In this document: positions 1-64,000 of the stretch, piece after piece | Layout of the letters: the number at the start of each line of letters is the position of its first letter | How positions within the stretch are numbered: position 1 is the first letter of the stretch | Assembly: GCA_002162685.1 (NCBI GenBank) | Contig: MAAQ01000009.1 | Span: forward strand, 1 to 64,000 | Direction: 5' to 3' | Source: Flavobacteriales bacterium 33_180_T64 | GTDB lineage: Bacteria > Bacteroidota > Bacteroidia > Flavobacteriales > Flavobacteriaceae | Length of the DNA: 64,000 nucleotides | Made by a program: the position numbers and the translations under genes | Notes under the pieces: generated by a model | Databases searched by the model: none | Seen by the model: the letters and a program-made list of their open reading frames with translations, nothing else | What the model was told of the DNA's origin: nothing

Positions 1-441
1 TATCAATGTTGTCGAAGTCAAAAGCTTCACCGTGTATACTAATCTTAATTCTCTCTTTTGTTCTTTCTTTTTATAACTCTAATTTAAGCGTTTGTAAACT
101 TAAGACGTGTATAATTCATTGCGCCTGATTTTCCTCGCGGAAAATTTATTCCATCTTATTTTTTGGCTCCTTAATTTTTCGGCTGTCTTCTTTGAATTTT
201 AAACAAGATAAATCGAAAAAATACAAGTGCTGATTTTTGATTTAAGTCTCATGACCTCTTATTGAACCCTCTCAATCTACTCTTTCAGTTATTTTAAATA
301 CAACTTACATATAAAATTAAGAAAGAACATAGCCTCTGTATTTTTAGGATTAGGTATAAAATTTTAATTAGAATTGTTCGACCTATGTTCGACCCATTAA
401 ATAACAAAAGCCTTTCAAGAAATTGAAAGGCTTAATTTTAC
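1..441. other. Gene-poor AT-rich flank with a hairpin element
   Basis: No convincing gene is visible. At 105-145 there is ACGTGTATAAT followed by a perfect 7-bp inverted repeat, ATTTTCC (128-134) and GGAAAAT (139-145), around a TCGC loop. A very similar arrangement (ACGTGTAGAAT, then a nested hairpin with TTTCC and GGAAAA arms) lies at 30829-30884, also downstream of a minus-strand tRNA gene. The 9-mer TGTTCGACC occurs twice, 11 bp apart, at 375-383 and 386-394, just beyond the tRNA terminator. I infer the flank of an accessory insertion next to a tRNA gene, but no integrase is present. Confidence 0.45.
408..433 (-). terminator. Rho-independent terminator of the CAT tRNA
   Basis: Perfect 11-bp stem, AAGCCTTTCAA (408-418) with TTGAAAGGCTT (423-433), around a GAAA loop. 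It lies 9 nt beyond the 3' end of the minus-strand tRNA. On the minus strand a U-rich stretch follows the stem, as expected for intrinsic termination. Confidence 0.85.
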
Positions 442-518
442 TGGTGGTCCCACTTGGGCTCGAACCAAGGACCACCTGATTATGAGTCAGGTGCTCTAAC
501 CAACTGAGCTATGGGACC
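442..518 (-). tRNA. tRNA with CAT anticodon (Met or lysidine-modified Ile2)
   Basis: Cloverleaf read on the minus strand: acceptor GGTCCCA at 518-512 pairs with TGGGACC, the T-loop contains GGTTCGAGCC, the anticodon loop is CTCATAA with CAT at 484-482, and CCA is encoded (444-442). A CAT anticodon can belong to initiator Met, elongator Met, or Ile2 read as LAU after TilS modification. The acceptor has C-G pairs at positions 4 and 5, which are positive TilS determinants in E. coli, so I lean to tRNA-Ile2, but elongator Met cannot be excluded. A terminator follows directly. Confidence 0.93.
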
Positions 519-565
519 AAAAGTGGCTGCAATATTACTACATATTTTAAAACTCTACAAGAAAT

Positions 566-970
566 TTAATGCTTTATCTCTTCACACAATTCAATGAGAA
601 CACCATTTGTTGATTTCGGGTGTAAAAATGCAATTCGCTTGTTGTCTGCTCCTTTTTTAGGAACTTCGTGAATCAGTTTAAATCCCTCTTTCTTTAGTCG
701 TTCTATTTCGTTCTCAATATTTGAGACTGCAAAAGCAATGTGATGTACACCTTCGCCTTTCTTCTCAATAAATTTAGCTATCGGGCTATCCTTAGAGGTT
801 GCCTGTAATAATTCGATTTTGTTAGGACCTAACTTAAAAAATGAGGTCTTTACCCCTTCACTTTCTACAGCTTCAATTTTATAGTGTTGTTTTCCGAATA
901 AGGTTGCAAAAATTTCATTAGAAGCATCTAAATCTTTTACTGCAATACCAATATGCTCTATTTTCTTCAT
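566..970 (-). CDS. mce: Methylmalonyl-CoA epimerase
   Basis: 134 residues, the usual length for this vicinal-oxygen-chelate family enzyme. It interconverts (R)- and (S)-methylmalonyl-CoA, linking propionyl-CoA metabolism with succinyl-CoA in the cytoplasm. Two beta-alpha-beta-beta-beta modules are visible, starting EHIGIAV (about 5-11) and HHIAFAV (about 76-82). Candidate metal ligands are His6, Gln56 (IELLQ), His77 and Glu127 (VLIELCE), matching the H/Q/H/E set of characterised epimerases. It stands alone between a tRNA and the divergent rbfA. The mutase subunits are not in the window. No clear -7 promoter was found upstream. Confidence 0.92.
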   Translation of the reverse strand: MKKIEHIGIAVKDLDASNEIFATLFGKQHYKIEAVESEGVKTSFFKLGPNKIELLQATSKDSPIAKFIEKKGEGVHHIAFAVSNIENEIERLKKEGFKLIHEVPKKGADNKRIAFLHPKSTNGVLIELCEEIKH

Positions 971-1040
971 TTTTAGACTGTTTTACACAAATGGAACAAA
1001 TTTTGTGTTCTCAAAAATACAATAATCCTTAAATATGGTA

Positions 1041-1048
1041 TATTTTTG
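1041..1048 (+). promoter_or_regulatory. -7 promoter element of rbfA
   Basis: TATTTTTG matches the Bacteroidota -7 consensus TAnnTTTG. It ends 4 nt before the ATG at 1053, so the transcript probably starts at or next to the start codon. It also rules out the in-frame ATG at 1035, which lies upstream of the promoter element. Confidence 0.7.
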
Positions 1049-1052
1049 CAAC

Positions 1053-1445
1053 ATGGAAAGTAACAGACAAAAAAAGATAGGTGGAATTTTGCAGCAAGAC
1101 TTAGTTGAAGTGCTTCAAGGTGCGGCAACAAAAGGTGGTCTTAGAGGGGTCATAATTTCAGTGAGTAAAGTTAATGTAACAGCTGATTTGTCTATAGCAA
1201 AAGTATATCTCAGTGTTTTTCCTAACAAAGGTGCTGAAGAATTATTAAAAGGCATACGCTCAAATACGCCTCTTATCAGACATGAATTAGCACAGCGTAC
1301 TAGACACCAACTACGTAGGATGCCCAATTTAGAATTTTTCATTGATGATTCTTTGGAGTATATTGATCAAATTGAAAAATCTCTTAAAGGTAAAAAAAAC
1401 CCAATTGAGGATTCAGATTTATTAGATAAAAGAAAAAAAAGCTAA
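1053..1445 (+). CDS. rbfA: Ribosome-binding factor A
   Basis: About 130 residues. RbfA binds the 30S subunit near the 5' helix of 16S rRNA and helps late maturation, notably in the cold. The single KH-like domain is recognisable: N-terminal RQKKIGGILQQDLVEVL, central beta strands (VTADLSIAKVYLSVF), and the C-terminal RHELAQRTRHQLRRMPNLEFFIDDS block. The tail is lysine-rich. An in-frame ATG six codons upstream (1035) would put the start before the TAnnTTTG promoter element, so I start at MESNRQKK. An FtsX-like permease gene follows after 69 bp in the same direction. Confidence 0.95.
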   Translation: MESNRQKKIGGILQQDLVEVLQGAATKGGLRGVIISVSKVNVTADLSIAKVYLSVFPNKGAEELLKGIRSNTPLIRHELAQRTRHQLRRMPNLEFFIDDSLEYIDQIEKSLKGKKNPIEDSDLLDKRKKS

Positions 1446-1514
1446 TCGATTTTAAGAAATCTTCAAGATATGAACTTTAAATTGAATCTTGTTTTACTTT
1501 TTGCGGTCTAAGGT

Positions 1515-2726
1515 ATGCACTTCTCATTATATATAGCGAAGCGATATTTGTTTTCAAAAAGCAACAATAGCGCAATTAATATCATGAGTATAATTGCTGC
1601 TTTAGGAATTGTTATTGCTTCAGCGGCTTTATTTATAGTCTTATCTGGTTTTGCAGGTCTAAAGGATTTCAGCTTAGAGTTTACATCATTTGTTGATCCT
1701 GATTTAAAAATCACTTCGTCCCAGGGAAAATCGTTCGTCTTATCGAAAAAAGATTCTGTAGCGATCTCAACAATAGAAGGCATCTCTTCGTATTCTAAAA
1801 TAATTGAAGAGCGAATTATTGTCGAGTTTGATAATAAAAAGAAATTAGCGACTATCAAGGGTGTAGATGAAAATTACACTCGCGTTACCTCTATAGATTC
1901 AATGGTTATTTATGGTGAATGGTTTGCAAAAAACACGGATCAAATAGTCTCTGGTTGGGGCCTGTCAAGTTCACTTTCATTCGGTGTTTTAGATTACGCT
2001 AAACCAATTACTATTTATGTGCCTAAACCTGGAAAAGGACAAATTAGCTCAGTAAAAAGTGCCTATAATTCTATAAAGGCCACGAATGTTGGTGTGTTTC
2101 AAATAAATGAAACTATCGATAATGAATTTGTGTATTCCAATTTTGAAACTGCTCAATATCTTCTAAACTATAGCCCAAATCAATTAAGTGCGTTGGAATT
2201 TAAACTCGATGGTACCGTTGATGAAGAGGTTATTCGACAACGGATAAACTCTATATTTGGAGGAACTGTTGTTATAAAAAATAGAATACAATTAAATGAT
2301 TCATTGTATAAAATGTTAAATACCGAAAACTTAGTTGTTTACCTCATTTTTACTTTGGTAATAATTATTGCTTTATTTAATATTATTGGTGCACTCATTA
2401 TGATGATTCTTGATAAAAAAGGATCTCTTAACACACTCTATAGTTTAGGGACGCCAACTGAAGACATCAGGCGAATTTTCTTCTTGCAAGGAAGTTTAAT
2501 GACCCTTTTGGGAGGTGTTATTGGTATTGTATTAGGATTTTTACTTGTTTTAAATCAGCTTTATGGTCCAGATGTATTAAAACTTATGATAACAAGCTCA
2601 CTTCCTTATCCAGTGGCATTAAAGCCTATTAACTTTTTAATTGTGTTATTAACTATTGGTGTGTTAGGCGTTTTAGCTTCTAAAATTGCTTCTTCCAGAA
2701 TCACTAAAAGTCTTGTGAAACATTAG
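1515..2726 (+). CDS. FtsX/LolE-like ABC transporter permease
   Basis: 403 residues with the layout of lipoprotein-releasing (LolC/LolE) and MacB-type permeases: one N-terminal membrane helix (about 22-47), a large periplasmic domain (about 48-265), then three helices (about 272-298, 320-345, 365-390). The N-terminal YIAKRYLFSKSNNSAINIMSIIAALGIV-type start is typical of the LolE branch in Bacteroidota. It presumably works in the inner membrane with a separate LolD-type ATPase, which is not adjacent. Its last 4 bases overlap the 3' end of the convergent dus gene. Lipoprotein sorting is likely but the exact substrate is not proven. Confidence 0.85.
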   Translation: MHFSLYIAKRYLFSKSNNSAINIMSIIAALGIVIASAALFIVLSGFAGLKDFSLEFTSFVDPDLKITSSQGKSFVLSKKDSVAISTIEGISSYSKIIEERIIVEFDNKKKLATIKGVDENYTRVTSIDSMVIYGEWFAKNTDQIVSGWGLSSSLSFGVLDYAKPITIYVPKPGKGQISSVKSAYNSIKATNVGVFQINETIDNEFVYSNFETAQYLLNYSPNQLSALEFKLDGTVDEEVIRQRINSIFGGTVVIKNRIQLNDSLYKMLNTENLVVYLIFTLVIIIALFNIIGALIMMILDKKGSLNTLYSLGTPTEDIRRIFFLQGSLMTLLGGVIGIVLGFLLVLNQLYGPDVLKLMITSSLPYPVALKPINFLIVLLTIGVLGVLASKIASSRITKSLVKH

Positions 2727-3715
2727 GTAAATTGATAATCTGAAAAATTATTTAAGACCTCATCAAAGGCTGCAAAAACATCTGCCGATTCATCACTTGT
2801 TACCATTTTCATCCTGTAGGACTTAAAATCTGGAATGCCTTTAAAGTAATTTGTATAGTGTCTTCTTGTTTCGAAAACGCCAAGTTTTTCCCCTTTCCAA
2901 TCAATAGCCATCTGTAAATGTCTACGAGCAGCTTCTACGCGTTCATCAATTGAAATTGGAGCTAAATGCGTCCCTGTTTCAAAAAAATGCTTGACTTGTT
3001 TAAAAAACCACGGATTTCCAATACTAGCTCGACCAATCATACAGCCATCTAATCCATAGCTATCACGCATTTCCATGGCTTTTTCAGGAGAATCGACATC
3101 TCCATTACCAAACACTGGAATATGCATTCGCGGATTATTTTTTACTTCAGCTATAGGTCTCCAGTCTGCATCTCCTTTATACATTTGAGCACGTGTTCTA
3201 CCATGTATAGAAATAGCTTTACAACCCACATCTTGAAGACGTTCAGCTACTTCTACAATTTTAATAGAATCGTGATCCCATCCCAATCGTGTTTTCACTG
3301 TTACAGGCAAGTTTGTGCGCTTTACCATCTCTGCCGTTAATTGCTCCATCAAGCATATATCTTTTAAGATTCCTGCGCCAGCACCTTTACTCACTACTTT
3401 TTTAACTGGACAACCAAAATTTATATCTATTATATCTGGATTGGATTTTTCTACAATATCAATAGTCTGAAGCATACTATCTAAGTTGGCTCCAAAAATT
3501 TGAATTCCAACTGGGCGTTCCTTTTCATAGATATCTAATTTCATGACACTCTTTGCAGCATCACGAATAAGACCCTCGCTCGATATAAATTCTGTATACA
3601 CCACATCTGCACCTTGCTCTTTGCATAATGCACGAAACGGTGGATCACTTACATCTTCCATTGGCGCTAACAATAATGGAAAATTTGGTAGTTCTATGTT
3701 GTCAATTTTTACCAA
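2723..3715 (-). CDS. dusB: tRNA-dihydrouridine synthase (DusB family)
   Basis: 330 residues, normal for the family. This FMN enzyme reduces uridines in the tRNA D-loop using NADPH. Features: N-terminal LLLAPMEDVSDPPFR flavin-binding start of the TIM barrel, catalytic Cys102 in INFGCPVKK, Lys141 in VTVKTRLGW, the SIHGRTRAQMYKG block (about 169-181) and GNGDVDSPE. The C-terminal helical RNA-binding domain follows (about 250-330), with the RRHYTNYFKGIP motif. Assignment to DusB rather than DusA or DusC rests on overall pattern and on Bacteroidota usually having this type. It converges on the permease with a 4-bp overlap. Confidence 0.9.
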   Translation of the reverse strand: MVKIDNIELPNFPLLLAPMEDVSDPPFRALCKEQGADVVYTEFISSEGLIRDAAKSVMKLDIYEKERPVGIQIFGANLDSMLQTIDIVEKSNPDIIDINFGCPVKKVVSKGAGAGILKDICLMEQLTAEMVKRTNLPVTVKTRLGWDHDSIKIVEVAERLQDVGCKAISIHGRTRAQMYKGDADWRPIAEVKNNPRMHIPVFGNGDVDSPEKAMEMRDSYGLDGCMIGRASIGNPWFFKQVKHFFETGTHLAPISIDERVEAARRHLQMAIDWKGEKLGVFETRRHYTNYFKGIPDFKSYRMKMVTSDESADVFAAFDEVLNNFSDYQFT

Positions 3716-3762
3716 GCCTTATTTTTTTGAATATGCAAACATACTGTAAATACAGAGATAAT

Positions 3763-4986
3763 TTAAAATTTAATGTTCGCTTCTATCGTTTCCCCGTTTC
3801 GATCAACAACAACTTTGGTCGTGTCCCCTTTGTCAAAAACAGATAACGCTCTCATATAACTCATCATATTTACTATACTACTATCACCTAATTTAATAAC
3901 AATATCACCTTTCAACAATCCTGCTTTAACCGCTGGTTTGTCTTCACTAACACCATCAATGCGCATGCCTTTACCGTCAAATAAGTAATCTGGAATAACT
4001 CCAAGACCAACTTTAAATCTTGGTACATCTTCACTTTCATTTTTTGTTTTTCTAAACGCAAGTTTACCATTATCATTTAAGTCGGTAATGATATCAAAGA
4101 TATAGTTAGAAATTCTCTCCATACCCTTATAGTTCAGTTTTTCAAAATCATCCGTTGGCTTGTGATAGTCTTCATGTTGACCCGTAAAAAAATGTAAAAC
4201 AGGAATGTCACTATTATAAAACGAAGTGTGATCGGAAGGGCCAATCCCAGACTCATTTTCTATGATTTTAAAACTAGCATTACTTGCAGAAACTACCTGT
4301 TTTAGGATTGGTGATGTCCCAACGCCATAAACGGCTAGTGTGCTGTCTTGTTTTAATCGACCTACCATGTCCATGTTTAGCATATAATTTGCTTTATTTA
4401 AATCTATAGTTGCATTTTTTGTAAAATAGTTGGAGCCTAATAGTCCCATTTCTTCCCCAGAAAACGCCATGAATAAGTAATTGTTGTCCTTATTTTGGGT
4501 TTTGAGCTTGCTAACTAAATTTAGCATTACGGCAATACCACTTGCATTATCATCAGCACCATTGTGGATAGCATCTTCTCCTCTATGTAGAGATCCTTCT
4601 GCTCCATACCCTAAATGATCATAATGAGCACCAATGATAATCGTATGTTGAGCATTATTATTTAAAAACCCTAAAACATTTGTTCCTGTTATTGTGCTAT
4701 CAGTTCCAACAACTGTGTAATTTACGTCTTGATGTGGATCTGTTTTAGGTTTAAAAGAAAACGCTTGAAAGTATTCGTCAGTGCCTTTAGGTTCTAGTCC
4801 CAAATTTTCAAATCGCTTAGCAATATAATCTGCTGCAGCTTTTTCGCCATCTGTTCCCGTTTGACGACCTTCTAATTTATCGTCAGACAAAAAAGTAACA
4901 TCATCCTTTATCTTATTTTCTGGTTTATATTCATTATTACAAGAAAGTATAAGTCCGAAAAAAAGAATAAATGTCAATTGTTTCAT
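3763..4986 (-). CDS. M28-family zinc aminopeptidase lipoprotein with PDZ domain
   Basis: 407 residues. A lipoprotein signal ends at LILSC (Cys16), placing it in the envelope. The M28 catalytic set is complete: His121 and Asp123 in HYDHLG, bridging Asp145 in NGADDNASG, general base Glu178 and ligand Glu179 in SGEEMG, Asp206 in NMDMVGR, and His253 in SDHTSF. A C-terminal PDZ-like domain (about 325-405) contains IDGVSEDKPAVKAGLLKGD. Such proteins release N-terminal residues from peptides outside the cytoplasm; the substrate is unknown. A -7 element sits upstream at 5009-5016. The gene diverges from a TolB-like lipoprotein gene, 59 bp apart. Confidence 0.93.
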   Translation of the reverse strand: MKQLTFILFFGLILSCNNEYKPENKIKDDVTFLSDDKLEGRQTGTDGEKAAADYIAKRFENLGLEPKGTDEYFQAFSFKPKTDPHQDVNYTVVGTDSTITGTNVLGFLNNNAQHTIIIGAHYDHLGYGAEGSLHRGEDAIHNGADDNASGIAVMLNLVSKLKTQNKDNNYLFMAFSGEEMGLLGSNYFTKNATIDLNKANYMLNMDMVGRLKQDSTLAVYGVGTSPILKQVVSASNASFKIIENESGIGPSDHTSFYNSDIPVLHFFTGQHEDYHKPTDDFEKLNYKGMERISNYIFDIITDLNDNGKLAFRKTKNESEDVPRFKVGLGVIPDYLFDGKGMRIDGVSEDKPAVKAGLLKGDIVIKLGDSSIVNMMSYMRALSVFDKGDTTKVVVDRNGETIEANIKF

Positions 4987-5008
4987 TTATATAAATATTA
5001 TTTTTGAG

Positions 5009-5016
5009 CAAAATTA
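5009..5016 (-). promoter_or_regulatory. -7 promoter element of the M28 peptidase
   Basis: On the minus strand the word is TAATTTTG, an exact TAnnTTTG match, followed by C. It lies 22 nt upstream of the start codon at 4986. Confidence 0.65.
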
Positions 5017-5045
5017 GGCATTAAAAGCCACTTAATTAAATCAAA

Positions 5046-6149
5046 ATGAAGCTAAACCATACTCTTTATATTTTCCTTTTGCTTACAATTGTTTCATGCA
5101 AGAACAATACGAAAAATAATGATGATGCTATTTCGGGTGCTACCAAATGGGTTGACTCTTTAATATATCCTGAAGAAACTCATTTTAAATCGATAAGGCA
5201 AGTTACTTTTGGAGGTGATAATGCTGAAGCCTATTGGAGTTTTGATGATAAGCAACTCATCTTTCAATCCAACAACAAAGCATGGGACGTTAATTGCGAT
5301 CAAATGTTTTTAATGAGAGCTAATGATACTTTTGACAAAACTATTCCTCCTATGATTAGTACCGGAAAAGGGCGTACTACTTGTGCCTATTTTCTACCTG
5401 ATAATAAACACATCATTTACGCATCAACCCATTTGGGTGATAAAAATTGTCCCGATACTCCTCTACGTAAAAACGGAAAATATATATGGCCAATTTATGA
5501 TAGTTATGACATATTTGTAGCCGATCTCGAAGGAAATATTACTGCACAATTAACCAACGAAATTGGTTACGATGCTGAACCAACAGTCTCTCCACAAGGC
5601 GACAAAATTGTATTTACATCTACTAGAAGTGGAGATATCGAATTATACACCATGAATTTGGATGGAAGTGACGTTAAACAAATCACCTTTGAACTAGGTT
5701 ATGATGGAGGCGCCTTTTTCTCTCCAGACGGGACGAAAATAATATTTCGCTCATCACGTCCTAAAACAGAAGCAGAAATTAAAGAGTATAAAGATTTGCT
5801 TGCTGAGGGTCTGGTACAACCAACTGAAATGGAACTTTATATCTGCAATTCAGATGGTAGTGATTTACGCCAACTCACTAATTTAGGAAATGCAAATTGG
5901 AGCCCGTTCTTTCATCCTAGTGGTGAAAAGGTATTGTTCTCGTCCAATTTTGAAGCTGAAAGAGGCTTTCCTTTTAATTTATATTTAATAGATTTAGATG
6001 GTAAAAATTTAGAACGCGTAACACATGGCGAGACATTTGATGCATTTCCAGTTTTTTCTAATGATGGAAAGAAACTGATTTTTTCTTCAAATAGAAATAA
6101 TGGTGGTGGTCACGATACGAATTTGTTTATAGCAGAATGGAAAGATTAA
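5046..6149 (+). CDS. TolB-like beta-propeller lipoprotein
   Basis: 367 residues. The signal peptide ends at TIVSC (Cys18), so the protein is lipid-anchored. At least four WD40-like PD40 repeats are visible, each with the pattern (S/T)P.G.KI.F.S.R.G...LY..N.DGS....T; clear copies lie near residues 180-220, 220-235, 260-300 and 330-360. This fold is shared by TolB and the propeller of dipeptidyl peptidase IV, but no peptidase domain follows. It probably binds a partner in the periplasm or at the cell surface. Its 3' end overlaps the 3' end of the convergent receptor gene by 4 bp. Confidence 0.85.
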   Translation: MKLNHTLYIFLLLTIVSCKNNTKNNDDAISGATKWVDSLIYPEETHFKSIRQVTFGGDNAEAYWSFDDKQLIFQSNNKAWDVNCDQMFLMRANDTFDKTIPPMISTGKGRTTCAYFLPDNKHIIYASTHLGDKNCPDTPLRKNGKYIWPIYDSYDIFVADLEGNITAQLTNEIGYDAEPTVSPQGDKIVFTSTRSGDIELYTMNLDGSDVKQITFELGYDGGAFFSPDGTKIIFRSSRPKTEAEIKEYKDLLAEGLVQPTEMELYICNSDGSDLRQLTNLGNANWSPFFHPSGEKVLFSSNFEAERGFPFNLYLIDLDGKNLERVTHGETFDAFPVFSNDGKKLIFSSNRNNGGGHDTNLFIAEWKD

Positions 6150-8629
6150 TTTAAATCTTTCAGTCTATCGCGTTCTTCTTGTTCACTAGAACGTGCATTT
6201 GTTTCTAACTTGGTATTTCCAAATTTATAACGGAAACCAAGTTTTATATAACGATTATCTGCGTTTCGATAACTGGTGCTGTACTGATTTAAATACTGCG
6301 AATACACTTCAGCATCTTGCATGTTAAACAAGTCGCTAATAGCTAAAGAAATAACGCCTTTCTTTTTTAGAATGGTTTTAGAAATTGCCAACTGTGAATC
6401 TAATCTGTCTTCCACAACTTTTAGTCCCTGTAAGTTTTTACCAACCCAAGTCAATGTTAAATTAAGTGACATGCTTTTGTCTTTCAAAAATGAAAAATCA
6501 TTTTGGAGAATTGAATAATTAGACCACTGATCTTGTTTTACAAAACCTTCTTCAAAGTTAGTTTCTTCTTCGATATTATAAAAAGAGGTGACAAAATACA
6601 CTGACCAGGATTCTACGACATCAAAATAAGTGGCAAAATCAAATCCAAACTCCACTGTTTTATCAAGATTTACCGGAACATATTCTATTATATTGGTGGC
6701 ATTATTTTGTCGTGACAAATTTGAAATATTACCGTCATAATTTTGATAATACGCTTCGATTGTGAAATTTTCAAATACCGTTGTTCCTAATACGAAATGA
6801 TTATTAAAAGTTGGCGAAAGGTTTGGGTTTCCAGTGACTATTGTGTTGTCATTCAAAAAAAACTGAAATGGATTTAAATGTGTATATGATGGCCGAGTTA
6901 ATGATCGTTTATAATTGATATAGACATTAAAATTATCAGAAACAGTATACAGAATACTCGCATTTGGGAACCACTCTAAATAATTTTGTTTGTTTATTTG
7001 ATCAGTACTTATTGATTTCCCTTCTGTATCCGTTTGTTCAACTCTAAGTCCAATACTCAAATTCCATTGTTCAGTATCAACACTATAATTAGAATATGCC
7101 GAAAACACATCTTCCTCATAATCAAACGCATCTGAATTCTGCAAATCAATTTGTTCGTTTCCAGAAGGTATATCAACATCAAACTGAGTAATATCGCTTT
7201 CGGTTCTAATGTTTGAATACTTTGCGCCAATCTCGAAATTTGAGTTGTCATTTATAGGTAATACATAATCTATTTTCGAAGTTAATATCTGAGTGTTTTG
7301 ATTCGCCTTGGTATTATATGCCGTTGCATCATAAAAAATATGGTTCTCGTCAAAGTAATTGCTAATTACTTCTTGAGATCTATTATAATCATAGGTTGTA
7401 AAATGCGAATTAAAAGAGAGCGCTCCTTTTTCCTTAAATTGATGCACATAGCCTAGATCTATGCCAATATTATGTTTTTTGTCTCTTGAGAGGTTATTGG
7501 CATTAAAACTTGAATCGAAAGTCATGCTTTCATCAGTAATAACCGTATTGTTGTTAATTCTATATTTAAAATTGGGTAAATACAATACAGTTGATGTCAG
7601 ACTCAAGGTGTTATTGTCATCTACGAAATAGTCAAAATTCAAATCTACATTGTGGGTGTCTGACCAGGTATTTCTATTGATATCAGACCTCCATATCTCA
7701 TCAACTTGATTGGTCAAATCTAAAAAATTAACGATATCATCATTCTCTCTATTTATTTTACTATTGGCATAATTATAATTGAGATTCAAACTGATTTTTT
7801 TATTCTTAAAAAAATGACTCATCCCTCCATTATAACGAGGAAATACACCCTGAGTATAATTTGTAAAAACGCTGCCTCTATATCCTGTAATTAGATTTTT
7901 ACTCATTACAATATTGATGACAGTAGCCGTATCTGCATCATATTTTGCCGAAGGGTTTGTTATCACTTCAATAGATTTGATACTATTAGCAGAAGAACTT
8001 TCAAGCAATTGGATAAGCTCTTCCGAGCCAAGCTGAACTTTTCTATTATTAATATAAACCGTTGGTATGTCACTTTTAACTGAGAGTCCACTATCTGAAA
8101 CCAATACACCTGGCGTGCTTCTTAATACTTGTAACATATCACCTTCTACTAATGCGGTGTTTTGAATATCAAAAACAAGTTTGTCGGCTTCTTTTCTAAT
8201 GGTTGGCCGCTTTGCTACAATACTTATTTCACCTAAGGTTTCAATATCTTCTTCTAGAATTGTATCTGCTAATGTTATACTTTCGTTTAGATCTATTGTT
8301 TTGTAAATAGTTTTAAATCCAATAAAACTATATTGAACAATGTAATTCCCTTTTTGCAAAGCACTAATTTTAAAAGTTCCGTTGTCTTCGGTACTTGTAC
8401 CTTTAACAATTGTAGAGTCTTGTTGTGTTAACACTAGAACGTTTACAAAAGAAATGGGCGTTTTTTCCTTATCAAGAACACGTCCTGATACTGATAAGTC
8501 TTGCCCAAAACTAAATATAGGCAATAGGATAAATAAGATGAATGGTTGAAGTTTCAAATTTAGTTTTAGTTTCGCAATGCAATATATAAATAGTTTTAGA
8601 CTTTTATTTGTGGAAAATCCGTAATGCAT
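6146..8629 (-). CDS. TonB-dependent-receptor-like outer membrane beta-barrel protein
   Basis: 827 residues. After a signal peptide (ending near SFGQ, about residue 43) comes a carboxypeptidase-regulatory-like beta-sandwich (about 45-130; SGRVLDKEKTPISFVNV...GTFKIS), then a plug-like segment (about 140-240; LRSTPGVLVSDSGLSV, NPSAKYDADTATVINI), then a long barrel rich in alternating aromatic strands. This is the architecture of the Bacteroidota OMP_b-brl_3 group, which resembles TonB-dependent receptors but often has no known ligand. The stretch before the signal peptide is unusually long (about 25 residues), so the true start may be an internal non-ATG codon. No SusD partner is adjacent. Confidence 0.85.
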   Translation of the reverse strand: MHYGFSTNKSLKLFIYCIAKLKLNLKLQPFILFILLPIFSFGQDLSVSGRVLDKEKTPISFVNVLVLTQQDSTIVKGTSTEDNGTFKISALQKGNYIVQYSFIGFKTIYKTIDLNESITLADTILEEDIETLGEISIVAKRPTIRKEADKLVFDIQNTALVEGDMLQVLRSTPGVLVSDSGLSVKSDIPTVYINNRKVQLGSEELIQLLESSSANSIKSIEVITNPSAKYDADTATVINIVMSKNLITGYRGSVFTNYTQGVFPRYNGGMSHFFKNKKISLNLNYNYANSKINRENDDIVNFLDLTNQVDEIWRSDINRNTWSDTHNVDLNFDYFVDDNNTLSLTSTVLYLPNFKYRINNNTVITDESMTFDSSFNANNLSRDKKHNIGIDLGYVHQFKEKGALSFNSHFTTYDYNRSQEVISNYFDENHIFYDATAYNTKANQNTQILTSKIDYVLPINDNSNFEIGAKYSNIRTESDITQFDVDIPSGNEQIDLQNSDAFDYEEDVFSAYSNYSVDTEQWNLSIGLRVEQTDTEGKSISTDQINKQNYLEWFPNASILYTVSDNFNVYINYKRSLTRPSYTHLNPFQFFLNDNTIVTGNPNLSPTFNNHFVLGTTVFENFTIEAYYQNYDGNISNLSRQNNATNIIEYVPVNLDKTVEFGFDFATYFDVVESWSVYFVTSFYNIEEETNFEEGFVKQDQWSNYSILQNDFSFLKDKSMSLNLTLTWVGKNLQGLKVVEDRLDSQLAISKTILKKKGVISLAISDLFNMQDAEVYSQYLNQYSTSYRNADNRYIKLGFRYKFGNTKLETNARSSEQEERDRLKDLN

Positions 8630-8677
8630 CGATTATTTTGTTCTTAATAAAAATCAACTAATGCTTAATAAATCAAC

Positions 8678-8685
8678 TATATTTG
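8678..8685 (+). promoter_or_regulatory. -7 promoter element of lepA
   Basis: TATATTTG followed by C, an exact TAnnTTTG match, 30 nt upstream of the lepA ATG at 8716. Confidence 0.65.
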
Positions 8686-8715
8686 CAAAATCCTTAGTAG
8701 GAAAGAATTGTCTTT

Positions 8716-10512
8716 ATGAAGCACATTAGAAATTTTTGCATTATTGCACATATAGATCATGGTAAAAGTACGCTTGCCGATCGATTATTGGAATTTACAG
8801 GAGCCGTTACCGATCGAGAAAAACAAGATCAGTTACTGGATAGTATGGACTTGGAGCGTGAACGCGGGATAACCATTAAATCTCACGCCATTCAAATGGA
8901 GTACACCTATAAAGGTGAGGAATATGTATTGAACCTAATTGATACACCTGGTCATGTCGATTTTTCTTATGAGGTATCGCGTTCAATTGCAGCTTGTGAA
9001 GGCGCCTTATTAATCGTCGACGCGGCACAAAGTATACAAGCACAAACGATTTCGAATTTATATTTAGCCCTTGAAAACGATTTAGAGATCATTCCTATAC
9101 TTAATAAAGTCGATTTGCCAAGTGCGAATCCAGAAGAAGTTACAGATGATATCGTAGATTTATTAGGGTGTGATCCTGAGGAAGTAATTCATGCCAGTGG
9201 GAAAACAGGATTTGGAGTGGATAATATATTGGCTGCTGTCATTGAACGTATTGCTGCACCAAAAGGCGATCCAGACGCACCCCTTCAAGCACTTATTTTC
9301 GATTCGGTCTACAATACGTTTAGAGGAATAGAAACCTATTTCAGGGTGTTTAATGGAGAAATTAAAAAAGGGCAGAAAATAAAATTTGTTGCTACTGGTA
9401 AAGAATATAATGCAGACGAAGTTGGGACTTTAAAACTAACACAGGTTGCTAAACAAAGTGTGAAAACTGGAGATGTAGGGTATTTAATTACTGGAATTAA
9501 AACGGCTAAAGAAGTAAAAGTAGGTGATACAATTACAGATTTTGCGAATCCAACTACCAATATTGTTGAAGGGTTCGAGGATGTAAAACCAATGGTTTTT
9601 GCAGGTATTTATCCTGTTGATACAGAGGATTACGAAGAACTTCGAAACTCTATGGAAAAACTTCAGTTAAATGATGCGTCCTTAGTCTTTGCTCCAGAAA
9701 GTTCAGCTGCCTTAGGATTTGGGTTTCGTTGTGGTTTTTTAGGAATGTTGCACATGGAAATTATTCAGGAGCGTTTGGAACGTGAATTTGATATGACCGT
9801 TATCACTACAGTTCCTAATGTGTCTTACCATGCGTTTACAAATAAAAACCCTGACGAAGCGTTCGTTGTAAATAATCCTTCCGATTTACCGGATCCTTCA
9901 ACCGTAAACAGGGTTGAAGAACCTTATATAAAAGCTACCATTATTACTAAATCTGATTTTGTAGGTAATGTCATGTCGCTTTGTATTGAAAAACGAGGTA
10001 TTGTGCTAAATCAAACTTATTTAACGACTGAGCGTGTTGAATTAACCTTTGAAATGCCATTAGCAGAAATCGTATTCGATTTTTATGATCGATTAAAAAC
10101 AGTTTCAAAAGGATACGCTTCATTCGATTACTCGCCAATAGGGTTAAAAACTTCAAAATTAGTGCGTTTAGATATCTTATTAAATGCCCAGCCTGTGGAT
10201 GCGCTTTCTGCGCTTATTCATGCAGATAATGCGCAACATATTGGGAAAAAGATGTGTGAAAAACTAAAAGAGCTCATACCGCGTCAGCAATTTGATATTC
10301 CTATTCAGGCAGCAATTGGAGCTAAAATTATTTCTCGTGAAACCATTAAAGCGCTTCGAAAAGATGTAACTGCAAAATGCTATGGTGGAGATATTTCTAG
10401 AAAACGTAAACTTCTTGAAAAACAGAAAAAAGGTAAAAAACGTATGCGCCAAGTGGGTAATGTAGAGATCCCTCAACAGGCCTTTATGGCAGTTTTGAAA
10501 TTAAACGACTAG
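8716..10512 (+). CDS. lepA: Elongation factor 4 (LepA)
   Basis: 598 residues, full length for the family. This translational GTPase acts on the ribosome in translation fidelity and 30S biogenesis. GTPase motifs are intact: AHIDHGKST (G1, about 11-19), RERGITIK (G2), DTPGH (G3, about 78-82), NKVD (G4). Domains II-IV follow, then the LepA-specific C-terminal domain ending [20 protein letters not shown], a hallmark that separates it from EF-G and EF-Tu. A promoter element lies 30 nt upstream and a bidirectional terminator follows, so it is probably a monocistronic unit. Confidence 0.98.
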
Positions 10513-10563
10513 ATTTTGCTTGGTAAATATCTTGTTTTTCAGCAACTTATATTGATCTATATC

Positions 10564-10598
10564 AAAAAAGTGCGTCAATTGGAATTGGCGCTTTTTTT
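10564..10598. terminator. Bidirectional terminator between lepA and the antiporter gene
   Basis: AAAAAAGTGCGTCAATT pairs, with one bulge and G-U pairs, with AATTGGCGCTTTTTT around a GG turn. The A-run and T-run on the two sides let it serve both convergent genes. The antiporter stop codon begins at its right end. Confidence 0.8.
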
Positions 10599-12432
10599 AT
10601 GCCTCTTTTGCATCAAATCGCTTTCCTAAATACACCAAACAACAACCTTTACCATTGGTATCTAGAGCATCATTATATGAAGAGATGATATGTAATTCTC
10701 CTTCCTCGTCTTTAATAAAAAGAGGAATAACATCCGTATCACTATTTGTTTTCTCAATCAAGTCTTGATAATGTGCTAAGTCACGTAGTGCTATTTCGTG
10801 AATTGAGGGGTATTTTTTAGTTAGTTCCAACAGTGAATTATAGTCGTTCGTATGTGAAAACAGGCCCTCGTTGGGGTTATTTGTTGGATCATTCATTTCC
10901 TCCTTTGTCACTAATCTAAATGATCCATTTTCTCCAAATTGTTTGCTGAATTTATTGATTGCGTATTTATTAATATCTGAATTTCCCGTTAATGCCATAA
11001 CATAGCCAATATCATTAAGTTCAATATTGTCTAGTAATTTATCAGAATAAATATTAGCGTTTAAGGCTTCAAGCCCAGATTCTTTAGCTCTTAAAATATT
11101 TGTTTCGTTACTATCAATGAGTACAACATGTCTGCCATTAGATTCTAAATAAGTTCCTAATAATCTTGAGATTTCAGAAGCACCAACTATCAAAATCCCT
11201 TCAGATTTTAATAAGAATACTCCAATTATTTTAGCGAATAATCTCGCGGTTGTTGCATTAAGTAAAACGGTTCCTAATACGATCATAAACACCAAAGGTG
11301 TGATATACTCAGCTCCAGGAACGCCATTTTTAGCGAGTTTTAATCCGAATAACGAAGCAATTCCTGCTGCGACAATACCACGAGGACCCACCCAACTAAT
11401 AAACAGTTTTTCATTCAATTTTAATCTTGATCCGCTAGTGCTTAGAAATACACCAAGGGGTCTTATTACAAAAACTACAGTAACAAACAAAATAGCAGTT
11501 TTCCAGTTATAAATAAGCAATAAGTCTTCTATGTTTATGTTTGCTGCTAAGAGTATAAAGAGAATTGAAATAAGTAAGACGCTTAATGATTCTTTAAAAT
11601 AAAGTAATTCTTTTAAATACGGAGAATTAGAATTTCCTAATACCATTCCCATCACAACTACAGCAAGTAATCCAGATTCATGCGCAAAATTATCTGAAAG
11701 CACGAACACGCCCAAAACAGCAGCGAGTGCAAACACATTTAGTAGATAATGAGGAATCCATTTTTTGTTGATTGAAAAGTTCAAAGCATGTGCAAATGTA
11801 AATCCAAATGTAGAGCCAAAAAGAACAATCTTTCCAAATTCAATAAAGGCCGTTTTAGTGAATTCTCCGCCACCACCAACGCTAATAAATTCAAACACCA
11901 AAACCGCTACTAAGGCACCTATTGGGTCTATCAAAATACCTTCCCATTTTAATACAGCTGAAACATCTTTTTTTAATGGAATATTTCTCAGAATGGGCGT
12001 AATAACAGTAGGGCCAGTAACTATAATTAATCCTGAAAACAAAAATGAAATTTCCCAGCTTAGATCAAAAATATAATGAGTTGACAATGCTGCACCAAAA
12101 AATGTAACCAGTGATCCTAAAGTAATGAGTTTTGTTATAACCGGACCTACATTCTTTATTTCACTCATTTTTAGAGTCAACCCACCTTCAAAAAGAATAA
12201 TACTTATGGCTAAAGACACAAAATAGAATAGGCTTTCACCAGGAAATAGACCTTCATTTCCATTCCAAATAGGTTCTATCCATTTAGTTCCATCCTCAGA
12301 CAGAAACTCAGCGGCAATTGGACCTACTAGCAAGCCAATTAGTATTAAAGGTAAAATTGCTGGGATTTTAAATTTCCATGCTACCCATTGGGCAAGTATT
12401 CCTAAAATAATTATTCCTGCTAATTCTAACAT
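10597..12432 (-). CDS. CPA-type cation:proton antiporter with TrkA-N domain
   Basis: 611 residues. The first 400 or so residues carry 12-13 predicted membrane helices in the Na+/H+ or K+/H+ exchanger fold (IPAILPLILIGLLVGP; ILFEGGLTLKMSEI; LFSGLIIVTGPTVITPIL; SWVGPRGIVAAGIASL). A Rossmann-type TrkA-N domain follows (about 415-525; GILIVGASEISRLLGTYLE; HVVLIDSNE), then a small C-terminal domain. The family exchanges cytoplasmic cations for protons; the TrkA-N domain suggests nucleotide control. It lies 28 bp downstream of the SulP gene on the same strand and is probably co-transcribed with it. Ion specificity cannot be read from sequence. Confidence 0.88.
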   Translation of the reverse strand: MLELAGIIILGILAQWVAWKFKIPAILPLILIGLLVGPIAAEFLSEDGTKWIEPIWNGNEGLFPGESLFYFVSLAISIILFEGGLTLKMSEIKNVGPVITKLITLGSLVTFFGAALSTHYIFDLSWEISFLFSGLIIVTGPTVITPILRNIPLKKDVSAVLKWEGILIDPIGALVAVLVFEFISVGGGGEFTKTAFIEFGKIVLFGSTFGFTFAHALNFSINKKWIPHYLLNVFALAAVLGVFVLSDNFAHESGLLAVVVMGMVLGNSNSPYLKELLYFKESLSVLLISILFILLAANINIEDLLLIYNWKTAILFVTVVFVIRPLGVFLSTSGSRLKLNEKLFISWVGPRGIVAAGIASLFGLKLAKNGVPGAEYITPLVFMIVLGTVLLNATTARLFAKIIGVFLLKSEGILIVGASEISRLLGTYLESNGRHVVLIDSNETNILRAKESGLEALNANIYSDKLLDNIELNDIGYVMALTGNSDINKYAINKFSKQFGENGSFRLVTKEEMNDPTNNPNEGLFSHTNDYNSLLELTKKYPSIHEIALRDLAHYQDLIEKTNSDTDVIPLFIKDEEGELHIISSYNDALDTNGKGCCLVYLGKRFDAKEA

Positions 12433-12460
12433 ATTCTTTTATTTAAAAAACACTCAATAT

Positions 12461-14683
12461 TTACAAGGACATGTGTTTTAATAGATTAGATGAGAATTTA
12501 AGCATATTTTGAACCTCAGCAGTTCGTGCAATATGTAGATATTTGAAAATCATCAATGCCTCTCCGTTACTTTCTATATGGTGTATTTCATTTTCCTCTA
12601 AAAATCGAATGAGATCTTCATTGAAAAATGCTCTTATCCCGTCTTCATTCTCTCCACTCAATTGAAACTTATTTGAAAAATGTGAGTATTTCACAAAATC
12701 TATATCCTTATTACCTCCAGAAAACACTTTCACACGTTCAAATATTTTATCAAATAGTCCTTCTTTATCTATAATAAATTTTGGTATTGGTTTAGGCAAT
12801 CTAACAACCTGTACGGTAGTTTGATACACTTCAAGTGCGAGCATCGCTCCTTCATCAAAAACAATGTCTGAAATCTCCCAATGTGCATTGTTTTCAGCAT
12901 CCAATCCTTGTAAAGAATTACTTTTCATTTCAATTGGTCTTGAATCAAAAAATGTGAAATTCCTTAAATAAGACGTATTCCAGTCCACTTCGCGCTCAAA
13001 GGACCAGTTATTAGCAATTGCCAATTTTTGTAAGCGAATTTGACGTTGTGTAATTCTCTTTTTAACACGTCCAGTAATAATCTTTAAGGCACGGTTGTGA
13101 CTTGTTGATGCAACATGGTTGTCTAATCCAATAAGCTTAACATTACCACCTTCATTATCGTGTATCCGTTTAAATTCAATCAAATTTTCCATAATTGATA
13201 AATCAACTAGTCGTGTTTGAGACATATCAATACGAACCTCAGAACCTACTGGTATATCTTCTAATAATTTATCTAGTCTTAAGGCGTAAAGGAAATTCGC
13301 AATTCCCTTTAACTTTACATCATAAGTACCATTTTCTAATTGATATACTTTTGAACCAGATTTATATATCTTTTTAAAGAATGTCAAAAAGCCCACTTTC
13401 GCCAATAGTATATGTAGAATTAGAGTCACAAGGATTCCTCCAATAATTCCATATAGTAAATCAGTGAATAAGGTAATAATAAGTGTTGCCGATAAAAATA
13501 ACAATTGCTCAACGCCTTGATCATAAGCGCGTTTAAATACTTTAGGCGATGCCAATTTAAATCCTGTATGCACTAATATTGCCGCAAGAGCAGCCAAGGG
13601 AACACTTCTTAAGATTGGGGCTAAAATTAAAACGAATAAAATTAGAAAAATACCATGATACAAGTTCGACCACTTTGTCTTGGCATTACTATTTACATTT
13701 ACTGTACTCCTAACAATTACCGTAATTATTGGAAGACCTCCTAAAGCTCCTGAAACCATGGTACTCAACCCAACACCAACTAAATCTTTATTTAAATTTG
13801 TGGTTCTTTTGTAAGGATCCAATTTATCAACAGCACGTGCACTAGCTAATGTTTCAACTGAAGCTATTGTAGTAATTGATAGCACAGTAAGCCAAAATGC
13901 TAAGGTGCCTATCATTCCAAAATCTGGATGCATGATACTGTCTAAAGGGTTGTCAGGAATGTCTATTAGTAATTTAGGGCCAACATCATAGGCTGTCCCA
14001 AGGAATGAAATGCTATGCTCATTAAAAAAATCGAGTCCAAAAACTACTGGTAATGCTAGCAATAACACCCACATTGGAGCAGGTATTATTCGAATAAATT
14101 TCTGTTTAATCTTTTTATAAAACACAAGTACAAAAATACCAATCAAAGCCACTAAGAATACAAATGGGTTGGCCTCAGGTAGCTTATAAAAAATATCGAT
14201 TAAGGTGCCAATAGTTGTGTCTGCGTTCGAGGTCGTTCCTAAAGCAAAATGTGCTTGTTTTGCGAAAATTATAACGCCAATCGCCGCCAATATCCCATGA
14301 AGTACAGATGATGGTAATAACTTTGCGAAACGTCCCATTTTCAGAAAACCCATTATGGTTTGTATTCCTCCAGATATTACTATTGCGGCAAGTACATAAT
14401 TGATGTTGCCATCAAGCGCAACGAGACCTCCTAATATTACTGCGATTAATCCAGCAGCTGGTCCATTTATTGCTAAATGTCCGCCTCTAAAAAAAGTAGT
14501 AACTACGCCACCAATAATTGCTGATAGTATTCCAGCCATTGGAGACACTTCTGAGGCAACAGCAATCCCTAATGCAAGAGGTAAAGCTACCAGTGATACG
14601 CTTAAAGCTGCAGAAAAATCATTGCGAAAGTTCTCTTTTAATCCTTTAAAACCGCCGGATGGTATAGTGTTTTTAGTGCTCAT
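12461..14683 (-). CDS. SulP-family anion transporter with extended C-terminus
   Basis: 740 residues. About 12-14 membrane helices (about 25-430) carry SulP landmarks: ALPLALGIAVASEVSPMAGI near the N-terminus, GGLVAL, and SVETLASARAVDKLDPYKR followed by NKDLVGVGLSTMVSGALGGLPI. A STAS domain follows (about 445-545; EVRIDMSQTRLVDLSIMENL). SulP proteins carry sulfate, bicarbonate or other anions. Typical bacterial members end after STAS at about 500-570 residues; here some 185 more residues follow, soluble and without transmembrane segments, which I do not recognise with certainty. It heads an operon with the cation antiporter. Confidence 0.9.
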   Translation of the reverse strand: MSTKNTIPSGGFKGLKENFRNDFSAALSVSLVALPLALGIAVASEVSPMAGILSAIIGGVVTTFFRGGHLAINGPAAGLIAVILGGLVALDGNINYVLAAIVISGGIQTIMGFLKMGRFAKLLPSSVLHGILAAIGVIIFAKQAHFALGTTSNADTTIGTLIDIFYKLPEANPFVFLVALIGIFVLVFYKKIKQKFIRIIPAPMWVLLLALPVVFGLDFFNEHSISFLGTAYDVGPKLLIDIPDNPLDSIMHPDFGMIGTLAFWLTVLSITTIASVETLASARAVDKLDPYKRTTNLNKDLVGVGLSTMVSGALGGLPIITVIVRSTVNVNSNAKTKWSNLYHGIFLILFVLILAPILRSVPLAALAAILVHTGFKLASPKVFKRAYDQGVEQLLFLSATLIITLFTDLLYGIIGGILVTLILHILLAKVGFLTFFKKIYKSGSKVYQLENGTYDVKLKGIANFLYALRLDKLLEDIPVGSEVRIDMSQTRLVDLSIMENLIEFKRIHDNEGGNVKLIGLDNHVASTSHNRALKIITGRVKKRITQRQIRLQKLAIANNWSFEREVDWNTSYLRNFTFFDSRPIEMKSNSLQGLDAENNAHWEISDIVFDEGAMLALEVYQTTVQVVRLPKPIPKFIIDKEGLFDKIFERVKVFSGGNKDIDFVKYSHFSNKFQLSGENEDGIRAFFNEDLIRFLEENEIHHIESNGEALMIFKYLHIARTAEVQNMLKFSSNLLKHMSL

Positions 14684-14899
14684 AAAAATTAATTAAACGT
14701 CAATATACGTTTTTCAAAAAAAAACAAATCTATTTAGCCTCTAAAATCTTGATGAAAATTACACCTAAGAATCCTTATCCACAGAAAACTAATGAGTTAA
14801 TTGGAATCATCCATTCCAAAAAATTAGAGCGATGTAATGTATCCTAATAAATTCTTAATTTCTACAAGTAATAACTGTCAATTTCTTATTTTAGATGCT

Positions 14900-15760
14900 A
14901 TGAAGTTATACCCAATAAATGCAGGAAATTTTAAACTTGACGGAGGTGCCATGTTTGGTGTTGTACCGAAATCATTATGGCAAAAAACCAATCCGTCCGA
15001 CGCGAATAATATGATTGATATTGCGGCACGTTGTTTATTGATTGAAGATGGCAACCGATTGATTTTAATTGATACTGGGATGGGAAATAAGCAAAGCGAT
15101 AAATTTTTTGGATATTATTTTCTCTGGGGGAATGATACCATAGATAATTCCTTAAAAGCACATGGATTTCATCGCGATGATATTACCGATGTATTTATGA
15201 CGCATCTACATTTTGACCATTGTGGTGGAAGTATACAGTGGAATAAAGACCAAACCGGTTATGAGCCAGCTTTTAAAAATGCGTCTTTCTGGAGTAATCA
15301 AAATCACTGGAAATGGGCAACAGAGCCAAATAACAGAGAAAAAGCTTCGTTTTTGAAGGAAAACATACAGCCTATGGAAGCATCTGGACAACTAAAATTC
15401 ACCGCATTACCTCATCATGATTTACTTAAAAATTCTGAGTTGGGTTTTGATATTTTTTTTGCAAATGGTCATACTGATAAACAGATGCTACCAATGATTA
15501 ATTATAAGGGTAAAACCATTTGCTTTATGGCAGATTTATTGCCTACTGCTGGGCATATACCAATTCCTTTTGTAATGGGTTATGATACCAGGCCTTTATT
15601 ATCTTTAACAGAAAAAGAGAAATTCTTAAATCTCGCTGCAGATCATGAGTATTATTTGTACTTAGAGCATGATGCGCATAATGAAATAATAACGGTTCAA
15701 CATACCGAAAAAGGCGTACGCTTGAAAGACACATTTAGATGTGACCAAATTTTTAATTAG
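14900..15760 (+). CDS. Metallo-beta-lactamase-fold hydrolase
   Basis: About 286 residues from the ATG at 14900. An upstream in-frame ATG at 14837 would add 21 residues without resemblance to the family. Di-zinc motif THLHFDHCGG gives His102, His104, Asp106 and His107; further ligands fit the FANGHTDKQM and EHDAHNEI blocks. The general layout (LIDTGMGNK early, then HxHxDH, then GHT) resembles lactonase-like hydrolases such as AHL lactonases, but the substrate is unknown. There is no signal peptide, so it is cytoplasmic. The subtilase gene starts 13 bp downstream, possibly in the same transcript. Confidence 0.87.
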   Translation: MKLYPINAGNFKLDGGAMFGVVPKSLWQKTNPSDANNMIDIAARCLLIEDGNRLILIDTGMGNKQSDKFFGYYFLWGNDTIDNSLKAHGFHRDDITDVFMTHLHFDHCGGSIQWNKDQTGYEPAFKNASFWSNQNHWKWATEPNNREKASFLKENIQPMEASGQLKFTALPHHDLLKNSELGFDIFFANGHTDKQMLPMINYKGKTICFMADLLPTAGHIPIPFVMGYDTRPLLSLTEKEKFLNLAADHEYYLYLEHDAHNEIITVQHTEKGVRLKDTFRCDQIFN

Positions 15761-15773
15761 GGTTCTAAAAGTT

Positions 15774-17387
15774 ATGAATATTGATATATCGTCTAAAATA
15801 ATATTAACTATTTCGCTTCTAATTTTTATGGGTTGCGGTAGCTCAGCAATTGTTTCAACACCCGTTGAAAATATTGACACGACACCATTAAAAGTTTCAG
15901 AATTAACCGAAATAGAGCAAAAAACTTGGTCACATTTGGATCTGATAAAAGACACTATTCCAGGAATGAGTGTTCACAAAGCATACACGGAACTAATTAA
16001 AAATAAAAAGGGGAAGACAATTATTGTAGCGGTAATTGATTCAGGGATAGACATTGATCATGAAGATTTAAACGATGTTATTTGGACTAATAAAAACGAA
16101 ATTCCAAACAATGGAAAAGATGATGATAACAATGGTTATATCGATGATATTCATGGCTGGAATTTTCTAGGTGAGGCGCGATTTGAACAATTAGAATATG
16201 TGCGTTTACTTGTAAGTGGAGACAGAAATAATCCAAGGTATAGTGAAGCTTTATCAGAATATAACGAGACAAATCAAAAGTATTTAAACTTAAAGGCGCA
16301 ATATGAACAGCTTATAAATGAAGTTAATGTAGCAGACAAAATAGTTTCTAAACATTTGAAGAAGAAGGGTTACACGATTACTGAAGTAAATGCTATTAAA
16401 ACAGAAAACAAAGCGCTTCAAGAGTCGGTTGCACTAATTCAATTCATCTTTAGATCTGACTTTGAAACAATTGCTGTTGCCATGACGGCTTTTGAAAATG
16501 ACTTAACAAAAATTACAAATCGGCTAAATTACCATTTAAATAAAACGTTTAAAGGGCGTCAAACTGATGACGACATTAATGATTTAACAGATGTAGGTTA
16601 TGGAAATGGGAATGTAAAACCTATTGATAAAAGTGAAAATCATGGCACTCATGTAGCTGGAATAATAGCAGCAGAGCGGAATAATAGTAAAGGAGTTAAG
16701 GGTGTTGCTAATAATGTAAAAATAATGGCTATTCGGAATACTCCTAGTGGTGACGAATACGATAAAGATGTTGCTCTCGCTATTAGATATGCCGTAGATA
16801 ATGGCGCTAAAATAATTAACATGAGTTTCGGAAAATACTATTCTCCCCATAGCGATTGGGTTAGAGATGCTATTGCTTATGCGGGAGATAAAGACGTACT
16901 CATCATACATGGTGCTGGTAATGAGTCTCTTAATTTAGACCTTAAAAATAGTTTTCCAAATGATCAATTAAATAGTGACGTGGAGGTATCAGATAATTTT
17001 TTATCAGTTGGAGCCATTACTCAAAAATATGGTTCTGGATTAATAGCTAAATATTCAAATTATGGTAAAATAAATGTCGATGTATTTGCCCCTGGATCTG
17101 CCATTCACTCAACATTTCCAGAAAATAGTTACGAAACAATTCAAGGCACCTCAATGGCGGCACCTGCTGTGGCAGGAATAGCCGCACTTATAAGATCACA
17201 ATATCCAAAATTAACAGCATCCGAGGTAAAACAAATAATTATGGAATCAGGGGTTTCAATTAATACTAAATTGGTCGTGGCAGGAGATTCAAATACAATA
17301 AAAGAACTACATCAAATATCAAAATCTGGTAAAATTGTGAATGCTTATAATGCTCTAATTCAAGCATCTTTGATTGCTCGACAATAA
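15774..17387 (+). CDS. Subtilisin-like serine peptidase lipoprotein with large insertion
   Basis: About 537 residues from the ATG at 15774, which puts a lipoprotein signal (LLIFMGC, Cys21) at the N-terminus; a GTG 33 bp upstream is the alternative. The S8 triad is Asp89 (VAVIDSGID), His290 (NHGTHVAG) and Ser460 (GTSMAAP), with oxyanion Asn383 (GAGN). Asp and His are about 200 residues apart, against roughly 30 in subtilisin; the insert (about 135-285) is charged and mostly helical. It is an envelope-anchored endopeptidase of unknown target. No prodomain is evident. Related S8 lipoproteins with this insertion occur across Bacteroidota. Confidence 0.9.
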   Translation: MNIDISSKIILTISLLIFMGCGSSAIVSTPVENIDTTPLKVSELTEIEQKTWSHLDLIKDTIPGMSVHKAYTELIKNKKGKTIIVAVIDSGIDIDHEDLNDVIWTNKNEIPNNGKDDDNNGYIDDIHGWNFLGEARFEQLEYVRLLVSGDRNNPRYSEALSEYNETNQKYLNLKAQYEQLINEVNVADKIVSKHLKKKGYTITEVNAIKTENKALQESVALIQFIFRSDFETIAVAMTAFENDLTKITNRLNYHLNKTFKGRQTDDDINDLTDVGYGNGNVKPIDKSENHGTHVAGIIAAERNNSKGVKGVANNVKIMAIRNTPSGDEYDKDVALAIRYAVDNGAKIINMSFGKYYSPHSDWVRDAIAYAGDKDVLIIHGAGNESLNLDLKNSFPNDQLNSDVEVSDNFLSVGAITQKYGSGLIAKYSNYGKINVDVFAPGSAIHSTFPENSYETIQGTSMAAPAVAGIAALIRSQYPKLTASEVKQIIMESGVSINTKLVVAGDSNTIKELHQISKSGKIVNAYNALIQASLIARQ

Positions 17388-17388
17388 C

Positions 17389-18585
17389 CTATTTTTTAAA
17401 CCAAAATTCATTTTTATACATATTGACTTTGGCTATCTTCTCTCGGTTAAATAATTTTATATGTGTAGAATTGACATATTTGTTTCGGTAACCTAATAAA
17501 TGAAAAAAGGATTTTGCAAAAGAAACTGGCACTTTTAAATTCACTTTCAACACGTGCTTTTTCTTGTTGTCCCAGGATATTCCAGGTAATATCACTAATA
17601 ATTTATCAACATTATACGTTCTTAATGTTTCTGATAACCTTAAAAAGAAGGGCTTAATTTCTCGAATTAAAAAAAATCCTTCTCTCCCCTTTTTTTGATA
17701 TAAGGGCATAAATAGCTTAGCGCTATATTTAGAGTTGATTTTAATACCGTTATTTTGAGCTAAAAAAGTGCCTTTGTTGATGGATTCAAAACTCTCAAAT
17801 CCAAGATTCATTTGAAACGCATCGCCATTCCTAATTTCATGCATATAAACAACTTCATAGATCTTATCCAAGCCTCTACTTTGTCCTTTTAGTTGATTAT
17901 GGTAAATGGGTAATCCTGCGATCGATTCTGGCTTTAAGACTTTTGAATGTGCCAATGCTAAATGTATAAAAGAAATACTATTTGAAATGGCATCTTTATC
18001 ATTGTGTTGTCCAGATTCAAAGCCCAATGAAACATATCCCAATTCATTGATATAACTCAATAATGGTCCGTTTAGGTATTCCTCAATTCCCAATACTATT
18101 GGCACTGGAAATAGGTATGAAAATTTACGGTTAATTAAGGCATCATTTATTGTAATAAAAGGAAGTGTCTTGCTCGATGTGGTATGTAAATCTATAAAAT
18201 AAAATGGGCCTGTATTAGAGCTTATGATATCCTTTAAAATTTGAAATAATTCATTTTGCTCCTTTTGTTCACAATTAGTAGCATCTGAAGTTTCAATAGC
18301 CTCTAGATTTGAATGCGTCCAAAGCCTATTCAAATCCGAATCAATATATCTTTGATTCGTTTCTAAAGCCTTCAAATTTCCTGATACAGCAATCGCATTG
18401 CCTTGAATGTTGATAGATGAAAGTTGATCAAACACTTCTTTTAATGCAAAAACACCAGCGGTTTCATTCCCATGAATACCACCAAAAAATACAATGCTTG
18501 GGCCTTTCGTTTTCCCTTCAAGCCTTCCAATTATTCGTGCTGTAGAGATTGTTTTATCTAGAGCCTTGCTATAGACTTGTGTCAT
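17389..18585 (-). CDS. AstE/ASPA-family zinc carboxypeptidase-like protein
   Basis: 398 residues. Zinc motif H-x-x-E at His38 and Glu41 (GGIHGNETAG), third ligand His134 (FIDLHTTSS), and a catalytic Glu190 candidate (LGFESGQHND) match the succinylglutamate desuccinylase / aspartoacylase branch of the M14 fold. SDLNRLW (about 83-89) is the conserved Asn-Arg substrate-binding region. The last 170 residues are poorly conserved in my recollection and carry no motif I know. The start overlaps the stop of the upstream GCS2-CBS gene by 4 bp, so translation is likely coupled. The natural substrate is unknown: an amide bond, perhaps one made by the neighbour. Confidence 0.85.
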   Translation of the reverse strand: MTQVYSKALDKTISTARIIGRLEGKTKGPSIVFFGGIHGNETAGVFALKEVFDQLSSINIQGNAIAVSGNLKALETNQRYIDSDLNRLWTHSNLEAIETSDATNCEQKEQNELFQILKDIISSNTGPFYFIDLHTTSSKTLPFITINDALINRKFSYLFPVPIVLGIEEYLNGPLLSYINELGYVSLGFESGQHNDKDAISNSISFIHLALAHSKVLKPESIAGLPIYHNQLKGQSRGLDKIYEVVYMHEIRNGDAFQMNLGFESFESINKGTFLAQNNGIKINSKYSAKLFMPLYQKKGREGFFLIREIKPFFLRLSETLRTYNVDKLLVILPGISWDNKKKHVLKVNLKVPVSFAKSFFHLLGYRNKYVNSTHIKLFNREKIAKVNMYKNEFWFKK

Positions 18586-20447
18586 AAGTTCTTTATATCG
18601 TTTGAAGTTAGTATTCCTATAAGCTTATTATGTTTAATTACAGGAAGACAATTTATTCCGTTTTCTACCATGCGCTTTTTTGCCTCTGTTATACGGTGAT
18701 GTTGGGAAATACAAACAACATCAGTTTTCATAAAATTACTTACACAACTCGTACTTTCTTCTATTTCATTTAAATGCGATTTGATATCTGCCCAGCTCAA
18801 AAGTCCTATCAATTCTTTATTGCTGTTTATAACGGGAACATGGTGTATGTTTTTCCATTGCATGATATTAAATACTAGCTCTAAACTGTCCTTTTCATCT
18901 ACCGAAAAGATATCTGTATTCATAACATGGCAGACCTTCCTATCAATGTCAAATGTAGTAGTTGCATTTTGTCGTAAAACTTTCCAAGTCGAAACTGGAT
19001 AATCATGTTCTTGTTTTAAATATGAATTTGCAGTTAACACTTGTAGCGCCTCATTTCTTTTCTTTGTTTTTAAAAGCTTCCTATAACTACTTGTTAACCA
19101 TTCTGATCCATTTAATGTCTTAACTCTATTCTCAATAATAGTTAAATAATGCTCTACATCTTTAGGATTAACATTCATTTTATATAATCCTTTATATGCC
19201 ATTGGTAAAAGTTCATTCAAAATTAAATCTTGACTGGATACTGTTTTACCATTCCATTTAAACTGTGTTGACATTCCATATCTTGCGGCACTGAAAAAGT
19301 TTGACTTTACATCCTTGAAATCCATACTTTCATGAATTTGACGATATGCTTTTGATTTTCCAACCATTACACCAACCCATAACATCATATTCGCTATTTC
19401 ATCTGATACCGTTGGACCAGAAGGCATGTATCTATTTTCAATTCTTAAATGAGGTTTGTTATTTCCTACGCCATAACAGACTCTATTCCATCGGTACACC
19501 GTTCCGTTGTGAAGATTTAGTGCTTTTAACTTTGGTATTTCGTCATTCTTAAGCATCTTCATACTATCTTTAATAAATTCGGAAGAAACCAGACTTCTAA
19601 ATCTCGAAATATTATCTTTAAAAATATCCGTTATTGACCCTGTTTCCCAATGGTTACCAAAACTCACTCGCGACTGATTTTCATTTAATAAAAATGAATT
19701 GGCTCTTGTATCGACACTCTGTGTAAATAATGCAATTCTAGTCTCGCTCCAAAGTTCTTTACCAAAAAGCATGGGTGAATTGGTACAAACACTTAAAATG
19801 GGTCCAGATATGGCTTGCGCCCAATTGTAGTTTTCTATAAATTCATCAGGATTTATTTGTAAATGGGTTTGAAAGCTCGTGTTACAGCCTTCCAACATTA
19901 CAGTATCATGTATAAAATTTAGTTCATCGATACCCTTGATGTGAATATCAAAGTTTTGCTTTCTAGAAGCCTTAATAGCATCATTTAAAACGTAATAACG
20001 CTTTTTAGGCGTCATGTTCTCAATGGTAACATGTTTAAGAGTAAGTGTTGGTAAAATCCCGGTTAATAACACCTTTGAGTCATTTTTAAATGCGGATGCT
20101 TTAGCTTTATTAAGAAGGGTATTAAGGTTATCATGGAGTTTAGAAAAGCAATCCGCCTTAAGTTCAAGCGGATCTAAGTTAATTTCTAAATTATAATTTC
20201 CTATTTCTGTAGTAAAATGCTCATCATCAATATCTTTCAGGATATCCAATGAATTGTTATCAGGCATAAAAGCATTGTTAACAATACAAAACTCCTGCTC
20301 AGCGCCAATTCTAATCGGAGATTTTTCAATTATATCATTATCAATCATAAAATCGAGCGCCTCGATATCTCTAGTTAACTGATGAATATAATTAGCCTTA
20401 TCTTCCTTTTTAGTGAGTCTGGTCACATTAAGATTTCCCATAACCAA
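18582..20447 (-). CDS. GCS2-family carboxylate-amine ligase fused to a CBS pair
   Basis: 621 residues. Residues about 40-400 match the glutamate-cysteine ligase family 2 fold: IGAEQEFCIV (metal-binding glutamates), TEIGNYNLEINLDPL, TSFQTHLQI, and a central HLRIENRYMPSGPT block. Residues about 495-621 form two CBS motifs (MNTDIFSVDEKDSLELVFNIM and VVCISQHHRITEAKKRMVENGINCLPVI). The family makes gamma-glutamyl or similar amide bonds with ATP; CBS pairs usually sense adenine nucleotides, suggesting energy-state control. The product need not be gamma-glutamylcysteine. It is the first gene of a two-gene operon with an AstE-like amidohydrolase. Confidence 0.85.
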   Translation of the reverse strand: MVMGNLNVTRLTKKEDKANYIHQLTRDIEALDFMIDNDIIEKSPIRIGAEQEFCIVNNAFMPDNNSLDILKDIDDEHFTTEIGNYNLEINLDPLELKADCFSKLHDNLNTLLNKAKASAFKNDSKVLLTGILPTLTLKHVTIENMTPKKRYYVLNDAIKASRKQNFDIHIKGIDELNFIHDTVMLEGCNTSFQTHLQINPDEFIENYNWAQAISGPILSVCTNSPMLFGKELWSETRIALFTQSVDTRANSFLLNENQSRVSFGNHWETGSITDIFKDNISRFRSLVSSEFIKDSMKMLKNDEIPKLKALNLHNGTVYRWNRVCYGVGNNKPHLRIENRYMPSGPTVSDEIANMMLWVGVMVGKSKAYRQIHESMDFKDVKSNFFSAARYGMSTQFKWNGKTVSSQDLILNELLPMAYKGLYKMNVNPKDVEHYLTIIENRVKTLNGSEWLTSSYRKLLKTKKRNEALQVLTANSYLKQEHDYPVSTWKVLRQNATTTFDIDRKVCHVMNTDIFSVDEKDSLELVFNIMQWKNIHHVPVINSNKELIGLLSWADIKSHLNEIEESTSCVSNFMKTDVVCISQHHRITEAKKRMVENGINCLPVIKHNKLIGILTSNDIKNL

Positions 20448-20548
20448 TAACTTAAATAAGAATGAAGTTGTAATTTACTATAAATCAAGAATTTAAAATA
20501 TGATAATTGTCATAGTGCTTTGAAGGGTGAATAATAGATACTAATTGT

Positions 20549-20556
20549 TACTTTTG
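20549..20556 (+). promoter_or_regulatory. -7 promoter element of rnpA
   Basis: TACTTTTG, an exact TAnnTTTG match, 17 nt upstream of the rnpA start codon at 20574. Confidence 0.65.
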
Positions 20557-20573
20557 TAATTACATATAATAAG

Positions 20574-20951
20574 ATGAGCGAATCGTATCCTAAAAAAGAA
20601 AAACTTAAAAGTCAAAAATTAATTGAAAGCTTATTTCAAAAAGGGCAATCAGTATCTGTATATCCATTAAGGTTAGTCTATATAAAAGACCCTGTCACTA
20701 GTGATTCTTCGATAAAAGTTGGAGTTTCAGTAAGTAAAAGAAATTTCAAAAAAGCCGTCGATAGAAATCGAATTAAACGCGTGTTGAGAGAAGCGTATCG
20801 ACTAAACAAAGCATCATATTTTAACAACAATACAACACCATTAGCGTTTATGATTTTGTACATTGGTAAAGATGGAATAGAATTTGATTCCATTGATACT
20901 ACAATGAAACAGTTATTAAAAAAATTTACAGATAAAATATCTGAAGACTAA
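20574..20951 (+). CDS. rnpA: Ribonuclease P protein component
   Basis: 125 residues, normal length. It partners the RNase P RNA to mature tRNA 5' ends. The family signature is intact: KVGVSVSKRNFKKAVDRNR followed by IKRVLREAYRLN, holding the basic RNR motif that contacts RNA, after an N-terminal PKKEKLKSQKLIESLF stretch. Bacterial rnpA is classically beside rpmH and dnaA; neither is here. An S41 protease gene begins 11 bp downstream, so the two are probably co-transcribed from the promoter element at 20549. Confidence 0.96.
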   Translation: MSESYPKKEKLKSQKLIESLFQKGQSVSVYPLRLVYIKDPVTSDSSIKVGVSVSKRNFKKAVDRNRIKRVLREAYRLNKASYFNNNTTPLAFMILYIGKDGIEFDSIDTTMKQLLKKFTDKISED

Positions 20952-20962
20952 AGAAAATCACT

Positions 20963-22597
20963 ATGAAAAAAATATTACAAAAGCGGATCGTCCTTCCTGT
21001 TTTAATTCTGTCAATTTTCTTCGCTGGAACAGCATTTAAAAGTGATTTTTTTGAGGTTGCAAAACAAATAGAAATATTTACAACCTTATTTAAAGAACTC
21101 AACATGAATTATGTAGATGAAACAAATCCTGGAGACTTGATGGATACTGCAATTAAAAGTATGTTAAGTGATTTAGATCCCTATACTAATTTTATGAATG
21201 AACAGGATGTCGAAGCGGCTCGAATTAATAATACCGGTGATTATACGGGAATTGGTGCTAGCGTTTTAACGCTAAAGGATAAACTGGTAATTGTTGAGCC
21301 TTACAAAGATTATCCAGCAGATAAAGCCGGACTTAAGGCTGGAGATGAAATTATTAAAGTAGAGAATGTAGTGGTTGCAGATTTTAAAGATGACGCTGGG
21401 AATTTACTTCAAGGCGCAGCTGGAACCGATGTTAATGTAACGTATATCAGACAAGGGAATACACAAACAGCTACAATTAAAAGAGCCTCTGTTGAAATTC
21501 ATGCGGTTCCACATTATTCTATGGTTGATGATGAAGTTGGTTACGTGGTGCTTAGAAAATTTAATAATAAAGCATCTTCTGAAACCATAAGAGCAATAAA
21601 GACCCTAAAACAGCAAGGTGCTCAAAAATTAATTCTTGATTTAAGAGGGAATCCTGGTGGTTTACTAAGTGAGGCCATAAATGTTACTAATATTTTTGTG
21701 CCTCAAAATCAATTGGTAGTCACTACAAAATCAAAAGTAAAAAAATATAATAAAACCTATTATACTCAAAAACCACCATTAGACACTGACATACCATTGG
21801 TCGTTCTAATTGATGGCGGAAGTGCATCCGCAAGTGAAATTGTGGCAGGAGCATTACAGGATTTAGATCGTGCAGTAATAATTGGGGCTAGGAGCTTTGG
21901 GAAAGGACTCGTACAACGCCCTAAACAATTGGTATATGGTACACAAATGAAAATCACGATTTCTAGATATTATACACCAACTGGCAGATGTATTCAATCG
22001 CTGGATTATTGGAATAGAGACGAAAATGGTAAAGCAACTCGTGTTGAAAAAGAAAATTACAATGCCTTTAAAACTAAAAAAGGTAGAATTGTTTATGACG
22101 GTGGAGGTATTCAACCAGATGTTGAGTTAGATGCTTCGAAGCACAGCCCTATCACGAAAGCTATATTAAATGAAAATCTAATCTTTAATTATGCCACGTC
22201 TTATTTTTACAAGCACACCGCTACTAGTTTAAATACTTTTAACCTAGGTGATACTGATTTTGAAGACTTTAAAATATACTTAAAATCGAATGATTTTAAT
22301 TTTAAAACAGAAACAGAAAAAGCCTTTAGTGATGCGTTGTTAGTCGCTAAAAAAGAAAACATTGATTCAGCAATCAATACAAATTATAATGATTTAGTTA
22401 ATGCTTTAAATTTATTTAAAAGTAAAACTATTGATGATAATAAAACCCAGCTTGTTTCTCTGTTAACAGATGAGATTGTTAAACGTTATTTTTACCGAGA
22501 AGGACTATATACTTACTATATATCCAATAATATTGAAATACAAAAAAGTACTGAAATTCTTAAAAGCCCTTCTAAATATTTGAGTCACTTAGAATAA
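20963..22597 (+). CDS. C-terminal processing peptidase (S41 family)
   Basis: 544 residues. One N-terminal membrane helix or signal (about 9-25), a helical cap, a PDZ domain (about 90-175; GIGASVLTLKDKLVIVEPY, DKAGLKAGDEIIKVE) and the S41 protease core (about 190-390). The catalytic Ser-Lys dyad is in GGSASASE (286-292) and FGKG (Lys314). LDLRGNPGGLL (226-235) is the conserved substrate-binding loop. CtpA-like enzymes cleave proteins from their C-termini in the periplasm. The C-terminal 150 residues are a helical extension typical of Bacteroidota homologues. It follows rnpA by 11 bp. Confidence 0.92.
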   Translation: MKKILQKRIVLPVLILSIFFAGTAFKSDFFEVAKQIEIFTTLFKELNMNYVDETNPGDLMDTAIKSMLSDLDPYTNFMNEQDVEAARINNTGDYTGIGASVLTLKDKLVIVEPYKDYPADKAGLKAGDEIIKVENVVVADFKDDAGNLLQGAAGTDVNVTYIRQGNTQTATIKRASVEIHAVPHYSMVDDEVGYVVLRKFNNKASSETIRAIKTLKQQGAQKLILDLRGNPGGLLSEAINVTNIFVPQNQLVVTTKSKVKKYNKTYYTQKPPLDTDIPLVVLIDGGSASASEIVAGALQDLDRAVIIGARSFGKGLVQRPKQLVYGTQMKITISRYYTPTGRCIQSLDYWNRDENGKATRVEKENYNAFKTKKGRIVYDGGGIQPDVELDASKHSPITKAILNENLIFNYATSYFYKHTATSLNTFNLGDTDFEDFKIYLKSNDFNFKTETEKAFSDALLVAKKENIDSAINTNYNDLVNALNLFKSKTIDDNKTQLVSLLTDEIVKRYFYREGLYTYYISNNIEIQKSTEILKSPSKYLSHLE

Positions 22598-22662
22598 ATC
22601 TAGCAAAAATTTGAGGCTAAGTTTTAAAAATAAATTATCTTTAAGTGCGTTTTAATAGCATA

Positions 22663-23499
22663 ATGAAAAAAATAATTGTTTTTATTTTCCTTATCTCCCA
22701 GATTGTATGTGCTCAAAAAGCCCGTACACATGAGGTGTATTTTGAAACGGATGAATTTGAAATTCCACCAACTGAACATTATAGATTATTATTGTTTTTA
22801 TCTGAAATAGAAACCTTAGATATTAAAAAAATATCAATTTATGGTTTTACAGACGATAGAGGTAGTGATTCTTATAATATGGTGTTGTCACAAAATCGTG
22901 CCAATTCTATTAAAACTATATTTTCAAACAATGAGTTTGATGAGTCAATAATTACAAACGTTGATGGAAAGGGTGAAATATTATTGAAACTCGTCAAGGA
23001 AGAGGACATTCATAAAATTAGGGGTTTAAATCGTAAAGTTGAAATCTTTGTTCAGCCTTATGATCCACCCAGACCAAAAGTGGTCGTGGTAGAAAAGCCC
23101 GATATTAAAGAAGCGTTAAAAGGCGAACTAAAAGCTGGTGATAAATTCACCCTTGATAATATCTTATTCAAAACAGGATACAGTGTTTTACTTCCTGAGT
23201 CTAAAAAAATTCTTGAAGAAATAGCAAAAGTGTTAGAAGAGCGCAGGGATATCTACTTTAAAATTCAGGGTCATGTGTGTTGCACTCAAAATAGTAGAGA
23301 TGCCATCGATAGGAAAACTAAAAAGCGAAACCTTTCTGTTGCTCGGGCTAAGTACATTTATGATTACTTAGCAAAAAAAGGAATTGCTAAGCAGCGTATG
23401 AAATATGTTGGAATGCGACGTAAATTTCCGCTTGGGGGCGAACCTAAATTTGATAGACGTGTTGAGATTTTGGTGACTTATGTTGGTACCAACAATTAA
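22663..23499 (+). CDS. OmpA-like protein with two peptidoglycan-binding-type domains
   Basis: About 278 residues from the ATG at 22663, which begins a normal signal peptide (MKKIIVFIFLISQIVCAQ); an in-frame GTG at 22645 would only lengthen it. The C-terminal domain (about 155-275) has the OmpA C-like pattern ILFKTGYSVLLPESKKILEEIAKVL...VARAKYIYDYLAKKGIA...RRVEILV. The first half (about 25-125) looks like a second, diverged copy: VYFETDEFEIPP, ISIYGFTDDRGSDSYN, LSQNRANSIKTIF, LNRKVEIFV. It is periplasmic or outer-membrane associated, anchoring to the cell wall. Two tandem OmpA modules with no barrel are uncommon. Confidence 0.85.
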   Translation: MKKIIVFIFLISQIVCAQKARTHEVYFETDEFEIPPTEHYRLLLFLSEIETLDIKKISIYGFTDDRGSDSYNMVLSQNRANSIKTIFSNNEFDESIITNVDGKGEILLKLVKEEDIHKIRGLNRKVEIFVQPYDPPRPKVVVVEKPDIKEALKGELKAGDKFTLDNILFKTGYSVLLPESKKILEEIAKVLEERRDIYFKIQGHVCCTQNSRDAIDRKTKKRNLSVARAKYIYDYLAKKGIAKQRMKYVGMRRKFPLGGEPKFDRRVEILVTYVGTNN

Positions 23500-23954
23500 C
23501 TTTTGTTTTTATCGATAAACATCATGCCTTTATGAGGTATGCCGTCTTCCAAGTACTCCGCTCCTACTTCTTTAAATCCTAAATTATTATAGAATCGCTT
23601 CAAATACGTTTGTGCTGAAATTTTAATTTTCGATTCCTTGAAATGTTCTTTGATGGCTTCTATGGATGCGTTCATAATAGTGTATCCAAATTTATGTTCC
23701 CTATAACTCTCCCTAACCACTACTCTACCAATACTTGCATTTTCAAAATAATCTCCAGATTTAAAAATTCTAGTATAACCCACAAGTTCATCGTCTTTAT
23801 ACCCTAATACATGTAATGCGATTTGATCTTTATTATCAATATCTTGATATACACAAAACTGCTCCACTACAAAAACTTCACTTCGTAATTGTAATAATTG
23901 ATATAATTCTAGAGTACTTAATTCCGGAAATGATTTTATCTTAATTTCTATCAT
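23496..23954 (-). CDS. ElaA-like GNAT N-acetyltransferase
   Basis: 152 residues. The N-terminal LYQLLQLRSEVFVVEQFCVYQDIDNKD block followed by ALHVLGYKDDELVGYTRIF is typical of ElaA-type GNAT proteins. The acetyl-CoA site is the segment IGRVVVRESYREHKFGYTIMNASI (about 73-96), where the usual R/Q-x-x-G-x-G/A loop reads YREHKFGYT. The acceptor substrate is unknown. It is the last gene of the rpiB-CDF-GNAT run: its ATG overlaps the CDF stop by one base. Its stop overlaps the stop of the convergent OmpA-like gene. Confidence 0.88.
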   Translation of the reverse strand: MIEIKIKSFPELSTLELYQLLQLRSEVFVVEQFCVYQDIDNKDQIALHVLGYKDDELVGYTRIFKSGDYFENASIGRVVVRESYREHKFGYTIMNASIEAIKEHFKESKIKISAQTYLKRFYNNLGFKEVGAEYLEDGIPHKGMMFIDKNKS

Positions 23955-24862
23955 CAGTCTTGTACAATAATTTCTTTAGGATCTTCTTTATTAAATTCTG
24001 GTTGAATATTAATATGATTGATATTATATTCATCATGTAATATGTGCTCTATTTTATGCAAAATATCATTAAAATCAGAAAGCATAATATTTTCAGAAAA
24101 ATCTAAATGCGCTTCTAAATGCAATTCATCATCATTCAAACACCAAACATGAACATGATGTAATCTGTTAACTTTCGGAAGCTTATTTACAGTTGAAACT
24201 AAATCCTTAATATCAACTTGATCTGGAGTAAATAACATTAAAATTCTAGTCGACTTTTTTAATAAGTCGTATCCAACCCATATCAAATATATTGCAATTA
24301 AAAAGGTTAGCACACTATCTACCCAATATAATTCAAAAAATTTCATTAACAACCCGCCTATTAAAACAGCAACACTCGCCATCATATCGGTTAGTAAATG
24401 CAAATATGCTGAACGCATATTAAGATTATCTTTCGCACTTTTTTTTAGCAGCAATACACTATAACCATTCGCAAATATTGCTAAAAGCGACAACCATATC
24501 ACTAAATTTGAATCAATCTCTTCTGGATTACTAAATCTTTTAAACGCTTCAATTATCAATAAAACAGCGACAATAACTAAGGTAGAGGCATTTATAAAAG
24601 CAGCCAAAATTTCTGCACGTTTGTAACCAAAAGTTTTAAAGACAGATGCTTTTTGTTTCGAAAGTTTTGATGCTACAAAACTCACAATCAAAGATAATAC
24701 ATCACTAAAATTATGAAGTGCATCACTCAATAAAGCTAAACTTCCTGAGAGAAGACCCCCTACAACCTGTGCAGCTGTAATAACAATATTAAGTAGTATG
24801 GATATAAATAAATTTCTATCCTTTAAATCATGATGTCGACTATGATTATGTGAGTGACCCAT
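23954..24862 (-). CDS. Cation diffusion facilitator (zinc/divalent metal exporter)
   Basis: 302 residues. Six membrane helices (about 18-205) with CDF metal-site motifs LLSDALHNFSD (helix II) and HLLTDMMAS (helix V), and a histidine-rich N-terminus (HSHNHSRHH). The cytoplasmic C-terminal domain (about 210-290) has the ferredoxin-like fold with HHVHVWCLNDDELHLEAHLDF. The family exports Zn2+ and related cations in exchange for protons, so this is likely a ZitB/CzcD-type zinc exporter. It begins one base after the rpiB stop, hence almost certainly co-transcribed with it. Confidence 0.93.
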   Translation of the reverse strand: MGHSHNHSRHHDLKDRNLFISILLNIVITAAQVVGGLLSGSLALLSDALHNFSDVLSLIVSFVASKLSKQKASVFKTFGYKRAEILAAFINASTLVIVAVLLIIEAFKRFSNPEEIDSNLVIWLSLLAIFANGYSVLLLKKSAKDNLNMRSAYLHLLTDMMASVAVLIGGLLMKFFELYWVDSVLTFLIAIYLIWVGYDLLKKSTRILMLFTPDQVDIKDLVSTVNKLPKVNRLHHVHVWCLNDDELHLEAHLDFSENIMLSDFNDILHKIEHILHDEYNINHINIQPEFNKEDPKEIIVQD

Positions 24863-25297
24863 TTAACAGGATACTGGAATTTTATTGACACGATTTTGAT
24901 GACGTCCACCTTCAAATTCAGTTTCTAAAAATACATCCACCATTTCAATAGCTTGTTGCAACGCAGTATATCGTGCTGGTATACAAATAATATTTGCATT
25001 ATTATGTTGCCTCGTTAATGCTGTAATTTCTTTAGTCCAACCTATTCCTGCACGAACTTTTTGGTGTTTATTTGCAGTCATAGCAACACCATTAGCGCTA
25101 CCACAAATTAAAATTCCAAAATCTGCACTTTTATCTTCAACATCGTTTGCTACAGGATGTACAAAATCTGGATAATCTACACTCGTATTTGAATTGGTTC
25201 CGTAGTTTTTAACTGTAATTCCCTTTGCTTCTAAATGCTCAGTAATAGCCTGTTTGTAGTCAGTTCCTGCGTGATCGTTTCCTATAGATATGTTCAT
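24863..25297 (-). CDS. rpiB: Ribose-5-phosphate isomerase B
   Basis: About 144 residues from the ATG at 25297 (MNISIGNDHAG). An in-frame ATG at 25351 would add 18 residues (starting MNCTSFC) absent from the family. The enzyme interconverts ribose-5-phosphate and ribulose-5-phosphate in the pentose phosphate pathway. Motifs: GNDHAGTDYK (phosphate and ring-opening His), DYPDFVHPVA, and the catalytic Cys in LICGSANGVAMTANK. The C-terminal HQNRVNKI matches the end of the family. It is the first gene of a three-gene run with CDF and GNAT genes, on the left edge of a large AT-rich gap. Confidence 0.95.
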   Translation of the reverse strand: MNISIGNDHAGTDYKQAITEHLEAKGITVKNYGTNSNTSVDYPDFVHPVANDVEDKSADFGILICGSANGVAMTANKHQKVRAGIGWTKEITALTRQHNNANIICIPARYTALQQAIEMVDVFLETEFEGGRHQNRVNKIPVSC

Positions 25298-25351
25298 AAT
25301 TTTAGTTGTGTTATTGGTTCCTGTAAAAGTACAAAATGATGTGCAATTCAA

Positions 25352-25840
25352 ACTAAAAAATATTATATTACAAATTGTGGATTATTATGAAATCTCTCTT
25401 GTTAACAATATCAATAATAGTATTCATTAGTTGTTCATATCTATTTATCATTTTATAAGAACTAAATTTCTTTTATTCAATAATTTTTACAATCAAGATG
25501 TTAAATGAAACTACCAAAAAAGTTAGCTATTATTTCTGGTTGAGTTGTGAACCTAAAAAAGTAGATATACCAACATAAAAAATAAAAATACTTATTAATA
25601 ATGAACAGTTATTTAAGGTTATTAACAGTTGTTAATAGCATAAAATTAATAGCTATATATTAATAGGTTAGCAAATTATTAACTGTTAACTTCTATGCAA
25701 TAAAATGATGATAATGCATAATCAAAATAAAAGCAATAAAAGTTATAACGGCTATTAACACACTATAATAACCATCATTTTATTTTTAAATTTTTAAAAG
25801 AAAAAATGTATTATATATATAATTGTGGATAAGTCAAATT
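25352..25840. other. Very AT-rich gap, candidate replication origin
   Basis: No gene is visible. The stretch holds a perfect DnaA-box word TGTGGATAA (25824-25832, next to the AT-only run at 25810-25822), a one-mismatch box TGTGGATTA (25376-25384), and a cluster of TATTAACA-like words: 25620-25627, an inverted copy overlapping 25630-25637, TATTAACT at 25677-25684 and TATTAACA at 25753-25760. Gene orientation shifts here: 11 of 20 genes to the left are on the minus strand, 26 of 34 to the right on the plus strand. Two parS sites lie about 20 kb to the right. An origin is an inference; no dnaA is adjacent. Confidence 0.3.
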
Positions 25841-25843
25841 TGA

Positions 25844-25996
25844 AGTAGAAATTTATATATCTACAATAATCTAGGTCAATTTGTTAAATCTTCGTCACAG
25901 CAAATCGTAAATACTTCAGTTTTCTCTTCAGGGATTTATTACGTTGAGGTGATTACCAATAAAGGAAAAACAACCCAAAAATTAGTCATAGAATAA
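25844..25996 (+). pseudogene. Remnant of a type IX secretion C-terminal sorting domain
   Basis: One frame reads IYNNLGQFVKSSS... then SSGIYYVEVITNKGKTTQKL and VIE before a stop at 25994. This is the typical end of a T9SS type A sorting domain (compare the intact one in the SGNH hydrolase gene at 31791-33023). The frame is closed by a TGA at 25841 and no start is available. In another frame the preceding codons read VKFEVEIY, which would join smoothly to IYNNLGQ, so a frameshift lies near 25855. The rest of the gene is gone, suggesting deletion of a secreted-protein gene here. Confidence 0.8.
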
Positions 25997-26059
25997 CAAA
26001 GGAAACCCTAGCTTAATCTTAATTTAATACAAGAAAATCGTCATTTAATATTTAAAATG

Positions 26060-26067
26060 TAACTTTG
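26060..26067 (+). promoter_or_regulatory. -7 promoter element of rnr
   Basis: TAACTTTG followed by C, an exact TAnnTTTG match. It lies 91 nt upstream of the rnr start, giving a leader of roughly 85 nt, the longest visible leader among the promoter-gene pairs in this window. Confidence 0.6.
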
Positions 26068-26071
26068 CATC

Positions 26072-26134
26072 AAACTTAAAACGCAGAACTTCACTTTTTT
26101 AAGTTTAAAATAACACATTCCTAGAGTTCTTAGG
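26072..26134 (+). promoter_or_regulatory. Structured leader of rnr
   Basis: Two inverted repeats fall inside the predicted leader: AAACTTAAA (26072-26080) with TTTAAGTTT (26098-26106), a perfect 9-bp arm pair, and CCTAG (26120-26124) with TTAGG (26130-26134) including one G-U pair. E. coli RNase R is cold-induced; a structured leader could allow post-transcriptional control here, but that is inference. Confidence 0.35.
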
Positions 26135-26158
26135 AAAAGAATATGATTACAAATAATA

Positions 26159-28402
26159 ATGACAAGAAAGAAAAAAAGGAAATCCAATAAAGGGATTTCA
26201 AACCTTACAAATACAATTCTGAGTATTTTAAAAAAAGACAGAAACAAATCCTTTAATTATAAACAAATAGCGGCTATACTTGATGTTAACGACGCAAGTA
26301 GTAGAAATCAAATTATAAAAAAGTTACATCAATTAAAAGCCAAACAGGAAATTGAAGAAGTAGATCGTGGTAAATTTAAAGCCATTGTAAATACAGAATA
26401 TCATACAGGTATTTTGGATGCTGCTGCTAAAGGTTCAGGCTACATTATCTGCGACGATTTTGATGATGATGTGTATATAGCGTCTAATAATATTAATAGA
26501 GCCCTTGATGGCGATGAGGTCGAATTTCATGTTTATAAGCGTAGAAAACGTGGAAAACTAGAAGGTGAAATTACGCAAGTCATAAAACGCGCGAAGAGCG
26601 AATATGTTGGCGTAATTCAAATTCAATCCAATAAAAATTTCGCCTTTGTAGTGGTCGATAGTAACAAAATGTATAAAGACATCTTTGTTCCTATAAACAA
26701 AATAAACAAGGCTGAAGATGGCGATAAAGTATTAGTGTCTCTTGATGATTGGCCAGAAAAATCAGATTCTCCTAACGGAAGAGTTTTGAAGGTTTTAGGA
26801 AAACCAGGAGAACACAACACGGAGATTCACGCGATTCTTGCGGAATATGGATTGCCACTCGAGTTTCCACATGAGGTTGAAGAATTTGCAAATCAATTGG
26901 ATACGTCTATCAATGCATCAGAAATTGCGAAACGTCGCGATATGCGAAAAGATTTAACATTCACGATTGATCCAAAAGATGCTAAAGATTTTGATGATGC
27001 GTTATCGTTTAAAGTATTAAACAATGGATTGTATGAAATAGGAATTCATATAGCCGATGTATCACATTATCTGCAGGAGGGAACTGTTTTAGATGATGAA
27101 GCCTATGAACGCGCAACCTCTGTTTATCTAGTAGATAGAGTCGTGCCTATGCTTCCAGAAGTTCTATCGAATAAAGCCTGTTCATTGAGACCGCATGAAG
27201 AAAAATATACCTTCTCTGCCGTGTTTCAAATTAATGACAAGGCCGAAGTAAAAAATGAGTGGTTCGGAAGAACAGTAACCTATAGTGATGCGCGATTTGC
27301 ATATGAGGAAGCGCAGTCAATTATTGAAAATAACGTTAATTTAGATATCTCATCTCGAGCGCAGTCGAGAGATCTCATTAACACCACAATCTCAAAAGAA
27401 GTTTCACTAACAGGAAATGAATATAATACCACTCCAGAAATAGCGTTTGCTACTCTAAAACTAGACGAACTCGCTAAAATTATGAGACGTCAACGCATGA
27501 GTGATGGCGCTATTTCTTTTGATAAAGTTGAGGTAAAATTCAATTTAGATAAAGATAATAATCCGGCTGGCGTGTTTTTTAAAACAAGTAAAGATGCCAA
27601 TAAATTGATTGAAGAATTCATGTTGTTAGCCAATAGAAAGGTATCAGAATTCATTGGAAAACAGGCGCCTAAAAAAACGTTTGTATATCGTGTTCATGAC
27701 GAACCAGACGAAAGTAAGCTGGCAGCTTTACAAAATGTTGTCGGTAGATTTGGTTATAAATTGAATTTTAAAGACCGAAAAAGTGTGGCTAATTCTTTAA
27801 ATAATTTACTAAAAGAGGTACAGGGTAAAAAAGAACAAAATTTAGTAGATACCTTAACCATTAGAACCATGAGTAAGGCCGAATATACAACGCATAATAT
27901 TGGGCATTATGGTCTATCGTTTGATTACTATAGTCATTTCACATCACCTATAAGACGGTATCCAGATGTGATGGCACATCGCTTATTACAACATTATTTA
28001 GATGGTGGAAAATCGGTAAGTGAAGATGCATATGAAGATAAATGTAATCACTCAAGCAATATGGAATATCTAGCCACTAAAGCGGAAAGGGATTCCATTA
28101 AATACATGCAAATTCGTTTTATGGAAGACCATAAAGAAGAGGAATTTATTGGTGTAATTTCAGGTGTAACGGATTGGGGAATTTATGTTGAAATTATTTC
28201 TAATAAATGTGAAGGCATGGTCAGTGTTAGAGATATGAAAGATGACCATTATCAGTTTGATGAGGATCATTTTGCATTAGTTGGAAAGAACTCAAAAACC
28301 ATGTATCAACTCGGTGATGAGGTAATCGTTAAAGTGAAAAATACAGATCTGTTAAAAAAACATCTCGATTTCACATTAATTGGTAAACCCGAAGCATCCT
28401 AG
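26159..28402 (+). CDS. rnr: Ribonuclease R
   Basis: 747 residues. This processive 3'-5' exoribonuclease degrades structured RNA. Order: basic N-terminus (MTRKKKRKSNKG), winged-helix domain (about 15-75), two cold-shock domains (about 80-225), RNB catalytic domain (about 255-590) with DLTFTIDPKDAKDFDDALSF holding the metal-binding aspartates, HIADVSHYL and the FTSPIRRYPDVMAHRLL block, then an S1 domain (about 655-740). Between the EEAQSIIEN segment and the DELAKIMRRQRMSDGAISF segment sits an extra stretch of about 20-25 residues including SSRAQSRDL, encoded by a palindromic repeat. The frame is open throughout. Confidence 0.95.
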   Translation: MTRKKKRKSNKGISNLTNTILSILKKDRNKSFNYKQIAAILDVNDASSRNQIIKKLHQLKAKQEIEEVDRGKFKAIVNTEYHTGILDAAAKGSGYIICDDFDDDVYIASNNINRALDGDEVEFHVYKRRKRGKLEGEITQVIKRAKSEYVGVIQIQSNKNFAFVVVDSNKMYKDIFVPINKINKAEDGDKVLVSLDDWPEKSDSPNGRVLKVLGKPGEHNTEIHAILAEYGLPLEFPHEVEEFANQLDTSINASEIAKRRDMRKDLTFTIDPKDAKDFDDALSFKVLNNGLYEIGIHIADVSHYLQEGTVLDDEAYERATSVYLVDRVVPMLPEVLSNKACSLRPHEEKYTFSAVFQINDKAEVKNEWFGRTVTYSDARFAYEEAQSIIENNVNLDISSRAQSRDLINTTISKEVSLTGNEYNTTPEIAFATLKLDELAKIMRRQRMSDGAISFDKVEVKFNLDKDNNPAGVFFKTSKDANKLIEEFMLLANRKVSEFIGKQAPKKTFVYRVHDEPDESKLAALQNVVGRFGYKLNFKDRKSVANSLNNLLKEVQGKKEQNLVDTLTIRTMSKAEYTTHNIGHYGLSFDYYSHFTSPIRRYPDVMAHRLLQHYLDGGKSVSEDAYEDKCNHSSNMEYLATKAERDSIKYMQIRFMEDHKEEEFIGVISGVTDWGIYVEIISNKCEGMVSVRDMKDDHYQFDEDHFALVGKNSKTMYQLGDEVIVKVKNTDLLKKHLDFTLIGKPEAS
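27353..27370. repeat. Short palindromic repeat read in frame inside rnr
   Basis: TCTCGA (27353-27358) and TCGAGA (27365-27370) flank GCGCAG. The word CTCGAGCGCAGTCGAGAG is, from memory, a common dispersed intergenic palindrome in flavobacterial genomes. Here it is translated as SSRAQSRDL within the RNB domain, in a region where homologues are shorter. Confidence 0.55.
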
Positions 28403-28413
28403 AAGTTTAATTT

Positions 28414-28497
28414 GGGCGTTACCTAAAGGTCAGGCTCGCAGCACTCGTTTTTTTGTGCGACAAAAAGAACTCAAACAAATGCTTCCATCCTTAACGC
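28414..28497 (+). repeat. Structured dispersed-repeat-like element downstream of rnr
   Basis: The element begins GGGCGTTACC and ends TTAACGC; GCGTTA (28416-28421) and TAACGC (28492-28497) are inverted. Inside are a small hairpin ACCTAAAGGT (28421-28430) and a hairpin TTTTTGT / ACAAAAA (28450-28456, 28460-28466) with a GCG loop. I recall elements of this shape (GGGCGTT, small hairpin, GTCGGGCT-like word, T-rich hairpin, CCTTAACGC) recurring between genes in many Bacteroidota genomes. Only one copy is in the window, so repeat status rests on memory. Confidence 0.55.
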
Positions 28498-28544
28498 AAA
28501 TGGAAACGCTCTAAAAAAGAACTCATATTTAAAATAATTGAAAC

Positions 28545-28844
28545 ATGATTTTAACCACAACAAACACTATAGAAGACCATAAAATTAATGATTACTTAGG
28601 CATAGTAACAGGTGTAAGCGTGAACAGTAGAAAAGCGTCATTTTCTTTTAGTATGAAGAAAAGCTACCAATCGCTTGGAAACAGTATTGATGAAGTTAAA
28701 GAGGAGGCGTTCCAAAATCTAAATGAAAATGCTTTAAACCTAAATGCAAATGCCGTTGTTGGAATACGTGTTGATGTTGAGATGGTTCCCGCTACAGCAT
28801 TAATTATGGTATCAATAACTGGAACTGCAGTAAAAGTTTTATAG
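28545..28844 (+). CDS. YbjQ/UPF0145 family protein
   Basis: 99 residues, full length for this small soluble family, sometimes called heavy-metal-binding domain proteins. The pattern is recognisable: MILTTTNTIEDHKINDYLGIVTG at the start, a helix SIDEVKEEAFQNLNENALNLNANAVVGIRVDVE, and a final VSITGTAVKV strand. The family forms pentamers in solved structures; no function is firmly established. It stands between rnr with its downstream repeat and a GIN-domain gene, 58 bp from the latter. Confidence 0.85.
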   Translation: MILTTTNTIEDHKINDYLGIVTGVSVNSRKASFSFSMKKSYQSLGNSIDEVKEEAFQNLNENALNLNANAVVGIRVDVEMVPATALIMVSITGTAVKVL

Positions 28845-28902
28845 TTTTGTAAATGGAATGGGTTTTGATAGTAAACCAACGAACAATTAATTTATTAGAA
28901 AA

Positions 28903-29574
28903 ATGAAAAAATTAACAATTTTATGTACCATGCTTTTCTCAGTACTAGTAATGGCTCAAGATCCAATTGAAAAAACAGTTGGAGAATTCTCTACCCTTAA
29001 AGTTTATGATTTAATTGAAGTAAAAATGATTAAATCAGATATAGACAAAATAATTATTACAGGTAAAAATGCTGAAGATGTAAATGTTGTTAATAAAAAG
29101 GGCACGCTCAAAATTAAAATGAAATTTGAGGAAATTTTTGATGGTAATAATACGTCTGTGACCCTTTATTATACAAACATTGAAACAGTTGATGCTAATG
29201 AAGGTGCGTTTATTAGTTTTGAGGACATAATTGAACAATTTGAAATTGATTTCAAGACTCAAGAAGGAGGCACAATTAAAGCAGACTTAAAAGTTAGTTA
29301 TGCTAATTTACGCGCTGTAACTGGAGGGGTTATTGAAACCAGTGGAACTGCTAAGAATCAAGACATATCGCTTTATACCGGAGGCATCTTTAAGGGAGAA
29401 ACCTGTATAAGCGAACACACAGAAGTTTCAATTAAGGCCGCAGGTGAGGCGCATGTAAATGCCTCAGAAGGTGTTGATGTTAAAATTAGAGCAGGCGGCG
29501 ATGTATATATTTATGGTAATCCTAAAAAGGTAGATGAAAGCCGCGTATTTGGTGGCAGAATAAAACACATGTAA
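28903..29574 (+). CDS. GIN-domain (DUF2807) secreted protein
   Basis: 223 residues. A signal peptide (MKKLTILCTMLFSVLVMAQ) is followed by a beta-helix-like repeat region with the head-GIN pattern: FSTLKVYDLIEVKMIKSDID near the start, then repeated short strands such as ANLRAVTGGVIETSGTA, DISLYTGGIFKGE and VKIRAGGDVYIYGNP. The end, GNPKKVDESRVFGGRIKHM, is typical. The family was named as a putative autotransporter adhesin head but is usually free-standing in Bacteroidota and of unknown role. It is probably periplasmic or surface-exposed. Confidence 0.87.
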   Translation: MKKLTILCTMLFSVLVMAQDPIEKTVGEFSTLKVYDLIEVKMIKSDIDKIIITGKNAEDVNVVNKKGTLKIKMKFEEIFDGNNTSVTLYYTNIETVDANEGAFISFEDIIEQFEIDFKTQEGGTIKADLKVSYANLRAVTGGVIETSGTAKNQDISLYTGGIFKGETCISEHTEVSIKAAGEAHVNASEGVDVKIRAGGDVYIYGNPKKVDESRVFGGRIKHM

Positions 29575-29591
29575 AATTCACTTTGTTTTCC

Positions 29592-29599
29592 TAAATTTG
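29592..29599 (+). promoter_or_regulatory. -7 promoter element of the LysE-type gene
   Basis: TAAATTTG, an exact TAnnTTTG match, 19 nt upstream of the start codon at 29619. Confidence 0.65.
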
Positions 29600-29618
29600 T
29601 GAAAACAGTTTTTCTTTT

Positions 29619-30308
29619 ATGATTGACACTATTTTAGCGGCGATTCCTTTTGGAATTATTCTTTCTTTTACAATTGGCCCTGTGTTTTTTGTACTACTGG
29701 AAACTAGTGCCACCAAAGGGTTCAAGAGTGCTTTAATTTTTGATTCTGGTGTTATTCTTGCAGATATGCTTTTTATTATAGTGGCGTTTTATAGCACCAA
29801 TAAATTGGTGGAAAAAATTAAAGACGATCCTAGCTTTTTAATTTTTGGAGGCGTTTTGTTAACTGCCTATGGTGTTATTTCCTTCTTAAAAACTTCGAAA
29901 TCCTTTCGTGCTATCGTGAAAGAGTATCATAAAATTGAATTTCAAAAAAATTATGGTAAGCTCTTTATGAAGGGATTCCTATTGAATTTTATTAACATTG
30001 GTGTCTTATTGGGTTGGTTGGGTTTTATCATCATTGGAAATTCGATCACTGATTCTCAGGATGAGGTTTATGTTTTTTTAAGCACCATTTTGGTTGTTTA
30101 CTTTTTAGTAGATCTAATTAAGATTGCAGCGGCTAAGAAATTAAAGAATAAATTAACACCGCGTCGCATATTTAAATCTAAGAAAATAATAGCGCTTGTC
30201 ATTCTAGGATTTGGTGTATTACTCTTGGTACAAGGGTTTTTCCCAGAAGAAAAACAAAAACTTAAGGAAAAAATAGAACAAATTAATCCCATCAAGCAAC
30301 AGGCATAA
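29619..30308 (+). CDS. LysE-family transporter
   Basis: 229 residues with six predicted membrane helices (about 3-27, 38-60, 68-88, 115-140, 148-168, 190-208). The N-terminal AIPFGIILSFTIGPVFFVLLETSATKGFKSA segment is the LysE/RhtB family signature (family form: P-G-P near the first helix, here IGPVF). Members export amino acids and related small molecules across the inner membrane. The substrate is not predictable. Its C-terminus is a charged tail (EEKQKLKEKIEQINP). The stop is immediately followed by the first decayed tRNA-Cys-like copy. Confidence 0.85.
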   Translation: MIDTILAAIPFGIILSFTIGPVFFVLLETSATKGFKSALIFDSGVILADMLFIIVAFYSTNKLVEKIKDDPSFLIFGGVLLTAYGVISFLKTSKSFRAIVKEYHKIEFQKNYGKLFMKGFLLNFINIGVLLGWLGFIIIGNSITDSQDEVYVFLSTILVVYFLVDLIKIAAAKKLKNKLTPRRIFKSKKIIALVILGFGVLLLVQGFFPEEKQKLKEKIEQINPIKQQA

Positions 30309-30406
30309 AAAAACCTTAAGAAACCTTAGGATGTTGAATAATATAGCGGATTCAAACGATAGGCTTAGCCCAAGTCTTTGATTGGTCAATTTAGTTTTAT
30401 AAAAAT
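30306..30406 (-). pseudogene. Decayed tRNA-Cys 3' part plus terminator, copy A
   Basis: The order AAACCTTAAG...CTTAGG (terminator-like) then TAGCGGATTCAAACG (like TAGCGGATTCGAACCG in the intact tRNA-Cys) then an AT-rich tail AGTTTTATAAAAATT. It is about 100 bp and very like copy B at 30950-31050, including the shared AGCGGA.TCAAACGATA.GCTTAGC core. Copies A and B lie as direct repeats on either side of the lipoprotein gene. It cannot fold as a functional tRNA. Confidence 0.65.
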
Positions 30407-30828
30407 TGTTGGCGATAATTTGACGCAACCCTTTTAATCTTTTAACATCTACCTTTTATAAGAACCAAATAAAAGAACTTATGAAAATTAAATTTTTGAT
30501 TTTACTTTTCGCTATGGGATTTGGATTGCTGTCAAGCTGTAAAAGTAATGATGACACGGAGTTAGAACTTGAATTCGAGTCAACCGCTATAATTTTAGGT
30601 TTTGATATAGCTCTTTGTCCATGTTGTGGAGGCTGGATAATAAATATTGATGAACAAGAATCAGATAATCGTTTTTCAGAATTACCTCAAGACTCAAATA
30701 TTGATTTAGAAAACGCTATATTTCCTATTTCTGTCAAATTAAACTGGTCAGAATCCGATGCCTTCTGTGGAATTGGGATTGTTATTGAATCCATTGAATT
30801 AATAGAATAAATAAAACTATCGCCGACA
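30407..30828 (+). mobile_element. Candidate single-gene cassette with inverted ends
   Basis: TGTTGGCGATA (30407-30417) and TATCGCCGACA (30818-30828) form an 11-bp inverted repeat with one mismatch, bracketing exactly one lipoprotein gene (30481-30810). Outside the right end, a nested hairpin follows at 30841-30884, then copy B of the decayed tRNA-Cys sequence, while copy A precedes the left end. This gives inverted ends nested within about 100-bp direct repeats, downstream of tRNA-Cys. There is no recombinase. Mobility is inference; I recall GTTGGCGA... / ...CGCCGACAACGTGTA boundaries around lone accessory genes in other Bacteroidota. Confidence 0.45.
30481..30810 (+). CDS. Hypothetical lipoprotein with CPCCGG motif
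   Basis: 109 residues. A clear lipoprotein signal (LLFAMGFGLLSSC, Cys20) is followed by an acidic linker (NDDTELELEFEST) and a small domain with LCPCCGGWIINIDEQ (Cys57, Cys59 and Cys60 region) and one later Cys in ESDAFCGIGI. Paired cysteines might form a disulfide or bind metal, but I do not recognise the family. It is likely anchored in the envelope. The gene is alone within the inverted-repeat-bounded segment and has no TAnnTTTG element directly upstream. It is probably an accessory gene. Confidence 0.75.
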   Translation: MKIKFLILLFAMGFGLLSSCKSNDDTELELEFESTAIILGFDIALCPCCGGWIINIDEQESDNRFSELPQDSNIDLENAIFPISVKLNWSESDAFCGIGIVIESIELIE

Positions 30829-30884
30829 ACGTGTAGAATCAATTACTTCTGAATTTCCTACTCGGAAAATTCTCGAAAGTAATT
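30829..30884. repeat. Nested hairpin next to the cassette end
   Basis: ACGTGTAGAAT (30829-30839) leads into an arm AATTACTT (30841-30848) that pairs with AAGTAATT (30877-30884); inside, GAATTTCC (30851-30858) pairs with GGAAAATTC (30864-30872) with one bulge. The same lead word and an inner hairpin with TTTCC and GGAAAA arms occur at 105-145, near the other tRNA gene of the window. Confidence 0.55.
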
Positions 30885-30949
30885 AACTTGTGTCTTCATC
30901 TGGAAATTCTAAACGAATTTCCCTTTACGAATCATACACGAATACGATT

Positions 30950-31050
30950 GAAAATCTTCAAGAGTACTTGGGTTATTAAATATACCAGCGGAATCAAACG
31001 ATAAGCTTAGCACAAGTTTTTTTATGATTAATTAAGTTTTCATAAAAATT
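30950..31050 (-). pseudogene. Decayed tRNA-Cys 3' part plus terminator, copy B
   Basis: It reads AAAATCTTCAAGAGTACTTGG (terminator-like), then CCAGCGGAATCAAACGATAAG and a tail AAGTTTTCATAAAAATTT. It matches copy A over about 100 bp with scattered changes and lacks most of the tRNA body. The gap 30885-30949 between the hairpin and this copy shows no other feature. Confidence 0.65.
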
Positions 31051-31054
31051 TAAA

Positions 31055-31140
31055 ATAAAAATCCTCAAGAGAACTTGAAGGTTAGTTGAAGTGTCTAGCG
31101 GAATTCATAATAATATTTGTAGAAGGTTTTGCTAGGGCTT
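31055..31140 (-). pseudogene. Decayed tRNA-Cys copy C
   Basis: The best preserved copy: ATCCTCAAGAGAACTTGAAGG (terminator hairpin), GTGTCTAGCGGAATTC (intact gene: GCGTCTAGCGGATTCG), then TGTAGAAGGTTTTGC, identical to the anticodon-arm side of the real gene, after which homology stops at CTAGGGC. The T-arm and acceptor pairing are lost, so it is not functional. Confidence 0.75.
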
Positions 31141-31164
31141 ATTTAATTTTTATAAAATTATAAA

Positions 31165-31198
31165 TAAAAAAACCCTCAAGAAAAACTTGAAGGTTTTT
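31165..31198 (-). terminator. Terminator of tRNA-Cys
   Basis: On the minus strand, AAAAACCTTCAAG pairs with CTTGAGGGTTTTT around a short T-rich loop and is followed by T-rich sequence. It begins 2 nt past the tRNA 3' end. Confidence 0.85.
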
Positions 31199-31199
31199 G

Positions 31200-31270
31200 A
31201 GGCGTCTAGCGGATTCGAACCGCTGTAGAAGGTTTTGCAGACCTCTGCCTAGCCACTCGGCCAAGACGCC
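31200..31270 (-). tRNA. tRNA-Cys (GCA)
   Basis: The cloverleaf is read on the minus strand: acceptor GGCGTCT pairs with AGACGCC, the anticodon loop is CTGCAAA with anticodon GCA at 31238-31236, the T-arm has GCGGTTCGAATCCGC, and the discriminator base is U, as required for Cys. CCA is not encoded. A -7 promoter element lies 12 nt upstream. Three decayed partial copies of its 3' portion lie downstream at 30306-31140. Confidence 0.96.
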
Positions 31271-31282
31271 TTATAAGGACAG

Positions 31283-31290
31283 CAAATGTA
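31283..31290 (-). promoter_or_regulatory. -7 promoter element of tRNA-Cys
   Basis: On the minus strand TACATTTG followed by C, an exact TAnnTTTG match, 12 nt upstream of the mature tRNA 5' end. Confidence 0.65.
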
Positions 31291-31314
31291 AAAAAAATAA
31301 AGAGTTTACACTAC

Positions 31315-31683
31315 TTACTCTTGCTTTTTTCTCTTTTCGGTCATTTTTATCGTTACCATTTCAACATCACCACCAATTGGAGGGTTTAATTTACTAATCC
31401 AAACGGTAGCTTTAGTAACATGCTCATCTTCATGAAAAATACGATTTAATACCCGTTTAGCAACTGTTTCTAATAAATGTGATGGCTTAGACATCTCTTC
31501 TCGGATGACCTTATTTAGAAACACATAATCAACTGTATCCCTTAGTTTATCCGATTTAGCTGATATTTGTAAATTAGCGCTTACTTCTAAATCTACACGA
31601 TAATCGCTTCCTATTTTTGATTCTTCTTCTAAACAACCGTGATACGCAAACACACGTATATTTTCAACTTTTATTATTCCCAT
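31315..31683 (-). CDS. folB: Dihydroneopterin aldolase
   Basis: 122 residues, the normal size. It converts 7,8-dihydroneopterin to 6-hydroxymethyl-dihydropterin in folate synthesis. Motifs: IRVFAYHGCLEEESKIGSDY (about 9-28, the pterin-binding and catalytic region with the conserved HG and E), LRDTVDYVFLNKVIREEM, SHLLETVAKRVL, and a final KLNPPIGGDVEMVTIKM containing the conserved Lys-x-x-P-P. The gene stands alone between tRNA-Cys and the T9SS hydrolase. Its -7 element ends only 4 nt from the ATG. Confidence 0.94.
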   Translation of the reverse strand: MGIIKVENIRVFAYHGCLEEESKIGSDYRVDLEVSANLQISAKSDKLRDTVDYVFLNKVIREEMSKPSHLLETVAKRVLNRIFHEDEHVTKATVWISKLNPPIGGDVEMVTIKMTEKRKKQE

Positions 31684-31687
31684 AATG

Positions 31688-31695
31688 CAAATTTA
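31688..31695 (-). promoter_or_regulatory. -7 promoter element of folB
   Basis: On the minus strand TAAATTTG followed by C, an exact match, ending 4 nt upstream of the ATG at 31683. The transcript is probably leaderless or nearly so. Confidence 0.65.
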
Positions 31696-31790
31696 AAAGA
31701 ATCGTCTATTTAAGTACTAAAATAGTAAGAAACATTACTAAGAACCTCGGATTAGTTGGTTTTCATAACATGAAGTCGGATAACAAAAGA

Positions 31791-33023
31791 CTATTGCTTG
31801 ATAATTTTAATAATCTTCGTGGAAGATGAATTTGAAATTTTTAAGAAATAGGTGCCTTTTGCAACATCAAAGAGTGAAAGAGAATTAGTTGAGTTATCAA
31901 AGTGTTTAATCTTTTGACCTAACAAATTTAGTAAGGTTATATTGGTGTCGATATTTTTAATGCCATCAATATGAAGCGTTCCTGTTACTGGATTTGGATG
32001 GACAGATATATCAGTAGTCTCAATATCCAAAATATGTAGTGATGTGATGCTTATGGTTTTAGTGAATATGTGTTCTCGACCACATTTTGAAATTGTTAAT
32101 GTTACTTCAAAATCCCCTAGTTCGGTATAGGAGTGTGTTGGGCTTTGATCTACCGACATACTTTCGTCCCCAAAATTCCAAATATGAGTATCGGCATCTA
32201 TATTATTAAAACTAAAATCAACAGAATTATCAGTGATATTTTCAGTGAAATACCCGGTAAAATCATAATCATTTAGTGTATCATAAACAACGCTTTTAAC
32301 GGTGTTTTTAATAGTGTTTGCGTCAGCTTCCGATAAGGTATAGTTATAGGTAACATTGGTTGGGTCATTATTAAAAAATAAGGTGTAAAATGTAACTGCC
32401 GCGGCATATGATCCAATTTGCGATGGGTGAGAACCATCACTAGCGTATAAATCTAGAGCAGGAAAATTAGCTCTCAAATAACGCCACACAGTACCTACTG
32501 GAGACACTAAACTGTTATTTTGTTCTGCTAGAACCTGATAATTTGCAGCCAGAGCATCGTCCATACCTTCATAAGTACAAATCCAAGGAAAATCATCACA
32601 GCCAGGAGAAGGAAAGCCATTTTCTCGCCCCCAAGTCTGAAAGAATACTGGCTGGATACAGGCATCATTAGCCTTTATTTTATCTACCAGTTGCGCTGCA
32701 AAAGGGTCTACTTCGGTATCGAAAATGGGTCCAGTTAGAGACACTTCGACACTTTGACCCTGTAAAGTTACAAAATCCCAATTTTCAGAATTTATCTTAT
32801 TCTCTAAAGTAATATTAACAGCGTGATTTAAAAACCGCTGCCCACCAGGTGTGTGTGAATCGTAAATAAAAGCATTACCTGTCGATTCCGCTACATGATA
32901 TGTTAGTAAGGCCAAATTGTTACCCGCGGTGTAACTATTACCAACAAATAATATTTTTTTTTGTTGAGAAAAAGATGAATAGGCAAATGAAAGAAGAATA
33001 ATTGATAGTGTGATTTTTTTCAT
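31791..33023 (-). CDS. T9SS-secreted SGNH/GDSL-like hydrolase with PKD domain
   Basis: 410 residues. Signal peptide (MKKITLSIILLSFAYSSFSQ); SGNH-like domain (about 23-235) with nucleophile Ser30 in FVGNSYTAG and the Asp196/His199 pair in SDGSHPSQIGSY; a PKD domain (about 245-325; THIWNFGDESMSVDQSPTHSY); and a type A sorting domain (about 335-410; HPNPVTGTLHIDG...LNLLGQKI...GTYFLKISN). It should cross the outer membrane by the type IX system and act on an ester-linked substrate such as an acylated polysaccharide. It proves that this organism uses T9SS sorting. The promoter element is 7 nt upstream of the start. Confidence 0.9.
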   Translation of the reverse strand: MKKITLSIILLSFAYSSFSQQKKILFVGNSYTAGNNLALLTYHVAESTGNAFIYDSHTPGGQRFLNHAVNITLENKINSENWDFVTLQGQSVEVSLTGPIFDTEVDPFAAQLVDKIKANDACIQPVFFQTWGRENGFPSPGCDDFPWICTYEGMDDALAANYQVLAEQNNSLVSPVGTVWRYLRANFPALDLYASDGSHPSQIGSYAAAVTFYTLFFNNDPTNVTYNYTLSEADANTIKNTVKSVVYDTLNDYDFTGYFTENITDNSVDFSFNNIDADTHIWNFGDESMSVDQSPTHSYTELGDFEVTLTISKCGREHIFTKTISITSLHILDIETTDISVHPNPVTGTLHIDGIKNIDTNITLLNLLGQKIKHFDNSTNSLSLFDVAKGTYFLKISNSSSTKIIKIIKQ

Positions 33024-33030
33024 AACAGAA

Positions 33031-33038
33031 CAAAATTA
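33031..33038 (-). promoter_or_regulatory. -7 promoter element of the SGNH hydrolase gene
   Basis: On the minus strand TAATTTTG, an exact TAnnTTTG match, ending 7 nt upstream of the ATG at 33023. Confidence 0.6.
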
Positions 33039-33146
33039 GACATTATAAACACAATGATAGAATAATTATAAAGTATCTAAATTTTGGAAAGTTTTAATTT
33101 GATATTTGATACAAATTATTTTGCTCTAGTTTCAACTAAAATTGCC

Positions 33147-33154
33147 TAATTTTG
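33147..33154 (+). promoter_or_regulatory. Promoter of glnS
   Basis: TAATTTTG followed by CC, an exact TAnnTTTG match, 35 nt before the glnS ATG. A TTG at 33121-33123 is a possible -33 element with 23 bp of spacing. Confidence 0.65.
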
Positions 33155-33189
33155 CCGAATGGAATTGGTATCATAACTTATAATTATTT

Positions 33190-35208
33190 ATGTCTGAAGA
33201 AAGAAAATCACTTAATTTTTTAGAGCAAATCATAGAAGAAGATCTCGCTAACGGAATGTCTAAAAATGACTTGCGTTTTCGTTTTCCTCCAGAACCGAAC
33301 GGTTACTTACATATTGGCCACACAAAAGCAATAGGTATTAGTTTTGGTTTAGGCGAAAGGTATAATGCACCAGTAAATCTTCGTTTCGATGACACAAATC
33401 CCGCAAAGGAAGAACAGGAATATGTAGATGCTATAAAAAAAGACATTAGTTGGTTGGGATATCAATGGGCAAATGAATTATATTCTTCAGATTATTTTCA
33501 AAAGCTATACGATTGGGCGATTAAATTAATTTGTGATGGAAAAGCGTATGTAGATAGTCAATCTTCAGAGGCGATGAGAGCACAAAAAGGAACACCAACT
33601 CAAGTAGGAACCAATAGCCCATTTAGAGACAGAAGCGTTGCTGAGAATTTAGACTTATTCAAACGCATGAAAGCAGGAGAATTTGACGAAGGCTCGTATG
33701 TATTACGCGCAAAAATAGATATGGAAGACCCGAATATGTTAATGCGAGACCCATTAATGTACCGTATTTTAAAGAAGCAGCATCACAGAACAGGAAATGA
33801 CTGGTGTATATATCCTATGTACGATTGGACACACGGTGAAAGTGATTATATTGAACAGATTTCACATTCATTATGTTCTTTAGAATTTAAGCCTCATAGA
33901 GAGCTTTATGATTGGTTTAAGGAACATGTGCATCAATATGAGTCGAAAACGCTTCCATTGCTACCAAAACAACGTGAATTTGCGAGATTAAACCTAAGTT
34001 ATACTATTATGAGTAAGCGTAAGCTACTCAAGTTGGTGGAAGAGGGTATTGTTTCAGGATGGGATGACCCAAGAATGCCTACTATTTCCGGCTTACGTCG
34101 CCGAGGATATACACCAAATTCAATTCGACATTTTATTGAAAGAGTGGGTGTTGCTAAGCGAGAAAATGTAATTGACGTATCACTTTTGGAATTTTGTATT
34201 CGTGAAGATCTTAATAAGACTGCTTCTCGTGTCATGGCAGTTTTAGATCCTGTTAAAGTTGTAATTACTAATTATCCAGAAGATAAAGAAGAATGGCTAG
34301 AGGCAGAGAATAATCAAGAGGATCCTTCTGCTGGATTTAGAAAAGTACCATTTTCGAGAGAGATTTACATTGAACGGGATGATTTTAAAGAAGATGCTGG
34401 TAGTAAATACTTTAGACTTACACTTGGTAAAGAAGTGCGCCTAAAAAACGCATATATTATAAAAGGCGAACGCGTTGTTAAAGATGAAAATGGAACTATA
34501 TTAGAGATTCATTGTACATTTTCAGAAGACACAACGAAAAAAGTAAAAGGCACACTACATTGGGTATCTATAAAACATGCTATTAAAGCCGAAATTAGAT
34601 CTTATGACAGATTGTTTTTAGATGAGGCACCTGATGGCCATCAAGACAAAGACTTTATGGAGTTTGTCAACCCAAATTCCTTAACGGTTTCTGAGGCATT
34701 TTTAGAGCCTAGTTTAGCAGACCTAAAAATAGGTGAGCGGTTTCAATTTCAACGTTTAGGGTATTTCAATGTGGATGATGATTCATCTTCTGGGCATTTA
34801 GTTTTTAATAAAATTGTTGGACTTAGAGATACTTGGGCAAAACAGAAACCGAAACAAGAAGCTACAGCTAACACGCAGCAAAAATCGCAACACCAATCGG
34901 AGCGTAAGGCAATAAGCGTAATTCAACAATTGGGAAAAAAATACACAAACCTTCCTGAAGAAAAGCAATTAAAGGTTAAAGCTGAAATCCAAGAATTAGC
35001 AAAAAAAATACCATACGAAGATCTAGAACCCTTATTTGCAACCGCTGTAAAAAAGGCCGGAACCCGAATAGCGGTTATGATAAGTTTAGGGGTTTTGCTT
35101 GAATCTAAGCTTGAAAAGAATGACCATATCATCGCATTTATTGATAAAGCATTAGAGGATAAAAATGAATTATTGGTAAACGAAGCTAGAGCAATTAAGG
35201 GATCATAA
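33190..35208 (+). CDS. glnS: Glutaminyl-tRNA synthetase with C-terminal extension
   Basis: 672 residues; E. coli GlnRS has 554. Class I synthetase charging tRNA-Gln with glutamine. Catalytic motifs: RFPPEPNGYLHIGHTKA (HIGH, about 26-42), DDTNP, and IMSKRKLL (the KMSKS equivalent, about 274). The two anticodon-binding beta-barrels end near residue 555. A linker rich in K, Q, T and S (about 555-580) leads to about 90 extra residues (NLPEEKQLKVKAEIQELAKK; DLEPLFATAVKKAGTRIAVM), an all-helical domain of unknown role. Presence of GlnRS suggests direct Gln-tRNA-Gln formation. Confidence 0.95.
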   Translation: MSEERKSLNFLEQIIEEDLANGMSKNDLRFRFPPEPNGYLHIGHTKAIGISFGLGERYNAPVNLRFDDTNPAKEEQEYVDAIKKDISWLGYQWANELYSSDYFQKLYDWAIKLICDGKAYVDSQSSEAMRAQKGTPTQVGTNSPFRDRSVAENLDLFKRMKAGEFDEGSYVLRAKIDMEDPNMLMRDPLMYRILKKQHHRTGNDWCIYPMYDWTHGESDYIEQISHSLCSLEFKPHRELYDWFKEHVHQYESKTLPLLPKQREFARLNLSYTIMSKRKLLKLVEEGIVSGWDDPRMPTISGLRRRGYTPNSIRHFIERVGVAKRENVIDVSLLEFCIREDLNKTASRVMAVLDPVKVVITNYPEDKEEWLEAENNQEDPSAGFRKVPFSREIYIERDDFKEDAGSKYFRLTLGKEVRLKNAYIIKGERVVKDENGTILEIHCTFSEDTTKKVKGTLHWVSIKHAIKAEIRSYDRLFLDEAPDGHQDKDFMEFVNPNSLTVSEAFLEPSLADLKIGERFQFQRLGYFNVDDDSSSGHLVFNKIVGLRDTWAKQKPKQEATANTQQKSQHQSERKAISVIQQLGKKYTNLPEEKQLKVKAEIQELAKKIPYEDLEPLFATAVKKAGTRIAVMISLGVLLESKLEKNDHIIAFIDKALEDKNELLVNEARAIKGS

Positions 35209-35234
35209 ATTTGTTAAATTGGAAGTCTTTATTT

Positions 35235-35242
35235 TAATTTTG
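35235..35242 (+). promoter_or_regulatory. Promoter of the DUF1761 gene
   Basis: TAATTTTG, an exact TAnnTTTG match, 33 nt before the start at 35276. A TTG at 35211-35213 could be the -33 element with 21 bp of spacing. Confidence 0.65.
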
Positions 35243-35275
35243 GCTATATTTAGTATCTAACTAAAACAAAATTAT

Positions 35276-35761
35276 ATGGATTTTTTAAACCCTATTGCAA
35301 TTCTTCTTGCTGCAGTATCAGCTTTGGTTGTTGGTTTTATTTGGTATAACCCAAAAGTTTTTGGTAGTGCCTGGATGAAAGCAGCAGGAATGACAGACGA
35401 ACAAATAAAAGGAGGTAACATGGCTAAGATTTTTGGATTGGCATTGTTATTTGCATTGATGCTTGCAATGATGATGCCAGCAATGGTTATTCATCAATTG
35501 GGAGCCATGAGCTTAACAGGCGGAGACGTTGCTAATGCCCTCCCGTCTTATGAAGCTTTCATGTCTGATTATGCTGACGCATTTAGAACTTATAAGCATG
35601 GTGCATTACATGGTGTAATAGCAGGAGTATTATTGGCCTTACCTATTATTGGAACAAATGCGTTATTTGAACGCAAAGGGGCAAAGTACATTTTAATTAA
35701 CAGTGGCTACTGGATTGTAACTTTAGCTGTAATGGGAGCAATAATTTGTGGCTGGAAATAA
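35276..35761 (+). CDS. DUF1761 family membrane protein
   Basis: 161 residues, four predicted membrane helices (about 8-25, 50-72, 110-130, 138-160). The N-terminal ILLAAVSALVVGFIWYNPKVFGSAWMKAAGMTDEQI pattern (helix, then W-Y-x-P-x-x-F-G-x-x-W) is the family hallmark. Function is unknown; it sits in the inner membrane. It is a single-gene unit, with a promoter element upstream and a strong terminator 20 bp downstream. Confidence 0.88.
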   Translation: MDFLNPIAILLAAVSALVVGFIWYNPKVFGSAWMKAAGMTDEQIKGGNMAKIFGLALLFALMLAMMMPAMVIHQLGAMSLTGGDVANALPSYEAFMSDYADAFRTYKHGALHGVIAGVLLALPIIGTNALFERKGAKYILINSGYWIVTLAVMGAIICGWK

Positions 35762-35781
35762 ACACTAAAATAAATAATATT

Positions 35782-35818
35782 AAAAAAGACTGATCACAAA
35801 TTGTGTACAGTCTTTTTA
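35782..35818 (+). terminator. Terminator after the DUF1761 gene
   Basis: AAAAAAGACTG (35782-35792) pairs with CAGTCTTTTT (35808-35817); the intervening part, CACAAATTGTG, can extend the hairpin. A T-rich run follows. The next gene starts only 8 nt further on. Confidence 0.85.
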
Positions 35819-35825
35819 TTTTTCA

Positions 35826-36986
35826 TTGATATCATATAAAATATATAATTCAGTTGATGCACTCCCAGTTTCTTGGGATGAATTAATAGCGCATGATATT
35901 TTCTTAAAAAGAGATTTATTAAGAGCTCTTGAACAATCATATCCATACAATATTACGGCATTTTATGTAGGCGTATTTAAATCGGAAACCTTGGTTGGGA
36001 TGGCTTTAGTTCAACGTGTTGAAATGTATATAGACAACGTGTTTCGAAAAACATCTACCAATTATTTTAAGCAAATTGCTAAGCAACTTGTGTCTAAAAT
36101 TGTTAAGGGAAACGCATTGGTAGTTGGGAATTTGATGCATACAGGTCAACACGGTTTGTTTTTTAATTCGGACATGTTAACTCAAGAAGCGTTTTTAGAT
36201 AAAATTAACGAATGTCTTGAAGAACTGTCGCGAACTATAAGGCGACAGTTTGATAAAAAGATTCGTATAGTCGTTTTTAAAGATTATTTTGAATCGGATA
36301 TGGTTCATAAATCTTCTGAATTTTTTGAAGTCAATAAACTATATAAAGTTCAGGTTCAACCCAACATGATATTTTCGGTTAACCAAGAGTGGCAAAAAAT
36401 AGAAGATTATATCAGTGCGTTAAATAAAAAATACAAAAGACGATATAAAACCGCGCGAAAGAAAGCACTAAATTTAATTGGAAAAGAATTGAGTTTTGAA
36501 GAAGTTCAAGGTCTAAATAGTGAATTGTTTGCACTATATAAAAATGTTTCTGATAACGCTAGAGTAAATTCGTTTATCCTTTCTGAAAATCATTTTAGTG
36601 CATTAAAAGAGCATTTGAAAGATAAATTCAAAGTCTTTGGTTACTTTAAGAATAATGAGTTAGTTGGCTTTTATACTTTAATTTTAAACAATGATATTCT
36701 CGAAACTTATTTCTTAGGATATAATCAGCAAGAACAACAAAAATACCAAATGTATTTAAACATGCTGTATGATATGGCGTGTTATGCAATAGAACATAAA
36801 TTCAAAAAGGTAGTTTATGCAAGAACAGCTATGGAAATTAAAAGTTCGGTTGGAGCTAAACCTCATACCATGCATATTTATTTAAAACACACAAATAGTT
36901 TTATTGCAAATACCGTTCTAAAACTTATTGTAAAATATATGAATCCAATTAGAAAGTGGGAGGAAAGACATCCGTTTAAAAAATAA
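35826..36986 (+). CDS. GNAT-fold acyltransferase-like protein
   Basis: 386 residues. The C-terminal half (about 185-360) matches the Acetyltransf_6/FemAB-like GNAT layout: YISALNKKYKRRYKTARKKALNL, FALYKNVSDNARVNSF, FKVFGYFKNNELVGFYTLILNNDILETYFLGYN, YALEHKFKKVVYARTAMEIKSSVGA-like helix. The N-terminal half is a second, weaker GNAT-like unit. The only in-frame start near the 5' end is TTG at 35826 (LISYKIYNS), no ATG being available, so the start is uncertain. The gene begins directly after a terminator, with no room for a normal promoter. Substrate unknown. Confidence 0.7.
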   Translation: MISYKIYNSVDALPVSWDELIAHDIFLKRDLLRALEQSYPYNITAFYVGVFKSETLVGMALVQRVEMYIDNVFRKTSTNYFKQIAKQLVSKIVKGNALVVGNLMHTGQHGLFFNSDMLTQEAFLDKINECLEELSRTIRRQFDKKIRIVVFKDYFESDMVHKSSEFFEVNKLYKVQVQPNMIFSVNQEWQKIEDYISALNKKYKRRYKTARKKALNLIGKELSFEEVQGLNSELFALYKNVSDNARVNSFILSENHFSALKEHLKDKFKVFGYFKNNELVGFYTLILNNDILETYFLGYNQQEQQKYQMYLNMLYDMACYAIEHKFKKVVYARTAMEIKSSVGAKPHTMHIYLKHTNSFIANTVLKLIVKYMNPIRKWEERHPFKK

Positions 36987-37009
36987 AACCCCAAGAAAGT
37001 CTTGAGGTT
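36987..37009. terminator. Bidirectional terminator between the GNAT-like and SPFH genes
   Basis: AACCCCAAGA (36987-36996) pairs with TCTTGAGGTT (37000-37009), one mismatch, AAG loop. It lies between two convergent genes; the A-run before it serves the minus-strand gene. Confidence 0.6.
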
Positions 37010-37031
37010 ATACTATAGTTAGACCGAATTA

Positions 37032-37964
37032 TTATTCGCTATCTTTTTTTCTTTTATTTTGTTCCTTCATGGCTTCTCCAATTTGATTACTTGCCGTAAA
37101 ACTAGCTACCATATCATTTAACATATTACTTCCTGCTTGTGGAGAATTTGGCAATAAGATTAAGTTGCTATTCGTGTTATGACCAATAGACTGAAGCGTA
37201 TCATAATGTTGTGTTACAATAATTAAAGCAGAAGCTTCTTGTGAATTGATACCAACTCTATTTAGAACCTCTACCGACTCTTCTAGACCGCGTGCAATCT
37301 CACGACGTTGGTCAGCAATTCCTTGACCTTGTAAGCGTTTACTTTCGGCTTCGGCTTTTGCTCTTTCAACAATTAAAATACGTTGTGCATCTCCTTCAAA
37401 TTGCGCCGCAACTTTTTCACGTTCAGAAGCATTAATTCTATTCATCGCTTCTTTTACTTGTGAATCTGGATCTATATCTGTCACCAGCGTTTTTATAATA
37501 TCGTAGCCATATTCCATCATGGCCACATTAAGTTCTTTTTTTACAGCAATAGCTACATCATCTTTTCTTACAAATACGTCATCTAGTTTCATCTTTGGAA
37601 CTTCAGCCCTTACAACATCAAATACATAAGATGTGATTTGATCATGCGGATAGTCTAATTTATAAAATGCGTCATACACTTTGTCTCTGATGACTTTATA
37701 CTGAACAGAAACTTTTAAGCGCACAAACACGTCGTCATGTGTTTTGGTCTCAATAATGACATCTAATTGTTGAATTTTAAGACTTAGACGACCAGCAATC
37801 CGATCCACTAATGGAATTTTTAGTTGTAATCCTGAATGTCGGATATTCTGAAATTTACCAAAACGCTCAATGATTACAGCGGTTTGTTGTTTCACAATAA
37901 AAAATGCCGAGATTAAGATAATTAGTGAAAAGAATACTATTGGAATAAAAATGTATTGACCCAT
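37032..37964 (-). CDS. SPFH/band-7 membrane protein (stomatin/QmcA-like)
   Basis: 310 residues. One N-terminal membrane helix (about 5-24) is followed by the band-7 domain (about 25-185; QQTAVIIERFGKFQNIRHSGLQLKIPLVDRI) and a charged coiled-coil with SEREKVAAQFEGDAQRILIVERAKAEAESKRLQGQGIADQRREIARG (about 185-235), the QmcA/YbbK signature. Such proteins oligomerise in membrane microdomains and often regulate FtsH-type proteases. No NfeD partner is adjacent. The terminal KRKKDSE is charged. Exact function unproven. Confidence 0.9.
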   Translation of the reverse strand: MGQYIFIPIVFFSLIILISAFFIVKQQTAVIIERFGKFQNIRHSGLQLKIPLVDRIAGRLSLKIQQLDVIIETKTHDDVFVRLKVSVQYKVIRDKVYDAFYKLDYPHDQITSYVFDVVRAEVPKMKLDDVFVRKDDVAIAVKKELNVAMMEYGYDIIKTLVTDIDPDSQVKEAMNRINASEREKVAAQFEGDAQRILIVERAKAEAESKRLQGQGIADQRREIARGLEESVEVLNRVGINSQEASALIIVTQHYDTLQSIGHNTNSNLILLPNSPQAGSNMLNDMVASFTASNQIGEAMKEQNKRKKDSE

Positions 37965-38009
37965 ATCAAGTTTTTTAAATGGTTAAAATAATAAAGCACT
38001 AATTTAAGT

Positions 38010-38017
38010 TATATTTG
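38010..38017 (+). promoter_or_regulatory. -7 promoter element of the PorT-like gene
   Basis: TATATTTG, an exact TAnnTTTG match, 20 nt before the ATG at 38038. Confidence 0.65.
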
Positions 38018-38037
38018 TTCAAACCCACGAATGAATT

Positions 38038-38721
38038 ATGCAAAACAAACATCTTATATTATTAGTAGTACTATGCATAGGTTTTGTTACAACAAGTGTG
38101 GCACAACATACAAGATATGCCATTAAAAATGGTATTGGAATCCAGGGAGGATTAACACAATTTGACATCATGACCGATAATTTTGATACTGTAAAAGGCG
38201 ATGGTTGGTTGGCTGGATTGTCTGCTACGGTCGATCTTCCTCATAAATGGTATACCGTAAGTTATAGTATTCAAATGTCGGAAAACACAATTGGAATATT
38301 GGCTAGACCCGCAAGTGTAAGCCCTCTTTTAGAAGAAGTCGATTATAAAATATTTACAGCTCAAGTTGCATTTTTATTTCATGCGAAAGTGATTCAAGAT
38401 TATGTAACCATCGATTTTGGACCTATGATACAATACAACAGTGAATTGGAATTAAAAGATGAAGACCAAGAAAGTTATTTTTTAAACAATTATAATAATT
38501 TGCTGGCTTCAGATATTACGGAAATTTCTCCATTCAATGTGAATGGAGCAGTAGGTGCTACTTTAGGATTTAAAGGTTTTAAACTAAGAGCTCAATACAT
38601 ATATGGATTTACAAATATCTTGAATAAACTGAATAATCAAGATTTAGATGTAGACACGAATACCGAAAAATTTAAAGGCAATCAGGCCATGCTTGCTTTT
38701 ACAGCAATGATTGTGTTTTAG
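38038..38721 (+). CDS. Outer membrane beta-barrel protein (PorT-like)
   Basis: 227 residues. A signal peptide (LLVVLCIGFVTTSVAQ) precedes alternating amphipathic strands (YAIKNGIGIQGGLTQFDI, LAGLSATVDLPHKWYTVSYSIQ, YVTIDFGPMIQYNSE, VGATLGFKGFKLRAQYIYGF), ending in a strand with C-terminal Phe (AFTAMIVF), the usual signal for barrel insertion. The size fits an 8-stranded barrel of the OMP_b-brl_2 type. The resemblance to the T9SS protein PorT is general only, and function is unknown. It is a single-gene unit with its own promoter. Confidence 0.75.
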   Translation: MQNKHLILLVVLCIGFVTTSVAQHTRYAIKNGIGIQGGLTQFDIMTDNFDTVKGDGWLAGLSATVDLPHKWYTVSYSIQMSENTIGILARPASVSPLLEEVDYKIFTAQVAFLFHAKVIQDYVTIDFGPMIQYNSELELKDEDQESYFLNNYNNLLASDITEISPFNVNGAVGATLGFKGFKLRAQYIYGFTNILNKLNNQDLDVDTNTEKFKGNQAMLAFTAMIVF

Positions 38722-38754
38722 AAATCATTATATATAATTAAACGAGCTCCTCTA

Positions 38755-40266
38755 TTAAAGGGTGTTAATTACATTTTCTATTCGTTTTAAGGTTTCAGCC
38801 TTTCCAATCATATACATAATATCAAAAACATCTGGACCTTGAAGCGCGCCAACTAGAGCTAAACGCAAAGGCATCATTACTTTACCGAATCCAATTTCAT
38901 TTGATGTAATCCAACCTTTTATTTCTGCCTGTAAGGTATCAACTTCAAAATTTTCGATTGTATTAATTATTGAAACTAACTCATTCATTAGATCTTTTGT
39001 GCCATCTTTAAAAGCTTTCTTAGAAGCTTTTTCGTCATAAGTTTCTGGAGACATAAAGAAGTAACTACTTAAGTTCCAAAAACCACTTATAAACGTAGCA
39101 CGTTCTTTAATAAGTCCAACAACCATCGCAACATACGCCACATCAATAGCCTCTAATTCAGTCCTTGATTGCTTAAAAGATTCGGCTAAAATATCATTGT
39201 CTTGCTCTTGCATATAATGATGATTAAACCATTTTATTTTATCTGGATCAAAACGTGCACCAGACTTATTAACACGCTCTAAATCGAATGCACTAATAAG
39301 TTCTTCAAGATTAAATAGTTCTTGTTCAGTTCCAGGATTCCAGCCTAAGAAGGCTAGAAAATTTATCATCGCATCTGCGAAGTAACCTTCCTCTTTATAA
39401 CCTCTTGAAACGTCTTGAGATTTTGGATCGGTCCATTGCAATGGGAATACTGGAAACCCTAATTTATCACCATCGCGCTTACTCAATTTTCCTTTTCCTG
39501 TTGGTTTCAGTATTAGTGGTAAATGCGCAAATTCTGGCACATCCCAACCAAAAGCGTTATACAGTTGATAATGCAGAGCTAAAGATGGCAACCATTCTTC
39601 ACCTCGAATTACATGTGTGATTTCCATTAAATGATCATCAACAATATTTGCTAAATGATAGGTTGGCATCCCATCACTTTTAAACAACACCTTATCATCA
39701 AGAACATTGGTATCAATGGTCATGTTTTCACGAATAATATCGGTTAGATGCAGTAATTCATCTTTTGGCGATTTAAAACGGATTACATAATCTTCACCAT
39801 TTGCAATACGTTCCTCTACAGCTTCTTTTGACAAAGATAAAGAGTTGGTTAATTTCTCTCTGTTATGCCAGTTATAGATAAATGTTTTGCCTTGTGCTTC
39901 ATGATTTTTACGATGTGCATCTAATTCTTCAGAGGTGTCAAAAGCATAGTATGCATGACCAGAATCTATTAATTGATCTGCATATTGCTTGTATAAATGT
40001 TTACGCTCACTTTGTCTATAAGGGCCAAAGGTTTCGTTTTTACCAGGTCCTTCATCAAAAGGAATGTTACACCAATTTAAAGCATCAATAATATAAGCTT
40101 CAGCACCATCAACATATCTGTTTTGATCTGTGTCTTCAATTCTTAGCACAAAAGTTCCGTTATGTTTTTTAGCAAACAAATAATTAAATAGAGCGGTACG
40201 AACACCTCCAATATGTAAGGGTCCTGTTGGGCTAGGTGCAAATCGCACACGAACGTTTTTGGTCAT
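38755..40266 (-). CDS. gltX: Glutamyl-tRNA synthetase
   Basis: 503 residues, normal for the bacterial enzyme. Charges tRNA-Glu. Motifs: RFAPSPTGPLHIGGVRTAL with HIGH-like HIGG (about 7-25), DTDQNRYV, KPTGKGKLSKRDGDKLGFP with the KLSKR signature loop (about 258-276), FNHHYMQ, and a C-terminal anticodon-binding helical domain (about 330-503). Since a GlnRS is also present, this enzyme is expected to discriminate against tRNA-Gln. A -7 element lies 19 nt upstream. The AlkB-like gene lies upstream in the same direction. Confidence 0.97.
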   Translation of the reverse strand: MTKNVRVRFAPSPTGPLHIGGVRTALFNYLFAKKHNGTFVLRIEDTDQNRYVDGAEAYIIDALNWCNIPFDEGPGKNETFGPYRQSERKHLYKQYADQLIDSGHAYYAFDTSEELDAHRKNHEAQGKTFIYNWHNREKLTNSLSLSKEAVEERIANGEDYVIRFKSPKDELLHLTDIIRENMTIDTNVLDDKVLFKSDGMPTYHLANIVDDHLMEITHVIRGEEWLPSLALHYQLYNAFGWDVPEFAHLPLILKPTGKGKLSKRDGDKLGFPVFPLQWTDPKSQDVSRGYKEEGYFADAMINFLAFLGWNPGTEQELFNLEELISAFDLERVNKSGARFDPDKIKWFNHHYMQEQDNDILAESFKQSRTELEAIDVAYVAMVVGLIKERATFISGFWNLSSYFFMSPETYDEKASKKAFKDGTKDLMNELVSIINTIENFEVDTLQAEIKGWITSNEIGFGKVMMPLRLALVGALQGPDVFDIMYMIGKAETLKRIENVINTL

Positions 40267-40285
40267 TGTTTTTAATTTATGACAG

Positions 40286-40293
40286 CAAAGATA
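40286..40293 (-). promoter_or_regulatory. -7 promoter element of gltX
   Basis: On the minus strand TATCTTTG followed by C, an exact TAnnTTTG match, 19 nt upstream of the ATG at 40266. It separates gltX from the AlkB-like gene as its own transcription unit. Confidence 0.65.
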
Positions 40294-40318
40294 AAACGAT
40301 ATTTATGAATAAAAATCA

Positions 40319-41362
40319 TTAGACAGAAATCATTTCCCGAGGAATACGTTTATTCATGATTTTGAACCACAATGGAGGGATGAGCGCTAATACTACAGAT
40401 GTGGGATAACCATAAGGCATTTGCGGACTTTCTTCATGACAATCTAAGACTTGATATTTTTTTGATGACCTGTAATGGTGATCACTATGACGCGTTAATT
40501 CATAGAGAACAATTCTACCAATTACATGATTTGAATTCCACGAATGTACTTCTCTTACACGTTCGTAACGCCCCGAATCTGTTTTCAATCTTAATAAGCC
40601 ATAGTGTTCAATATAATTAACCGATTCAAGGAGTAGGAAGCCCACAATTCCACATAGTAATGCAAACCCAAACCCTGTTTTACCAAAAACCGCAAACCCA
40701 ATTAGCAAATAACTGATTTGAAATATGGCATACCATAGCATATCATTTTTAAAACTTAAAAAGGATACGCCTTGGAGACGCAATAAATTTAATTGAATGC
40801 TCCATGCGTTGCGATATTGTCTAAATACAGAAGTTATCCAAAATGAATATACCGATTGATTGTATCGGGCCGTTGCAGGATCTTCCTTTGTGGCGGCATG
40901 TAAATGATGACCAAAATTATGTTCAATATAAAAATGCATATACAATGCAGGCAATAATAGAGCTTTTCCAATAAAACGTTCATAAGTGTTTTGCCGATGA
41001 CCTAGCTCATGCGCAACGTTTATTCCGTTTACACCAAGTACAATGCCAACTGATAATATGATACCGATAAATTCGTGGGTTTCCATTGCAACAGTAGAAA
41101 TTTGCATCAATGCCAAGACAATTAAAGTAAAAACCACGGGTAGATTTAAATATAGCAGCCAATCAAAAACTTTGTTTTTAAGTTTGTTTTTTGATTCCTG
41201 TTCCGAATTATTAGAAACATCTAATGGAAAAATGAGCTCCAATAAAGGAATAATAAAGAATGCGTAGATCGGGGTTAAGAATGAATAAATGCCCTTGAAA
41301 TATAATCCGATAAAAGCAATAAGCGGAATAGAGTAGGCAGCTAAGTATTTTAAATCCTTCAT
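40319..41362 (-). CDS. alkB: AlkB-type non-heme diiron alkane 1-monooxygenase
   Basis: 347 residues with six or so membrane helices. The diiron histidine boxes are complete: HELGH (118-122), HNFGHHLH (148-155), the AlkB signature NYIEHYG (249-255), HSWNSNH (273-279) and RHSDHH (291-296). NYIEHYG with HSWNSNH points to the AlkB alkane hydroxylase branch rather than to general fatty acid desaturases. It would hydroxylate medium-chain alkanes or other terminal methyl groups at the inner membrane, using electrons from rubredoxin; no rubredoxin or reductase is adjacent. True alkane use is not proven by sequence. Confidence 0.88.
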   Translation of the reverse strand: MKDLKYLAAYSIPLIAFIGLYFKGIYSFLTPIYAFFIIPLLELIFPLDVSNNSEQESKNKLKNKVFDWLLYLNLPVVFTLIVLALMQISTVAMETHEFIGIILSVGIVLGVNGINVAHELGHRQNTYERFIGKALLLPALYMHFYIEHNFGHHLHAATKEDPATARYNQSVYSFWITSVFRQYRNAWSIQLNLLRLQGVSFLSFKNDMLWYAIFQISYLLIGFAVFGKTGFGFALLCGIVGFLLLESVNYIEHYGLLRLKTDSGRYERVREVHSWNSNHVIGRIVLYELTRHSDHHYRSSKKYQVLDCHEESPQMPYGYPTSVVLALIPPLWFKIMNKRIPREMISV

Positions 41363-41479
41363 AAGCTTAAATATTTTTCGTCGAAATTTTAGGACAAATC
41401 CTCGAGTTTAACAGAATGTTACCAATTTACATAATTATGGGTTAAAATAAAATTGTAGATTAGTAAGTTATTTGATGCT

Positions 41480-44400
41480 ATGGGTAGTGAGTTTAAAAAC
41501 ATACAAGCAAAATTAGAACGTTTTGTCAAACGATATTATACGAATGAATTATTAAAAGGAGCCATTCTCTTTTTTGCAATTGGATTGTTATATTTTTTGT
41601 TCACGCTGTTTGTTGAGTATGTACTTTGGTTAAGTCCAAATGCTAGAACGATTTTGTTTTGGATATTTGTTTTAGTTGAACTGTCGCTTTTTACTAAATT
41701 TATAGCAATCCCTTTAGCAAAACTGTTTAAACTTCAAAAAGGCATTAATCACGAAGAGGCTTCTAAAATTATTGGCCAGCATTTCTCTGAAGTAAATGAT
41801 AAATTGTTAAATGTGTTGCAGCTTCAGCAAACACACTCAGAATCTGAATTATTAGTAGCAAGTATCGATCAAAAATCAGCCGAATTAAGCCCTATACCTT
41901 TTAAATACGCTATAAATTTTGGAACAAATACCAAGTATCTTAAATATGCAGCGATTCCAATAATTATTTTGCTCTTATCATTAATTACAGGGAAAATGAA
42001 TTGGTTTAGCGATAGTTATGAGCGCGTCGTTAATTATAAAACAGCATTCGAGCCTCCTGCTCCTTTTCAATTTTTTGTAATCAATGAGAGCTTAGATGCT
42101 ATTGAAAATAAGGATTTTAAATTACAGGTTAAAACCGCTGGTGATGTCATCCCAGAAAATGCGCAAATTCATTATAATGGTGAATCCTATTTTCTTCAAC
42201 AAAGCGCTCCTGGACAATTTGAATATGTGTTTTCTCAGCCTAAGTTAGAGATGAACTTTAATTTTACGGCGAATGATGTAACGTCTAAAAATTACACCCT
42301 AGAAGTTATTAAAGTACCTACACTTGTAAGTTTTGAAATGATTTTGGACTATCCTTCTTATACAAAGAAGACTGACGAAACACTTAAAAGCACTGGAAAC
42401 GCAACAATACCAGAAGGCACAATTGTAACTTGGAAAGTCAATACAAGAGCCACTACTCATGTGTCTTTGAATGAAAAAGATACACTTGGATTTTCAAAAA
42501 TGGAAGATGGCGTTTTTGAAGTTTCCAAACGCCTTAGTAGAGATTTTAACTATGATATAAGTACTAGTAATGACAATTTGAAAGATTATGAGAGCTTGGC
42601 ATTTTCATTAAACACAATTCGAGATGATTACCCAGAATTAAATCTCAGGGTAGAAAAGGACTCTATCGACAATCAGTCGCTTTATTTTTTAGGACAAGTA
42701 AGTGACGATTATGGATTGAGTAAATTGCAATTAGTGTATTATCCTGCCAATGAAGAGGGCAGTAAATTGTATGAGCAAATACCAGTTTCAACATCTAATT
42801 TTGATGAGTTTGTAGCAGCTTTTCCCAATCAATTAACCCTAACAGAAGGGATTAATTATGAGCTTTATTTTCAAGTTTTTGATAATGATGTAAATCATAA
42901 TTACAAAAGCACTAAAAGTCCAGTTTTCACATATAGAAAACTCACCAAAGAAGAAGAGGAAAAGAAACTACTTGAAGAACAGAATGAAACTATTCAGGAT
43001 TTAAATAATTCATTTGATAAGCTAAAGGCTCAAGATAAAGAACTTGAGAAGTTGGCCAAGATGCAGAAAGAAAAGGACGCGCTCAACTTTAATGATAAGA
43101 AAAAGTTAGAAGACTTTATTAAACGACAGAGGCAGCAGGAGGAAATGATGCAGAACTTTAATAAAAAACTTAAGGATAACCTCGAGGAATTTCAAAATGA
43201 AAACAAGGAAGAAGATGCGTTTAAGGAAGAGTTGAAAGAGCGATTAAACGATAATGAGGAACAACTCAAAAAGGATGAAAAACTTCTTGAGGAGTTAGAG
43301 AAGCTTCAAGAGAAAATACAGAAAGAAGAGCTATCGGAGAAATTAGAAGAATTAGCCAAGCAAAACAAAAATAAACAAAGAAGCTTGGAACAATTGCTGG
43401 AGTTAACAAAAAGATACTATGTCGCTAAAAAGGCAGAAAAGCTGCAAAGAGAATTGGAAGCGTTAGCAGAAGAACAAGAGGCGTTGTCTGAAGAAGAAAA
43501 TGAAAACAACACTAAGGCGAAGCAGGAAGAATTAAACAAAAAATTTGAAGACTTTCAAAAGGAATTAGAAGAGTTACAAAAAGAGAATAAGGAACTTAAA
43601 AAACCTATTGATGTGCCTCAGGACAAAGAAGAAGAGGAGGAAATTAAAAAGGAACAGCAAGAAGCAACAGAAGACCTAGAAAAGAAGGAAGAAAACGAAG
43701 AACAAGGCAACAAGCAAGAATCGAATCAAAATCAAAAGAGCGCTAAGCAAAAGCAGAAGAAAGCGGCTAAGAAAATGAAGGAGATGAGTGCTAAAATGAC
43801 ACAATCAATGATGTCTGGTGGCGGAGATCAAATTGCGGAAGACGCGGCAATGCTAAGACAAATTCTAGATAATTTGGTGCTGTTTTCGTTTGATCAAGAA
43901 GGATTAATGAAGCAGTTCAGAAGTATTGGTGTTAATCACAATGAATATGGAAAATATTTAAGAAAGCAAAGCAGTCTAAGAGAACATTTTGAACATATAG
44001 ACGATAGCTTGTTTTCACTATCACTGAGACAACCTACAATATCCGAACAAGTAAACACTAAAATTACTGATGTGTTTTATAATTTGGACAAGTCTTTAGG
44101 GCAATTATCTGAAAATCAGCTATATCAAGGTATTTCAACTCAGCAATACACAATTACCGCAACAAATGATTTGGCAAGCTTTTTGAGTGACGTATTGGAT
44201 AATATGGAGAGTCAGATGAATCCTTCACCAGGTCAGGGTAGTGGTGGTGATATGCAGTTACCAGACATTATAAAGAGCCAAGAAGAGCTTAATAAGGAGA
44301 TGGAAGAAGGCATGAAGAAAAGTCAAAAGGGCAAACCAAAAAGTGGAAAGGACGGTAAAGAAGGAGAAGAAGGCGAAGGGGAAAAGAAAGGTCAATCCGG

Positions 44401-44878
44401 TGATCCTAAGCAAGGAGAAAACGGCGCACAACAAGGAGAAGGCGAAGGGAATAGTGAAGAGATGAACGGAGAGTTATATCGTATTTACCAGCAACAGCAA
44501 CAACTCCGTCAGGCGCTTCAAGATAAATTGGGCAAAGAAGGAAGTAATGGTCAGGCTGGAGATTTATTAAAGAAAATGGAGGAAGTTGAACTCGATTTAT
44601 TGAATAAAGGGTTTACAAATCAGACCTTACAAAAAATGATGGAATTGCAGCATCAATTATTGAAGATGGAAAACGCTACGTTCATGCAAGGAGAGGATAA
44701 AAAGCGAAAATCAGAAACGAATACAAAACGCTTTAATAATGGTTCTAATAACCAGATTCCGACGGCGAGAGAATATTTTAATACGACCGAAATTTTAAAT
44801 AGACAAGCACTACCTTTGCAGCAAGTTTATAAAAAGAAAGTACAAGAGTATTTTAAAAAGAAGGATGATCAGCTTTAA
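41480..44878 (+). CDS. DUF4175-type giant membrane protein
   Basis: 1132 residues. Three membrane helices near the N-terminus (about 25-45, 52-75, 155-172), a beta-rich extracytoplasmic part (about 185-470; Ig-like strands with YPSYTKKTDETLKSTGNATIPEG), a highly charged coiled-coil (about 480-765, runs of K, E, L and Q), a helical domain with LRQILDNLVLFSFDQEGLM, then a G/K/E-rich linker (about 985-1040) and a conserved end AREYFNTTEILNRQALPLQQVY. Bacteroidota homologues are annotated DUF4175; function is unknown, likely in the envelope. The stop overlaps the ybeY start by 14 bp. Confidence 0.85.
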   Translation: MGSEFKNIQAKLERFVKRYYTNELLKGAILFFAIGLLYFLFTLFVEYVLWLSPNARTILFWIFVLVELSLFTKFIAIPLAKLFKLQKGINHEEASKIIGQHFSEVNDKLLNVLQLQQTHSESELLVASIDQKSAELSPIPFKYAINFGTNTKYLKYAAIPIIILLLSLITGKMNWFSDSYERVVNYKTAFEPPAPFQFFVINESLDAIENKDFKLQVKTAGDVIPENAQIHYNGESYFLQQSAPGQFEYVFSQPKLEMNFNFTANDVTSKNYTLEVIKVPTLVSFEMILDYPSYTKKTDETLKSTGNATIPEGTIVTWKVNTRATTHVSLNEKDTLGFSKMEDGVFEVSKRLSRDFNYDISTSNDNLKDYESLAFSLNTIRDDYPELNLRVEKDSIDNQSLYFLGQVSDDYGLSKLQLVYYPANEEGSKLYEQIPVSTSNFDEFVAAFPNQLTLTEGINYELYFQVFDNDVNHNYKSTKSPVFTYRKLTKEEEEKKLLEEQNETIQDLNNSFDKLKAQDKELEKLAKMQKEKDALNFNDKKKLEDFIKRQRQQEEMMQNFNKKLKDNLEEFQNENKEEDAFKEELKERLNDNEEQLKKDEKLLEELEKLQEKIQKEELSEKLEELAKQNKNKQRSLEQLLELTKRYYVAKKAEKLQRELEALAEEQEALSEEENENNTKAKQEELNKKFEDFQKELEELQKENKELKKPIDVPQDKEEEEEIKKEQQEATEDLEKKEENEEQGNKQESNQNQKSAKQKQKKAAKKMKEMSAKMTQSMMSGGGDQIAEDAAMLRQILDNLVLFSFDQEGLMKQFRSIGVNHNEYGKYLRKQSSLREHFEHIDDSLFSLSLRQPTISEQVNTKITDVFYNLDKSLGQLSENQLYQGISTQQYTITATNDLASFLSDVLDNMESQMNPSPGQGSGGDMQLPDIIKSQEELNKEMEEGMKKSQKGKPKSGKDGKEGEEGEGEKKGQSGDPKQGENGAQQGEGEGNSEEMNGELYRIYQQQQQLRQALQDKLGKEGSNGQAGDLLKKMEEVELDLLNKGFTNQTLQKMMELQHQLLKMENATFMQGEDKKRKSETNTKRFNNGSNNQIPTAREYFNTTEILNRQALPLQQVYKKKVQEYFKKKDDQL

Positions 44879-45275
44879 CTACGAAACAGATTTTATACTT
44901 GAGAATAAAGAACAGATAACTCAATGGATTAGTTCAGTTATATCTGAAGAGGCATTCAACGAAGGTGAAATCAATTACATTTTTTGCGACGACAATTATT
45001 TGCTCGGTATAAATCTAGAATTTCTGGACCATGACACGCTCACCGATATCATAAGTTTTGATTATACAATGGGTAAAGAGATTAACGGAGACATTTATAT
45101 TTCTGTGGAAAGAGTTCAAGAGAATGCCGAAGAATTTAAGACCGTATTTTCAAATGAATTACATCGCGTAATGGTCCATGGTGTTTTGCATTATTGTGGC
45201 TACAAGGATAAATCTGAGACCGAGGAAAAGCTCATGAGAGAGAAGGAAAATTACTATATAAATCGCCTTTCATAA
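44865..45275 (+). CDS. ybeY: Endoribonuclease YbeY (rRNA maturation)
   Basis: 136 residues. YbeY is a zinc endoribonuclease for 16S 3' maturation and ribosome quality control. The conserved core is present: NLEFLDHDTLTDIISFDY (about 50-67) and the motif HGVLHYCGYKDK (105-116). Canonical H-G-x-L-H-L-x-G-Y-D-H has three histidine ligands; here His105 and His109 remain but the third position (115) is Asp. I recall GYKDK as usual in Bacteroidota, so it is probably functional. The start overlaps the DUF4175 gene, implying coupled translation. Confidence 0.92.
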   Translation: MISFNYETDFILENKEQITQWISSVISEEAFNEGEINYIFCDDNYLLGINLEFLDHDTLTDIISFDYTMGKEINGDIYISVERVQENAEEFKTVFSNELHRVMVHGVLHYCGYKDKSETEEKLMREKENYYINRLS

Positions 45276-45292
45276 TATTCAGGAAATCAACG

Positions 45293-45300
45293 TATATTTG
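45293..45300 (+). promoter_or_regulatory. -7 promoter element of mnmG
   Basis: TATATTTG followed by C, an exact TAnnTTTG match. It is 57 nt upstream of the mnmG ATG, with a parS site lying between the two in the leader. Confidence 0.65.
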
Positions 45301-45327
45301 CAAATCCAAAATTAAGTAAAATTCAAA

Positions 45328-45343
45328 TGTTTCACGTGGAACA
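45328..45343. promoter_or_regulatory. parS site 1 (ParB-binding centromere)
   Basis: TGTTTCACGTGGAACA; its reverse complement, TGTTCCACGTGAAACA, equals the B. subtilis parS consensus exactly. It is 15 bp upstream of mnmG. An identical 16-mer follows the gene at 47239. ParB loads at such sites to organise and segregate the origin region. parA and parB are not in the window. Confidence 0.9.
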
Positions 45344-45357
45344 ATAGTCTAATAAAA

Positions 45358-47229
45358 ATGTTTAACGAAGTATACGATGTAATAGTAGTTGGAGCAGGAC
45401 ACGCTGGAAGCGAGGCCGCAGCTGCTGCCGCAAACATGGGTAGCAAAACTCTGCTTATTACAATGAGTTTGCAAAATATTGCACAAATGTCGTGTAACCC
45501 AGCTATGGGTGGAATTGCGAAGGGTCAAATTGTTAGAGAAATTGATGCACTTGGAGGCTATAGCGGTATTGTTAGTGATACATCGGCTATTCAATTTAAA
45601 ATGTTGAACAAATCTAAGGGACCTGCTATGTGGAGCCCTAGAGTTCAAAGTGACAGAATGCGTTTCGCTGAAGATTGGAGATTGCTACTTGAACAGACTG
45701 AAAATCTTGATTTTTATCAGGAGATGGTATCAGGATTAATAGTCGAGAACCATAAAGTTGTTGGTGTGAAAACGTCTTTAGGAATTGAAGTAAAAGCAAA
45801 GACTGTTATCCTTACAAACGGAACCTTCTTAAATGGTTTGATTCATATTGGGGACAAGAACTTTGGCGGCGGAAGAGCAGGTGAAGGTGCGGCAACAGGT
45901 ATAACAGAACAATTAGTTAGTCTTGGGTTTGAATCTGGAAGAATGAAAACTGGAACTCCACCAAGAGTTGATGGACGTTCTTTGGATTACTCTAAAATGA
46001 TTGTCCAGCCTGGTGATGCAGTACCAGAGAAGTTTTCTTATTCTGATATTACCCAGCCACTAAAAAAGCAACGTGATTGTCATATGACTTACACGAGCCC
46101 TGAAGTTCATAATCTATTACGCGAGGGTTTTGATAGGTCACCAATGTTTAATGGAAGAATACAGAGTACAGGACCAAGGTATTGTCCGTCTATAGAAGAT
46201 AAAATCAATCGATTTGCCGATAAGGATCGTCATCAACTTTTCGTAGAACCTGAAGGTTGGAATACTGTTGAAGTCTATGTCAATGGGTTTTCAACTTCAT
46301 TACCGGAGGATGTCCAATTTAAAGCACTGCGATCTGTTGTGGGATTTGAAGGAGTGAAATTTTTCAGACCAGGATATGCTATAGAATATGACTATTTCCC
46401 ACCAACGCAATTGAAACACACATTAGAGACTAAGCTCGTTGAAGGATTGTATTTTGCTGGACAGATTAATGGCACTACAGGATACGAGGAGGCAGCTTCT
46501 CAAGGATTGATGGCCGGAATTAATGCGGCATTAAAAATTCAAGAGAAGGATGAATTTATACTTAAAAGGAGTGAAGCATATATTGGTGTTTTGGTTGATG
46601 ATTTAATCACAAAAGGAACAGAAGAGCCGTATCGAATGTTTACATCTAGAGCTGAATACAGAACACTGTTACGACAAGATAACGCCGACTTCAGGTTGAC
46701 GCCAAAAGGTTTTGATTTGGGTCTTGCTAGTGAAAAGCGATTGCGTCGCATGGAAGACAAACAAAAACAATCAGACGGTTTCGTTCAGTTTTTTAGGAAA
46801 ACAAGTGTTACTCCAGAGGTAGCGAATCCTGTGTTACAAGCAAAAGATTCTGCGCCTGTAAGGCAATCGGATAAAATGTTTAAGTTGTTTTCTAGACCGA
46901 ATATTACAATTGATGATATGCGTAGTTTTGAAGCAGTCGAAAAGTATGTCCAAGAGCATAGTTTGGATAGGGAAGTGATTGAGCAATCTGAAATACAGAT
47001 AAAATATGCTGGTTATATCGAGAAGGAAAAGAACAATGCGGATAAACTCAATAGATTGGAGGACGTAAAAATCCCTAAAGAGTTTGATTATTCAAAACTA
47101 AAATCGATGAGTTATGAAGCTATTGAAAAGCTAAGCAAAATACGCCCTGTTACGATCTCTCAAGCATCACGAGTTTCAGGCGTTTCTCCTAGTGATATTT
47201 CAGTGCTTTTGGTTTTTTTAGGAAGATAA
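45358..47229 (+). CDS. mnmG: tRNA U34 carboxymethylaminomethyl synthase, FAD subunit
   Basis: 623 residues, full length. With MnmE it modifies the wobble uridine (cmnm5U34) of several tRNAs. The FAD-binding start VIVVGAGHAGSEAAAAAANMG (about 8-28) is intact, as are SCNPAMGGIAKGQIVREIDALGG, RMKTGTPPRVDGRSLDYS and the C-terminal helical MnmE-binding domain ending SQASRVSGVSPSDISVLLVFL. In many bacteria mnmG (gidA) is an origin-proximal gene; here it is flanked on both sides by identical parS sites, which supports an origin-proximal position. Confidence 0.97.
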   Translation: MFNEVYDVIVVGAGHAGSEAAAAAANMGSKTLLITMSLQNIAQMSCNPAMGGIAKGQIVREIDALGGYSGIVSDTSAIQFKMLNKSKGPAMWSPRVQSDRMRFAEDWRLLLEQTENLDFYQEMVSGLIVENHKVVGVKTSLGIEVKAKTVILTNGTFLNGLIHIGDKNFGGGRAGEGAATGITEQLVSLGFESGRMKTGTPPRVDGRSLDYSKMIVQPGDAVPEKFSYSDITQPLKKQRDCHMTYTSPEVHNLLREGFDRSPMFNGRIQSTGPRYCPSIEDKINRFADKDRHQLFVEPEGWNTVEVYVNGFSTSLPEDVQFKALRSVVGFEGVKFFRPGYAIEYDYFPPTQLKHTLETKLVEGLYFAGQINGTTGYEEAASQGLMAGINAALKIQEKDEFILKRSEAYIGVLVDDLITKGTEEPYRMFTSRAEYRTLLRQDNADFRLTPKGFDLGLASEKRLRRMEDKQKQSDGFVQFFRKTSVTPEVANPVLQAKDSAPVRQSDKMFKLFSRPNITIDDMRSFEAVEKYVQEHSLDREVIEQSEIQIKYAGYIEKEKNNADKLNRLEDVKIPKEFDYSKLKSMSYEAIEKLSKIRPVTISQASRVSGVSPSDISVLLVFLGR

Positions 47230-47238
47230 ATATCGCAA

Positions 47239-47254
47239 TGTTTCACGTGGAACA
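47239..47254. promoter_or_regulatory. parS site 2 (ParB-binding centromere)
   Basis: TGTTTCACGTGGAACA, identical to site 1 and in the same orientation, 10 bp after the mnmG stop and 33 bp before the methyltransferase gene. The pair is 1911 bp apart. Confidence 0.9.
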
Positions 47255-47286
47255 TAAATTAAATTCTTGAATTGTAGTCATTTTAA

Positions 47287-48138
47287 ATGAAGGAAAAGAC
47301 AATTTATTTAGACTTAAAAGATTATTCTGTTTCAGGAGAAGAGTTTCAATTACTTTACAATAAGGAGCTGGATATGTTGGAGACTCATCCACGACCTTCG
47401 CTGGAAAAACTACCTGATTATTACAAAAGTGAAAACTATATTTCGCATACTAATTCCAAACGTAATGTATTTGAAAAAGTATATCATTTGGTAAAGTCCT
47501 ATGCGCTTAATCGGAAGCTGAAATTAATAAACTCACTAGTAAACTCACAAGGAAATCTTCTGGATGTAGGTTGTGGGACTGGCGATTTTTTAGAGATTGC
47601 GAAAGATAATGGTTGGCAGGTTTCCGGGATAGAGCCCAATGAAGATGCAAGAAATAGTGCCAATCAAAAAACTGAGCAATCTGTATTTAAGCCTGAAGAG
47701 CTTCATAGATTGGAGCCGAATAGTTTTGATGTAATTAGCTTGTGGCATGTGTTAGAACATTTGCCAAAATTGGAAGAGCATATTTCAGTATTTAAAAAAT
47801 TACTAAAACCCGATGGGAGGTTAATTATTGCAGTACCGAATTTTAAAAGTTATGATGCAAATTGGTACCAACATTTTTGGGCTGCTTATGATGTGCCAAG
47901 ACACTTATGGCATTTTTCAAAAACTTCAATTTCAAAACTCATTTTGAAAAATGAAATGCGTGTTGAAAAACACCTTCCAATGAAATTCGATTCCTATTAT
48001 GTGAGTTTACTTTCCGAAAAGTATAAAACCGGTCGCATGAAATTCTTTAGTGGATTTTGGATTGGTTGGAGATCAAACAGAAAGGCAAAATACACTGGCG
48101 AGTACTCTTCATTAATTTATGTGATAAAAAACGACTAA
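47287..48138 (+). CDS. Class I SAM-dependent methyltransferase
   Basis: 283 residues. The Rossmann-type core lies at about 95-215: GNLLDVGCGTGDFLEIAKDNG (SAM loop), VSGIEPNEDARN (acidic residue for ribose), FDVISLWHVLEHLPKLEEHI, LKPDGRLIIAVPNF. The N-terminal part (about 1-90) contains HPRPSLEKLPDYYKSENYISH. This pattern is common in Bacteroidota methyltransferases of unknown substrate; small-molecule, glycan or lipid targets are possible. It lies just after parS site 2 and may be in the mnmG transcript. Confidence 0.87.
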   Translation: MKEKTIYLDLKDYSVSGEEFQLLYNKELDMLETHPRPSLEKLPDYYKSENYISHTNSKRNVFEKVYHLVKSYALNRKLKLINSLVNSQGNLLDVGCGTGDFLEIAKDNGWQVSGIEPNEDARNSANQKTEQSVFKPEELHRLEPNSFDVISLWHVLEHLPKLEEHISVFKKLLKPDGRLIIAVPNFKSYDANWYQHFWAAYDVPRHLWHFSKTSISKLILKNEMRVEKHLPMKFDSYYVSLLSEKYKTGRMKFFSGFWIGWRSNRKAKYTGEYSSLIYVIKND

Positions 48139-48323
48139 AACTCAATTTTAAAGGCTCAGGTTATTGTTGTGCTCTCTAAACGAATAATTGCATGCGATAA
48201 TTGGGAAACATCCTTAAAACGCTTTAAAACGCGGTATTTGTTATTGAAACTGTTTATAATTAAATTAAATACGATTAATTATTACTATGATAAATAATTT
48301 CTATGAAAAGTCTGCAACTTTCA

Positions 48324-48331
48324 TACATTTG
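48324..48331 (+). promoter_or_regulatory. -7 promoter element of the OmpH-like gene
   Basis: TACATTTG followed by C, an exact TAnnTTTG match, 19 nt before the ATG at 48351. It argues against the in-frame ATG at 48303, which lies upstream of it. The rest of the gap 48139-48323 shows nothing else. Confidence 0.7.
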
Positions 48332-48350
48332 CAAAAATAAATTATACAAA

Positions 48351-48866
48351 ATGAAAAGAGGTTTAATACTGTTTGCTGTTTTAGCAATTTTGGTTTCTTG
48401 TCAAGAACAAATAAAGACAGGTTACGTTGATAATGGTAAAATGATAAATGATTACCAAAAAAAGAAAGATATTGAAATTAAGTTTCAAACTAAAATCGAT
48501 GCATTTAATAAAAAAGCAGATAGTGTTGGAAGAGCTTTTCAGGTAGAAGCACAAGAATTTCAATTGAAGGCTTCTAAACTATCGCAAAAAAATGCCCAAG
48601 AACAATATCAAATTTTGGGTCAGAAACAACAAATGCTCCAGCAAAACTTACAATTTGAAGAGCAACAAATTCAGAAAGAAAGTCAGACACAAATAGATTC
48701 ATTAATAAAGGACGTTAGAGGCTTTGTTAAGAATTATGGTGAGAGGAATGGATATACATATATTCTTGGAAGCAATGATGCTGGAAGTGTAATGTATGGC
48801 GCAAAGGAAAATGATTTAACTCAAGAATTACTCGAAGCATTAAACGCAGAGTATACGAAAGAATAG
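48351..48866 (+). CDS. OmpH/Skp-like lipoprotein
   Basis: 171 residues from the ATG at 48351, which gives a clean lipoprotein signal (LILFAVLAILVSC, Cys18); the ATG at 48303 precedes the promoter. The body is the OmpH pattern: GYVDNGKMINDYQKKKDIE, a long Q/K-rich coiled-coil (about 45-125), and GYTYILGSNDAGSVMYGAKENDLT at the end. Skp-type chaperones hold unfolded outer-membrane proteins; this lipid-anchored form is common in Bacteroidota and its role is inferred. A terminator shared with the convergent kinase gene follows. Confidence 0.88.
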   Translation: MKRGLILFAVLAILVSCQEQIKTGYVDNGKMINDYQKKKDIEIKFQTKIDAFNKKADSVGRAFQVEAQEFQLKASKLSQKNAQEQYQILGQKQQMLQQNLQFEEQQIQKESQTQIDSLIKDVRGFVKNYGERNGYTYILGSNDAGSVMYGAKENDLTQELLEALNAEYTKE

Positions 48867-48889
48867 TCTAAATCTTAATAAAATGAATT

Positions 48890-48920
48890 AAGCACTAGAC
48901 TAAAATCTAGTGCTTTTTTT
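48890..48920. terminator. Terminator after the OmpH-like gene
   Basis: AAGCACTAGA (48890-48899) pairs perfectly with TCTAGTGCTT (48906-48915) around CTAAAA, followed by a run of T. The stop of the convergent lipid kinase gene overlaps its right end. Confidence 0.88.
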
Positions 48921-49839
48921 AGCCGTAAAAAGAAAAGCCTTTTTTAATAATAGAAACCTTGAAATTTCCTGTTCCAATTAATTCTCCATCTGCCTGAATA
49001 AATTGATGCTTTTCACTAGCGACCTTTACGTCAATCTCAGTTGTTTTATAAGAATCTATTTTAGGATGATTTACAATAGATCCATTAAACAATTTGGAAA
49101 CGTTCGTAATAATATCAACTTTATTTAAATCTTTCGCGATACTAACATCAAATAATCCATCGAAAGGATTTGGCGATTTAGTAAGTTGCATACCGCCACC
49201 CGAATAATTACAGAGGCCAACTAGAATCATTAAAGTTTTAGTTTTAATCACTTCAGAGTTTATAGCCATTTCGGAGTTGAAATTTTTAAAATAAAACAAA
49301 CCCATAAGCGTTCCAAAAAGATAAGCCATTGCGCCAATACTTTTATACTTTCCAACCTTACTCACAACATATCCATCAAATCCGATTCCTGCAAGATTCA
49401 TAAAAAATACAGGAGGAATTTGATTATTAGAAAGCGTTATTTTACCAACATCTTGAATTTTGATAGTTCCACGTTTAATAATTTCAATTGCACGCACAAT
49501 GTTGTTTGGTATGTGATGTGTTTTTACCCAATCATTTCCAGTTCCAATTGGTATTACACCAACATTAATTTCAGAAGTAGGCACTATGCTTTGAGACATA
49601 ATACCATTAATTATATTGTGTAATGTACCATCACCACCCACACATATAATTTTTTTAAACCCTTGATTTATAACATTTTGAACAAGATTCACACTGTGCT
49701 TCGCATATTCAGTAAAAGCATATTCAAATGTGAAGTCATTAGCAGCTAAGAGAGATTCAATTTGAGCCCATTTTTTCTTACAAGAACCATTTCCAGAAGT
49801 TGGATTAATAATAACAAACCAATGTTTTAGAGAGGTCAT
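48919..49839 (-). CDS. Diacylglycerol-kinase-family lipid kinase (YegS/BmrU-like)
   Basis: 306 residues, typical. The catalytic N-terminal domain carries FVIINPTSGNGSCKKKW (about 7-24) and the nucleotide-binding VGGDGTLHNIINGIM (about 62-76), followed by GVIPIGTGNDW. The C-terminal beta-sandwich has FFMNLAGIGFDGYVV and IQADGELIGTGNFKV. The family phosphorylates diacylglycerol or similar lipids; the exact substrate is not known. It starts 4 bp inside the holB gene's 3' end, so the two are co-transcribed from the holB promoter. Confidence 0.9.
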   Translation of the reverse strand: MTSLKHWFVIINPTSGNGSCKKKWAQIESLLAANDFTFEYAFTEYAKHSVNLVQNVINQGFKKIICVGGDGTLHNIINGIMSQSIVPTSEINVGVIPIGTGNDWVKTHHIPNNIVRAIEIIKRGTIKIQDVGKITLSNNQIPPVFFMNLAGIGFDGYVVSKVGKYKSIGAMAYLFGTLMGLFYFKNFNSEMAINSEVIKTKTLMILVGLCNYSGGGMQLTKSPNPFDGLFDVSIAKDLNKVDIITNVSKLFNGSIVNHPKIDSYKTTEIDVKVASEKHQFIQADGELIGTGNFKVSIIKKGFSFYG

Positions 49840-50996
49840 TCTTGTGCTGATTTTTTATGAAGAAGACGCGTAAGTTTAATGGATAAATCAGTTAGTATAA
49901 TTTTAGAGTTTCCATTACGCTCAATATGATAAATCGCATTTTGTAATTCATCACTAATTTCTAAAATATTTGCATCATGAATAAATGGCGCAAAATTCTC
50001 AAGTTTAAAGTTTTTAGATTTAGGTTCTAAGAACACCAAGTCATTTGCGTTGTAATTAAGTAAAAGGGCTTGTCTAAAAAAGTCAATACAATACAATAAA
50101 AACTGCTTCTGAGTTTCTCTTCCAGTCTTTGCAATGTCCTCACTCCATGAAATTAAATCATGTATAGCACTTTTGTTTCCTTTTGCTTTAAATGCCGATC
50201 GAATCCAAAAGACAAACCAATCTTCAAATTGTAGATCTTCAGAATCTTGATACACCAAATCGCAGGCTTTATTGTAATTTCCATTGGCTTGATGCGCTAT
50301 TTTGGCAGCAACAACGTCTTCCAATTGATAGTCTTTTATTAAAGCGTTTTTGATAACGTCTTCGGCTAATGGTGGAAAATGAAGTAATTGACATCTAGAT
50401 TTTATGGTATTTATAATTTGTTCTTCATCTTGAGCAATAAGAATAAAAACCGTTTTATTTGGAGGCTCCTCTATAAGTTTAAGCAACTTATTTGCAGCGG
50501 ACGCATTCATTTTTTCAGTCATCCATATCAACATTATTTTATAACCGCCTTCGTAAGATTTTAATGCTAATGATTTCACTATATCTTGAGCTTCATCAAC
50601 TCCTATTTGCCCTTGTTTATTATCAATTCCAAGTATTTTGTACCAATCAAATAAGTTACCATAAGGCTGTTGCGTAACAAGTTGACGCCATTCTTCCATA
50701 AAATGTTTTGAAACGGGATGACTTTTTATTTTATCATTTGTAGCCACGGGAAAAGCAAAATGTAAATCGGGATGAGATAAATTATTGAACTTAAGGTTAC
50801 AGCCTTCATTAGATTCAATATTCTCAGAATTTTTATTTTGACAAATTATATATTGCGCATATGCAATTGCCATGGGTAAAGTTCCAGAACCTTCCGGACC
50901 AACAAATAGTTGAGCGTGCGGAATGCGTCCACGATCTGTACTTTTAGTTAAATGATTTTTAATATGACCTTGACCTAAGATATCCTTGAATAGCAT
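49836..50996 (-). CDS. holB: DNA polymerase III delta' subunit
   Basis: 386 residues. Clamp-loader AAA+ core: FKDILGQGHIKNHLTKSTDRGRIPHAQLFVGPEGSGT at the start, ending in a degenerate Walker A (GPEGSGT, where Lys is replaced by Thr, as expected for the non-ATPase delta' subunit). The sensor and SRC-type region appears as KLLKLIEEPPNKTVFILIAQ...NTIKSRCQLLHFPPL (about 165-215). The C-terminal collar helices follow. The usual delta' Zn cysteines are mostly absent. A -7 element sits 4 nt upstream of the start. It probably shares an mRNA with the lipid kinase gene. Confidence 0.9.
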   Translation of the reverse strand: MLFKDILGQGHIKNHLTKSTDRGRIPHAQLFVGPEGSGTLPMAIAYAQYIICQNKNSENIESNEGCNLKFNNLSHPDLHFAFPVATNDKIKSHPVSKHFMEEWRQLVTQQPYGNLFDWYKILGIDNKQGQIGVDEAQDIVKSLALKSYEGGYKIMLIWMTEKMNASAANKLLKLIEEPPNKTVFILIAQDEEQIINTIKSRCQLLHFPPLAEDVIKNALIKDYQLEDVVAAKIAHQANGNYNKACDLVYQDSEDLQFEDWFVFWIRSAFKAKGNKSAIHDLISWSEDIAKTGRETQKQFLLYCIDFFRQALLLNYNANDLVFLEPKSKNFKLENFAPFIHDANILEISDELQNAIYHIERNGNSKIILTDLSIKLTRLLHKKSAQE

Positions 50997-51000
50997 AAAG

Positions 51001-51008
51001 CAAATATA
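51001..51008 (-). promoter_or_regulatory. -7 promoter element of holB
   Basis: On the minus strand TATATTTG followed by C, an exact match, ending 4 nt upstream of the ATG at 50996. The mRNA should be leaderless or nearly so. Confidence 0.65.
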
Positions 51009-51094
51009 CTTTTTGTTTTTAACATTATCTTGTAACGAAGAAAAGATAAATCGACTTATTTTTATAGACCAAAAGCATATTTATTGATTGAAAA

Positions 51095-52168
51095 ATGACT
51101 CAAAACGCAATACTTTTTATTCCTGACATTTCAGGATTTACTGAATTTGTTCATCATACTGATATTTCACACAGTAGACATATTATATCTGAATTATTGG
51201 AATTATTAATAGATAATAATACCATGAAATTGGAATTAGTAGAAGTAGAAGGGGATGCTTTATTTTTATATAAACTCGAAGAGGAAGTAAACATAGAGGG
51301 GATAAAAGCTCAAATTCAACACATGTATTTGGCTTTTCATACACATTTGAAACGTTACGAGTTTGAACGTATTTGTCATTGTGGCGCTTGTTCGTCAGCC
51401 TATAATTTGAGTCTTAAATTTGTAGTGCATTATGGCGAAATTGAATTTATAAAAGTGAAAGATTCGGTGAAACCATATGGAAGTCAAGTTATTCAAGTTC
51501 ATCGACTTCTTAAGAATGAAGTACCTTTAACTGAGTATGCAATATATACAGAAAATTTAATCCCAGTTTCCGAAAGCCCAAGTGGAATACGTTTAACAGC
51601 AGCCTACGATTTTGGGGCCATAAATTTCGTGTATGAACCCTTAAAACATTTAAAAAAACAGTTACCAGTCGTTAATCCAATTCCTGAAACCGTTCCTAAG
51701 CATAAAATATTTGATAAAACAGAATCTATAAAAATTCCTGCGATAGAACTTTATGAAGTCATTAGTAATTTTGATTATAGATTGCTATGGACAAAAGGAA
51801 TCGATAAGCTGGACTATGAGAGAAATAAAGTAAACAGAGCAGGTCAAAAACATAGATGTTTGATTAATAAAAATCAGGTGGTCGAACAAGTTACCGTGAA
51901 AAAAACGGTTAAAAGGAATCAATTAGTATATGGAGAATCTACTACAAATGTTCCTTTCACAAAGCAGATAAATATATACTATGTTCTTGAAGAAAGTGAT
52001 ACTGGGTATACGAATTTAAATATTGAAATATTTGCTGATTTTAAACCTTTTGGAATATTGCTGAAACCCTTGATGAAAAAAAACTTTCAAAAAATTATTT
52101 CAGAGAACATTAAAGAACTTATTTTGCTAATCGATTATGGATTTAAAATAGAGCAGCAAACCACATAA
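51095..52168 (+). CDS. DUF2652-type protein with cyclase-like and SRPBCC-like halves
   Basis: 357 residues. The N-terminal half (about 5-195) has [17 protein letters not shown] and [11 protein letters not shown], matching the two metal-binding aspartate positions (Asp11, Asp54) of class III nucleotide cyclases, and an inserted Cys-rich CHCGACSSA (about 93-101). The C-terminal half (about 205-350) resembles a START/SRPBCC ligand-binding domain. Catalytic cyclase residues beyond the aspartates cannot be confirmed, so cyclase activity is only a possibility. pgk follows after 10 bp on the same strand. Confidence 0.8.
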
Positions 52169-52178
52169 ATATTTTCCC

Positions 52179-53366
52179 GTGAAAACAATAGATGATTTTA
52201 ATTTTAAAAATAAAAAAGCGTTAATTCGTGTTGACTTTAATGTTCCTTTAAATGATAATTTTGAAGTGACAGACACCACAAGAATTGAGTCTGCAAAACC
52301 AACCATTATTAAAATTCTTGAAGATGGCGGGAGCTGCATACTAATGTCTCATCTAGGGCGTCCAAAGGGCATTCAGGAAGATTTTTCATTAAAACATATA
52401 ATAAAAACTTTAGAAAACATACTTGGAGTTGAAGTTGTCTTTTCTGAAAATTGCGTTGGTGAAATGGCAGAAAACGCTGCAAAGAAACTACAACAAGGAG
52501 AAATTTTGTTGTTAGAAAACTTACGTTTTCACGATGAGGAAAAGCAAGGGAATCAAAATTTCGCAGAACAATTATCAAGACTTGGAGACATATATGTTAA
52601 TGATGCCTTTGGAACAGCACATAGAGCACATGCCTCGACTACAATTATTGCCGATTATTTTTCAGGACAAAAATGTTTTGGGTATCTTTTAGCTAAAGAG
52701 ATAGAAAGTATTAATAAAGTAATGCAAACTGGGGAACGACCTGTATTGGCCATTTTAGGAGGTGCAAAAGTGTCCTCTAAAATCACGATTGTAGAGAATA
52801 TTTTAGATAAAATAGATCATTTAATTATTGGTGGTGGAATGACTTTTACGTTCATTAAAGCTATGGGAGGAATGATTGGGAATTCTTTAGTAGAAGATGA
52901 TAAAATGGAACTGGCTCTCGAGATTTTGAAAATGGCAAAACAAAAAAATGTTGAAGTACATTTACCAGTTGATGCATTGGTAGCAGATGCTTTTAGTAAT
53001 GAAGCTAGCACTAAAGTTACGGATGTGAATGCAATTCCTGACGGATGGATGGGTTTAGATGTAGGACCCAAATCAATTTTATATTTTAATGACGTCGTTA
53101 AGTCAAGTAAAACAATACTTTGGAATGGTCCATTAGGTGTATTCGAAATGGAACGTTTTGCTAATGGAACAATAGCCCTTGGGAATTCTATTTCAGAAGC
53201 TACTAAATCTGGAGCATTTTCATTAGTTGGAGGCGGTGATTCTGTTGCTGCAGTAAAGCAATTTGGGTTTGAAGATAAAGTGAGCTACGTTAGCACTGGA
53301 GGAGGTGCAATGCTAGAAAGTTTAGAGGGTAAAATCTTACCAGGCATTAAAGCAATTTTGGATTAA
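52179..53366 (+). CDS. pgk: Phosphoglycerate kinase
   Basis: 395 residues, full length, starting with GTG. Catalyses 1,3-bisphosphoglycerate + ADP to 3-phosphoglycerate + ATP in glycolysis. Motifs: [13 protein letters not shown] (about 14-26), MSHLGRPKG (about 55-63), [25 protein letters not shown] (about 190-200), [23 protein letters not shown] and [14 protein letters not shown] (about 350-363). It lies 10 bp after the DUF2652 gene, so the two may share an mRNA. Confidence 0.98.
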
Positions 53367-53456
53367 TGCCTTGTAATAGGAGGCCACAGACTTTCATTTT
53401 AATTAAAAAAATACGATTTTAGCCTATCTACCGTTGATAGATAAATAGCACTTATA

Positions 53457-55016
53457 ATGAATCAGAAACTTTTCATCTTAACATTTGTATCATTGTTTTT
53501 ATGCGGTCTATGTTTCGCTCAGGAAGAACAAAAAAAACAAGAAACTAAAGGAGATTCTATTGTTGTGCCTAAGACTATTCCGAAAATTGATGGACTAAAG
53601 GTTGTTAACAAAGTTATATCTCCAGTTCCAGATTCACTAGCGAAACCAAATCTAGAAGATCATCAATTAGCAGCTGAAATAGATCAAAAATGGCTAGAGG
53701 AATTATACAGTAACTCATTATACGATACAATTTATAAATCTATTTCTACGCTTGAATATAGCGAGGTTTATTACCCTGAATTACCTACAGACACGTTGAA
53801 GAAACGTCTAAATGAACTTAATGCAAGAACACCCTTTAATATTGAATACAATCCATCTCTCGAAAATGTTATAAAGTCCTATTTAAAAAAGAGAAGACGC
53901 TCAATGGAAAAGTTAATGGCTTTGAGTGATTATTATTTTCCGTTGTTTGAATCTGAACTTGATAATAATAATATTCCATTAGAAATAAAATATTTAGCCA
54001 TAGTCGAGTCTGCACTTAAACCAAGAGCAAAATCTAGAGTTGGAGCAACGGGTCTCTGGCAGTTTATGTTTGCCACTGGTAAAGAATATGGACTTGATGT
54101 GAGCAGTTATGTTGATGAACGATCCGACCCAATAAAATCCACTAAAGCAGCAAGTGAATACTTAGCAAGACTGTATAAGATTTTTGGAGATTGGGATTTG
54201 GCTCTAGCGGCTTATAATTCGGGACCGGGAAATGTTAGTAAGGCAATTAGGCGTTCAGGAGGTTATGAAAACTATTGGAATATAAGACCGCATTTACCTC
54301 GTGAAACTGCCGGCTATTTGCCAGCTTTTTTAGCAACAATGTATATTTTTGAATATGCCGATGAGCATGGTTTTCAAAAAGGAAAACCTGAATTTCGTTA
54401 TATGGAAACTGATACAATTCATGTGAAGCACATGATTACATTAGATCAGGTTTCGGAACTTTTAGAGTTACCAATGGAAGAGTTACAATTTTTAAATCCC
54501 TCGTATAAATTGGATATCATTCCGTTTATAAAAGACGAAAATTATACCTTAAGATTACCAAGACATGCCGTTGGAAAATTTGTAGCAAATGAAGCGCAGA
54601 TTTATAAATATGCGAAAGACGAATTCGATAAAAGAGAGAAGGCTTTACCTCAATTTTTCGAATCTGACACAAAAACGCGTTATCGCGTAAAAAGTGGTGA
54701 TTATCTTGGAAAAATAGCTCGGAAATATGGCGTAAGAGTTAGTCAAATAAAACAATGGAATGGATTGAGAAGTAATAATCTCCGTATCGGACAACGCCTT
54801 ACTATCTATCCTAGGAACACTGCAGCAAGAGTAGTGAAAAAAGAAACTAAAACGGTGATTACTAAAGGTAAGAAAACCTATAAAGTTTTAAAAGGAGATT
54901 CTCTTTGGAGCATTGCAGAAAAATTTCCTGGTGTTTCTATTCAAAATATTAAAGATTGGAATGATATTAGTAGTACGAAACTAAAAATAGGAATGACGCT
55001 TGTTGTATCTCAATAG
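53457..55016 (+). CDS. mltD: Membrane-bound-type lytic transglycosylase with two LysM domains
   Basis: 519 residues. A signal peptide (about 1-22, ending CFAQ) precedes the SLT domain (about 150-310) with the catalytic Glu near residue 184 in VESALKPRAKSRVGATGLWQF and AAYNSGPGNVSKAIRRSG. Two LysM repeats follow at about 408-452 (YRVKSGDYLGKIARKYGVRV) and 473-517 (YKVLKGDSLWSIAEKF), which bind peptidoglycan. This is MltD-like architecture; the enzyme cleaves glycan strands to anhydromuropeptides. A DUF4837 lipoprotein gene follows after 18 bp. Confidence 0.93.
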   Translation: MNQKLFILTFVSLFLCGLCFAQEEQKKQETKGDSIVVPKTIPKIDGLKVVNKVISPVPDSLAKPNLEDHQLAAEIDQKWLEELYSNSLYDTIYKSISTLEYSEVYYPELPTDTLKKRLNELNARTPFNIEYNPSLENVIKSYLKKRRRSMEKLMALSDYYFPLFESELDNNNIPLEIKYLAIVESALKPRAKSRVGATGLWQFMFATGKEYGLDVSSYVDERSDPIKSTKAASEYLARLYKIFGDWDLALAAYNSGPGNVSKAIRRSGGYENYWNIRPHLPRETAGYLPAFLATMYIFEYADEHGFQKGKPEFRYMETDTIHVKHMITLDQVSELLELPMEELQFLNPSYKLDIIPFIKDENYTLRLPRHAVGKFVANEAQIYKYAKDEFDKREKALPQFFESDTKTRYRVKSGDYLGKIARKYGVRVSQIKQWNGLRSNNLRIGQRLTIYPRNTAARVVKKETKTVITKGKKTYKVLKGDSLWSIAEKFPGVSIQNIKDWNDISSTKLKIGMTLVVSQ

Positions 55017-55034
55017 GCAAAAAACAAATATAAC

Positions 55035-56006
55035 ATGAAAATTGTAGGAAGCATAGTATTCGCCCTAATGTTGTTAAGTTGTAACAATGGATCAAATAAT
55101 CAACGTGTTATTTCGGGCTCTTCGGGAAACATTAACAATCTTACAGTTGTTGTTGATAATTTATTATGGGAACAAAATGTTGGAGAAGCCATTAGAAATA
55201 TTATTGCTGCTCCAGCCGAAGGTCTACCTCAAGATGAGCCTTTATTTTCTATAGCTCAATTGCCACCACAGGTATTTTCAGATTTCACTACGAAAAGCAG
55301 AATTATATTAAAAATAGAGACAAAGAAAGAAGCGGCTACAAGAATAGCAAACGATGTTTATGCAAGACCGCAAACTGTAGTTGTTGTATCTGGTCAAAAT
55401 AGTACAGAAATCATTGATCAATTGAAGACGAATGCTGAAAAAATTATAGATGCGTATCAAAAAGAGGAAATAAAAGAAAAGCAACGTCGTATAAAACTAT
55501 CCCTATTTGATATAACGCCTATTAAAAACAAATTAGGCCTTTCTATTAAATTTCCAACGGCGTATCGGGTAGCACAAGAAGAAGATAACTTTTTCTGGAT
55601 AAGAAAAGACATTACAACAGGCACAATGGATTTACTAATGTATGAGATTCCAATAAGCGCTTTAAAAAAGGGAGATAGTACTGTTTTAGATGTGGTAAGA
55701 GTAAGAGATTCTATTGGTAAGATTTATATTCAAGGCGCTTTGGAAGGTTCATATTTAGGAACAGAAGATGCCTATGCACCATATTTTTTTGAAACGATAA
55801 TTGACAACAAACCCACTTTTGAAACCAAAGGCATTTGGGATCTTAAAAACGCTTTTATGTCTGGACCATTTATAAATTATGCAATTGAAGATAAAGTGAA
55901 TAATCGATACGTAATGATTGAAGGCTATGTGTTTGCGCCTTCAGTTCAGAAACGCGATTATATGTTTGAACTAGAAGCCATAATTAGGTCAGCAACTTTG
56001 AAATAA
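55035..56006 (+). CDS. DUF4837 family lipoprotein
   Basis: 323 residues. The lipoprotein signal ends at LMLLSC (Cys16). The N-terminal unit includes LTVVVDNLLWEQNVGEAIRNI and LPQDEPLFSIAQLPPQVFSDF, the C-terminal unit FWIRKDITTGTMDLLMYEIP and a final VQKRDYMFELEAIIRSATLK. I recognise this as the DUF4837 family of Bacteroidota, whose function is unknown. Being 18 bp behind the lytic transglycosylase gene, it may act in the envelope with it. A strong terminator follows. Confidence 0.8.
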   Translation: MKIVGSIVFALMLLSCNNGSNNQRVISGSSGNINNLTVVVDNLLWEQNVGEAIRNIIAAPAEGLPQDEPLFSIAQLPPQVFSDFTTKSRIILKIETKKEAATRIANDVYARPQTVVVVSGQNSTEIIDQLKTNAEKIIDAYQKEEIKEKQRRIKLSLFDITPIKNKLGLSIKFPTAYRVAQEEDNFFWIRKDITTGTMDLLMYEIPISALKKGDSTVLDVVRVRDSIGKIYIQGALEGSYLGTEDAYAPYFFETIIDNKPTFETKGIWDLKNAFMSGPFINYAIEDKVNNRYVMIEGYVFAPSVQKRDYMFELEAIIRSATLK

Positions 56007-56037
56007 AAAAAGCCAGCGTTTTAGGCTGGCTTTTTTT
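56005..56037. terminator. Bidirectional terminator after the DUF4837 gene
   Basis: AAAAAAGCCAGC pairs with GCTGGCTTTTTT around GTTTTAG. It is shared with the convergent tatA gene, which ends 16 bp to the right. Confidence 0.92.
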
Positions 56038-56052
56038 AATATTTGAATAATA

Positions 56053-56241
56053 TTATTCTTTTTTATCAGAATCTGTTTGATCCTCTTCTTCTTTACTAGC
56101 GTCCTTAAATTCTTTAATTCCGCTTCCAAGTCCACGCATAAGTTCTGGGATTTTTTTACCTCCAAAAATCAATAGAACCACCACAGCAATTAAAACTATT
56201 TGAGGCCATCCAATAACTAATGGTAACATATATAAGCTCAT
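56053..56241 (-). CDS. tatA: Twin-arginine translocase subunit TatA/TatE
   Basis: 62 residues. The family form is complete: a membrane helix preceded by [18 protein letters not shown] (about 11-28), the [21 protein letters not shown] amphipathic helix with conserved Phe-Gly, and an acidic, hydrophilic tail ([16 protein letters not shown]). TatA forms the protein-conducting assembly for folded proteins with twin-arginine signals; tatC is not in the window. It is a small separate unit. Confidence 0.94.
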
Positions 56242-56342
56242 AATCTTTGTCTTTTGAATTGCAAATTTAATAATTATACTTCAATTTAAACGTTTTAAAA
56301 CAAACTTTAAGACCTCAACAGGCGTACTGAGCTATTTTTATT

Positions 56343-56350
56343 TAATTTTG
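56343..56350 (+). promoter_or_regulatory. -7 promoter element of the M23 peptidase gene
   Basis: TAATTTTG, an exact TAnnTTTG match, ending 7 nt before the ATG at 56358. Confidence 0.65.
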
Positions 56351-56357
56351 TTATAAT

Positions 56358-57224
56358 ATGACTGATAAACCGAAGGAAAAAAAATTCACGAAAAAACTAC
56401 TTCACAAGTATCGTTTAGTGATTTTGAATGAAGATACTTTTGAAGAACGATTTGCAATTAAATTAACGCGTTTAAACGTCTTTGTTATCGTTGCACTTTC
56501 ATCAATTTTATTGGTTGTAGGGACCATATTATTAATTTCATTTACGAGTTTAAGAGAATACATTCCCGGCTATTCATCGACGGCGTTAAAGAAACAGGCT
56601 ACAGAATTAAATTATAAAACCGACTCTTTGCAACAAGTTATAAGTATGAATGAGCGTTATTATTCCTCAATAAAAAGCGTACTTACTGGAGATGTGAGTA
56701 CAGTTGTTTTTAATAGAGATTCATTGATTAAAGCAGAAAATTTAGATGCAAATGGGATTAATTTAAATCCGAGTAAAGAAGATTCATTACTGAGAGAAAA
56801 AGTGGATAAAGAAGATAAATACAATCTTTTTGAAACCGCAATTTCCGCATCTAATTTTGTATTGTTTCCTCCAGCGAATGGAACAATTTCTGAAGACTAT
56901 AATATAAAAGACAAGCATTATGCAATAGATATTGTTGTTGCAAAAGACACTCCAGTTAAAGCTACTGCTGACGGCACTGTGATTTTTGCTGAATGGACGA
57001 CGGAAACGGGTTACGTAGCAATAATAGAACACAGAAATGATCTTATTTCAGTATATAAGCACAACGCATCATTAACGAAACAACAAGGGGATTTAGTAAA
57101 AGCAGGAGAAGTTATTGCTATTGCAGGAAATACAGGAGCCTTAACCACAGGGCCACATTTGCATTTTGAATTATGGAGTAAAGGTTACCCTATCAATCCC
57201 AATAATTTTATTGACTTTAAATAA
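56358..57224 (+). CDS. M23 family (LytM-type) metallopeptidase
   Basis: 288 residues. A cytoplasmic N-terminus, one membrane helix (about 34-57), a periplasmic helical linker (about 70-150) and a C-terminal LytM domain (about 165-288). Zinc ligands fit HYAIDIV (His and Asp about 191-195) and HLHFEL (about 273-278); GPHLHFELWSKG is the family signature. It probably trims cell-wall peptide cross-links or activates other hydrolases. Its stop shares one base with the GH3 start, so the two are translationally linked. Confidence 0.92.
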   Translation: MTDKPKEKKFTKKLLHKYRLVILNEDTFEERFAIKLTRLNVFVIVALSSILLVVGTILLISFTSLREYIPGYSSTALKKQATELNYKTDSLQQVISMNERYYSSIKSVLTGDVSTVVFNRDSLIKAENLDANGINLNPSKEDSLLREKVDKEDKYNLFETAISASNFVLFPPANGTISEDYNIKDKHYAIDIVVAKDTPVKATADGTVIFAEWTTETGYVAIIEHRNDLISVYKHNASLTKQQGDLVKAGEVIAIAGNTGALTTGPHLHFELWSKGYPINPNNFIDFK

Positions 57225-58726
57225 TGTTTTCATTAAAATCCGCCTTAGCAAAACCATTTGCTAAACAAGTAAGAAAAGCCGTTTTAAAATGGGCCAATCA
57301 ACCTTTAGAAACTCAAAATACTGTATTTAATTATCTTATTAAAGAAGCTAAATCAACTAATTTTGGGAAAGACCATGATTTTTCTAATATAAGGTCACAT
57401 GAAGATTTTGTAAAGCGAGTTCCAGTAAGAGATTATGAAGCTCTAAAATCGTATGTTGACTTGGTTGTTTCTGGAGCAGAAAATATTCTGTGGAAAGGGA
57501 AACCAATATATTTTGCAAAAACTTCCGGAACCACATCAGGAGCAAAATATATTCCAATTACAAAGGAAAGTATGCCCACTCATGTAGAGGCTGCAAGAAA
57601 TGCTATTTTGATGTATATCGCGGAAACTGGTAAAAGTACATTTGTAGATGGTAAAATGATATTCTTACAAGGAAGCCCAGTTTTAGAAGAACAAAATGGA
57701 ATTCAGTTAGGACGCTTATCAGGAATCGTAGCACACTTTGTCCCTAAATATTTGCAAAAAAACAGAATGCCATCATGGGAAACCAATTGTATTGACGATT
57801 GGGAAACTAAGGTAGAGGCCATTGTTGAAGAAACTTTACCAGAGGATATGACTATAATTTCCGGAATACCATCTTGGGTACAAATGTATTTTGAAAAGAT
57901 TCAAGAAAAAACAGGAAAGAAGATTGGAGACGTGTTCAAAAACTTCAACTTATTCATTTTTGGAGGTGTTAATTATGAACCTTATAGAGCCAAATTTGAA
58001 AATTTAATAGGTCGTAAGGTGGATAGTATTGAACTTTATCCGGCTAGTGAAGGGTTTTTTGCATTTCAAGATAAGCAGAATGAAAAGGGCATGTTACTTC
58101 AACTTAATTCTGGGATTTTTTATGAATTTATTAGAGCTAACGAATTTTTTAACCCAAATCCCAAAAGAATCACGATTAAAGACGTAGAACTCAACGTGAA
58201 TTATGTAATGATAATATCAACGAACGCAGGATTATGGGCATACAACATCGGAGACACTATTGAGTTTACGTCTTTAGAACCTTTTCGCGTGATTGTGTCG
58301 GGCCGAATAAAGCATTTCATCTCGGCATTTGGAGAACATGTTATAGGTAAAGAAGTTGAACAGGCTTTGCAAGAAGCGATAGATCAAACTAGTATTCAAG
58401 TCTCTGAATTTACGGTTGCACCACAAATAAACCCTGATCAAGGCTTGCCATATCATGAATGGTTTATTGAGTTCGAAAATGAACCTGAGAATATGCTGCT
58501 ATTTTCAGAGCACATAGATGCAGTACTTCAAAGGCAAAACAGTTATTATTTCGATTTAATTAAGGGGAACATCCTTCAGCAATTAAAAATTACTGTCGTT
58601 AGAAAAAATGGCTTTCAAGACTACATGAAATCAATTGGTAAACTTGGAGGTCAAAATAAGATACCTAGATTATCAAACGACAGAAAAATTGCTTCAGTTT
58701 TAGAAGCGATGAAATTAACTAAATAG
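57224..58726 (+). CDS. GH3 auxin-responsive promoter family acyl-adenylating enzyme
   Basis: 500 residues. The GH3 family adenylates carboxylic acids and, in plants, joins them to amino acids. The phosphate-binding loop KTSGTTSGAKYIPIT (about 99-113) is clear, followed by YPASEGFFAFQ and GLWAYNIGDTIEFTS, which match the adenylate-forming core. Bacterial members are common in Bacteroidota but their substrates are unknown. The one-base overlap with the M23 peptidase gene suggests joint expression, perhaps in envelope modification. Confidence 0.88.
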   Translation: MFSLKSALAKPFAKQVRKAVLKWANQPLETQNTVFNYLIKEAKSTNFGKDHDFSNIRSHEDFVKRVPVRDYEALKSYVDLVVSGAENILWKGKPIYFAKTSGTTSGAKYIPITKESMPTHVEAARNAILMYIAETGKSTFVDGKMIFLQGSPVLEEQNGIQLGRLSGIVAHFVPKYLQKNRMPSWETNCIDDWETKVEAIVEETLPEDMTIISGIPSWVQMYFEKIQEKTGKKIGDVFKNFNLFIFGGVNYEPYRAKFENLIGRKVDSIELYPASEGFFAFQDKQNEKGMLLQLNSGIFYEFIRANEFFNPNPKRITIKDVELNVNYVMIISTNAGLWAYNIGDTIEFTSLEPFRVIVSGRIKHFISAFGEHVIGKEVEQALQEAIDQTSIQVSEFTVAPQINPDQGLPYHEWFIEFENEPENMLLFSEHIDAVLQRQNSYYFDLIKGNILQQLKITVVRKNGFQDYMKSIGKLGGQNKIPRLSNDRKIASVLEAMKLTK

Positions 58727-58729
58727 TAT

Positions 58730-58737
58730 TATATTTG
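58730..58737 (+). promoter_or_regulatory. -7 promoter element before the nucleosidase-like gene
   Basis: TATATTTG, an exact TAnnTTTG match, 17 nt before the ATG at 58755, giving this gene its own promoter within the run. Confidence 0.6.
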
Positions 58738-58754
58738 TTGGGTAATCTAACTAT

Positions 58755-60443
58755 ATGAGGAACAAAAAACATCATGAAAGAACGAGGGCCCAAGAAAGCT
58801 CAAATGCAATAGAAAGAATGTATATTACCATGAGGCATTTGTTTAATCGAGGGTTTTACAAGCCTATGGGAGTTTCTGGAGAAGCGCTTAGAGAAACCTT
58901 GTTGCTTTTGCGGCCAGAAATATATGGTTCAATTGGAGATGAAAAAGCGGAATTAGAAGGATTACTTTATGTTATTGACAGGCTTCCTATAGGTATCGAG
59001 GAGTGTACTTTTATAAATCTTACAAGCGACGAAGGTTATGGAAACTCTCATTTTAAACCAATTATTCCTCCTAAAAGGCGAAGAAATTGCTATCGTATAG
59101 ATGATGAGCAAATGAATATTGAAATTACCAGAGGCAGATCTGAAATTTATGATATTCTTACCCACCTTACTTTTATTTTTATTGAGTCACACAAAATTAG
59201 TAAACGCGTACTCATTGATGAAAAAGGGAATACAACTAGAGATTGGGTAAAGCTTGAAAAAGCCGTGTTTTCTTCAAAAAAACTCACCCAACAAGAACGA
59301 GAGATTGCAATCACTCATACTGCTAATATTTTAGGACGCACCTTTAATGAGATTAGCGAAACGTATTCTGAATTTGCGACTCCAACCCAGCCTGAGCGAT
59401 TTTTACATATTGTATATTGGCTTGGCAAATTAGCGATTGAGGAAGTCGTAAATAGTAATAAGCGGACAGTTACTTTTAGTCCAGTTTTGAGAGAGCGATT
59501 GGGTCATCATATTCATGGAGAGATATGGGCTGATAATATTAAAGAGATGCTTCACAAAAACAACTTACTTGAGCGTCCTATTCATGTAATTAGTGCGAAT
59601 ATGCACAGTGTGATGAATTCCCTTTTTGCGCCTCATGCGTTAAAATCATATGCCGCTAAAAAAACTATTTTTGAAGTTTATGAAGCCCTCGGACAAAAGA
59701 ACAATGGAGAGTTACGCAATAAAGTAACGAAAGAAGCGTTGCAAAAAGGAATGATTTATATCAAGGACACTTCGGGCACTAATATTGACGTGCAAATTTT
59801 TGACACAGCAAAAATTGATTTTACGAAAACGGACATTGAAATTGGCGATACTTATAAAAATGAAGATAAGCCGGTTATTTTTGTAATGGATTATGCCTTT
59901 GGAGAACAAGCGTATGAGACTATTGACGAATTGTTTAAGCCGTTTAATGTAAAAGATAATAAAACACATCTTAATATTGAATCTGTTTCAATTATGGGAA
60001 AAGCAGGAATTTTAGAAGGCGGAAAAGGTGACATTATGATTCCATCAGCTCATATTTTTGAAGGCACCGCCGATAATTATCCATTTAAGAACGAATTGAG
60101 TAAAAGCGATTTAGAAGGAGAAGGTGTAGATGTATATGAAGGCGCAATGATTACTGTTTTAGGAACTTCGCTGCAAAATAAAGAGATATTAAAGTTCTTT
60201 TTCAATTCAACTTGGAATGTAATTGGCTTGGAAATGGAAGGCGCACATTATCAAAAAGCAATACAAGCTGCATCTAAAGTTAGAGGCAGTATAAACCCCA
60301 ATGTAAAAGTTCGATACGCATATTACGCCAGTGATAACCCATTAAAAACAGGGGGCACACTTGCGTCCGGTGGATTAGGCACTTCAGGGGTGAAACCAAC
60401 ATATATTATAACACGTAAAATATTACAACAAATATTTAATTAA
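58755..60443 (+). CDS. Uncharacterised protein with nucleoside-phosphorylase-like signature
   Basis: 562 residues. I do not recognise the first 370 or so residues (helix-rich; RHLFNRGFYKPMGVSGEALRETLLLLRPEIYGS near the start). The last 180 residues contain IFVMDYAFGEQAYETIDEL, SIMGKAGILEGGKGDIMIPSAH and NVIGLEMEGAHYQKAI; the EMEG box and the GxAGxL / GDIMIP elements are typical of the purine nucleoside phosphorylase / nucleosidase superfamily. AMP nucleosidase-like activity is a guess. No signal peptide. A Wzz-like gene follows after 12 bp. Confidence 0.6.
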   Translation: MRNKKHHERTRAQESSNAIERMYITMRHLFNRGFYKPMGVSGEALRETLLLLRPEIYGSIGDEKAELEGLLYVIDRLPIGIEECTFINLTSDEGYGNSHFKPIIPPKRRRNCYRIDDEQMNIEITRGRSEIYDILTHLTFIFIESHKISKRVLIDEKGNTTRDWVKLEKAVFSSKKLTQQEREIAITHTANILGRTFNEISETYSEFATPTQPERFLHIVYWLGKLAIEEVVNSNKRTVTFSPVLRERLGHHIHGEIWADNIKEMLHKNNLLERPIHVISANMHSVMNSLFAPHALKSYAAKKTIFEVYEALGQKNNGELRNKVTKEALQKGMIYIKDTSGTNIDVQIFDTAKIDFTKTDIEIGDTYKNEDKPVIFVMDYAFGEQAYETIDELFKPFNVKDNKTHLNIESVSIMGKAGILEGGKGDIMIPSAHIFEGTADNYPFKNELSKSDLEGEGVDVYEGAMITVLGTSLQNKEILKFFFNSTWNVIGLEMEGAHYQKAIQAASKVRGSINPNVKVRYAYYASDNPLKTGGTLASGGLGTSGVKPTYIITRKILQQIFN

Positions 60444-60455
60444 TTATTTATTACT

Positions 60456-61511
60456 ATGAGTGAAAAATTACCAGAAGAACAGGGTTCAGAAGAAGTTGAT
60501 TTAGGGCAATTATTTAGCGCAATCGGAAAACTCTTTGATCGCTTTATTAATTTTATTGGTTCAATTTTTAGATCAATATTTTCAGTTATAGTATTCTCGC
60601 TTAAAGCTGTATTCGATAATTTTAAAATCATTGCTGGTGTTATGATCATAGCTGCTGCAATTGGATATGGATTAGAAAGCTTAAAGGCCAAAAGCTACAG
60701 TTCGCAAATATTGGTGAAACCTTATTTTGATTCAAAATATCAATTAGTTAATAATATTGATTATTTCAACGCCTTAATCTCTGATGAAGACTTTGGTGAG
60801 ATTTCTAATATTTTTGGTATCGATGAAAATTCGGCAAAGGAAGTTATTGAGTTTGAAATAATTCCTGGGCCTGAAAGCGAAAACCAACTAATTCAACAGT
60901 ATGATCAGTATTTAAATTCGCTTGATAGTATCAGGGCACAAGAAATTGATTACGATCAATTTCTTGAGAACAGAAATATTTTTTCAAGTGATTTCTTCGA
61001 AATAAAAGTAGAGTCTACTAAAAAAGACATCTTTAAAAGTTTAGAAAACGGATTGAATGCTTCATTCGAAAATACGTTTTCGGCTAAGAAAATTAAAAAG
61101 AGAGATTCTATAATATTTATTCAGAAACTAAGCTTAAGAAAATCAATAGGAGCTATAGATTCTTTACAGAGGGTTTATATTAGAGTTTTAACAAAAGAGT
61201 CTGAATCTGCTAGTGGAGGTTTTAGTTTAAGCGAAATGATTTCACTAGAGCCAGAGAAATCCAATACTAAGGAATTTGAATTACATAATCAAAAGATGGA
61301 TCTTGAAAAACAGTTATTAGCATTACAAGAAAAGAAAGTAGAAGAGGATGTGTTTTTTGACACACTTTCAGGGTTTCAAGGAATAGGAACTGAAGTTAAT
61401 GAATTAACTGAAAAATATTCATTAATTTTTCCAATCTTAGCGTTTCTCCTATTAATTTTAATATTTCTAACTAGAAGAACAATGAAATTTGTACAGGAAT
61501 ATGGGAATTAA
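60456..61511 (+). CDS. Wzz-like chain-length determinant or copolymerase protein
   Basis: 351 residues with a cytoplasmic N-terminus, a membrane segment (about 42-75), a large extracytoplasmic helical part (about 80-320; coiled-coil near 275-300) and a C-terminal membrane helix (about 322-342). This two-helix layout with a charged central domain is that of Wzz-type polysaccharide copolymerases, though the sequence is diverged. Its position directly before dTDP-rhamnose genes fits a role in O-antigen or exopolysaccharide length control. Its 3' end overlaps rfbB by 11 bp. Confidence 0.65.
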   Translation: MSEKLPEEQGSEEVDLGQLFSAIGKLFDRFINFIGSIFRSIFSVIVFSLKAVFDNFKIIAGVMIIAAAIGYGLESLKAKSYSSQILVKPYFDSKYQLVNNIDYFNALISDEDFGEISNIFGIDENSAKEVIEFEIIPGPESENQLIQQYDQYLNSLDSIRAQEIDYDQFLENRNIFSSDFFEIKVESTKKDIFKSLENGLNASFENTFSAKKIKKRDSIIFIQKLSLRKSIGAIDSLQRVYIRVLTKESESASGGFSLSEMISLEPEKSNTKEFELHNQKMDLEKQLLALQEKKVEEDVFFDTLSGFQGIGTEVNELTEKYSLIFPILAFLLLILIFLTRRTMKFVQEYGN

Positions 61512-62553
61512 ATCAATCTTAATAACTGGAGGAGCAGGATTTATTGGTTCTCACGTAGTTAGATTATTCGTAGAAAAATATCCAAATTATCATATTTATA
61601 ATCTAGACGCTTTAACCTATGCGGGCAATTTGGAGAATTTAAAAGATATTGAATCTAGAACGAATTATACATTTATTAAAGGAGATATAACAGACGAGTC
61701 TTTCATAAAGGCATTGTTTGAGACACACAGATTTGAAAGCGTAATACATTTGGCAGCCGAGTCACATGTAGATCGGTCAATTAAAGATCCATTAGCATTT
61801 GTTAGAACAAATGTATTTGGAACTATGATTTTATTGAACGCTTTTAAGGCGTCTTGGAAAGATGATTACTCCAATAAACTCTTTTATCATATAAGCACAG
61901 ATGAGGTATATGGTTCGTTAGGTGATACAGGTTTATTTACTGAAAGAACATCGTATGACCCTAACTCTCCCTATTCTGCATCTAAGGCGAGTTCTGATCA
62001 TTTTGTTAGGGCCTATGGAGAAACATATGGATTGCCATATGTAATTACCAATTGTTCTAATAATTATGGACAAAATCAATTTCCAGAGAAACTCATTCCT
62101 TTATTTATAAATAATATATTGAACAGCAAACCGCTTCCAGTTTATGGCGACGGGAATTACACTAGAGATTGGTTATATGTAAAAGATCATGCTATAGCAA
62201 TTGATTTAGTTTTTCATAAAGGCAAAAATTCTGAAACCTATAATATAGGTGGCTTTAACGAATGGAAAAACATAGATTTGGTAAAATTATTATGCCAACA
62301 AATGGATGCTAAATTAGGACGATCTAAAGGAAGTTCTGATGCTCTTATAACATATGTAAAAGACAGACCTGGACATGATTTAAGATACGCCATTGATGCT
62401 AGTAAAATTAAAGATGAATTAGGATGGGTGCCAACTGTGACTTTTGAAGAAGGCTTGATTAAAACAATTGATTGGTACTTAAGCAACGAACAGTGGTTGG
62501 ATCATGTAACAAGCGGTACATACCAATCCTATTATCAAAAACAATATAGCTAG
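61501..62553 (+). CDS. rfbB: dTDP-glucose 4,6-dehydratase
   Basis: 350 residues from the ATG at 61501 (MGIKSILITGG), inside the end of the preceding gene; an in-frame TTG at 61489 is less likely. NAD-binding ILITGGAGFIGSHVVRLF (about 5-22), catalytic region HISTDEVYGSL, YxxxK motif in SPYSASKASSDH, NCSNNYGQNQFPEKLIPL, and RPGHDLRYAIDASK. It converts dTDP-glucose to the 4-keto-6-deoxy sugar, the second step of dTDP-L-rhamnose synthesis. rfbA follows after 3 bp. Confidence 0.97.
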   Translation: MGIKSILITGGAGFIGSHVVRLFVEKYPNYHIYNLDALTYAGNLENLKDIESRTNYTFIKGDITDESFIKALFETHRFESVIHLAAESHVDRSIKDPLAFVRTNVFGTMILLNAFKASWKDDYSNKLFYHISTDEVYGSLGDTGLFTERTSYDPNSPYSASKASSDHFVRAYGETYGLPYVITNCSNNYGQNQFPEKLIPLFINNILNSKPLPVYGDGNYTRDWLYVKDHAIAIDLVFHKGKNSETYNIGGFNEWKNIDLVKLLCQQMDAKLGRSKGSSDALITYVKDRPGHDLRYAIDASKIKDELGWVPTVTFEEGLIKTIDWYLSNEQWLDHVTSGTYQSYYQKQYS

Positions 62554-62556
62554 CGT

Positions 62557-63423
62557 ATGAAAGGAATAATATTAGCGGGAGGATCTGGTACAAGATTGCA
62601 TCCATTGACTTTGACTATAAGTAAGCAATTGATGCCTATTTATGATAAACCAATGATTTATTATCCGCTGTCTACACTTATGTATGCTGGTATAAATGAG
62701 ATTTTAATAATTTCTACCCCAAAAGACTTACCATTGTTTAAAGATTTACTTGGCGATGGTGGAAAATACGGCTGTCGCTTTGAATATGCAGTTCAAGATG
62801 CTCCTAATGGATTGGCAGAAGCTTTTATTATTGGTGAAGAATTTGTTGGAAACGATAAAGTAGCTCTAATTTTAGGAGATAACATTTTTTACGGTTCAGG
62901 CTTAGCTTCACTTTTGCAAAATAATAATAATCCAGATGGCGGAATTATTTACGCCTATAGAGTACATGATCCAGAACGTTATGGAGTTGTGGAATTCGAT
63001 AAAGATGGTCAAGTTATTTCTATCGAAGAAAAACCGCAAAAACCAAAATCAAACTTCGCTGTACCAGGAATTTATTTTTATGATAACTCCGTAGTTGATA
63101 TTGCCAAAAACATAAAACCTAGTCACCGAGGAGAATTAGAAATTACAGATGTTAATAAAGTGTATCTAGAAAATGGCAATCTAAGTGTAAGTATATTAGA
63201 TAGAGGAACAGCTTGGTTAGACACAGGGACATTTGATTCGCTAATGCAAGCATCCCAATTTGTTGAAGTAATTGAAAATCGACAAGGTTTAAAGATTGGT
63301 TCTATAGAAGCTGCTGCATTCGAAATGGGTTATATTGACGAAATTCAATTTAGGAATTTAGCAGAACCACTATTAAAAAGTGGTTATGGTAAAAATTTAT
63401 TGGGATTATTGAATAAAAAATAA
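62557..63423 (+). CDS. rfbA: Glucose-1-phosphate thymidylyltransferase
   Basis: 288 residues, normal length. It makes dTDP-glucose from dTTP and glucose-1-phosphate, the first step. Motifs: [36 protein letters not shown] (nucleotide-binding and catalytic Lys region, about 3-38), ILGDNIFYG (metal-binding Asp), [20 protein letters not shown], and [14 protein letters not shown]. Its stop overlaps the rfbC start, with rfbB just upstream. Confidence 0.98.
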
Positions 63424-63968
63424 TGATTAAAGTAGAGACTAAACTTAAAGGCTGTGTTCTTTTAGAGCCGACAGTGTTTGAAGATAATAGAGGTTACTTT
63501 TTCGAAAGTTTTAATCAGGATAAGTTCAACAAAATTGTAGGGTTAAATGTAAATTTTGTTCAAGACAATGAATCTTTTTCAACAAAGGGCGTTTTAAGAG
63601 GCTTGCATTATCAAACAGGAGATTTTGCGCAGGCTAAATTGGTAAGAGTGATTAAAGGTTCAGTATTGGACGTTGCTGTTGATTTAAGAAAGAATTCATC
63701 GACTTTCGGTGAACACGTATCAGTAGAACTTTCTGAAGACAATAAGAAGCAATTTTTTGTACCTCGAGGTTTTGCACATGGATTTGTTGTATTAAGTGAA
63801 ACCGCAATTTTTTCTTATAAATGCGATAACTATTATCACAAGCCTTCAGAAGGTGGACTAATTTATGATGATTCAACCTTAAATATAGATTGGCACTTAC
63901 CTGAAAAATCACTAATTGTTTCAGAAAAAGATGTAGTTTTGCCTACACTAGAGAATGCGAAATTATGA
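63423..63968 (+). CDS. rfbC: dTDP-4-dehydrorhamnose 3,5-epimerase
   Basis: 181 residues, normal length. It is a cupin-fold epimerase performing the third step of dTDP-L-rhamnose synthesis. Motifs: FEDNRGYFFESFNQDKF, FVQDNESFSTKGVLRGLHYQT (catalytic His in GLHYQ), AKLVRVIKGSVLDVAVDLRKNS, VPRGFAHGFVVLSETAIFSYKCDNYY. Its stop overlaps the rfbD start (ATGA). It is part of the tightly packed rfbBACD operon. Confidence 0.97.
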   Translation: MIKVETKLKGCVLLEPTVFEDNRGYFFESFNQDKFNKIVGLNVNFVQDNESFSTKGVLRGLHYQTGDFAQAKLVRVIKGSVLDVAVDLRKNSSTFGEHVSVELSEDNKKQFFVPRGFAHGFVVLSETAIFSYKCDNYYHKPSEGGLIYDDSTLNIDWHLPEKSLIVSEKDVVLPTLENAKL

Positions 63969-64000
63969 TAAACATCTTGGTAACGGGTGGCAATGGTCAA
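63965..64000 (+). CDS. rfbD: dTDP-4-dehydrorhamnose reductase, 5' end only
   Basis: Only 12 codons are in the window: MINILVTGGNGQ, which is the N-terminal Rossmann strand and GxxGQ motif of RmlD. With rfbBAC directly upstream and an ATGA overlap, the identity is very likely. It catalyses the last step of dTDP-L-rhamnose synthesis. The gene continues beyond the window. Confidence 0.85.
   Translation, partial: MINILVTGGNGQ

Follow-up and report, generated by a model that had tools for sequence, protein, structure and literature searches.

Two parS-like sites flanking mnmG are very probably the chromosomal centromere of a flavobacterium

Two identical 16-mers flank mnmG (gidA), the gene for a tRNA uridine-modification enzyme, in Flavobacteriales bacterium 33_180_T64, and the question raised by this locus is which they serve, the chromosome or the gene between them. 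In the 64,000-nucleotide stretch of DNA analyzed here (the window), exact copies of TGTTTCACGTGGAACA are found at 45328-45343 and 47239-47254 on the forward strand, in one orientation and on either side of mnmG (45358-47229, forward strand; TIGR00136, 846 bits against a cut-off of 524.85), in agreement with the coordinates and shared orientation given by the initial annotation. The upstream site ends 15 bp before the ATG (45358), and the downstream site starts 10 bp after the stop codon (47229). Both sites match TGTTNCACGTGNAACA without a mismatch and are therefore 16-bp palindromes of the kind expected of chromosomal parS. The reverse complement, TGTTCCACGTGAAACA, equals TGTTNCACGTGAAACA, presumably the degenerate parS consensus of B. 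subtilis. It is also one mismatch from TGTTTCACGTGAAACA, the consensus used in PMC10197239, and the parS identity proposed earlier for the 16-mers holds by sequence. Sequence, conservation, rarity, position and ParB residues together make it highly probable that this pair forms the chromosomal centromere of the flavobacterium and represents the parS sites of a ParABS system.

At up to three mismatches, the window contains no third place for TGTTTCACGTGGAACA (four rows were returned, two per palindromic site), and 100 shuffles of the window gave a mean of 0.49 rows, none of them reaching four. The initial annotation had called for a scan of the whole genome; in the assembly (G000; 3.75 Mb, 23 contigs), the exact 16-mer is not evenly spread but occurs three times, each copy adjoining an mnmG, a rarity and clustering typical of chromosomal parS. 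At up to two mismatches, seven distinct places are found.

The third exact copy lies on contig C23 beside a second mnmG, which carries TGTTCCACGTGGAACA on its upstream side; the two MnmG proteins share 89% amino-acid identity. Two mnmG matches were found in this assembly only, among the genomes of the family, order and phylum searches. From 20.6 kb onward, the whole remainder of the window contig (C8, 100.9 kb) runs collinear with C23; 19 of the 20 pieces aligned show 66-79% identity at the DNA level. Four pieces from window positions 5046-15760 are 72-82% identical to C23:405-422 kb. The roughly 100 kb that surround the putative origin are present in two diverged versions, C8 and C23:405-527 kb. 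C8 makes up 2.7% of the assembly, for which a contamination of 2.84% is listed; C8 and C23 probably come from two related strains sharing one bin, the window contig from the second strain, and this would account for two diverged copies that both keep paired sites. By tetranucleotide composition, C18 is slightly nearer to C23, and C10 and C16 are nearer to C8, differences too small to assign these contigs to one strain or the other.

The initial annotation had also suggested comparing the mnmG flanks in related Flavobacteriaceae. When a site was defined as a match to TGTTNCACGTGNAACA with at most one mismatch, no more than 300 bp from either end of mnmG, 28 of 30 family loci, the window included, had a site, and 21 had one on both sides. 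Among named GTDB loci (the best 80 of 567 confirmed relatives), all 80 have an upstream site and 68 a downstream site as well. The proportion was 22 of 26 in other families of the order (both sides in 13), 6 of 8 in other orders of the class (both sides in 1) and 10 of 15 in other classes (the best-matching 15 of 46 genomes, in a phylum search of 61 genomes), where every positive locus has its site downstream of mnmG only; same-family loci recovered in the order and phylum searches were positive in 3 of 3 and 3 of 3 cases. Unseeded counts of 10-mers gave the same picture: in the upstream 130 bp of the named loci (best 80 of 567), the seven commonest 10-mers all derive from the palindrome, the promoter-like TATATTTGCA ranks eighth, and downstream of mnmG the seven commonest are again palindrome pieces.

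That such sites are an artefact of chance or base composition is exceedingly improbable. In every tier, 60 control palindromes of matching composition were without a hit at the mnmG flanks, and the 1.66 Mb of named loci (best 80 of 567) contain 133 exact sites, whereas none of 20 control palindromes occurs there; together with the window shuffles, these controls refute a chance or compositional origin of the sites flanking mnmG.

A second alternative, that the palindromes fold into RNA hairpins once transcribed with mnmG and serve in translation control or 3' end formation, is very unlikely. The forms TGTTCCACGTGGAACA, TGTTTCACGTGGAACA and TGTTTCACGTGAAACA can fold at -6.3, -3.4 and -3.9 kcal/mol, respectively, and the foldable orientation of asymmetric forms is the commoner one upstream (24 vs 12 in all tiers; 13 to 1 in the named loci, best 80 of 567), although these orientation counts are uncorrected for relatedness. 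The non-folding TGTTCCACGTGAAACA (0 kcal/mol) is nevertheless common in all tiers taken together: upstream it accounts for 12 cases vs 24 of the foldable orientation, and downstream for 19 vs 24. Either orientation suits DNA binding.

Thirteen loci across the tiers lack a site by the above scoring (one mismatch, 300 bp). Three of them (G016, G042 and G061) have just two-mismatch variants beside mnmG, G036 and G060 have a single two-mismatch site each, and G079 and G086 have their sole site 502 and 354 bp downstream, respectively; in G023, G046, G058, G071, G090 and G093, no site within two mismatches was found in the locus. G041 and G054, scored as matches, have an altered core base (CATGTG). 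Loci cut by contig ends include L050, L131, L142, L163 and L177, and G005 and G059 gave no mnmG match at the search threshold. The variant AGTTYCACGTGRAACT was seen in 3 of 17 genomes searched (G016, G042 and G061; L043, L145 and L170), always beside mnmG, and the outermost parS base seems free to change. Co-variation of this base with ParB residue 170, which is S in G042 and G061 with their AGTT...AACT sites, was considered and rejected because G016 has a variant site with G170 and G086 has S170 without the variant. The number of sites also varies: L132 (G032) has six sites within two mismatches upstream of mnmG, L160 (G113) of the same genus has three within one mismatch, and three sites occur in some Aquimarina loci.

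Across whole genomes, few sites lie elsewhere. In 32 family genomes (G001-G030, G085 and G113, with G000 outside this count), 64 sites match TGTTYCACGTGRAACA with at most one mismatch, and 55 of these are no farther than 500 bp from mnmG; places with more mismatches, one each in G014, G025 and G113, were excluded, and G005 and G016 have no site within one mismatch genome-wide. The nine remaining sites comprise three in G023, two in G003 within 3 kb of mnmG, one in G015 on a small contig, one in G002 and two of an mltD type (G001 and G007), which were identified by sequence and distance alone. A backwards control pattern gave 5 forward matches against 47 for the parS pattern in 25 genomes, and 15 against 32 with a looser pattern in 13 genomes.

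The surroundings of mnmG are conserved as well. The gene ybeY (44865-45275, forward strand; TIGR00043) lies directly upstream of mnmG in all 80 named loci (best 80 of 567), and downstream follow a methyltransferase-domain gene (47287-48138, forward strand; PF13489), found within 900 bp of mnmG in 71 of the same best 80 of 567, and an OmpH/Skp-like gene (48303-48866, forward strand; PF03938). Between ybeY and the upstream parS lies TATATTTG (45293-45300, forward strand), a candidate -7-like element of the mnmG promoter that we take to be of the Bacteroidota type TAnnTTTG. The site pair is therefore placed as had been proposed, one copy between a promoter-like element and the start of mnmG and the other just past its stop, and, if TATATTTG is the promoter, the upstream parS is probably within the 5' untranslated region of mnmG. 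TAnnTTTG and parS both occur within 150 bp upstream of mnmG in 66 of the 80 named loci (best 80 of 567; the other 14 were unscorable), and in all 66 scorable loci the last TAnnTTTG precedes the parS closest to the ATG.

This arrangement invites the explanation that the sites regulate mnmG, with ParB in the 5' untranslated region blocking or tuning transcription and tying tRNA modification to segregation. The constant order of promoter-like element and upstream site in the named loci fits such a role, as does the repression of PA0011 and PA0013 by P. aeruginosa ParB bound to the intergenic parS3 and parS4, which is described in PMC7022226 and resembles the present case in that parS lies just upstream of a gene. 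We nonetheless regard this explanation as unlikely. The spacing between the -7-like element and parS ranges from 8 to 106 bp across the scored named loci, and the positive loci of other classes noted above (10 of the best 15 of 46 genomes) have sites solely downstream of mnmG. Moreover, G023, the sole genome found with mnmG apart from its usual downstream neighbors, offers one natural separation of a kind that sets the present case apart from parS3 and parS4: mnmG is at 1277 kb, 280 kb from the homologues of those neighbors, with no site within two mismatches in its 1.5-kb flanks, and all three exact sites in G023 are at 997-999 kb, around methyltransferase and OmpH homologues (~49% identity); ybeY did not turn up in the stretches sampled. 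That the sites are with the neighbors and mnmG is without them favors a centromere over a regulator of mnmG, albeit in one case, and makes G023 a natural experiment that parts the centromere from mnmG. The earlier proposal that ParB loading and mnmG transcription share the same DNA therefore stands with respect to the position of the upstream site, whereas G023 speaks against a functional coupling. It is probably the chromosome that the sites serve; mnmG is most likely their neighbor and not their client.

On contig C18, parB (above the TIGR00180 cut-off) adjoins a ParA-like gene, whose product is below the cut-offs of all 12 models listed; C18 may come from the other strain of the bin than the window contig. 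In sequence, the C18 ParB matches ParB and Noc chains of solved structure, and it has the equivalents of the parS-reading residues R173 and G201 (Caulobacter numbering), such that a ParA-like protein and a ParB with these residues are both encoded. R is present at position 173 in 43 of 43 ParB homologues and G at position 201 in 42 of 43, in line with the absolute conservation of both residues in ParB stated in PMC7383237; position 172 is K here and S in Caulobacter. The Noc binding site (NBS) system shares with the present one a ParB-like protein and a 16-bp palindrome, but none of the ParB homologues examined has the Noc-type Q173 or R201, and ParB scores 235.7 with the Noc model TIGR04285, under its cut-off of 315, so that an assignment to Noc/NBS is not supported.

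The sites are separated from parAB. In nine single-contig Flavobacteriales genomes (G014, G021, G023, G025, G033, G044, G049, G085 and G113), parB is 0.75-1.47 Mb from parS, or 25-42% of the chromosome, when single contigs are treated as circles and some lengths are rounded; in a tenth, G042, the variant sites and parB are 0.17 Mb (9%) apart. Outside the order, the distance is ~8% in G061, ~11% in G086, ~16% in G062 and ~44% in G089, and no ParB match was found in G055. Thus, parAB is non-adjacent to parS in all 14 genomes measured, at a varying distance, and the two show no linkage there.

Whether the locus is near the replication origin, as had been suggested, was judged by GC skew, using 20 samples of 20 kb per single-contig genome. 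The skew origin falls at 800-980 kb in G014 and at 2440-2600 kb in G113, with mnmG inside the interval (932 and 2567 kb, respectively), and at 1200-1390 kb in G021, with mnmG ~35 kb outside (1165 kb); in G023, the sampled skew was too weak to place an origin. On a fine scale, the skew minimum of G014 is at ~890 kb, 40 kb from mnmG, and the skew of G021 stays level between 1155 kb and its minimum at 1235 kb, which is 70 kb from mnmG. The cumulative skew of the window has a shallow minimum at ~15-25 kb, within which lies rnpA (20574-20951, forward strand; PF00825), a classical origin-region gene, ~25 kb from the parS pair. On the basis of skew alone, the parS pair and mnmG are probably origin-proximal. 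A search with the DnaA-box query TTATCCACA at up to one mismatch gave no convincing cluster near the skew minima in C8, the end of C23 or stretches of 200 kb from G014 and from G021. Neither dnaA (contig C10) nor parB (C18) is on the window contig, and in 12 gut bacteria, according to PMC10197239, the origin located from skew and parS is not always at dnaA.

Compared with the chromosomal parS of ParABS systems, reportedly treated by Livny et al. in 2007, the present sites are alike in being 16-bp palindromes with the core GTTNCACGTGNAAC, in few copies, probably origin-proximal and accompanied by a ParB with parS-reading residues; they differ in that they flank one gene, mnmG, and parB is not adjacent. 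In Bacillus and Pseudomonas, the origin cluster reads gidA-gidB-parA-parB. As in that cluster, mnmG and rnpA are here near the origin and parS, but dnaA and parAB are on other contigs and parS is with mnmG instead of parAB. The position of rnpA in the shallow skew minimum, with dnaA and parAB elsewhere, perhaps reflects a partly scattered ancestral origin cluster.

By analogy with established ParB biology, ParB dimers would bind each parS through their helix-turn-helix and close into CTP-dependent clamps that slide into mnmG and the neighboring genes; after replication, the ParB-loaded origin regions would separate, aided by ParA. The placement of the pair, in the probable 5' untranslated region of mnmG and directly after the stop codon, would reflect an old centromere position of Bacteroidota at this origin-proximal locus, retained although parAB and dnaA sit elsewhere. 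A further combination, in which the centromere stays at ancestral mnmG despite the scattering of parAB, dnaA and a large part of the origin cluster, and in which the paired sites additionally let ParB loading sense or tune mnmG expression, is quite doubtful; if true, it would link translation capacity to chromosome segregation through mnmG.

By sequence, the sites themselves are well-conserved parS of a known kind, and we did not find their recurrent position at mnmG and separation from parAB described: the titles and abstract beginnings of open-licence papers, among the matches listed, contained nothing on parS at mnmG in Bacteroidota and few papers on chromosome segregation in this phylum. 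If the pattern holds, the mnmG flanks could serve as a sequence-based marker of centromere and origin in Bacteroidota, where dnaA can mislead, and a small parS set apart from parAB is useful for asking why parS clusters and whether linkage to parAB matters.

A minor observation concerns mltD, in which the peptide LPRET is often encoded as CTT CCA CGT GAA ACA, giving the parS-like TCTTCCACGTGAAACA. This sequence was seen in 13 of 57 scorable loci (82 sources), including L005 at 1501-1516 (C23:479590), compared with ~0.4% expected from the codon usage of seven window genes, the related genomes not being independent. Some genera may have in mltD a third parS, located inside a gene.
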